In this document: piece by piece, positions 1 to 28,283 of the stretch
Layout of the letters: each line of letters opens with the position of its first letter
How positions within the stretch are numbered: the first letter of the stretch is position 1
DNA from: a virus
DNA: 28,283 bases
Direction: 5' to 3' (one strand)
IMG/VR virus record: IMGVR_UViG_3300044922_000460
Location: 1 to 28,283 of that record
Program-made: the position numbers and the translations under genes
The notes under the pieces: generated by a model
What the model saw: the letters and a program-made list of their open reading frames with translations, nothing else
The model's database searches: none
What the model was told of the DNA's origin: nothing

Positions 1-164
1 GATGCTGCATGTCTAGCTATTCGTGTGTATATTGATAACAAATCAGGATACTTCTCTGACACGTACTTTTCTTTCAATAATTGCCAACTGTTTGTGATAA
101 TCCAAGGTGGTAATCTACCCTCCGCTTGTAATCGTTTACGTTCTAAACTTAACTCTCTATACAT
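1..164 (-). CDS. nrdA: Ribonucleotide reductase large subunit, N-terminal fragment (partial)
   Basis: An ATG at 164 opens a frame that stays open to the window edge, giving 54 codons. The protein begins MYRELSLERKRLQ and continues with PPWIITNSWQLLKEKYV and a run ending IYTRIARHAA. This looks like the N-terminus of class I ribonucleotide reductase alpha chains, where an N-terminal segment leads into the catalytic barrel that reduces ribonucleotides to deoxyribonucleotides. The start codon overlaps the end of nrdB by 8 nt (ATGTATAG), which indicates translational coupling, and NrdA is the obligate partner of NrdB. The active-site cysteines lie outside the window, so the call rests on the N-terminal pattern and on the neighbour. 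It could instead be another gene following nrdB, but I consider that less likely. Confidence 0.75.
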   Translation of the reverse strand, partial: MYRELSLERKRLQAEGRLPPWIITNSWQLLKEKYVSEKYPDLLSIYTRIARHAA

Positions 165-1155
165 TTTTTGGTGTCCATGTAAATTTGGCTTCTGCCCAAT
201 CCCTACGATAATCATTGCCTTGCGCAATGAAAGTGTCATGTAATGTACTTGATTCAATATCTAAATAAAACCAATCAGCAATCGGATTATATTTAGGTTC
301 AAAGATAGCTGGATAACCTAATCTCTCTAGACATATATCTAATCTAGATTGTACGAAGTTCTCTAACATCAATGCATTAATGCCAGGGATATCACCTTTG
401 TCAAAGATTTTCTTAATGATTTGTTTTTCATGTTCAAACAAAATCCATGCAGTAATCTCTAGTTCATTAGCAAGTCTTTCATGTGCTAAGTATTCCTCAG
501 CCTCTATTGCTTCATGATATAGAGTGTTAAACAAATAAGCACCAGCTTGACTATGAATGTTCTCGTCAATAGCGGAGAAATTAATTCCTGCATTAATATT
601 TTGAAATTTATTTTTGCCATTATTATTAAAGTGCTTTAAGAATGCAAAACTAGAATAAAGAATAGCGCCTTCAATCATACTAAACACACCTACTGATTTT
701 AACTTATCATAGGTTGTTTCTGATTGTGTAGCAACTTTCTCTAACCATTCCATTCTATCTTTCAAGATTGGATCGTCTAGGTATGCTAAATAAAACTCAG
801 GGTTATCTAACCCTAGCAATTCATTAATTTTATTATAGAATGGTGCATGAATGTTCAGTTCAAACATTGCAAATACTGAAGCCATTCTTTGAACATCTGG
901 ACGTGGAAAATGCTTACATATATAATCACGCCAGTAGTTATTTCCAACATTAACTTCATAGTGTACAAAAAGCAAAAGAACACTGACAATTCCGTGGTAC
1001 TCTGCTGCTGTACAATTTGTTCGTAATTCATGGATATCTTTCTCCACTTCAATTTCATCTGCTGTCCACAATATGGACGTTTGTTCTTCAGCGAAGTTAA
1101 CTAACGCTGGATAGTCTGTACCGTAGCATTCTCTTTCTTCAAGAATTTGTGCCAT
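157..1155 (-). CDS. nrdB: Class I ribonucleotide reductase, small (beta) subunit
   Basis: This 332-aa protein is the radical-generating subunit of class Ia-type ribonucleotide reductase, which supplies dNTPs for phage replication. Candidate di-metal ligands are E67, E99, H103, E162, E198 and H201, with Y107 as the likely radical tyrosine (H103 APF Y107, the same +4 spacing as H118-Y122 in E. coli NrdB). The second ligand pair reads E99-x-x-x-H103, whereas E. coli has E-x-x-H; the later DENIH pair has the normal spacing. The ATG follows the primase-helicase stop directly, with GGAG in the overlapping upstream sequence. nrdA starts inside its last codons. This is a common phage auxiliary gene pair. 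Confidence in the family is high; the type of metal cofactor cannot be told from sequence alone. Confidence 0.95.
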   Translation of the reverse strand: MAQILEERECYGTDYPALVNFAEEQTSILWTADEIEVEKDIHELRTNCTAAEYHGIVSVLLLFVHYEVNVGNNYWRDYICKHFPRPDVQRMASVFAMFELNIHAPFYNKINELLGLDNPEFYLAYLDDPILKDRMEWLEKVATQSETTYDKLKSVGVFSMIEGAILYSSFAFLKHFNNNGKNKFQNINAGINFSAIDENIHSQAGAYLFNTLYHEAIEAEEYLAHERLANELEITAWILFEHEKQIIKKIFDKGDIPGINALMLENFVQSRLDICLERLGYPAIFEPKYNPIADWFYLDIESSTLHDTFIAQGNDYRRDWAEAKFTWTPKNV

Positions 1156-2772
1156 TTAAATCTCCATAAAATCATCTGGTTGTAATAGTATTGAAGCTGA
1201 TAACCTACCTGTTGGATAGTCATAATCAACACCTGGTACGTTTCCTGTTAGACCTGTGAATCTACATTTCAGTACTCTCATCTTAATATGATTTCTTATT
1301 CTATCATCATCATGTGACATGTCACGTGCGAATGCTATGATATCATTTGAAATCTGTTTAATTGAGCCTGAACCCTTAATATCATCTAAAGATGGTAATT
1401 GACCTTCTTCAAATGATGTCTTACCTGTAGGTGTCTTTCTTAAATGTGATACTAAGCCAATCCATACGGGATATCTTTTACATAATCTAAGTAAATCATT
1501 CATAGTTTTATCTATGGCTTCATTACCTGTTAATCCATCTACACCTTCTGAAACTAGGATTGTAATGTGATCGATGAATAGATATTTACAACCCGATAAT
1601 GCCATATATTCTAGCTTTTCAAATAGAGTTGAATCTTCCATAGAACCTTGATGATCTAATACCATAATTCTATCATCACCGAACACTGCTCTAAAGCCTG
1701 ATTCTAATTCATCCTCTGTTAACTCTCTATATGAAGGATTGATATTCAACGGAATACCTGAGAGTTTACGTGTAGTCTCAGCAGGTGATTCTTCTAATGA
1801 TACAATACCTACCATTGCAGGGGTGGTATCTATAATATGCCACACAATTTCTCTGAGAATAGTTGACTTACCTGAGCCTGTACCAGAAGTAAATAGTACA
1901 ATCTCATTTTCACGCATACCTTTAGTCTTAGTGTTTAATGCATCTAAACACGTAGGGTATGGTACAGATTCAATATCATTGTAAGCCTTTAAAGCTTCCC
2001 ATAATTCATCTCTACCTAAGATACCTACAGGCGTGTATTTAGACGCTTCCCAAATAGCAATTAATAATTGTTGACCGCCTTTCTCAAGTAACATTTGACT
2101 TGGATCTTTAACAGGTAATTTAGCTAATCTTACTTTATCAGCACCTATATATTTAATAGCTTCTGCTTTAGCTTTTTCACCAGCCTCATCAGTATCAAGG
2201 CATAAAACTACTGTGTCAAATGATCTTACCCAATCTCTATGCGCTAAGAGTGTCTTAACATTAGACGCTGAGGGGATTGAGACGACAGGATAAATTTTCC
2301 CATACTTATCTAATGATGCTTGTGCTACTGCCATTGCATCTAATTCACCCTCAGTTACAATCAACCTCTTACCGCCTGTGCCAAACTTATCCATACCGAA
2401 TAAAGTTGTTGGTTTACCTATACATGAAAACATCTTAGGTAATTTTCTAACTTTATAAATACCTTCACCGTAAGGATAATAGTGTGTGTCTATTTCGCCA
2501 TCTTCATTAAATGCTGATTTAACATCAAAGAATTCCGCTACCTCCTTAGATATCTTTCTATCTTTAAAGCCAGCAGTTCTTAGTTTTTCTACATCTAGTA
2601 CAAAAGGTTTCTTAGGTTTTTCCACGTGAGTGAACTCCTTATTTTTGTTAGCGGGAAACCAAGTTTGACAGCTAAAGCATGTAGCTGTGCCGTTCTCATA
2701 GATCTGAAGTGCATCTGAAGAACCGCAATCTGGATTTGGACACGGTTGATTGTGAATTACTATTTTACCCAT
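1156..2772 (-). CDS. T7 gp4-like DNA primase-helicase
   Basis: This 538-aa bifunctional replication protein has the T7 gp4 layout. An N-terminal zinc-binding primase domain carries C11, C16, C32 and C35 (CPNPDC and CFSC). A TOPRIM-type catalytic core includes TEGELDA (E141) and CLDTDEAG (D192, D194). A DnaB/RecA-like hexameric helicase follows, with Walker A SGTGSGKST at about 296-304, Walker B YLFIDH at about 397-402 and a VSHLRK motif near 441. It should unwind DNA at the fork and lay down lagging-strand primers for the family A polymerase encoded upstream. Length is close to T7 gp4 (566 aa). The start overlaps the previous gene by 8 nt and the stop abuts nrdB, so the block is probably co-transcribed. 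Alternative starts are unlikely because the zinc motif begins at residue 11. Confidence 0.97.
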   Translation of the reverse strand: MGKIVIHNQPCPNPDCGSSDALQIYENGTATCFSCQTWFPANKNKEFTHVEKPKKPFVLDVEKLRTAGFKDRKISKEVAEFFDVKSAFNEDGEIDTHYYPYGEGIYKVRKLPKMFSCIGKPTTLFGMDKFGTGGKRLIVTEGELDAMAVAQASLDKYGKIYPVVSIPSASNVKTLLAHRDWVRSFDTVVLCLDTDEAGEKAKAEAIKYIGADKVRLAKLPVKDPSQMLLEKGGQQLLIAIWEASKYTPVGILGRDELWEALKAYNDIESVPYPTCLDALNTKTKGMRENEIVLFTSGTGSGKSTILREIVWHIIDTTPAMVGIVSLEESPAETTRKLSGIPLNINPSYRELTEDELESGFRAVFGDDRIMVLDHQGSMEDSTLFEKLEYMALSGCKYLFIDHITILVSEGVDGLTGNEAIDKTMNDLLRLCKRYPVWIGLVSHLRKTPTGKTSFEEGQLPSLDDIKGSGSIKQISNDIIAFARDMSHDDDRIRNHIKMRVLKCRFTGLTGNVPGVDYDYPTGRLSASILLQPDDFMEI

Positions 2773-3280
2773 CTTTTGGCCATTGAATTAAACATTCTGG
2801 TGACATTTTAGTAATCATAGTTAATCGTACTCTGTGATCGTGTGATACATTTTCTTTGACATCCCATGATACTTTCTCGATTTGTTTATTATACCACTTG
2901 AGTGTTACTGGGGTTTCAACATGACATAATGACCATGTCTCTGCCCAAGCTAAGGAACCTTTGGTAGTGTATTCATCAAGGACAATAAACTTGAACTCTT
3001 TCTTCGGTCTGCTAGCGAAATGAGCCGCCAAACTGTTAGAGCTAGATTTATATCTACGCCAATCAGATTCTTGTCCATAAGTAGCTTTACCATATGATCT
3101 GTAATTCTTTTTGCCAAGATAGAATCTATCCAAGACCGTATCATATATAATGTAGATGAATCCCACATATTGTTTATTTCCTACGTTCATCTGTCTATTG
3201 AAACACCAATGTCCATTGTCAAATTTACTAATTTCTGAACTGGACACGGTGTGGTTTATTTTACCTTTAAATTCAGCCAT
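2765..3280 (-). CDS. GIY-YIG-like endonuclease
   Basis: This 171-aa protein carries a recognisable GIY-YIG nuclease signature: G40-FIYII (the GIY element, here FIY), then YLG at 54-56 (the YIG element), R75-R76 in a WRRY context, a candidate catalytic glutamate at E114 (AWAETW), and N131 in KWYNKQ. Family members cleave DNA, and Seg-type homing enzymes and repair nucleases share the fold. The gene sits between the 5'-3' exonuclease and the primase-helicase, overlapping both neighbours by 8 nt. It therefore looks like a core replication or recombination enzyme rather than an invading homing element, possibly filling the role of a T7-type junction endonuclease. About 38 N-terminal residues precede the domain and are unassigned. 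The specific role is inference; the fold assignment is fairly sure. Confidence 0.75.
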   Translation of the reverse strand: MAEFKGKINHTVSSSEISKFDNGHWCFNRQMNVGNKQYVGFIYIIYDTVLDRFYLGKKNYRSYGKATYGQESDWRRYKSSSNSLAAHFASRPKKEFKFIVLDEYTTKGSLAWAETWSLCHVETPVTLKWYNKQIEKVSWDVKENVSHDHRVRLTMITKMSPECLIQWPKDG

Positions 3281-4064
3281 CTCTAATTTCCTGTGCTAAT
3301 GGCCAGTTATCAAAACAGAAATAATCATCATATGTATTCTGTATGTTGATAAGCTTTGCATTAGCTAATAAATATTCAGGCCATTCATCACCATTGGCTT
3401 TTATATACTGATCAATTACTGCCTCTTGGAATTCCTCATCTGTTGTGCAATGTGCTAAAGCTTTTGATGCTTTCACTGGCCCCATCTTCCAAATGCCAGG
3501 TATATTATCCGTGGCATCACCTTTTAATATTTGCTCATAGAAATTTCTTTTAGCATCAAGTTCTGAAACTTCTGTGATTGTTTTATGCTTTATATTATAG
3601 TGCTTTCCAGGAATCATTAATAGATCCTTATCTATTGAGCATATAACATAATCTACATTTTGAGATTTACACTCATTTGCCCATATACGTAACAGATCAT
3701 CAGCTTCCCTTCCATCTGCAGCTATGGCAATTTCTTGCATTACTGCCATCTTTCTTACAAACGGTACAAAGAGATTAGGCGGACCAATTGTGCGATGTCT
3801 CTTATAGTCTACAAATATTTCATCTCTATAATTGCCTTCGCCTTTAACAGCCATACAATAGTCGTCTGCAAATGTCTCTTCCATGATTACTTCTAGCATT
3901 TTCTCAAAGTTATGCCATATGGCTTTACGATATTCTGTATCTTCTTCTTTAGTAAATACTTGCGGTATTACATTTCCTTCATTGTCAAAGTATGTAAAGC
4001 CATTACTGCGGTTAAAACAGCAGTTATGAGCGAGTATATCACCATCAATCAGTGCTATCAGCAT
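3273..4064 (-). CDS. 5'-3' exonuclease (FEN/PIN-like, T7 gp6 role)
   Basis: This 263-aa protein resembles phage flap/5'-3' exonucleases that degrade primers and host DNA and process replication ends. It starts with the metal-binding LIDGDIL element (D7, D9) and continues with an acidic cluster in GREADDLLRIWA and in CSIDKDLL. A helix-hairpin-helix region follows, GDATDNIPGI...MGPVKASKAL, typical of H3TH domains that grip DNA. Length is slightly under T7 gp6 (300 aa). The start overlaps the end of the MazG-like gene by 20 nt and the stop overlaps the GIY-YIG-like gene. Nothing appears truncated. Together with the polymerase, primase-helicase and ssDNA-binding protein it completes a T7-type replication set. 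Confidence 0.92.
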   Translation of the reverse strand: MLIALIDGDILAHNCCFNRSNGFTYFDNEGNVIPQVFTKEEDTEYRKAIWHNFEKMLEVIMEETFADDYCMAVKGEGNYRDEIFVDYKRHRTIGPPNLFVPFVRKMAVMQEIAIAADGREADDLLRIWANECKSQNVDYVICSIDKDLLMIPGKHYNIKHKTITEVSELDAKRNFYEQILKGDATDNIPGIWKMGPVKASKALAHCTTDEEFQEAVIDQYIKANGDEWPEYLLANAKLINIQNTYDDYFCFDNWPLAQEIRDG

Positions 4065-4353
4065 CTAAAACTCCCATTTCCTGAGACAATTTCATTCTTA
4101 ATAATGTGCGATCAATCTTGTCTCTAATGTCAGGTACTCTTTCACAATTCAATCGAATATTACATTCTGATGAAAGAAGTATTAAGATAGCTTGTACATC
4201 AGAAAGTTCTGATTTAAGCTTTTCTTTGTTAGTCTTTTCATACAATTCATATTTATGATCAAGTGTGAATCTTAAACATTTAGATGCTTCTTGTGCAGCT
4301 TCTGATAGTTCTTCCATTAAACATACAAGTAAATATTGCTCTTTATTCATCAT
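4045..4353 (-). CDS. MazG-like nucleotide pyrophosphohydrolase
   Basis: This 102-aa, all-helical protein has the MazG signature in two helices: EELSEAAQEASK near residues 14-25 and KLKSELSDVQAILILL near 45-60. These supply the E-E-x-x-E and E-x-x-D metal ligands of the all-alpha NTP pyrophosphatase superfamily. Such enzymes hydrolyse (d)NTPs to monophosphates; in phages they are proposed to clean nucleotide pools or to alter ppGpp-related signalling. A single domain of about 100 residues is normal for phage members. The start overlaps the oxygenase stop (AATGATGAATAA), and two consecutive ATGs make the exact first residue uncertain by one codon. The substrate cannot be read from the sequence. 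Confidence 0.8.
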   Translation of the reverse strand: MMNKEQYLLVCLMEELSEAAQEASKCLRFTLDHKYELYEKTNKEKLKSELSDVQAILILLSSECNIRLNCERVPDIRDKIDRTLLRMKLSQEMGVLDADSTD

Positions 4354-4936
4354 TTTCTCTCATAAATTTAACTATTACAATTCTGCCGTTTCTTTGATTG
4401 ATGCCTTCAGATAGCCATGGTTGTCGACCGTGATATAGCTTTGCATCATAGATCAACAATGTATTTGCCTTTGAGTTAAAGAATTCATCTATTGACCATT
4501 GTCCATCATCTTCGTCAAATATATAGTGCTCTTTAGCTTTAGCATAATTGCCATACACAGGGTGACTGAAGAAAGCTGTACCTGTTATATCACTACTGTC
4601 TAAGTAAAAGAGAGCGGCTACAGTTGGTGTTTGACCAAATATGTCTTGATCCGCATGTACTCTAAATTCTGTGTCATGTTTGCTAGTATTCAAACGAACA
4701 AATGATATGATATCCTTTAAATTTTTTCCTAGTGTTTCATTAATAATTTTGTTAATATTATCATTAATATCTTTAGGCATGTCAGCATAATAAATAAATG
4801 TGCCATTACCCTTAGGCATTCGTTTATAGTTTGATGCCCTGCAGTATTGTCTTAATCGCAGAAAATCCTGCATTGATAACACATTATCAATACTAGTGAA
4901 TCTCGTACCAATCGTTACCGATCTTTCCACTTCCAT
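4343..4936 (-). CDS. 2-oxoglutarate/Fe(II)-dependent oxygenase
   Basis: This 197-aa protein shows the double-stranded beta-helix iron site: H94-x-D96 (FRVHADQD), the distal H169 (DAKLYHG), and R185 in NGRIVIVKF as a likely 2-oxoglutarate anchor. Between them is the expected hydrophobic strand VAALFYL. The family hydroxylates protein, nucleic acid or small-molecule substrates, and is common in aquatic phages, where the target is usually unknown. I place the start at 4936 because GGAG precedes that ATG by 7 nt. A longer frame from 4975 exists but lacks such a site and only lengthens the overlap with the DNA polymerase. With this start the overlap is 44 nt, so the start is not certain. The substrate is unknown. 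Confidence 0.83.
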   Translation of the reverse strand: MEVERSVTIGTRFTSIDNVLSMQDFLRLRQYCRASNYKRMPKGNGTFIYYADMPKDINDNINKIINETLGKNLKDIISFVRLNTSKHDTEFRVHADQDIFGQTPTVAALFYLDSSDITGTAFFSHPVYGNYAKAKEHYIFDEDDGQWSIDEFFNSKANTLLIYDAKLYHGRQPWLSEGINQRNGRIVIVKFMRENDE

Positions 4937-6761
4937 CCATAATCTCCACACCAAATAGTTTAGGGCCGTCTGCAAACGCTTGTTTACCTATCTCAGCTGC
5001 TTGTTCAGCAAACTCTTCAGGCACCATAAAGTCAATTTCATCATGCATCATAATCAAGGGTTGGTACGGAATTCCTGCAGATTCGAGTCGCTCCATTGTA
5101 AGCATACATGCTGCTCCGCACGTAATTTTCTCTGCTGATTGCAGTAGATAGACAAGAAGCTTATGGAAGCTGTCAACATACACACGAGTACCAGCCAAGC
5201 TAGGGATATAACCATCTCCCTTTTTCTTTGTGTTTCCATATATTTTCTCCAACTTTTCACTTAAGTCTTTAAATCCTGGAACAGCTTTAATAAAGCCTGA
5301 TTTCAATTTCTTACCTTTAACATCATCATGTGAGCCAAAGATATATGACCAAAGCTTTCCACCACTGGCTCCGAATAAGAATGCGTATAGAATTCTCTTA
5401 GCATTCGCTCTTGGTACTACATAATTCATCTTTAAATCTTTCTTTAAGATCTCAGTAAGAATATCAGCATTAAATTGATGAATATCACCATTAAGTAATG
5501 TATCAATAAATGTAGGATTATTCAAATAATGTGCTAAGCCTCTAGCTTGATTACCTGATGAATCACAGCCTACAAGCTTCCAGCCAGGCTTACATGAGAA
5601 CAATTCCCGCATTTCTCTACCCCATGGTGAATCTCCTGACGGTACGTTAACAATAATAGAGTGTCTAGCACGCATACTTGGTGTACCGATTGTCATACAA
5701 TCACCGTGCAGATTGCCTTGATCATCTACGTTCTTTAACCATGTTGTTAAAATGCCTTGCCTAGCCTTTGCAGTTAAGAAATCTTTATAGAGCTTACCAT
5801 CACCCCCTAAGAATTCTAAACTATCTTCTGTAATCTTAGGTGTAGTTTTCGCTTTTCTTCCTGTAATAGGATCAGCTTTATAATTCCAATCATTAGGAAC
5901 CCAACCATGTCTATATAGAAATATCTTTACATCTGTTACCGAGTCCAGACTAAGAGGTTCGACTTGAATACGGCAATACTCACCATCGACAATGCGATCA
6001 TCAGGATCGAACCCACTCCAAGGATCCACATCAAACCACCGAGCAGTATGCGCATCATAACATCCATCCTTTCTATATTTAGGTTTCTTTACTTCTACAA
6101 TACCAAGTTTCTTATCTACAGCGACTATCTTTAAGCCAAGTTTTGAATTTAGTGCAGTATACGTCTTATCCATTTCAACTTGTAATCTGTCATAGAGTAT
6201 ATGTGCTTTATCTAAATCAAATGGCCATCCACCTAAGTTAGCTTCGGCACACCACTTACTTACTGCATGTTCTACTTTAATATACTCTTTGACTTTAGGA
6301 TTCTTTTCAGACACTTCAATCAATTCTTGCTTTAATATCTCTAATACTTTGACATTTAATGAAACGTCGTTATTACAGTATTCACCCATTTGTTCAGAAT
6401 ATCCAGACCAGTCTTCAAACTCTTGTTTAGGAAACTCTAAATATTCACCCCAACGTTTTAAACCATGCCCATCATTACCAAACCTTCTATAATCTAATAC
6501 TTGTGAAAGAATAAGTGTATCTACAGCTTTTACGCTCTTAGGTAATTCATAGTTGAATAGCTTCTTTAATACAGCTAAGTCATATCCAATAATATTATGG
6601 CCCATAACTTGTCTAGCATTATTGAATAGTTGTATCCAATTCATATCTCCTTGCAAAAATTGCATTCGCTTATTAGCACTTACATCATGAACAACCATGA
6701 TCCACATTTGTGTTACGTCTTTTAACAAACCATCTGTTTCAATATCGAATACATAATTCAT
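4893..6761 (-). CDS. T7-like family A DNA polymerase with 3'-5' exonuclease
   Basis: This 622-aa replicative polymerase starts MNYVFDIETDG, which carries Exo I (D6, E8). Exo II follows (GHNIIGYD, D61), then Exo III (Y128-x-x-x-D132, YCNND). Polymerase motif A is GCDSSGNQARGLA at roughly 397, motif B is RANAKRILYAFLFG, and motif C is MMHDEID with the catalytic aspartate at roughly 571. T7 gp5 is 704 aa, so this enzyme is shorter. I choose the ATG at 6761 over a GTG at 6785 because the GTG lies inside the terminator hairpin, and because Exo I is normally within ten residues of the N-terminus. A weak GGAAA precedes the ATG. Proofreading residues are all present. Confidence 0.96.
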   Translation of the reverse strand: MNYVFDIETDGLLKDVTQMWIMVVHDVSANKRMQFLQGDMNWIQLFNNARQVMGHNIIGYDLAVLKKLFNYELPKSVKAVDTLILSQVLDYRRFGNDGHGLKRWGEYLEFPKQEFEDWSGYSEQMGEYCNNDVSLNVKVLEILKQELIEVSEKNPKVKEYIKVEHAVSKWCAEANLGGWPFDLDKAHILYDRLQVEMDKTYTALNSKLGLKIVAVDKKLGIVEVKKPKYRKDGCYDAHTARWFDVDPWSGFDPDDRIVDGEYCRIQVEPLSLDSVTDVKIFLYRHGWVPNDWNYKADPITGRKAKTTPKITEDSLEFLGGDGKLYKDFLTAKARQGILTTWLKNVDDQGNLHGDCMTIGTPSMRARHSIIVNVPSGDSPWGREMRELFSCKPGWKLVGCDSSGNQARGLAHYLNNPTFIDTLLNGDIHQFNADILTEILKKDLKMNYVVPRANAKRILYAFLFGASGGKLWSYIFGSHDDVKGKKLKSGFIKAVPGFKDLSEKLEKIYGNTKKKGDGYIPSLAGTRVYVDSFHKLLVYLLQSAEKITCGAACMLTMERLESAGIPYQPLIMMHDEIDFMVPEEFAEQAAEIGKQAFADGPKLFGVEIMDGSGKIGNDWYEIH

Positions 6762-6772
6762 ATATAATTTCC

Positions 6773-6805
6773 AAATAAAAGGCACCCCAGTATTAGTGAG
6801 GTGCC
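6773..6805 (-). terminator. Rho-independent terminator before the DNA polymerase gene
   Basis: A 9-bp stem (GGCACCTCA paired with CTGGGGTGCC less its inner base, one G-U) closes a 7-nt loop at 6781-6805. TTTTATTT follows on the minus strand. It begins 7 nt after the stop of the DUF3310 gene and ends about 12 nt before the polymerase ATG, leaving no room for a promoter in between. It should act as a partial stop or attenuator, or an RNA-processing hairpin. Confidence 0.75.
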
Positions 6806-6812
6806 GATTTTG

Positions 6813-7511
6813 TTATAGGATGCTTTCTACTTCTCCAACCTTTATCGGTCTGCCGGCCTTTTTATAGGCGATTAAGTACTTTAAGTACCATAAAGCTTTT
6901 TGGAGTTCTTGTAGAGAATCATCCTTTTGACCATTACGGTCAAGGTATTTTCTTATTTGTAATTCAACTGCTGCTTCGAATTTCGCTGGATCACGCAGTG
7001 TAGGTATTCTACTCATTGTGTCTAACCATTGTAACTCATCTACATATCCCTTATAATGCTTAGGGTCTACTGCATTATTTACTTCTTCAGGCTTGCGATA
7101 ATTCATGAGATAATTATCTAAAGCTTCTTCGTCATGGAATACAATTTCGTTTCCATTACTTTCTCTAATTACTGCAGTTAAATGGTCATTATTTAAATTA
7201 TACTCAGTAACATCACGAATATTCTCAGTTAAATATTCATTGATAGTTGCTTTATATACTGTTTGAAGATCATAAAGAAATGAAATTGTACGTTCTTTCT
7301 TCCAATGTCTTCGATCTATCTGTGCATACCACGCATCAAGTTCATCAATATTTCTAATAAAAGAAATTCCTTGAAGTGGCATATTATTTGTTTCTGCTTT
7401 TATAAAATATCCGTCTTTAAAATTAGAAATCATACTATCTAATTCACATTCTCTAATAAAAGCTACAAATTGGTGATCTTTATTAAGTATCTTGTATGTA
7501 TAATTTATCAT
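6813..7511 (-). CDS. DUF3310 protein, T7 gp1.7-like nucleotide kinase candidate
   Basis: The C-terminal third of this 232-aa protein matches the DUF3310 pattern: VDPKHYKGYVDELQWLD, then FEAAVELQIRKYLDRNGQKD, then LQKALWYLKYLI. In T7 the DUF3310-bearing gp1.7 is a nucleotide kinase acting on dTMP/dGMP, so a role in nucleotide metabolism is plausible. The N-terminal 150 residues are not recognised and contain no P-loop. I place the start at 7511, immediately after the SSB stop; a longer frame from 7583 would run backward into the SSB gene without its own binding site. A terminator lies just downstream. The domain assignment is firm, the enzymatic activity only inferred. Confidence 0.75.
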   Translation of the reverse strand: MINYTYKILNKDHQFVAFIRECELDSMISNFKDGYFIKAETNNMPLQGISFIRNIDELDAWYAQIDRRHWKKERTISFLYDLQTVYKATINEYLTENIRDVTEYNLNNDHLTAVIRESNGNEIVFHDEEALDNYLMNYRKPEEVNNAVDPKHYKGYVDELQWLDTMSRIPTLRDPAKFEAAVELQIRKYLDRNGQKDDSLQELQKALWYLKYLIAYKKAGRPIKVGEVESIL

Positions 7512-7515
7512 ATAT

Positions 7516-8007
7516 TTAGAATACGTCATCGTCAGTTTCATTACTGCTGAATTCACGTTCATATTCTGTCTCACCGAAATCATCTTCGCTGATACGTGGA
7601 GTATATACTATATGCTTTGTTAATTGTACTGTCATAAGGGTAAAGCCTTTCTTTGTAGCCCCCATTGGATCTTTATATTCGTATTCAAATACACGAATAT
7701 TACCGATAGATCCATTTCCAATTGTGTTGGGATCAATAGGTCTTAATTTACCATCAATCAATTTCACAGGTTCATTTGGTGTACCGTCTGATTTAATAGA
7801 CTTCTTTTTCAGATTAGCTCTGAAATATGTATCACCATCATCTGGAACGATAGCCTTGACAGTCAATCCAATAGCTTCCCATTCTTTCTTTTTCTCTTTG
7901 TCGGTAGTCCGAATTTGGAGTTCCCATGTAGGATTTTCTTTATTAAACTTGCCATTTGGTTTACCAAGTTTAGCGAAATAAATTTCTACGTCATATAACT
8001 TTGCCAT
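7516..8007 (-). CDS. Single-stranded DNA-binding protein, T7 gp2.5-like
   Basis: This 163-aa protein has an OB-fold-like beta-rich body (for example YFRANLKKKSIK and GNGSIGNIRVFEYEY) and a highly acidic tail ending NETDDDVF. An acidic tail closed by phenylalanine is the hallmark of gp2.5-type SSBs, where it contacts the DNA polymerase and primase-helicase. I choose the ATG at 8007 because GAGAG lies about 7 nt upstream and the protein then starts MAKLYDVEIYFAKLG. A frame from 8064 would start inside a hairpin. It should coat ssDNA at the fork and coordinate the T7-style replisome encoded downstream. Confidence 0.87.
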   Translation of the reverse strand: MAKLYDVEIYFAKLGKPNGKFNKENPTWELQIRTTDKEKKKEWEAIGLTVKAIVPDDGDTYFRANLKKKSIKSDGTPNEPVKLIDGKLRPIDPNTIGNGSIGNIRVFEYEYKDPMGATKKGFTLMTVQLTKHIVYTPRISEDDFGETEYEREFSSNETDDDVF

Positions 8008-8050
8008 TGCTGTTCTCTCTTTTGATTTCTGAATTAGGGTTAATTTAACG

Positions 8051-8076
8051 GGGTCTCTAAGCATTTATAGAGACCC
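8051..8076 (-). other. Stem-loop in the leader of the SSB gene
   Basis: Perfect 9-bp inverted repeat GGGTCTCTA / TAGAGACCC with an 8-nt loop, located between the upstream gene's stop (8084) and the SSB start (8007). It is followed by CGTTAAATT rather than a T tract. It is therefore not a canonical terminator; a 5'-stabilising or RNase III-type processing hairpin for the abundant SSB message is possible. Confidence 0.6.
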
Positions 8077-8083
8077 ACATTTA

Positions 8084-8482
8084 TTAGGAAATATTTACTG
8101 ATTCTTGCACGTTTTCATTTACTTTAGCAAGTTCTTCTGGAATGAACCAAACCGGACCGCCTGCATTTGTAGTGATGAAATGAAACTCATACCAGTCAGA
8201 GTCTTCAATCTCTCTGGCAATATCAAATGAACCAGGATCTAACGCAAGATTAGTCTCTCTAAATACACCATTATCATCCATGCCCATAAATGTTACATGG
8301 ATGAAATCTCCGAAAGATTCTAGAATATGAAGATTACCGCCAAATTCATGAATGTAACCTGCAGCATCATGTGTATTTCTTAAGATGTTTGAAAAGTGTT
8401 GCCACAGTGGTTTCCAATGCGGATGATCCTCTTTTCCATAAAAGAAATTACGTACGTCTGAGTTTTGTCTAAATGTAATCAT
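8084..8482 (-). CDS. Hypothetical protein
   Basis: This 132-aa protein is not recognised. It begins MITFRQNSDVRNFFYGKEDHPHW and contains a mixed alpha/beta body with a central strand-rich segment (GGNLHILESFGDFIHVTFMG) and an acidic patch around REIEDSDWYEF. No signal peptide, membrane segment or catalytic motif is visible. I choose the ATG at 8482 because it overlaps the preceding stop as ATGA; a frame from 8494 is also open and adds four residues. It is encoded just upstream of the SSB gene, so a DNA-metabolism role is possible but unsupported. Confidence 0.7.
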   Translation of the reverse strand: MITFRQNSDVRNFFYGKEDHPHWKPLWQHFSNILRNTHDAAGYIHEFGGNLHILESFGDFIHVTFMGMDDNGVFRETNLALDPGSFDIAREIEDSDWYEFHFITTNAGGPVWFIPEELAKVNENVQESVNIS

Positions 8483-8628
8483 GCTTTTAACCATTCTGAA
8501 AATAAATTAATATAACGATCAACTGTTGCTACAGAATCCTCGTATCCACTTTTGCCTTCACCTAGCATTGCTCTTAATAGCTTAAGCAAACTAAGTACTT
8601 CAATTACTTCTTCTTTAAGCACTAGCAT
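8479..8628 (-). CDS. Small hypothetical protein, helical
   Basis: A 49-aa frame starting MLVLKEEVIEVLSLLKLLRAML and ending LFSEWLKA; it is predicted helical and amphipathic. It overlaps the preceding DUF1737-like gene by 14 nt and the following gene by ATGA, which fits the packing style of this genome. A longer frame (from 8688) is open but lies entirely inside the upstream gene and has no evident ribosome-binding site. No function is recognised. Confidence 0.55.
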   Translation of the reverse strand: MLVLKEEVIEVLSLLKLLRAMLGEGKSGYEDSVATVDRYINLFSEWLKA

Positions 8629-8794
8629 TATCTCGTACCATAGCTTGAACATAAAGTGGAGTAACATCGGGAGGTGCGCATGCTGCAACTCCGCCCAGTG
8701 GCATCCAACCTTGGTGCAATAGCTCTACTACCATGTTTTCTAAAAGTTTACAGCTTACAGCTTCTAATAATTGATATTGCATTTGACTAATCAT
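8615..8794 (-). CDS. DUF1737-like small protein
   Basis: This 59-aa protein has the short DUF1737 pattern: an N-terminal strand/helix (MQYQLLEAVSCKLLENMV), then ELLHQGWMPLGGV with the conserved GW-x-P-x-GG, then PLYVQAMVR. The family is a small domain of unknown function found in phages and bacteria. The start overlaps the previous gene's end by 8 nt (ATGATTAG). The frame is too short for many gene callers but the motif is convincing. No activity can be assigned. Confidence 0.75.
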   Translation of the reverse strand: MISQMQYQLLEAVSCKLLENMVVELLHQGWMPLGGVAACAPPDVTPLYVQAMVRDNASA

Positions 8795-8993
8795 TTCTTA
8801 TACCTGTTCTTTCTTTAGCTTTAAGTTGTCTTTCCCAATTTGCCAAATATGGCTCAATGGTTTCTTTATCCCATGTGGCATCTGCTCCATGATTAGGTAA
8901 TCGCCCTGAGTACAATGCCATACCTAGTTGCATCTGGTTGATACCTAATCTAATCATTACATCTCTAGTGCTTACTCTCATTTTTGATTCCAT
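8787..8993 (-). CDS. Small hypothetical protein, possible DNA-binding fold
   Basis: A 68-aa basic protein: MRVSTRDVMIRLGINQMQLGMALYSGRLP, then ATWDKETIEPYLANWERQLKAK. The arrangement (short helix, turn, second helix, small wing-like segment, then a helix following an acidic DKE) resembles MerR/excisionase-type helix-turn-helix proteins, but the match is weak. The start at 8993 is ambiguous; an ATG at 8981 (M5) is an alternative. The start region overlaps the preceding small gene by 29 nt and the end overlaps the DUF1737-like gene by 8 nt. A regulatory role is only a possibility. Confidence 0.6.
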   Translation of the reverse strand: MESKMRVSTRDVMIRLGINQMQLGMALYSGRLPNHGADATWDKETIEPYLANWERQLKAKERTGIRND

Positions 8994-9144
8994 GAATAAT
9001 TATAATCGTTTCAAGTTCAGCAATCTTATCTTGAAGTTTTTCATTCAATTCAGATTGTGTACGAGCAACCTTATACCAATGAAGATTCTTATACATTACA
9101 AAAAGTAATGAGCACCATAGTGCTATATCACCGTAAGACATCAT
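8965..9144 (-). CDS. Small membrane/coiled-coil protein
   Basis: A 59-aa frame (two consecutive ATGs at 9144 and 9141) beginning MMSYGDIALWCSLLFVMYKNLHWYK. A short hydrophobic N-terminal segment, about residues 6-18, is followed by a heptad-like helix (SELNEKLQDKIAELETIIII). GAGG lies about 9 nt upstream of the ATG. An N-terminal anchor plus coiled coil is the layout of inner-membrane spanin subunits, and a cell-wall hydrolase is encoded 400 bp upstream, but the hydrophobic stretch is short and no partner lipoprotein is seen. It is therefore listed as unknown. Confidence 0.55.
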   Translation of the reverse strand: MMSYGDIALWCSLLFVMYKNLHWYKVARTQSELNEKLQDKIAELETIIIIHGIKNESKH

Positions 9145-9277
9145 CTATTTTTACCTCTATAATTTTTAATATATCAATTCCAAAGATTCTAAGAGGAATA
9201 TAAAAAATGAATAGCAATACAAATAATGGTATTACCACTGCCAATGAAAACATGGCTTGACAAATATCTTTAAACAT
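9128..9277 (-). CDS. Small membrane protein
   Basis: A 49-aa frame, MFKDICQAMFSLAVVIPLFV followed by LLFIFYIPLRIFGIDI and a mixed-charge tail. Residues about 8-30 form one strong transmembrane segment. The ATG lies 2 nt after the stop of the preceding gene (9280) and the end overlaps the next small gene by 17 nt. It could contribute to lysis (holin or antiholin) given the nearby hydrolase, or be an unrelated membrane factor; the sequence does not decide. Confidence 0.55.
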   Translation of the reverse strand: MFKDICQAMFSLAVVIPLFVLLFIFYIPLRIFGIDILKIIEVKIDDVLR

Positions 9278-9279
9278 AA

Positions 9280-9546
9280 TTATTTCCACATTGCCGATTG
9301 TTGTTGTTGATTCAAAGTCAGACTCTTGACTTTATTCTCAAATGCTACTAATGTAACATATTCTTCTCCAGCTAAGTAAGCTGTCTTATACATATGATCA
9401 ATATTACTATCTAGTAATGCTCTATCAAGCATATGTTTATTTCGTGGTGTGAATGTTTCATCATTCCACTGGTCACAGACGTATTCCTCAAATGCGTCTA
9501 TCTCTAAATTTAAAACATAGTTAATCGTACTCAGAATATTATCCAT
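9280..9546 (-). CDS. Hypothetical protein
   Basis: An 88-aa protein starting MDNILSTINYVLNLEIDAFEEY, mostly helical and acidic, ending in a glutamine-rich tail (LNQQQQSAMWK). No known domain is recognised. I choose the ATG at 9546 because AAGGAG stands 6 nt upstream; a longer frame from 9579 overlaps the hydrolase gene and lacks a site. It sits between the cell-wall hydrolase and two small membrane proteins. Confidence 0.7.
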   Translation of the reverse strand: MDNILSTINYVLNLEIDAFEEYVCDQWNDETFTPRNKHMLDRALLDSNIDHMYKTAYLAGEEYVTLVAFENKVKSLTLNQQQQSAMWK

Positions 9547-9556
9547 TTGGTTCTCC

Positions 9557-9931
9557 TTAGAAAAATAATAAATCGCCAATTTTTACCATTTTAACATTTG
9601 TTCTAAAGCGCTTGCCTAAAGGCACATTATTAAAATGCGTATAGCCTTCTGTTAATTTAGTAGTTCTGAGATTTCTGAATAACATTTTTCGCGCCAATTC
9701 ATATTGCTTATCCAACACATCTCTATCGGCTTTACCTTTAGGGTGGGGTGTTTTCATACCATGTCGTGCCCATGTAAATAAACCTGGATCACGTTGAATA
9801 ACATGACATAGATTTTCACCTGGACGTGCGTGTTCAATTAATACTTGACCTACACCTAACATAGTATCAACTGGTTGGTTTCTTGCCTCGAAATACATTA
9901 CAGCTACGAGACAACCTATTGATGTTAACAT
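9557..9931 (-). CDS. SleB/CwlJ-like cell-wall hydrolase (endolysin candidate)
   Basis: This 124-aa protein matches the Hydrolase_2 (SleB/CwlJ) family. It has the motif VMYFEARNQP with candidate catalytic E15, then MLGVGQVLIEHA, then CHVIQRDPGLFTW, then a C-terminal THFNNVPLG. These enzymes cleave the glycan strand of peptidoglycan, and in phages they serve as endolysins or as virion-associated lysins. The ATG at 9931 has GGAGGA at ideal spacing; the upstream ATG at 9943 has none. The N-terminus (MLTSIGCLVAVMYF) is mildly hydrophobic but runs straight into the catalytic motif, so I do not call a signal peptide. The holin-like gene is about 8 kb away in the late module, so lysis functions are not clustered. 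Confidence 0.85.
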   Translation of the reverse strand: MLTSIGCLVAVMYFEARNQPVDTMLGVGQVLIEHARPGENLCHVIQRDPGLFTWARHGMKTPHPKGKADRDVLDKQYELARKMLFRNLRTTKLTEGYTHFNNVPLGKRFRTNVKMVKIGDLLFF

Positions 9932-10006
9932 ACTTTCCTCCATTTTGTTTTGAGCAGTTAAAGCATACTCAGGCTTTATTAGCTATTCCAGCTCTTTGTC
10001 GGCATA

Positions 10007-10324
10007 TCAGTAAACCTCCACGAAATTAATTTGATAAGACCAATCATCGCCTTTGACGATGAAGATTTCAAAATTACATCCTGGATCAATCTCTTCTTGA
10101 TCTACTCGCTGACAAAAAGAATTCGGGTCGCAGCTACGACACACTTTCATGAAGTCTTCCACACGTCCGTTGAAATCTTCAAAAACATCTTTAATGTCAT
10201 TCTCTGTAAATGTTGAAACAACTTCGACAACACCATTGCAACTCCAAATAACATGTGCATAAAGCTTTTTCCCAAGGCAATTATTCAACAAAAAAGCATT
10301 GGATTCTTCTTTTGAAATAAACAT
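10007..10324 (-). CDS. Hypothetical protein
   Basis: A 105-aa acidic protein starting MFISKEESNAFLLNNCLGKK. It contains alternating strands (KLYAHVIWSCNGVVEVVSTF) and a cysteine-containing segment (KVCRSCDPNSFC). The ATG at 10324 follows the preceding stop by one base with GGGG upstream; a frame from 10384 would overlap the neighbour by 60 nt. Three cysteines in C-x-x-C...C could bind metal, but a full zinc motif is not evident. Function unknown. The 63 nt after it (9944-10006) hold a weak 6-bp stem-loop only. Confidence 0.7.
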   Translation of the reverse strand: MFISKEESNAFLLNNCLGKKLYAHVIWSCNGVVEVVSTFTENDIKDVFEDFNGRVEDFMKVCRSCDPNSFCQRVDQEEIDPGCNFEIFIVKGDDWSYQINFVEVY

Positions 10325-10325
10325 A

Positions 10326-10529
10326 TTAACCCCATTTTTGTAAGATAAAAATTGTGTAAGATCCGTGGTAACCTTCTGTACCACCTGTTGTAATTACATC
10401 TGTTAGTTCATATTCAGATTCCATTAATGCTTGTAATTCAGAGTAGTCAGCTTTATGGCCAACAGCAATGTTTAGTATCTTTACTTCGTGTTTCTTCTTT
10501 GGTTGTGTTAAACCTATTACATTGCTCAT
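10326..10529 (-). CDS. Small hypothetical protein
   Basis: A 67-aa protein, MSNVIGLTQPKKKHEVKILN onward, with a beta-strand/helix/strand pattern (ILNIAVGHK, ELQALMESEYELTDVIT, YTIFILQK). The ATG at 10529 overlaps the previous stop as ATGA, which favours it over an ATG at 10547. The pattern resembles small single-domain phage proteins with a ferredoxin-like fold, but no named family is recognised. Confidence 0.65.
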   Translation of the reverse strand: MSNVIGLTQPKKKHEVKILNIAVGHKADYSELQALMESEYELTDVITTGGTEGYHGSYTIFILQKWG

Positions 10530-10810
10530 ATTGCGAACCCATACCATTTGCCAACAGGCATTATCGGGTTAGCAAGAAACTTGCACATTGGATTTGTGAT
10601 CTCAATGGCTTCTCTTTCTTTCTTTCTTAAGTTGTGCATACATGCTTTTAAATCAACACCACTATAAACATAAGTTATGCTACCGTTTTTATTACGTATA
10701 GAATCTACTGGATCTGCTTGACTTTTTACGATACGTGTACGAACAGTATTAGGTGTTGTTCCAGTCAATTCTGCGTATTCATGTATTGTAAATCTTTGTG
10801 GCTGTGTCAT
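10526..10810 (-). CDS. Small helix-turn-helix DNA-binding protein
   Basis: A 94-aa protein whose N-terminus FTIHEYAELTGTTPNTVRTRI (residues about 7-27) reads as a MerR/excisionase-type helix-turn-helix. A short hairpin follows (KNGSITYVYSGVDL), then a basic helix (HNLRKKEREAIE). AGGAG stands 7 nt before the ATG. It is encoded immediately after the phage RNA polymerase gene, with an 8-nt gap. A role in switching early to middle transcription or in restraining host promoters is a reasonable inference but unproven. Confidence 0.7.
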   Translation of the reverse strand: MTQPQRFTIHEYAELTGTTPNTVRTRIVKSQADPVDSIRNKNGSITYVYSGVDLKACMHNLRKKEREAIEITNPMCKFLANPIMPVGKWYGFAI

Positions 10811-10818
10811 ATAAACTC

Positions 10819-13038
10819 CTATGCGAAAGCGTACTCGCTTTCTAGAATTAAATTAATATCAAGATCACCCATCTCAAGATAAGTAAGATCTCCGTCAATA
10901 TCATCCATTATTGGAAACAATGGATTATCTTTATAAAGTTCTACAAATGTCTCGCGAACTATTCTAAAGAGATTTGGCATGTCAGCAAATAAACAACCAT
11001 AGCTGTCATGAATTGTTGTAATTGTAAAATCACAACGGTGTGTAGTAAGTGCTAAGTGCGCTGCATCTAAGCTATGAATAACGTTAGGTGCTGCTCCTTG
11101 AGACTGCTTACCTTTACTAGGAACCACATCTTCAATAAAACATATTGCTAATTGAAAAGTGTTTTCATAATAACCTGTAGACTTACGTGGCCCAGCTGGT
11201 GGCCCATACTGTACATAAATCTTTTTAACTTTACCTTCTGTATAATTTTGTACCACAGGAAAGTTTACTATTGGAACATTCCATGATAAAAATTCTTCAA
11301 CTTTCTCACAGTTTCTTCCGGCATTCTCAAATATATTTAACAATCTCATCGGCTTCTCTAATGAAGCTTTACAATCTTCAAATACTAATCTGCCCAGCCA
11401 AGCCCCCCATTTATGTTCCATATGAAGTAGCAAGTCTATTCCATGCTTTTTTGCATCAAGGATTTGTTGCTCACCTAGGCCATAACTAGAACCTCCATAT
11501 GGGAGTGTCATAGTATTCCTTTTTACAATCTTTCTTCTCTGTTTAGAATCTTTAATTCTATTCCAGAATACAGGTGATGCAATTGAGCCAATATCAGCCC
11601 ATTGCTGTTTGTATGCTTTTATTTGCGCTACTAATTGATTTCTAACTTCCGAACGCGGTTCAGATGCAGTAATCTTTTTCTTTAATTTAATTAACCCATC
11701 AATAAAGTCTTCACATTGCAGTATTAAATCTGCAGGCATGCGAGCAATATCATGGGCGATCTTATTCCATACATGTGTGGCAACATATGCGTATAAATCT
11801 CCGGGTAAATCTAACGGGATCAAATTTACATACGGTGCTGTGACTTCATCTCGTGTGAGTGCCGCAAGGTGCTGTGATCCATTTGTTGAGCCGTCAATGA
11901 AGCATTCAACATGTGATTCATACTCTAAATACTGTGGACCAAGCCTTAACGCATTTCTAAATTCAATGCATGCAGCTAAAAATTGCCACGGCTTATCACC
12001 AGCCATCCACCCTTGATTTACCTTTGGGCTTTCAGCATATGATAATAAAATCTCTTTATTATCGAGTACCCATTGATATCTGTCTTTGAGACTTATTTTA
12101 TCTGTCTTAGCACCATCTTCACGACCAGAACTTCCTGCCCAGTTACTGGCGATAGATACACATAGCCAAAAGAAACCCTCTTCACCAATTGCTTTCTTAT
12201 CTTGACGCATTAAAAGACCTTTAGCAATATCACTAGATTGTTCATGGAGATATGCCGTTGTTGGATATTTCCTTCCACGGAAATCAAGGTAATACATATG
12301 GTAAAATACAGTATCCATGAACTTATCTGCTATAGATAGAATAGCTTTTGTTTCCCTTAATTTAGTAGTCTTAGCTTGAGGATTTTGCTGCTCCCATATA
12401 TCACTAAATGCATCAGTATGGTTATTCAATGCCCATTTAGAAACATTATAAACTTCTTTGTTTATTTGCCAACCCGTATTTAAGCTCTTATTTACTGAAT
12501 CAAATATTATAGGATGTGTTGCAGGTGTTAATTTTGTTGGAACATCTTTATTACCCGTCTTGACTAATACTTGTCCAGTAGGGTGTTTGAACTCTGTATA
12601 AGGCTCGTAAGGTGTTACTGAAGGTAATTTGCCCTTAGCACCTTCTCTGCTTACACCCTCCCATAGTAATTGTATTGCTGCATCATCTAAAACTTCTACA
12701 ATATATGTTGCATGACCATTACCAGCAGAACCGAGTATTGCTCTAAGCATTCCAAGCTCTTCAAATGAATATAATATGAATGCACCAGTCTTAGCCGCAA
12801 CAGATGAATCTTTCTTTAAACCTCGTCTTACTGAATGCCCAATAATGCTAATGACTTCTACCATTAATATTTGTTTGTTTACAGCACCTCTCTTTGGACG
12901 AGTGTATAAGTATACGTTAGATATTATTATATCTAATATATTTTCTAAATCAATTTCTTTAAGAAACTTAAGAGGACTCTGGGGTGCAATCTCTAGCTGC
13001 AACCTACGGTTTAATGACTGTCTCAATCTATTTCGCAT
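10819..13038 (-). CDS. Single-subunit T7-like RNA polymerase
   Basis: This 739-aa polymerase should transcribe phage genes from its own promoters. Visible motifs are YYLDFRGR (residues 249-256), motif A CFIDGSTNGSQHLAAL with catalytic D382, motif B VKRNTMTLPYG (K506 and Y514, equivalent to T7 K631 and Y639), and motif C TIHDSYG with catalytic D678. The chain ends EYAFA, like the conserved FAFA foot of T7 RNAP. It is about 140 residues shorter than T7 RNAP (883 aa), the loss lying mainly N-terminal to the palm, where promoter-recognition elements reside. TAGGA precedes the ATG. A strong terminator-like hairpin ends only 13 nt before the start, so expression must depend on read-through or processing. 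Confidence 0.97.
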   Translation of the reverse strand: MRNRLRQSLNRRLQLEIAPQSPLKFLKEIDLENILDIIISNVYLYTRPKRGAVNKQILMVEVISIIGHSVRRGLKKDSSVAAKTGAFILYSFEELGMLRAILGSAGNGHATYIVEVLDDAAIQLLWEGVSREGAKGKLPSVTPYEPYTEFKHPTGQVLVKTGNKDVPTKLTPATHPIIFDSVNKSLNTGWQINKEVYNVSKWALNNHTDAFSDIWEQQNPQAKTTKLRETKAILSIADKFMDTVFYHMYYLDFRGRKYPTTAYLHEQSSDIAKGLLMRQDKKAIGEEGFFWLCVSIASNWAGSSGREDGAKTDKISLKDRYQWVLDNKEILLSYAESPKVNQGWMAGDKPWQFLAACIEFRNALRLGPQYLEYESHVECFIDGSTNGSQHLAALTRDEVTAPYVNLIPLDLPGDLYAYVATHVWNKIAHDIARMPADLILQCEDFIDGLIKLKKKITASEPRSEVRNQLVAQIKAYKQQWADIGSIASPVFWNRIKDSKQRRKIVKRNTMTLPYGGSSYGLGEQQILDAKKHGIDLLLHMEHKWGAWLGRLVFEDCKASLEKPMRLLNIFENAGRNCEKVEEFLSWNVPIVNFPVVQNYTEGKVKKIYVQYGPPAGPRKSTGYYENTFQLAICFIEDVVPSKGKQSQGAAPNVIHSLDAAHLALTTHRCDFTITTIHDSYGCLFADMPNLFRIVRETFVELYKDNPLFPIMDDIDGDLTYLEMGDLDINLILESEYAFA

Positions 13039-13051
13039 GATAGTCCTAAAG

Positions 13052-13111
13052 AAAAAAAAAAAATAAGGGGATCACCCCCAAGAACCCCCGTAGGGATTCT
13101 TGAAGGTGATC
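13052..13111 (-). terminator. Strong terminator-like hairpin directly upstream of the RNA polymerase gene
   Basis: At 13070-13111 a 19-bp uninterrupted stem (three G-U pairs), GATCACCTTCAAGAATCCC against GGGGTTCTTGGGGGTGATC, is capped by a UACG tetraloop closed by C-G. It is followed by CCCCTTA and a run of twelve T. A small alternative hairpin, GGGG-TGAT-CCCC, abuts the T tract more closely and would compete with the long stem. The element ends 13 nt before the polymerase ATG, and its 5' half is coding sequence of the preceding 33-aa frame. Confidence 0.85.
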
Positions 13112-13173
13112 GCACTTTGTGTCTTACGTAAAACTTCTGCAAGCAGAATAATTAAAGCTATTCGTACAAGCAT
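13072..13173 (-). CDS. Very small membrane-type protein (33 aa)
   Basis: An ATG at 13173 opens MLVRIALIILLAEVLRKTQS, then ITFKNPYGGSWG and a TGA. AAGGGG lies about 8 nt upstream. The first 14 residues are hydrophobic. It overlaps the end of the 44-aa frame by 16 nt, in the style of other junctions here. Its last third is encoded by the terminator stem, so a ribosome finishing this frame would unfold the hairpin in front of the RNA polymerase gene. It could be a real peptide or a regulatory upstream reading frame. Confidence 0.45.
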   Translation of the reverse strand: MLVRIALIILLAEVLRKTQSAITFKNPYGGSWG

Positions 13174-13292
13174 CTAGCAGCCCCTTTTCTATTTAAATAG
13201 ATTAAGGTTGCTAGTATTATTGTCTGTGGACACAGGCCTAACAGTGCCACAGACGTTACTACTAAGATAGAGTATTGCGTCGGTTCATTCAT
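13158..13292 (-). CDS. Very small membrane protein (44 aa)
   Basis: An ATG at 13292 preceded by AGGAG (5 nt spacing) opens a frame MNEPTQYSILVVTSVALLGL, then CPQTIILATLIYLNRKG and AARCLYE. One long hydrophobic stretch, about residues 8-33, forms a transmembrane segment with a positively charged C-terminal end. It lies in the early region before the RNA polymerase gene. No family is recognised; host-takeover peptides of this size are common in early phage regions. Confidence 0.6.
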   Translation of the reverse strand: MNEPTQYSILVVTSVALLGLCPQTIILATLIYLNRKGAARCLYE

Positions 13293-13310
13293 TAAATCTC
13301 CTAAGCAATA

Positions 13311-13329
13311 CTCTAGCTTCAAGCTAGAG
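13311..13329. repeat. 19-bp near-perfect palindrome at the end of the 142-aa gene
   Basis: CTCTAGCTT and AAGCTAGAG are perfect 9-nt inverted arms around a single central base. It spans the stop of the 142-aa gene and precedes the ribosome-binding site of the 44-aa gene. No T tract follows on either strand. It could be a protein-binding operator or an mRNA hairpin. Confidence 0.55.
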
Positions 13330-13752
13330 GAGTGTCATGTGATGGCCTTTAACTTGGTTAACTATTTCTTGCAAAATTTTAAAGTTCTTTTGAGTTACAT
13401 AGAATGGAGTTCGAGTAGACTCCGTTTTGTTCTGTGCAGTCATTACAGTACCGACCTCAATGATACTCTGCACGAGTTGCCCGTCAGCGACTCTTTTTTC
13501 ACCTAATAATACAATATTACTAGGCTTAATTCTCTTTGCAGAGAATTCAAAAGACCCTAAAGAATCTTTTGTCTTGGGATTGCAATAGAACCACCCTCTA
13601 ATTTCTAGAGTGTCATGTTCAACCGCTTCCGCGACCAGCTTTTGAGTCTCGATATCAAAAGCCTCTTGAGCTAGTGACTTCGGCCTTACTATCCTTTTGT
13701 CAATCAGCATGCCGACCGCGAATAACGCTGACGTTAATAGTAACCAAGGCAT
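13324..13752 (-). CDS. Membrane-anchored hypothetical protein
   Basis: This 142-aa protein starts MPWLLLTSALFAVGMLIDKR, a single N-terminal membrane segment (about 3-17) followed by positive residues. The soluble part is mixed alpha/beta (HDTLEIRGWFYCNPKTKD, NIVLLGEKRVADGQ). The start overlaps the previous stop as TAATG. No family is recognised. The topology suggests a cytoplasmic body anchored in the inner membrane. It belongs to the early small-gene cluster, so interference with host functions is possible but not shown. Confidence 0.7.
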   Translation of the reverse strand: MPWLLLTSALFAVGMLIDKRIVRPKSLAQEAFDIETQKLVAEAVEHDTLEIRGWFYCNPKTKDSLGSFEFSAKRIKPSNIVLLGEKRVADGQLVQSIIEVGTVMTAQNKTESTRTPFYVTQKNFKILQEIVNQVKGHHMTLL

Positions 13753-13979
13753 TATTTATCCCCCATCAATTTCTTAACGAGATAATACGCTGCGCAACCC
13801 GCAGCTATACTAGTTATTGCAGGCGCTAAAGCCACAGCTGTTACGCTTGATGCAATTACTGCACCTGCCCCTGTTTCTACAATCCCAACTGTTGCGATGT
13901 TGGCAATTGTCACAACTCTTGTTGCGGTTAAAAAACTAGCTGTGAATGCTGCTGCGTTTGCTACGATTTCAGTTTTCAT
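13752..13979 (-). CDS. Small alanine-rich membrane protein
   Basis: A 75-aa protein, MKTEIVANAAAFTASFLTAT onward, almost entirely Ala/Val/Ile/Thr/Gly with two probable transmembrane segments (about 20-35 and 45-67) and a basic end (LVKKLMGDK). The start carries the recurrent leader CCAAGAGGAAA followed by TTCAA. Small glycine/alanine-rich membrane proteins can be holins or pore-formers, but this one lies in the early region far from late genes, so I do not assign that role. Confidence 0.65.
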   Translation of the reverse strand: MKTEIVANAAAFTASFLTATRVVTIANIATVGIVETGAGAVIASSVTAVALAPAITSIAAGCAAYYLVKKLMGDK

Positions 13980-13998
13980 TTGAATTTCCTCTTGGTGA

Positions 13999-14298
13999 TT
14001 AAAGTGTACTTACTAATTGGTCAAGCTCTGAAACTTCTTTTTTCAAAGCTTTATTTTCAGCTTGAAGTTTATCAACTTCTTTTTGCATTCTGTGAGCCTC
14101 TTTAAACTCATCATACCACGAAGCTGCATAGGATTCTTTGTCAGCTTTTAACTGAGCAATCCCTTCATTTAGCTCGCGACGTTCTTTAATACCTTTGTAG
14201 GCATAAAGTCCAACTGAAGCTACAGTGATTGCCGCTAAAGCCACTGGATTTGTTGCTGCAGCTACTCTTGCTGCGTTCATTGCGATTAATGCTAACAT
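13999..14298 (-). CDS. Membrane-anchored coiled-coil protein
   Basis: A 99-aa protein with an N-terminal alanine-rich hydrophobic region (MLALIAMNAARVAAATNPVA then LAAITVASVGLYAY, to residue about 34). A long charged helix with heptads follows (MQKEVDKLQAENKALKKEV). CCAAGAGGAAA precedes the ATG by 5 nt. Its 5' untranslated region contains the hammerhead ribozyme, so its message would begin with the ribozyme core after cleavage. The anchor plus coiled coil suggests a membrane scaffold or a spanin-like shape; the function is unknown. Confidence 0.7.
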   Translation of the reverse strand: MLALIAMNAARVAAATNPVALAAITVASVGLYAYKGIKERRELNEGIAQLKADKESYAASWYDEFKEAHRMQKEVDKLQAENKALKKEVSELDQLVSTL

Positions 14299-14321
14299 GT
14301 TGTTTTCCTCTTGGAATTATT

Positions 14322-14378
14322 AAGCTGTTTCGTTTTTTTTGAACTCATCAGTATGGATAACACATCCATATACAACTT
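14322..14378 (-). ncRNA. Type III hammerhead self-cleaving ribozyme
   Basis: Every element of a type III hammerhead is present in order. Stem III 5' strand AAGTTGT is at 14378-14372 and cleavage nucleotide A at 14371 (triplet GTA). Stem I is TATGGAT-GTGTT-ATCCATA at 14370-14352, a perfect 7-bp stem with a 5-nt loop. The core CTGATGA is at 14351-14345. Stem II is GTT-CAAAAAA-AAC (3 bp) at 14344-14332. The core GAAA is at 14331-14328, and stem III 3' strand CAGCTT follows, at 14327-14322. Stem III has 7 bp including the A15.1-U16.1 pair and one G-U. Cleavage is predicted between 14371 and 14370. It separates the 49-aa gene message from that of the 99-aa gene. Activity is inferred from structure only. 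Confidence 0.88.
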
Positions 14379-14411
14379 GAGCAGTTTAAAGACTTACTCA
14401 GGTCTGTTTAA

Positions 14412-14561
14412 TCATACTTTTAATAACGCAAGCATTTCTGCTAATTGAGCATCAATGTTAAACTCAGCATCAAGCGCTGCAATTTGTGCTTCGTGCGCAA
14501 TTGCCATAGCTGCTAATTGATTTTCTACTGCTTGTTGTGCTAATTGTACTTGTGTGTTCAT
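14412..14561 (-). CDS. Small helical protein (49 aa)
   Basis: An ATG at 14561, preceded by CCAAGAGGAAAAATAAA, opens MNTQVQLAQQAVENQLAAMA, then IAHEAQIAALDAEF and NIDAQLAEMLALLKV before TGA. It is alanine/glutamine/leucine-rich and should form one long amphipathic helix, possibly oligomeric. It is the first gene after the third promoter-like element, and the hammerhead ribozyme lies 33 nt after its stop. No family is recognised; the strong leader and promoter suggest high expression. Confidence 0.65.
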   Translation of the reverse strand: MNTQVQLAQQAVENQLAAMAIAHEAQIAALDAEFNIDAQLAEMLALLKV

Positions 14562-14591
14562 TTTATTTTTCCTCTTGGTTAATTGGATTGA

Positions 14592-14621
14592 GATACCTTA
14601 TTGTACTTCATATAAGATACC
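14592..14621 (-). other. Leader hairpin of the third promoter cassette
   Basis: GGTATCTTAT pairs with ATAAGGTATC over 10 bp (two G-U pairs) around a 10-nt loop. The 5' arm is part of the promoter-like element itself. The second cassette carries the same hairpin with one G-U. This could be a 5'-end stabilising stem or a DNA operator. Confidence 0.5.
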
Positions 14622-14634
14622 TCTTTTTCCGCGT
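14608..14634 (-). promoter_or_regulatory. Promoter-like element, copy 3
   Basis: A 27-nt block matching two others in the window: ACGCGGAAAAA, then GAGG, ending GGTATCTTATATGA. It overlaps the stop codon of the 53-aa gene and precedes the 49-aa gene. The downstream leader (AGTACAATAAGGTAT to CCAAGAGGAAA) is nearly identical to copy 2. It has no good -35 TTGACA, so it may be a phage RNA polymerase promoter or an unusual host promoter. Confidence 0.65.
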
Positions 14635-14795
14635 TATTTATAGTCAATTTGTATGATTTTTAGGCCGTTTGCTTTACGCTTTTTAGCCATCTTGTACTCA
14701 CGTGTAATACGAATATCTTCTAAAGTTATCCGATAAAACACCCATGTTAATGCTGCAGCTATCCATAGAGTGACATAAACTAAAAATTCAATCAT
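14634..14795 (-). CDS. Small membrane protein (53 aa)
   Basis: It starts MIEFLVYVTLWIAAALTWVF, one transmembrane segment (about 3-20), then a basic tail (YKMAKKRKANGLKI). The ATG at 14795 overlaps the previous stop as ATGA and has AAGGAG 8 nt upstream; a longer open frame from 14840 starts inside the neighbour and has no site. Type and charge distribution predict N-out, C-in insertion. Function unknown. Confidence 0.65.
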   Translation of the reverse strand: MIEFLVYVTLWIAAALTWVFYRITLEDIRITREYKMAKKRKANGLKIIQIDYK

Positions 14796-15067
14796 GCCAT
14801 TTCTCCTTCCAAAAGAGCGTTTAATCTTGGTACATCCCAATCCCCAAGTCCATATGACTCAGATATTTGATCCCACTGAAGGTTAATTTCAAATACCTCT
14901 TTTGTTTCGAGGATCATCATACCGACCTTATCCTCCCAGATATGCCAAAGACTAATTCCAGCTTTTTCATTGGTGAAGTCAAAAGATGGAACACCGCCCA
15001 TCCCGTTTCTTTCAAATACCCAAAAAGTATTTAATACCTCTAAAACTGATAATTTATCTAATTTCAT
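14792..15067 (-). CDS. Hypothetical protein (91 aa)
   Basis: It starts MKLDKLSVLEVLNTFWVFER and is mixed alpha/beta, tryptophan-rich and acidic (SLWHIWEDKVG, INLQWDQISESYG, DWDVPRLNALLEGEMA). The ATG at 15067 follows CCAAGGGGAACAAAA, a variant of the recurrent early leader, which favours it over an upstream ATG at 15142 lying inside the preceding gene. No family is recognised. The small acidic character fits an early inhibitor-type protein, but this is only suggestive. Confidence 0.65.
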   Translation of the reverse strand: MKLDKLSVLEVLNTFWVFERNGMGGVPSFDFTNEKAGISLWHIWEDKVGMMILETKEVFEINLQWDQISESYGLGDWDVPRLNALLEGEMA

Positions 15068-15083
15068 TTTTGTTCCCCTTGGA

Positions 15084-15338
15084 TTAAAATTTTCTAATAA
15101 TAAATGAATATACGCCTTCATCAGACATACGTAAGCCTTCACCTTTGTGCTCCAACATAATATAATTTACTTCATCAATATTGTTTGAACTTACTACAGC
15201 GTATGGTGTATCATCAACAGGTTGGACTACTGTAACATGAGCATTGTTTCTTTTACCTTCATACACTTGGCCTGTCACTTCTGAATTACTGATTAATGTT
15301 AATTCTACTACGATGTTTGCAATTGTGATTGTTTTCAT
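15084..15338 (-). CDS. Hypothetical protein (84 aa)
   Basis: It starts MKTITIANIVVELTLISNSE and is predicted mostly beta-strand, with a YVVS/VNYIML pattern and a basic end (YSFIIRKF). It is preceded by ATCCAAGAGGAAATTCAA, the recurrent leader, and by promoter-like element copy 2. Its first residues resemble those of the 75-aa membrane protein only through the shared leader and MKT start. No family is recognised. Confidence 0.65.
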   Translation of the reverse strand: MKTITIANIVVELTLISNSEVTGQVYEGKRNNAHVTVVQPVDDTPYAVVSSNNIDEVNYIMLEHKGEGLRMSDEGVYSFIIRKF

Positions 15339-15368
15339 TTGAATTTCCTCTTGGATTAATTGAATTGA

Positions 15369-15398
15369 GGTACCTTATTGTACTTCATATAAGATACC
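15369..15398 (-). other. Leader hairpin of the second promoter cassette
   Basis: GGTATCTTAT and ATAAGGTACC pair over 10 bp with one G-U around the loop ATGAAGTACA. The same structure recurs at 14592-14621, and an unrelated stem-loop occupies the equivalent place after copy 1 (15913-15934). Confidence 0.5.
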
Positions 15399-15411
15399 CC
15401 TTTTTCCGCGT
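15385..15411 (-). promoter_or_regulatory. Promoter-like element, copy 2
   Basis: It reads ACGCGGAAAAAGG then GGTATCTTATATGA, and begins 2 nt after the terminator at 15413-15440, so a new transcript starting here is the natural reading. It drives the 84-aa gene and followers. About 75 nt of sequence from this element to the ribosome-binding site is shared with copy 3 at 14562-14636. Confidence 0.7.
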
Positions 15412-15412
15412 T

Positions 15413-15440
15413 AAAAAGGGATAGTCCGAAGACCATCCCT
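15413..15440 (-). terminator. Rho-independent terminator with UUCG loop
   Basis: A 10-bp stem (AGGGATGGTC against GACTATCCCT, one G-U) is capped by a UUCG tetraloop closed by C-G at 15417-15440 and followed by TTTTTAA. It lies 4 nt after the stop of the 100-aa gene and ends the first early transcription unit, immediately before promoter-like element copy 2. Confidence 0.85.
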
Positions 15441-15444
15441 GTTG

Positions 15445-15747
15445 TTAAAGTACCAGCACCCCTTGCTGGTAAATGTGTCCTTCCGTAAGGACGTTTAGTT
15501 TGAACCCATCGCCATCTAGCCTCTCTAACATAGATGCCAGGATGTCAACGTCTCTCCCTACCCATGTGACATTATCCCATGTGTATTGAACAACATCACC
15601 AAGCCGTACGCGTGTATTGGCCATATCAAGTATGTTGATTACTGCAGAGTAATCCTCTGCGTCTACCTCATCATAATCCCATGGTATATGGTGCCTAATG
15701 TCAATATCTAAACTATTAGTGATAAGAAACATAACTGTACTTTTCAT
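15445..15747 (-). CDS. Hypothetical protein (100 aa)
   Basis: It starts MKSTVMFLITNSLDIDIRHH and is acidic (WDYDEVDAEDYSAVINILD). A strand-rich C-terminal half (RLGDVVQYTWDNVTWVGRD, FKLNVLTEGHIYQ) follows. The ATG overlaps the preceding stop as ATGA, with AGGAG 8 nt upstream. No family is recognised. It is the second gene of the first early operon and is followed directly by a terminator, so it probably acts soon after infection. Confidence 0.65.
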   Translation of the reverse strand: MKSTVMFLITNSLDIDIRHHIPWDYDEVDAEDYSAVINILDMANTRVRLGDVVQYTWDNVTWVGRDVDILASMLERLDGDGFKLNVLTEGHIYQQGVLVL

Positions 15748-15893
15748 TTTTTAGGCTCCTCTTTCTTTAGAGCTGCTTCTAAAAAGAAGTTAAAAGGTAA
15801 ACCCTCTGGAATTGCTGCTTTAGGTCTAAGCAGTTTGTGTGTTTGGCCTTTATAGCCAAACTTGTTATGTTTTTGGCTTTTACCAACTTTCAT
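15744..15893 (-). CDS. Small basic protein (49 aa), first early gene
   Basis: An ATG at 15893 with AGGAG 6 nt upstream opens MKVGKSQKHNKFGYKGQTHK, then LLRPKAAIPEGLPFNFF and a lysine-rich end before TGA. It is strongly basic with no membrane segment. It is the first gene downstream of promoter-like element copy 1 and overlaps the next gene as ATGA. A nucleic-acid-binding or host-inhibitory role would fit the charge and position but is not shown. Confidence 0.65.
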   Translation of the reverse strand: MKVGKSQKHNKFGYKGQTHKLLRPKAAIPEGLPFNFFLEAALKKEEPKK

Positions 15894-15931
15894 AGTGTAC
15901 TCCTATTAGTTATGACAATCGATATTGATTA

Positions 15932-15958
15932 TCATATAAGATACCATTATTTCCGCAT
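15932..15958 (-). promoter_or_regulatory. Promoter-like element, copy 1
   Basis: It reads ATGCGGAAATAAT then GGTATCTTATATGA and is the most upstream of three copies, placed at the head of the early region. The last 14 nt are identical in all three copies and the GCGGAAA block is also shared. An 8-bp stem-loop (TGATAATC/GATTGTCA, 15913-15934) follows, then AGGAG and the first early gene. Confidence 0.65.
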
Positions 15959-15970
15959 ATATTTTAATCT

Positions 15971-16037
15971 AAGGATTAACAATTAATGGATAATGGCCAA
16001 AGGGTTAATTGAGGGGGGAACGTCTGAAGGGTTAATT
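15971..16037 (+). repeat. Three spaced AAGGRTTAA repeats
   Basis: AAGGATTAAC begins at 15971, and AAGGGTTAATT at 16000 and at 16027, all in the same orientation with a period of 27-29 nt. The last two are identical over 11 nt. They lie between the GC-rich island and the first early promoter. They look like iterons or protein-binding sites; three short copies could still be chance in AT-rich sequence. Confidence 0.45.
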
Positions 16038-16148
16038 CAACGGGTTCGGTGCTGAAAACTGCGCCACGCCACACGCTGAGAGTGCCAGTTCTGCCGCCAG
16101 AAACTGCCCCACACGGCACGCGGGTGCCACGCTGATCCCTCAGTGATG

Positions 16149-16176
16149 CCCCCACACCGCCCGCCCACACACGCCC
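16149..16176 (-). other. Canonical G-quadruplex motif
   Basis: On the minus strand four G runs (3, 3, 3 and 5) are separated by loops of 7, 1 and 6 nt, satisfying the G3+N1-7 rule. It sits within the GC-rich island and on the strand that would be transcribed. Folding in DNA or RNA is inferred from sequence only. Confidence 0.6.
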
Positions 16177-16244
16177 AGATTTCACGCCACCCAAAATTCG
16201 TGCAGAAATGCCCCGTCTTGGCGCGGAAAATTTCGGCATCACCA

Positions 16245-16703
16245 TCATAAGGGATGCTCATCCAAGTGCCACGTAGCTACGTATCCGATCCGACTCCAGC
16301 CCTGTTTTTCTAGAATTCGGGTAAACACGTTTTTCTCGTCCACATTGCTTCCGTTTGAAATAATACAGTTAATATTTCTACGCTTCGCTTCTTCAATTAA
16401 TTCCTCATGAAGTAATACTACAGCTCTAACAGCCTTAGTCCCTGTTAAGTCAGAAGCAAAGAAACATTGTTGTAGTAGTGGATCCTTGATACATTCATTA
16501 CGTCTTACATCAGCCAGTAACCATGCTCTTATCTCACCATCTACTTCTACAACTCTTAAGAATCCTCGTACACCTATTATCTTTCTCATTGAAGATACTG
16601 ATGTATCATAGTCTGCTCTAATTAAATCCGGTTGTGCAAATTTCATATAGATCTTAACACAATCATGTAATTCATCTTTATTTTTAATTTGTCGTATAAT
16701 CAT
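16245..16703 (-). CDS. GNAT-like acetyltransferase
   Basis: This 152-aa protein begins MIIRQIKNKDELHDCVKIYM. The GNAT-like pattern includes a central strand (GFLRVVEVDGEIRAWLLADV), a helix after the pyrophosphate-loop position (VRAVVLLHEELIEEAKRRNI) and a C-terminal ILEKQGWSRIGYVATWHL, the typical 'F..GF...G' ending. Such proteins acetylate small molecules or proteins, and many phages carry one near structural genes. A canonical R/Q-x-x-G-x-G/A loop is not obvious. I take the ATG at 16703; a TTG at 16736 would place the terminator stem inside the coding region and sits too close to AAGGAG. The substrate is unknown and the assignment is moderate. Confidence 0.6.
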   Translation of the reverse strand: MIIRQIKNKDELHDCVKIYMKFAQPDLIRADYDTSVSSMRKIIGVRGFLRVVEVDGEIRAWLLADVRRNECIKDPLLQQCFFASDLTGTKAVRAVVLLHEELIEEAKRRNINCIISNGSNVDEKNVFTRILEKQGWSRIGYVATWHLDEHPL

Positions 16704-16707
16704 ATAT

Positions 16708-16734
16708 AAAAAGGCCCCAACCGAAGTCAGGGCC
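16708..16734 (-). terminator. Rho-independent terminator with UUCG loop after phoH
   Basis: A 9-bp stem (GGCCCTGAC against GTTGGGGCC, with two G-U pairs) is capped by UUCG closed by C-G at 16713-16734 and followed by TTTTTATATATG. It begins 9 nt after the phoH stop and ends 4 nt before the GNAT ATG. The only good Shine-Dalgarno (AAGGAG) lies on the 5' side of the stem. Confidence 0.85.
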
Positions 16735-16743
16735 AATCTCCTT

Positions 16744-17412
16744 TTATAAGTAAGCTTTCACAATATCTTTACAGATACCGCTACGCACAATATCATCAAC
16801 ATCAAAAGTAACAATACCAACTTTATTAATACCATGTAATTTAGTAATAGCATCAGCTAACCCTGAGTTACCCTTAATATCTTTCTGTTGTATATCACCA
16901 TCAATAACTACTTTGGTATTTTCACCAATCCTAGTTAAAAACATTTTCATTTGAGCAGGAGTACAATTTTGAGCTTCATCTAATAGTATGAAGGAATTCT
17001 CAAATGTACTACCTCTAATAAATGCTAATGGTCTTGCTTCAATTACCTTACGTTTAAACAAGTAGTCTGTAAACGAATGACCTAGTCTTTTATTCAATAT
17101 ATCTTTTATTGGATCAATGTAGGGAGCATATTTTTCCTCTAGCTCCCCAGGTAAGAATCCAAACGATTCACCAGCTTCTACTGCAGGTCTTGTCACAATT
17201 ATTTTTGATATTCGTTTACTTTGCAGTAATTGTGCAGCATATGATAATGCTACATATGATTTACCTGTACCAGCAACTCCAACACCAAATGTTATTATAT
17301 TTGCTTTGATGGAATTTAAATATCGTTTTTGTGCATCTGTTAAAAGCTCTAAAGCTTTTTCACCAGTAGGTTCAATAATGTTTTCTTGAGTACGTCTAGG
17401 TTTTTTCGCCAT
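16744..17412 (-). CDS. phoH: PhoH-like P-loop ATPase
   Basis: This 222-aa protein is a compact PhoH-family ATPase. Walker A GVAGTGKS is at 45-52, then IIVTRPAVEAGESFGFLPG (71-89, a family signature). Walker B FILLDEAQN is at 141-149, and the sensor-like region KVVIDGDIQQKD is near 167-178. PhoH proteins are frequent in marine phages; they are predicted RNA-linked helicases/ATPases, but the function in infection is not established. The start follows the holin stop by one base, and a UUCG-loop terminator lies 9 nt after the stop, making phoH the last gene of the main late operon before a leaky stop. Confidence 0.96.
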   Translation of the reverse strand: MAKKPRRTQENIIEPTGEKALELLTDAQKRYLNSIKANIITFGVGVAGTGKSYVALSYAAQLLQSKRISKIIVTRPAVEAGESFGFLPGELEEKYAPYIDPIKDILNKRLGHSFTDYLFKRKVIEARPLAFIRGSTFENSFILLDEAQNCTPAQMKMFLTRIGENTKVVIDGDIQQKDIKGNSGLADAITKLHGINKVGIVTFDVDDIVRSGICKDIVKAYL

Positions 17413-17413
17413 A

Positions 17414-17596
17414 TTATTCAGGATCCTTTGAAGTTACGTGTCCACCACCTAAGATGGCAACAGATAACGCTAATATACCGTCCATTTGTTCTGGTGATAA
17501 TTCTACTATTTTAAAAGCACTTAATGATGCTAAAGTAGAAGATATAATACCGAACCAAGTAGATGGTTCTTTTAGCCTAGCTATTAGATAATTCAT
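17414..17596 (-). CDS. Holin-like small membrane protein
   Basis: A 60-aa protein MNYLIARLKEPSTWFGIISS, then TLASLSAFKIVELSPEQM and ILALSVAILGGGHVTSKDPE. The 'LKEPSTWxGI' N-terminus followed by two short hydrophobic segments (about 14-29 and 39-52) with a hinge is frequent in phage holin-like proteins. The gene overlaps the tail-fibre assembly candidate by 20 nt and is followed directly by phoH. Late position fits timing of lysis. The endolysin candidate is encoded far away, and small size leaves some doubt. Confidence 0.7.
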   Translation of the reverse strand: MNYLIARLKEPSTWFGIISSTLASLSAFKIVELSPEQMDGILALSVAILGGGHVTSKDPE

Positions 17597-18071
17597 TTAA
17601 TTGTCCTTTAAATGTTTCAAAATAATTAATACATTGTTCTTGTGATGTAGCATTAGAAATATCTAAATTTGCAATATTAGATAAGCTTCTTACTTCGTCT
17701 ATCCATATACGCATTGGTTCATAGTCAATAGTGCCTATGAAATTTAATTGGCGATATAAAGGGTATTTAGAAGTAATGAAATCACTTGCCCAATTATTTA
17801 TAAAAGTAGTGTATCTATTTCTTAATAACACTAAGTAGTCATCTGCCGGTTTCCATAATTTATCTACATAATCAAAATAATGAAATATATCAGGTCTAAG
17901 GGGTTTTAATACGGGTGTGCCATTATCAATGTAATAGTTTTCATTATCATATGAACCTTCAATATATTGATATTGTGTCTCAGAAATAATATTATTAAAT
18001 ACTTCTTCCGAGACATTGATATTCTCTACAATTTCTCCAGAGCTTTTGTAAAATGTGTATATAAAATTCAT
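17577..18071 (-). CDS. Tail-fibre assembly-like or tail-associated protein
   Basis: A 164-aa protein starting MNFIYTFYKSSGEIVENINV. The N-terminal half is strand-rich with a Y-x-x-G-x-Y-D pattern (YIEGSYDNENYYIDNGTPVL) followed by LKPLRPDIFHYFDYVDKLWKP. The C-terminal half is a helical bundle (LLRNRYTTFINNWASDF). This two-part plan resembles small proteins encoded next to fibre genes that aid fibre folding. It starts at the hub gene's stop (TAATG). The role is inferred from position and plan, not from a firm family match. Confidence 0.5.
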   Translation of the reverse strand: MNFIYTFYKSSGEIVENINVSEEVFNNIISETQYQYIEGSYDNENYYIDNGTPVLKPLRPDIFHYFDYVDKLWKPADDYLVLLRNRYTTFINNWASDFITSKYPLYRQLNFIGTIDYEPMRIWIDEVRSLSNIANLDISNATSQEQCINYFETFKGQLNELSNS

Positions 18072-21000
18072 TATTTCTTACCTGTCATTATTGTAATAGT
18101 GACTTTAGCCATAAGCGATCCCGTATTCCAATAGTTAGTACTACTGCCATTCATAAGAGTTAGTGACATGCCTCCAAAGTCTGTAGCATTTGCGGCAATT
18201 GATTTACTACCCATGAAAGAATATGTAGTAATGTTAGAGCCATCTGTTTGACGTGTATTAACATCAGATGTAAATAGCAAGTTTCCTATATTAATTCTAA
18301 AATATCCGGCAGTAGTATCAGAATGTGTTAGGGCCACTGTTACAAGGACTACGCGTGTAGTGGCCACAGCAACCGATGGGATGGCAAGACTTGAATAATA
18401 TGTTGTAGTAGCTTGAGCAGCGCCTGAATTTGCAGGCATAGTTAGAGTAAGATTCTTTTCATAGCTACTTATTTCGGTAACAGCTAATGCATTGATATAA
18501 GGTGTATCTACATTAGCAATATTAGTTCCCCACGTAGCTCCGACAGTAGCGCCAGCTTGAATACCTGTAAGCTTAGTTCCTTCAGTAGATGTAAAGCCTG
18601 TTGCCACTGCCCATGCACTACCGGTCCACGTTTTCGTTACAGGATATGCAGCATTTGTTGTATCAATCCATATATCGTTAGCCTTTCCTGTTGGAGCAGT
18701 ACTTTGACGATATGTAGTCACTTTATTAGCACCATCTTCAGGCAGACCTGTTACTGCATTCCCTTTTACGTCTGTCCAGGTTACTTTTGAATTAGTAATA
18801 GCATTTGCTGTTGTTGTAGTAAAGTTAGAAGTTTGTATAACGGGACCTGCTATAGTAAACGCAGAGCCATTCCATGAAATACCTGTTGTAGGGCTTCCTA
18901 CTGAAAATATGCCCTGTCCACTAGCATTCAATCCTAGATAAAAACCACTACCACCAAATGTAGTACCTGAAGACTTAATTGCCTTATTATTAGTATTTAA
19001 TACAATATCACCTGTAGCAAATAAATTGCCTGTCTTGGTAGTAAATGCTTCTAGTGTATCGGCTTTGAATACAGTCAGGTATGGAGCACTCCATGTAATC
19101 TTCTGTGTTACATGATTAATAATACCGTCTGTTTGCCATTGTGCAGAATTAGCATTTACAGTTTGTGTAGTAGCATAATAAGTGTTAAGAGGGGAAGTAG
19201 GTAATGAAGTTATACCATCTGTAGTAAAGGAAGTTATTGTAGGCGTATTGCCGATTAATGCAGTGGTAAAAGCACGTGTTGCTGAATTACCTTGAGCACC
19301 GGGAGTGCCAACACCGTCTGCACCTTTTTGAGCTACTATTTTTACATTAGTCCAAGTACCAGCTGTAACTGCCGTAGCTGGCGTAGTTGTGCTAAATGTA
19401 AATTCACAACTCCACGTAGGCGTTGTTGTTGTTGCAGGTTGAGTCTTTAGCCATGTTCCCGGAGGAACTAGCGGATCTGTAGCTCCAAATGTATACGTCC
19501 CACCTGTTGGTGGTGTTGGTGTACTAGGCTGTTGTAAATATACTGTTGCAGTATATACAGATCTGCCTGAAGGCCCTGTACCACCTGGATTACCATCAAT
19601 ACCATTCTTAGTGTACAGTACGGGTGTAGACCACGATACCGACACACCACCATTACTAGACGTAAATGTCTGAGTAGATACATATACACCAGTTGTTGTA
19701 GCAGGAAATGGAGTTGTCTGCCAACCAATAGTAGTAGGCGCTGTTAATACATTACTGCTAAAATTAAAAGAACCACCAGAAGGCGTGCCTGATGGTACAC
19801 CATTATAATACACAGAGGCTAAATAAGTAGTTGCGCCAGTAGCGCCCGCTTTAGATTTAGCTATGCTGTAAATATTAGTATATGATACACCTTTGTATGT
19901 AGTAGTAATAGTAAATGATTCACCATTAGATGACCATGGGCCGTTTGATTGATCTAGTGTTATTGTGCCATACGCATCAATAGCTAATGTAAGACCACTT
20001 TTAAGTGCACCTCCTGCGTACGTAATTACAGCAGGCCCTCCAACTGGATTTGATACAATAGCGCCCGAATCATATACTACAATAGCATTACCACTAGGTA
20101 GAGTTGTTACACTGCCTAAATTAGTAGCCGGTACAACATCAGCATCGGATTTAATATCTACAAGAATAGCACTAGTACCTCTCTTAGACTTAGCATACGT
20201 ATATGTAGTTGAATAATTTATACTGTTGTACCTGGCTGTAAATACAAACGTAGCCAAATCTCCCGTCCAAGCTGGTGTTGCTCCTGACCATGTAATTACA
20301 CCTGTATTTGTATCGATAGTTGCTGTTAGTCCATTTTGAGCGGCTGTTACAGAATAAACAACTCCAGTAGGCTGCGCAGTACCTCCAATATATAATTTCA
20401 GATTATTGGCAGGAGGTAATGTATAATTTTTACCATCACTATCCGCTGGAGTTACATCAGATTCAGAAAGTAAATCAACAAATATAGCAGACGCTCCGTT
20501 TACACCTGATTTAGTTTTAACTATACTATAAAAAGATGTATAAGTTACACTATTGTAGGTAGCTGTAATAGTAAATGTTTCACTGTCACTAGACCATGTT
20601 GTTTGTGTAAGAGCTATATTACCGCTCGAATCAATAGCTAGCGTAAGGCCATTCTTAGCTTCTCCACCTGAAAATGTAATTTTGTTAGTAGGAACTAATA
20701 CACCACCTTCATACAGCATTGCTTGATTTCCAGACGGTAGAGTAAATACAGCTCCCGAACTACTAGCAGAAACCGCATCAGTTTCTGACTTTAAGTCCAT
20801 TACAACACTTGGAGAACCTTTCTTAGATTTTGCATACGTATATGTAGTTGAATAATCTACACTATTATATCTAGCTGTAAATGTAAAAGATTCGGTATCA
20901 GTTGTCCATAAACCGCCTGACCATGTAATTACACCTGTATTTGCATCTATAGTTGCTGTTAATCCATTTTTAGTACCGCCACCTGAATACACTACATTTG

Positions 21001-24000
21001 TTGAGATTATAGCACCGCCTGAATAAAGTTTTAAACTATTACTTGGAGGTAGTACATAATTTTTACCTTCAGTATCTGCAGCTGTTATATCAGACTCAGA
21101 AAGTAAATCTGCAAAAGTAGCATCCACGCCATTTTGTAAACTGATAACAGGTATTGACCAGCCAGTAATTGCTACAGCACTGGTATTCCCTGCAGCAGTG
21201 TTTACCACAGCACGAGATGTATACACAGCGGCAGTACCTGTCGGTATTGAAGCTGACCATGTAGCACCTATTGAAGTAGGCACAGTTGTCAAAGGACTTG
21301 CAGCACCAAATGTATAACTACCACCTGTAGGTGTTGTAGTTGGCACACCACGAGTGTATACTGTAACCTCTGCTACACTTGCTCCTTCAATTCTTGATGG
21401 AGTATCCCATGTGTACGTAGTTGTTCCTGCAGGCTTAATACCCACACTAGACCATAATGCATTTGCACCAGCTGGTACAGACGCTACATCAGAATACCAA
21501 TTAGTTGGCGTACTTGTAGACGCTGTTGGAGCTAACGGTTGTGAAGCACTGCGAATGAATATGACGTCAACAGCATCACCAGCTGAACCAGTATTACCTG
21601 TTCTACTTACAGAATACGTAATTCTCTGCACTATTGGAGTCAGAGCAGTATTGCTTGAATCATATATTGTTACAGTGACATCTGTGTATGCTACATCAGC
21701 CGACATAGCTGTTGGAGCAGGGATGCTTGCATTTGTATTAGCGGCAACTGTAACACCAGTTGTAGCCAATGTTACTTTAAATGTATTTGCGCCACCTGTT
21801 GCGCTATAAGTCAATGCATTAGTACCAATATACGCTTGTACAGAACATCCAGCACTGCTGAAGTTAATTCCGGCATAGCCAGTATTAGGGGCAGGTACTG
21901 TAATATTATCATTAGACAAAACGACTACAGGTGAAGATGAACCATCAACTAATAGTGGGATTGTTATTGTGTCATTTAATGAACTAGCTGCACCATTTAC
22001 CGTTCCTGTAATTATACATTTATACGCATTAGTTGTTACACTAGCATAATCGGTTGTAGGTACAGTATATGAACTACTTGTAGCACCACTAATATTTGTA
22101 CTATTCTTTTGCCATTGATATGTAATAGTTCCAGTTATATTTTGATAACTAGTAGTTAATACGATACCAGTTGCCGGACTAAGAACTCCTGCAGCATTTT
22201 TATTAAACGTAGAAGATGCATTATCAATGCCAAATACAGCAGAGTTTAAACCACTTTCACCTTTAGCACCATCTTTAGCCAATATTACCGGTGTAGACCA
22301 TTCATTTGCAGATATGGTGTCTGTATTGGTTTGACTATTAGCAATAGCTGTTATAATATATAACGGATCTGAACCACTAGGAATAGCTTTCAACCATTCA
22401 TTAGAAAGATTAGCTGTAGTAATAGCATTACTAGTAAAATCATATGTAACATCTCCAGGATTGGTTGTCAATACTGTAGCTGACCTTTGATACGCATATA
22501 CCATTGCACTACGGTAATTAACAGCATTAATTTCATATTTAACTGGAACAGACCATTCTGTAGGTAAAATAGTATCTGTAGGCTCTGAAGATAATGCAGA
22601 CGCCATGCTCATATATAATTGATCAGTACCAGTAGGAGCTGTTAATGCCCAATTATTATTTAACCCTGTCACAGCTTTAGTAGAAAATGTATATGTAACA
22701 TTTACACTAGGTACAGATGGTGGAGTAGCTGAACGTGCATAGATAAAGATAGAACCAGTATTCATTGTTCCAGAAAAACTAACTGATTGTGTTGATACAC
22801 GAGCGCTCTCTGGACCTGCGCCATATTCATCATGCACAGTAACCGTATACCAATAGTCAACACCTTCTGTTGCTTCAATATTAGCATAGTTGTTTAGTGT
22901 CTCTACAATTACAGGCGTTCCGCCAACTGCTTGACTGTATTTTTTAAATACATACTTTGTAATATCACTGTCTGATACCAAGGTTGCCTTAGCCAATGCT
23001 GTTCTGAAGCTAGGTGATACACTGAATTGTGTAACAGATGGTGCAGCATTCTCAACAGTAGCTTCAATATAACCTTGAGTAGTATTCCCTAATGCATCAA
23101 TACTGTAAACCCTTACTTTGAATATTCTGGAAGCTGTTACAAACAGTTCCTTATTCATATCATGTGTAAATTTAAATGAAGATGTAGTTACTATATAAGA
23201 CTTTTTAAATACATTACTTGTATCTAAAATTTGAACCAAGTATTGACTAGGTTGAATAGGCTCTTCAGCATTATTGCTCCACACAATTTCAGCATCTCTA
23301 GTATTGAAAGTTGTATCAGTTCTTCCTAAAATATTTATAAAGCTAGGTGGGTAAACAAGAATATCCCGTCTCTTTACGATTGAACCAAATACATAAGTGC
23401 CTAATAAATATTTATTTCTAAAACTATTAATATCATATGAAAATCTTAATGTTGTGTCAAAATAAATATACAGTGTATCAGTAGAGTTTGCATTAGTTGT
23501 ATAGGAACCGCTACTGATGTCAATAACTTTTGTACCATTTTTATAGAAGCTAAAAGCGGTCCAAGATAATTGATTAGCAACATTAGAGAATACTAGTCCA
23601 GAAAAACCATATGTGTCTGTATCAAACACTTCGGCTTCTGTTGTGCTAGTGTATCCGTAAATAGAAAAACCAGTTCTAGTCTGAGTTCTTACAGCAAAAA
23701 TAGCACTGCTAACATTTAACTTAGGCAGTCGAAACTCATTTACAGTTGATCTTCCAATTTCATGGAATTCTGGAGTAGCTGTACCAACTACTGAACCTCC
23801 TTCATACATATAAATAATATAACTAAGGAAATCAGGCTCATTAGCGCCCGACCATCTTAAAGTGCCTGATGTATTTTGACCGTAAGCATCTCTAAATAAA
23901 GCTATATCGCTGGGAGCTGCTATGGCTTTTAAATAGTTATTTGTGGGTCTGATGTATTCACCATCTGCAACAGTCCACGCTAATTGCGTCCAATGGAATT

Positions 24001-26263
24001 TTTGAGCTACCACTTCACATGTATTACTCTCTGATATCTTTACAGAGTTAATTCTAAAGTAAGTGTGACGATCACCAATAGGGACATTACTGGCTAATGA
24101 ACGAATATTTAAAGTCTCACTATCTATTATGATATAATCGCCAGGCTCTAAATATTTATTTCTAATGATATACTTGAATTTAATTGTGTAAGCTGTTCTA
24201 CTAGTTTTAACCAATTCTTCTGCTTTAGATAAGGCATGATAATAATCTACAATTCCAGCAAAAGATGTCTCTAGCTCTAACTCAAGACCATTATCTTCTT
24301 GCTTCATTTGTTGATATATTTCATCTGTATAATCAAGTCTTTGTACGCCTTGATACGCTATCTCGCGTGTAGACCAAAGTACTCGTGTATCATTATAAAT
24401 TACAGCAGCTACGCCTTTTTCCTTACCAACACTGGCGCCATCTATCTCAATCCGGTAATATCTGCCATTGTCAACACGCTCTAAATTTGGTTGGGACAAA
24501 TGCCAAGAGGGTAAGAATAAGTTAGTTATTTTTCCTACTCCATTATCCCATGTTGCAACCTTAGGGAATCCTGGCAACATCTCTTTAAATCCAGTTTCTT
24601 CATTAACAGCATAAATTCTCACTTCAATAGAATTATCACCATAGCAGTCTAATTTCCAATAATCGCCATCATTATGAGGATTAACAATTAGGTGGTATAC
24701 AAGACCGTAATCATTTGCCTGATTAATCTGGTTAGTAGTACTATTCCATACACTGTATTTATTTAGAAGTCTACGGCCAGCGCCTTCATCTTTCCATGTG
24801 AAATCTGCAAGAGGATATTTAATTCCACCAAAACCCCGCAGTGTGCTGTCAGTTGTCTTATGTGGCCAATTTACAGCATCTTGTTTGAAATCATTAGATT
24901 CATTATGAAATTTAATTGTACAGCAATTATATCTGTCACTTGCAGATGGATATGTTATTTCGACATCTTGATCTAATACAAGGTCTTCATCTGTTAAAGT
25001 GGCCGCAACGGTTAAATTAGCATTAGCGTTATTTGTGTATTGCAATAATAGTCTGTATTGACCGCGTGACCAAACTAATCGTGCATCAGACATTGTCGCT
25101 AATATCTCTTCAACATTAGTACGAAGCGCTTTGTCAGTATCAATTAAGATATTGCATTCATATAAGCGTACATTGCGTTTTCCGTTACCATCTTCTCCAT
25201 TACGTGAGCCGGGTTCTGAGGGATTCCAAATACGACCACCTGCGATTGCATTCTCAAATACAACAGTATCACACACTTGAGCGGCTTGATAAAAAGAATT
25301 TAAATCAATTTCATCTACAGGTACACTTCCACCAAAAGTTTCATCCATTAAATAGTCTAATAAACAATATGCTGGATTATTTGTGTAAACTCTTTCTGTT
25401 AATAACTGACCACCGCTACTGATTTTACGTACTTTTCTACCTTCTACTAAAAATTGCAGATTAGGTGTTTGAGTAAATTGTGGGTCATCTTTATCAAGTC
25501 TAATTACGCAAGCTGCATATGTCATTCCTGTAAATGTCGCTGTTCTTCTATCAGCAAAATTAGCTGTAAATATAGAGTTAGCGACACCATAGCCAGTAGG
25601 TATTGGGTCAAGATCGGGATCAGCTGGATCCACTGCCTCAGCTGTAGCATAATGTAGATCTATTCTAAAGGCGGCTCGCGGTTTTGTTACATCTATCCAT
25701 TTATACGCTTCAGGTGAATCTTCATTGTCATAGCTAGCATTATATTGCGGTTTCCCATACGTGCCTAAACTCGGATCTGTTAAATATTTAGATTCATCTA
25801 CGATTACATCATAAATTGCATTAATTTCACCTACACAAATAGCCTGTTCAAAAAATAGAAATTCATTTCTCTTACCCTGGAGAGTTTCATCCAATTGAGT
25901 ATTAATTGTTGATTGCCAATTTTTAAGTACAGTAACGTTTGTACCTGCAGTTGGGCTATATTCTTTCTCTGTTATACTGCCCGAATAATTACCCTCTACT
26001 CCTGATACAAATGATTTATTAGCATTAGATGTTACATATTCAAATACAGCAGATGTAGCGTGATAAGTTCTGACTCCACCTACTTTTGCCCTGCCGTATA
26101 CTACCGCTAAATTATCTGGTTTGCCCTCTACAACCATTTCGTAACCCTTACGAGCTTCTACTCCGGACATATCTGGGCCTTTTGGCTTCTTAACCATAAT
26201 CATCTGAACTACAGATAAGATCAAGGAAATACCTGCCAAAACTAAGCTTGTAATCGCTGCCAT
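18071..26263 (-). CDS. Giant tail hub / host-specificity protein (J-like) with repeat domains
   Basis: A 2730-aa protein. It opens with a hydrophobic helix (residues about 4-24) and NLAVVYGRAKVGGVRTYH, as in J-like and GTA-type tail-tip hubs. About 1-760 should form the hub; an FN3-like domain follows at about 779-880 (DIALFRDAYGQN, RWSGANEPDFLSY). From about 1170 on come repeated Ig-like and short beta modules joined by G-x-y linkers (KGESG, GPSGRS). A fibre-like C-terminus contains GIFSVGSPTTGISWNG and ends VTITIMTGKK. It should contact the host surface and close the tail tip. It starts at the previous stop as TAATG. It is unusually long (lambda J is 1132 aa), and no separate NlpC/P60 peptidase gene precedes it. 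Confidence 0.9.
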   Translation of the reverse strand: MAAITSLVLAGISLILSVVQMIMVKKPKGPDMSGVEARKGYEMVVEGKPDNLAVVYGRAKVGGVRTYHATSAVFEYVTSNANKSFVSGVEGNYSGSITEKEYSPTAGTNVTVLKNWQSTINTQLDETLQGKRNEFLFFEQAICVGEINAIYDVIVDESKYLTDPSLGTYGKPQYNASYDNEDSPEAYKWIDVTKPRAAFRIDLHYATAEAVDPADPDLDPIPTGYGVANSIFTANFADRRTATFTGMTYAACVIRLDKDDPQFTQTPNLQFLVEGRKVRKISSGGQLLTERVYTNNPAYCLLDYLMDETFGGSVPVDEIDLNSFYQAAQVCDTVVFENAIAGGRIWNPSEPGSRNGEDGNGKRNVRLYECNILIDTDKALRTNVEEILATMSDARLVWSRGQYRLLLQYTNNANANLTVAATLTDEDLVLDQDVEITYPSASDRYNCCTIKFHNESNDFKQDAVNWPHKTTDSTLRGFGGIKYPLADFTWKDEGAGRRLLNKYSVWNSTTNQINQANDYGLVYHLIVNPHNDGDYWKLDCYGDNSIEVRIYAVNEETGFKEMLPGFPKVATWDNGVGKITNLFLPSWHLSQPNLERVDNGRYYRIEIDGASVGKEKGVAAVIYNDTRVLWSTREIAYQGVQRLDYTDEIYQQMKQEDNGLELELETSFAGIVDYYHALSKAEELVKTSRTAYTIKFKYIIRNKYLEPGDYIIIDSETLNIRSLASNVPIGDRHTYFRINSVKISESNTCEVVAQKFHWTQLAWTVADGEYIRPTNNYLKAIAAPSDIALFRDAYGQNTSGTLRWSGANEPDFLSYIIYMYEGGSVVGTATPEFHEIGRSTVNEFRLPKLNVSSAIFAVRTQTRTGFSIYGYTSTTEAEVFDTDTYGFSGLVFSNVANQLSWTAFSFYKNGTKVIDISSGSYTTNANSTDTLYIYFDTTLRFSYDINSFRNKYLLGTYVFGSIVKRRDILVYPPSFINILGRTDTTFNTRDAEIVWSNNAEEPIQPSQYLVQILDTSNVFKKSYIVTTSSFKFTHDMNKELFVTASRIFKVRVYSIDALGNTTQGYIEATVENAAPSVTQFSVSPSFRTALAKATLVSDSDITKYVFKKYSQAVGGTPVIVETLNNYANIEATEGVDYWYTVTVHDEYGAGPESARVSTQSVSFSGTMNTGSIFIYARSATPPSVPSVNVTYTFSTKAVTGLNNNWALTAPTGTDQLYMSMASALSSEPTDTILPTEWSVPVKYEINAVNYRSAMVYAYQRSATVLTTNPGDVTYDFTSNAITTANLSNEWLKAIPSGSDPLYIITAIANSQTNTDTISANEWSTPVILAKDGAKGESGLNSAVFGIDNASSTFNKNAAGVLSPATGIVLTTSYQNITGTITYQWQKNSTNISGATSSSYTVPTTDYASVTTNAYKCIITGTVNGAASSLNDTITIPLLVDGSSSPVVVLSNDNITVPAPNTGYAGINFSSAGCSVQAYIGTNALTYSATGGANTFKVTLATTGVTVAANTNASIPAPTAMSADVAYTDVTVTIYDSSNTALTPIVQRITYSVSRTGNTGSAGDAVDVIFIRSASQPLAPTASTSTPTNWYSDVASVPAGANALWSSVGIKPAGTTTYTWDTPSRIEGASVAEVTVYTRGVPTTTPTGGSYTFGAASPLTTVPTSIGATWSASIPTGTAAVYTSRAVVNTAAGNTSAVAITGWSIPVISLQNGVDATFADLLSESDITAADTEGKNYVLPPSNSLKLYSGGAIISTNVVYSGGGTKNGLTATIDANTGVITWSGGLWTTDTESFTFTARYNSVDYSTTYTYAKSKKGSPSVVMDLKSETDAVSASSSGAVFTLPSGNQAMLYEGGVLVPTNKITFSGGEAKNGLTLAIDSSGNIALTQTTWSSDSETFTITATYNSVTYTSFYSIVKTKSGVNGASAIFVDLLSESDVTPADSDGKNYTLPPANNLKLYIGGTAQPTGVVYSVTAAQNGLTATIDTNTGVITWSGATPAWTGDLATFVFTARYNSINYSTTYTYAKSKRGTSAILVDIKSDADVVPATNLGSVTTLPSGNAIVVYDSGAIVSNPVGGPAVITYAGGALKSGLTLAIDAYGTITLDQSNGPWSSNGESFTITTTYKGVSYTNIYSIAKSKAGATGATTYLASVYYNGVPSGTPSGGSFNFSSNVLTAPTTIGWQTTPFPATTTGVYVSTQTFTSSNGGVSVSWSTPVLYTKNGIDGNPGGTGPSGRSVYTATVYLQQPSTPTPPTGGTYTFGATDPLVPPGTWLKTQPATTTTPTWSCEFTFSTTTPATAVTAGTWTNVKIVAQKGADGVGTPGAQGNSATRAFTTALIGNTPTITSFTTDGITSLPTSPLNTYYATTQTVNANSAQWQTDGIINHVTQKITWSAPYLTVFKADTLEAFTTKTGNLFATGDIVLNTNNKAIKSSGTTFGGSGFYLGLNASGQGIFSVGSPTTGISWNGSAFTIAGPVIQTSNFTTTTANAITNSKVTWTDVKGNAVTGLPEDGANKVTTYRQSTAPTGKANDIWIDTTNAAYPVTKTWTGSAWAVATGFTSTEGTKLTGIQAGATVGATWGTNIANVDTPYINALAVTEISSYEKNLTLTMPANSGAAQATTTYYSSLAIPSVAVATTRVVLVTVALTHSDTTAGYFRINIGNLLFTSDVNTRQTDGSNITTYSFMGSKSIAANATDFGGMSLTLMNGSSTNYWNTGSLMAKVTITIMTGKK
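19960..21130 (-). repeat. Tandem A-B-A-B Ig-like repeats within the hub gene
   Basis: Four modules of about 105 residues start near codons 1713, 1817, 1923 and 2029. Types A (DLLSESD...GKNY.LPP...LKLY) and B (D.KS..D...TLPSGN) alternate. The A-B unit recurs at DNA level with a period of about 636 nt: 25 identical nt at 20193-20217 and 20832-20856, and 28 identical nt at 20283-20310 and 20916-20943. This indicates a recent duplication of a two-module unit. Confidence 0.85.
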
Positions 26264-26901
26264 TATTTTCTACCCCACTTGACAATTATACCAGTAGAGC
26301 CTTCATAAATTTGATCGCACGAAGTATCAAGAGGTTCTCTTTGTTTAGTCTTTTCACGACTCAGGAAGAATGGCTTCTTCATGTCTAAATTACGCATTGG
26401 ACTTGAGCCTGTTATTTGTAATATGCTTTCACCTAAGCCGCCCGCCTTTATACTAGCTGAGACACCATCTACTCTTCCTCTGTACACTACAATAGTATCG
26501 TCTATATTTAAGAAAGGTTTACCGTGAGTAGGAGAACTGGGGTCTGAATCAACAAATCCTAATCTACACTCAACAACTCTACCTACAAGACTATCTTCTG
26601 TTGCACCTCGCTTTGAAAAGTCAGGGTCTGCAAATGCAATCTTATATTGCTCTCTGTCAACTACTGAAGAGTTTTGAGGAGGATCTACTGCATATAATGT
26701 ACCATCAGCAATATAGTTATATTTACTTGAAGGACTCCCATTTACTAATAATTGAATATCATTGTAATGGCTAGTAGTTGCATATAAATTGATAGGTATT
26801 GGATCTACTTCATGTGCGGCTCTTTCTATTCGCACTAATGAGAAAAACTCGATTGCATCACTATTTAATGCTTTTGTTATATTAGGGGTGAATGAGATCA
26901 T
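26263..26901 (-). CDS. Tail-tip protein upstream of the hub
   Basis: A 212-aa protein starting MISFTPNITKALNSDAIEFF. The middle is beta-rich (IPINLYATTSHYNDIQLLVN, GRVVECRLGFVD, DTIVVYRGRVDGV). The C-terminus (FFLSREKTKQREPLDTSCDQIYEG, then IIVKWGRK) resembles small tail-tip proteins encoded just before J-like or GTA megatron hubs, with one conserved-looking cysteine (S-C-D). It overlaps both neighbours by one base. By position it matches the DUF2163/GTA gp13 or lambda L slot. The structural role is likely, the exact family is not settled. Confidence 0.65.
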   Translation of the reverse strand: MISFTPNITKALNSDAIEFFSLVRIERAAHEVDPIPINLYATTSHYNDIQLLVNGSPSSKYNYIADGTLYAVDPPQNSSVVDREQYKIAFADPDFSKRGATEDSLVGRVVECRLGFVDSDPSSPTHGKPFLNIDDTIVVYRGRVDGVSASIKAGGLGESILQITGSSPMRNLDMKKPFFLSREKTKQREPLDTSCDQIYEGSTGIIVKWGRK

Positions 26902-27533
26902 TATACTGCCTCTATAAGTTTAATCACACCGTTATCCATTAGTATACCATCTTCATATACCATTCCAATAACCGTATCTGTGTCATATTTTAAATTGATG
27001 ATAACATCATCTTGATAGTTTATAATTGTACCCGAAGGTACAGCTTTTCTTAATTGCGGATACACATATAATGTAGTCGGTGCCGTGCCTGAAATAATAG
27101 CATTAGCAGTTAACATATACACTTTGGTATGTGATGGATCTGCAAACCTAATAAATGTACCTTTAGGTATTACTTTTCCGTTACCGCTACTTACAGCCCC
27201 AATTGTTACTGTTGAATCATATGCACTAGCAGCTGACGATGTCCCTATTTGAAATGTCATTGTCTTTGCTGCTTTTGCACCTACATTTTGCGGCATTACC
27301 GCTTGAACTGTTTCACCGTGCCCGTTCACTATAAAACTAACCATTAAGTCTTGCGCGGTCATATGAAGGGGAAATAGCTTCGAGTCTATTTCCCATCTCT
27401 GTGCTGTGCGTCTATAGGTTACTCTTTTTAATGAAAGGGTATCTGATGAAAACGTTGGTTGATTACTTCTTACTGTCGTTGGTACAACAAAAGAAGCAAT
27501 AACTTTAGTCCCGTCCCAGATACCATATATCAT
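26901..27533 (-). CDS. Tail protein between tape measure and hub (distal tail candidate)
   Basis: A 210-aa, mostly beta-strand protein starting MIYGIWDGTKVIASFVVPTT. Segments such as YRRTAQRWEIDSKLFPL and KVIPKGTFIRFADPSHTKVY suggest a beta-sandwich. It starts at the tape-measure stop and overlaps the next gene by TAATG. In lambda- and GTA-type gene orders this slot holds the distal tail protein (lambda M or GTA gp12 position), which links the tube to the hub. No direct motif proves this. Confidence 0.6.
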   Translation of the reverse strand: MIYGIWDGTKVIASFVVPTTVRSNQPTFSSDTLSLKRVTYRRTAQRWEIDSKLFPLHMTAQDLMVSFIVNGHGETVQAVMPQNVGAKAAKTMTFQIGTSSAASAYDSTVTIGAVSSGNGKVIPKGTFIRFADPSHTKVYMLTANAIISGTAPTTLYVYPQLRKAVPSGTIINYQDDVIINLKYDTDTVIGMVYEDGILMDNGVIKLIEAV

Positions 27534-28283
27534 TATCTTTTATATCCTGTTTCTTTATTTTGAGAATTAACACCATCTGCAATAGAAGGCATCATTTTAT
27601 AAATCTCTGATTTGGTTTGTCTAGAGATATCTCCAGTTATGTTGAGATTTATTACTTGTTGACCTTTATTAGCGCCTGCTGTAGTTGTTACTGATTTAAA
27701 ATTACTGGCTGTTGGAGTTGCCATTACTGGAGCAGCTGCACCTACTACACCGCCTGTGGCAAATGTTGGCACTTGTCCACTATTGATTTGATGTAGCAAA
27801 TCACGATGCTGAGAAACAGCTGATGCACGTATTACATATTCACCACTAGACAACATAGCCGGTATAGAGTCAGATGTACTAGTACCTGGCCCTGTAACCA
27901 TACCGCCACTTGCCAAGAACAATCCACCGTTTTTAGCAAATGATAATCCAAGACTTGAACCTGAGAACATACTACCCAATGATGCATCACCTGCGGCACC
28001 TAATGGACTAGCTCCACTACTACTAAATAGACTTCCAAGCATACCGCCACCACCGAATAAGTTTCCGATTGCGGGGAATATTTTAGCTAATGGTCCAATC
28101 ATTTTGAACAGTGGACCAAGTATCTTTGAAAGTATACCCATAATGCCACCTGCACCGCCACCTCCGCCACCGTCTGCCATAGACGCGGCTTGTTGCCCAA
28201 TGCTCATACCTGAGCTTGCAATAGACATAACACCTGCTAATGCGCCTAAGAAATGATGCTCGACTTCGCCATTATTAATTCCA
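27533..28283 (-). CDS. Tail tape-measure protein, C-terminal part (partial)
   Basis: The frame is open to the window edge, at least 250 codons. An ATG at 28228 is internal because codons upstream (GINNGEVEHHFLGALAG) continue the frame. The sequence is glycine-rich and hydrophobic (GILSKILGPLFKMIGPLAKI) and then shows GGMVTGPGTSTSDSIPAMLS followed by SGEYVIRASAV, a motif characteristic of the C-terminal region of phage tape-measure proteins. Such proteins set tail length and pass into the host at injection. The gene is followed directly by tail-tip genes in the order expected for a long-tailed phage. The total length is unknown. Confidence 0.85.
   Translation of the reverse strand, partial: GINNGEVEHHFLGALAGVMSIASSGMSIGQQAASMADGGGGGGAGGIMGILSKILGPLFKMIGPLAKIFPAIGNLFGGGGMLGSLFSSSGASPLGAAGDASLGSMFSGSSLGLSFAKNGGLFLASGGMVTGPGTSTSDSIPAMLSSGEYVIRASAVSQHRDLLHQINSGQVPTFATGGVVGAAAPVMATPTASNFKSVTTTAGANKGQQVINLNITGDISRQTKSEIYKMMPSIADGVNSQNKETGYKR

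Follow-up and report, generated by a model that had tools for sequence, protein, structure and literature searches.

The window analyzed here, that is, the whole 28,283-bp stretch, is a linear fragment of the genome of an uncultured tailed phage. On the transcribed strand, the tail genes are followed by PhoH and many small genes, and then by the genes for a single-subunit RNA polymerase, DNA polymerase, 5'-3' exonuclease, primase-helicase and ribonucleotide reductase. The tail genes encode a protein with a tape-measure profile match, a distal tail protein and a protein of 2730 aa (18071-26263, minus strand) that matches Phage-tail_3 only weakly and has no PHROG family. The closest named homolog of the RNA polymerase is that of the Naomviridae phage DSS3_VP1 (35% identity), in which the gene order is similar. 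A sequence-only reading of this DNA had placed a hammerhead ribozyme between a 49-aa gene and a membrane/coiled-coil gene, and this location was borne out: the ribozyme lies between a real 49-aa gene, with homologs in relatives, and a 99-aa gene, about 1.3 kb ahead of the RNA polymerase gene. The description of the flanking genes as early is plausible from their position, past the tail genes and ahead of the phage RNA polymerase. The features of this junction are listed here in the order of the window coordinates, with the elements of the hammerhead grouped after the ribozyme itself.

13999-14298, minus strand: downstream gene, 99 aa, hydrophobic N-terminus followed by a coiled coil, phrog_6664
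14304-14312, minus strand: purine-rich ribosome-binding-like sequence AAGAGGAAA, conserved together with the module in the alignment
14322-14378, minus strand: complete type III hammerhead ribozyme, from sequence, RF00008 alignment and descriptor, with covariation in relatives
14378-14372 with 14328-14322, minus strand: stem III, 7 bp, one G-U, U16.1-A15.1 pair included
14373-14371, minus strand: GUA cleavage triplet, an NUH triplet 5' of stem I
14370-14371, minus strand: self-cleavage site predicted from the hammerhead architecture, between GUA and U, that is, between 14371 and 14370
14352-14370, minus strand: stem I, 7 perfect bp (14370-14364 with 14358-14352), loop GUGUU
14345-14351, minus strand: conserved core CUGAUGA (consensus CUGANGA), invariant in 9 of 9 aligned modules
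14332-14344, minus strand: stem II GUU/AAC, 3 bp (14344-14342 with 14334-14332), A-rich 7-nt loop CAAAAAA
14328-14331, minus strand: conserved core GAAA, invariant in 9 of 9 aligned modules
14379-14405, minus strand: H-type pseudoknot directly 5' of the ribozyme, sequence AGACCUGAGUAAGUCUUUAAACUGCUC, from its low chance occurrence and covariation
14412-14561, minus strand: upstream gene, 49 aa, homologs in L002, L018, L019, L151, L310 and L311

The hammerhead and the upstream pseudoknot

The minus-strand letters of 14378-14322 read AAGUUGUA ahead of the predicted cut and UAUGGAUGUGUUAUCCAUACUGAUGAGUUCAAAAAAAACGAAACAGCUU past it. The stems follow the type III order, with stems I and II closed by loops and stem III open (7, 3 and 7 bp, respectively). 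The coordinates, both cores, the triplet, the stem lengths and the predicted cut had been given correctly, to the base, in the sequence-only reading. Scoring of the minus strand with the Rfam covariance model, which that reading had suggested as a check, produced a full-length alignment (54 of the 54 positions of RF00008, Hammerhead_3, aligned to 14378-14322; 31.1 bits, E-value 2.5e-5 in a 141-nt stretch) but fell short of the gathering score of 48.5 bits, which is a curated detection threshold and not a structural feature. Because of this shortfall, the default Rfam scan of the whole window returned no matches, and the RF00008 match appeared at a relaxed threshold only. The related phage copies described below score 27-45 bits with the same model; the default Rfam threshold overlooks hammerheads of this kind. 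The likeness to RF00008 extends to the core, the stem order, the triplet and the open stem III, whereas the differences consist of the 3-bp stem II, the low score and a stem I hairpin with a GUGU(U) loop that is common to other phage copies, namely, those of the window group and the Flavobacterium-type copies, most of the latter having been found through that very loop.

A descriptor search retrieved a single site in the window, exactly at 14378-14322, compared to none in 400 Markov-shuffled windows (both strands), in agreement with the earlier judgment that chance co-occurrence of all these elements is very small. In a partition function calculation (secondary structure, 133-nt context), in which the pseudoknot and the tertiary fold of the hammerhead are not represented, stem III has a probability of ~0.12, and competing pairings are favored. 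By sequence, order of elements, Rfam alignment and covariation in relatives, 14378-14322 is a hammerhead, for which cleavage is predicted.

The follow-up went beyond the earlier reading in bringing out the pseudoknot 5' of the ribozyme, the differing downstream genes in relatives and the hairpin predicted at the 5' terminus of the downstream mRNA. The pseudoknot consists of a 4-bp stem (14405-14402 with 14393-14390) and a loop, GAGUA (14399-14395), that can pair with UGCUC (14383-14379) adjoining stem III; its chance occurrence is 0.015 per window. Elements of this type, ~27 nt long and conforming to the pattern NGAC CU[GAGYA]W GUCN UUAAAC [UGCUC], are conserved over very diverse phages (L161-L168; L170-L287) and were detected in at least 119 IMG/VR stretches. 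Among the matches listed, which comprise 83 distinct copies, the outermost stem pair, which the search pattern left free, conforms to standard pairing in 67, in the forms A-T, G-C, C-G, T-A and T-G; 64 of the 83 lie no more than 70 nt past the stop codon of an ORF and 73 no more than 150 nt ahead of an ORF start. The pseudoknot is often found directly past a stop codon, ahead of scaffold or capsid genes, or just 5' of tRNAs.

The pseudoknot is also present in Lactobacillus, Staphylococcus, Arthrobacter and crAss-like phages as well as cyanophages, and on this account we dropped the notion of a ribozyme-specific hairpin or a simple terminator. The notion that it is a part of the hammerhead was dropped, too, given that most of the listed copies have no downstream hammerhead and that the Flavobacterium-type hammerheads differ at this place. 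One pseudoknot leader in L003 comes without a ribozyme, and the hammerheads of L306 and of the elemo phages come without a pseudoknot; because each occurs without the other, the two are separate elements. The pseudoknot resembles the GP20-b motif (RF03003) in that a short stem, a linker of U-A-A-A and a pairing between the loop and downstream letters follow in the same order, but it differs in the paired letters and, in the window, lacks the downstream GGUG hairpin. The GP20-b model weakly matches Lactobacillus phage copies located upstream of scaffold/GP20-type genes (20.5 bits, E-value 0.013, and 24 bits, E-value 0.15, with a gathering score of 36.2); its scan of the window produced no match and thus nothing at the gathering score. 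Our search of the open-access literature found no paper on GP20-a or GP20-b.

Distribution, covariation and placement of the module

The pseudoknot (14405-14379) and the hammerhead are, respectively, the 5' and 3' halves of a ~90-nt module that is conserved between relatives, with both flanks unrelated. A direct DNA query with the 1.5-kb region produced no matches among named phages, no relatives were found with the 99-aa gene as the query, and no module was detected within the 18 kb of DSS3_VP1 that were examined; the relatives, 18 IMG/VR loci, were gathered via the RNA polymerase gene. RF00008 missed the L010, L011 and L017 records, and because on its own it was too insensitive to settle absence, we built a covariance model on nine modules, all members of the scanned set, the scores of which are accordingly not independent; the independent support for the module comes from covariation and placement. 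Beyond the window, the full module was found in the L003, L005, L006, L010, L011, L015, L017, L018 (twice), L150 and L151 records, and L310 and L311 carry it as well. Our model did not find it in L002, L007-L009, L014, L016 and L019, records that may be fragments; the absence from the close relatives among these (L002, L007-L009, L014, L019) implies that the module is dispensable.

Across the nine modules, both partners have changed in 12 of the 26 base pairs, and standard pairs make up 88.8% of the pair cells. The covariation score is 0.277, compared to 0.150 (sd 0.020) in shuffles; none of the 500 shuffles reached the observed value, a count that is not to be read as a probability because the nine sequences are related, and in slid-structure controls the score was at most 0.091. 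The stems thus show compensatory evolution, which the sequence-only reading had proposed to look for in relatives; as for the position, which it had also proposed to compare, the module stands ahead of different genes in different relatives and hence is not specific to the gene pair of the window. Stem II occurs as GUU/AAC, GACC/GGUC, GACU/AGUC, GGCA/UGCC, GUCC/GGAC and GGUUC/GAACC, and stem I as UAUGGAU/AUCCAUA and, in L010 and L017, UACAAGU/ACUUGUA. The pseudoknot pairing changes in the same compensatory manner, to AGACA/UGUCU in L018 and AGGUA/UGCCU in L012 and L013, and its stem takes the form AAGC/GCUU. An extra U follows CUGAUGA, ahead of stem II, in L010/L017 and L151/L310/L311; such an insertion is unusual for the core and perhaps affects activity. 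Because of these U insertions (L010/L017, L151) and the weak stem III of L150, not every member of the group need be active.

In relatives, the module is invariably found in the space that separates the stop codon of one gene from the start codon of the following gene, and the geometry of the pseudoknot modules is nearly constant, with the upstream stop codon 57-65 nt ahead of CUGAUGA and the start codon 21-29 nt past GAAAC. The genes that follow the module belong to at least five classes without homology to one another.

Class 1: the 99-aa gene of the window
Class 2: a 56-58-aa gene (L003, L151, L310, L311)
Class 3: an 89-94-aa gene (L005, L010, L017, L150)
Class 4: a hydrophobic 90-95-aa gene (L015, L018)
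Class 5: a 115-aa gene (L018)

Because these genes are non-homologous, the module is tied to the junction and not to any single gene. The window homolog of the 89-94-aa gene (14792-15142) is located upstream of the window module, that is, on its other side, and L018 contains two modules ~450 nt apart, ahead of consecutive genes.

Hammerheads and arrays in other phages

When the stem I hairpin and the core were used as a DNA string, matches were obtained in other phage contigs, in which the letters of stems III and II differ. The isolated Flavobacterium elemo phages (68 records) have a related copy, with the core CUGAAGA, ~20 nt ahead of the gene that opens a long leftward operon. In several other contigs, type I hammerheads of the form GGUUAA-CUGANGA ... 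GUC-UUAACC come next; a search for this form had matches in 116 stretches of viral sequence and, within the bacterial genome set, in a single contig (from a Bacteroidetes assembly). A descriptor scan of these loci identified 221 hammerheads in 110 loci, compared to 1 in twice as much shuffled sequence, a count biased by the choice of the loci mostly by the type I pattern; in distinct arrays, 74 of the 179 hammerheads had not been selected by that pattern. An ORF starts within 90 nt of the hammerhead in 212 of the 221 cases, at 10-29 nt in 202 of these. Mixed arrays begin with the type III hammerhead in 13 cases out of 14. L144 has an unbroken run of eight type I hammerheads, with one for each gene. 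In uncultured phages, arrays that comprise five to eight hammerheads are found at L144 5581-10970, L047 1263-2990 and L119 4425-7830; these are mostly type I, one per gene, with stem I GGUUAA/UUAACC in nearly every copy.

Among the 171 distinct type I copies, an upstream ORF ends at -70 to +40 of the core in 161, and the stop is exactly at GGT-TAA-CTGA in 57 (for example, L020 689 and L028 1424); most type I ribozymes thus contain the upstream stop codon, coincide with it or follow it closely. The presence of the upstream UAA within stem I could couple cleavage to translation termination. In the Flavobacterium-type phages L023, L025, L026, L028 and L035, the type III hammerhead is preceded by structured-looking sequences of other kinds, which differ from the window-group pseudoknot; in L023 and L028, this is a hairpin with a GUGA loop.

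Probable processing of phage mRNA and the alternatives

To judge from its sequence and that of its relatives, the hammerhead at this junction is probably a processing site that acts in cis and, by self-cleavage, divides a polycistronic phage mRNA. Given the compensated copies at other junctions in relatives, along with the one-per-gene arrays, long phage messages are probably cut into gene-sized mRNAs. The minus-strand transcript would fold and cut itself between 14371 and 14370. Hammerhead cleavage leaves a 2',3'-cyclic phosphate on the upstream RNA and a 5'-OH on the downstream RNA. The upstream product would therefore end with the pseudoknot and the eight nucleotides AAGUUGUA, capped by the cyclic phosphate, and the downstream product would begin with a 5'-OH on a 5'-terminal stem I hairpin, within a 72-nt leader that contains the remainder of the ribozyme and runs to the start codon of the 99-aa gene. 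The outcome would be separate decay and translation of the neighboring genes; more speculatively, the pseudoknot and the 5'-terminal hairpin might protect the newly formed ends and let the two mRNAs decay independently, in the manner of the RNase III sites in the early mRNA of phage T7. Those sites serve for intergenic cuts in a polycistronic message that leave structured ends. The proposed arrangement would be similar in these respects, but here the RNA would cut itself, without a host enzyme, leaving a 5'-OH and a 2',3'-cyclic phosphate.

The sequence-only reading had anticipated a cut transcript with the ribozyme left in the leader of the downstream gene, a prediction that is supported by the type III architecture and the coordinates, and for the cutting of transcripts, clustered hammerheads of prophages provide an experimental precedent (PMC3088659). 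Its further suggestion of post-transcriptional tuning, that is, regulation, is without direct support, and constitutive processing is simpler. Several points speak against processing, namely, the 3-bp stem II with its A-rich loop, the stem III probability of ~0.12, the Rfam score below the cut-off, the dispensability of the module and, among relatives, the variants with an inserted U or a weak stem III and the L003 leader that has the pseudoknot alone.

Among the alternatives, we consider it unlikely that cleavage is conditional, depending on a ligand, protein, ions or translating ribosomes, with the pseudoknot as a riboswitch-like sensor that competes with stem III. Such regulation would fit the direct abutment of the pseudoknot on stem III, the contest between stem III and other pairings in the partition function, the joint presence of pseudoknot and ribozyme in nearly all window-group hammerheads, and the upstream stop codons in stem I or the core of type I arrays, which could link cleavage to translation. 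However, one would expect a sensor to act on a coherent set of genes, whereas the downstream genes have no visible common function; furthermore, very many phages have the pseudoknot without the ribozyme, and L306 and the elemo phages have the ribozyme without the pseudoknot. Slightly less credible still is a recombination boundary, at which identical short blocks would let early-gene cassettes swap, ribozyme activity being incidental or lost. The conserved block between differing genes and the chimera-like appearance of L150, which seems to combine two module types, are what one would expect, but recombination alone needs no compensation, and yet all three stems and the pseudoknot covary and the catalytic core is invariant in 9 of the 9 modules.

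The 3-bp stem II and the score under the Rfam cut-off could also indicate a decayed or inactive relic, which we regard as highly improbable: every core letter and all three stems are intact, the stems covary across relatives, and hammerheads in which stem II is as short as two pairs are common (PMC3088659). Chance resemblance, to which the match below the Rfam cut-off might likewise point, is refuted for practical purposes by its absence from the 400 shuffled windows, the presence of the module in at least 10 other records and the covariation.

Self-cleaving processing, which we favor over these alternatives, is not a new mechanism because Perreault et al. (2011; PMC3088659) already proposed, for clustered hammerheads in prophages, that they divide long phage transcripts into mRNAs of gene length. 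That study demonstrated cleavage of three tandem prophage arrangements in vitro and of one in vivo; at the time, the natural role of phage hammerheads was described as unclear. Like the prophage clusters of A. tumefaciens, Azorhizobium and C. scindens in that study, the phages analyzed here include hammerheads that flank single genes in the direction of transcription, the window itself containing one copy. In contrast to these clusters, the window group mostly has one type III copy per record (two in L018 and L150), usually coupled to a pseudoknot, in siphophage-like phages with their own RNA polymerase, and in other contigs up to 8 type I copies follow one another. In the open-access literature that we searched, neither the pseudoknot-hammerhead module nor arrays on this scale appear, provisionally, to have been described.

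A broader scenario, conceivable but on the doubtful side, is that unrelated tailed phages share an RNA-only junction system, in which mobile cassettes of the pseudoknot, the hammerhead or both, fitted between stop and start codons, would self-cut long transcripts so that each resulting mRNA carries a single gene and has defined ends that are structured. The type III hammerhead would come first and type I hammerheads (GGUUAA/UUAACC) before each later gene, the upstream stop codon would often be located in the ribozyme and couple cutting to translation, and the pseudoknot alone would be a widespread phage element. The hammerhead family described here offers a clean test case, with one cassette in fixed geometry ahead of various genes, its presence in some close relatives and absence from others, the elemo copies and the one-per-gene arrays; it would demonstrate mRNA maturation in phages that is RNA-catalyzed and independent of host enzymes.

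A separate observation concerns the RNA polymerase gene, into which several relatives have a group I intron inserted, at differing sites, the window copy being uninterrupted. Such introns were detected at L010 4684-4897 and L016 1876-2106 (58.7 and 71.6 bits, respectively), and the L010 intron ORF (4928-5383) encodes a 151-aa protein that, as judged by eye, is HNH-like.
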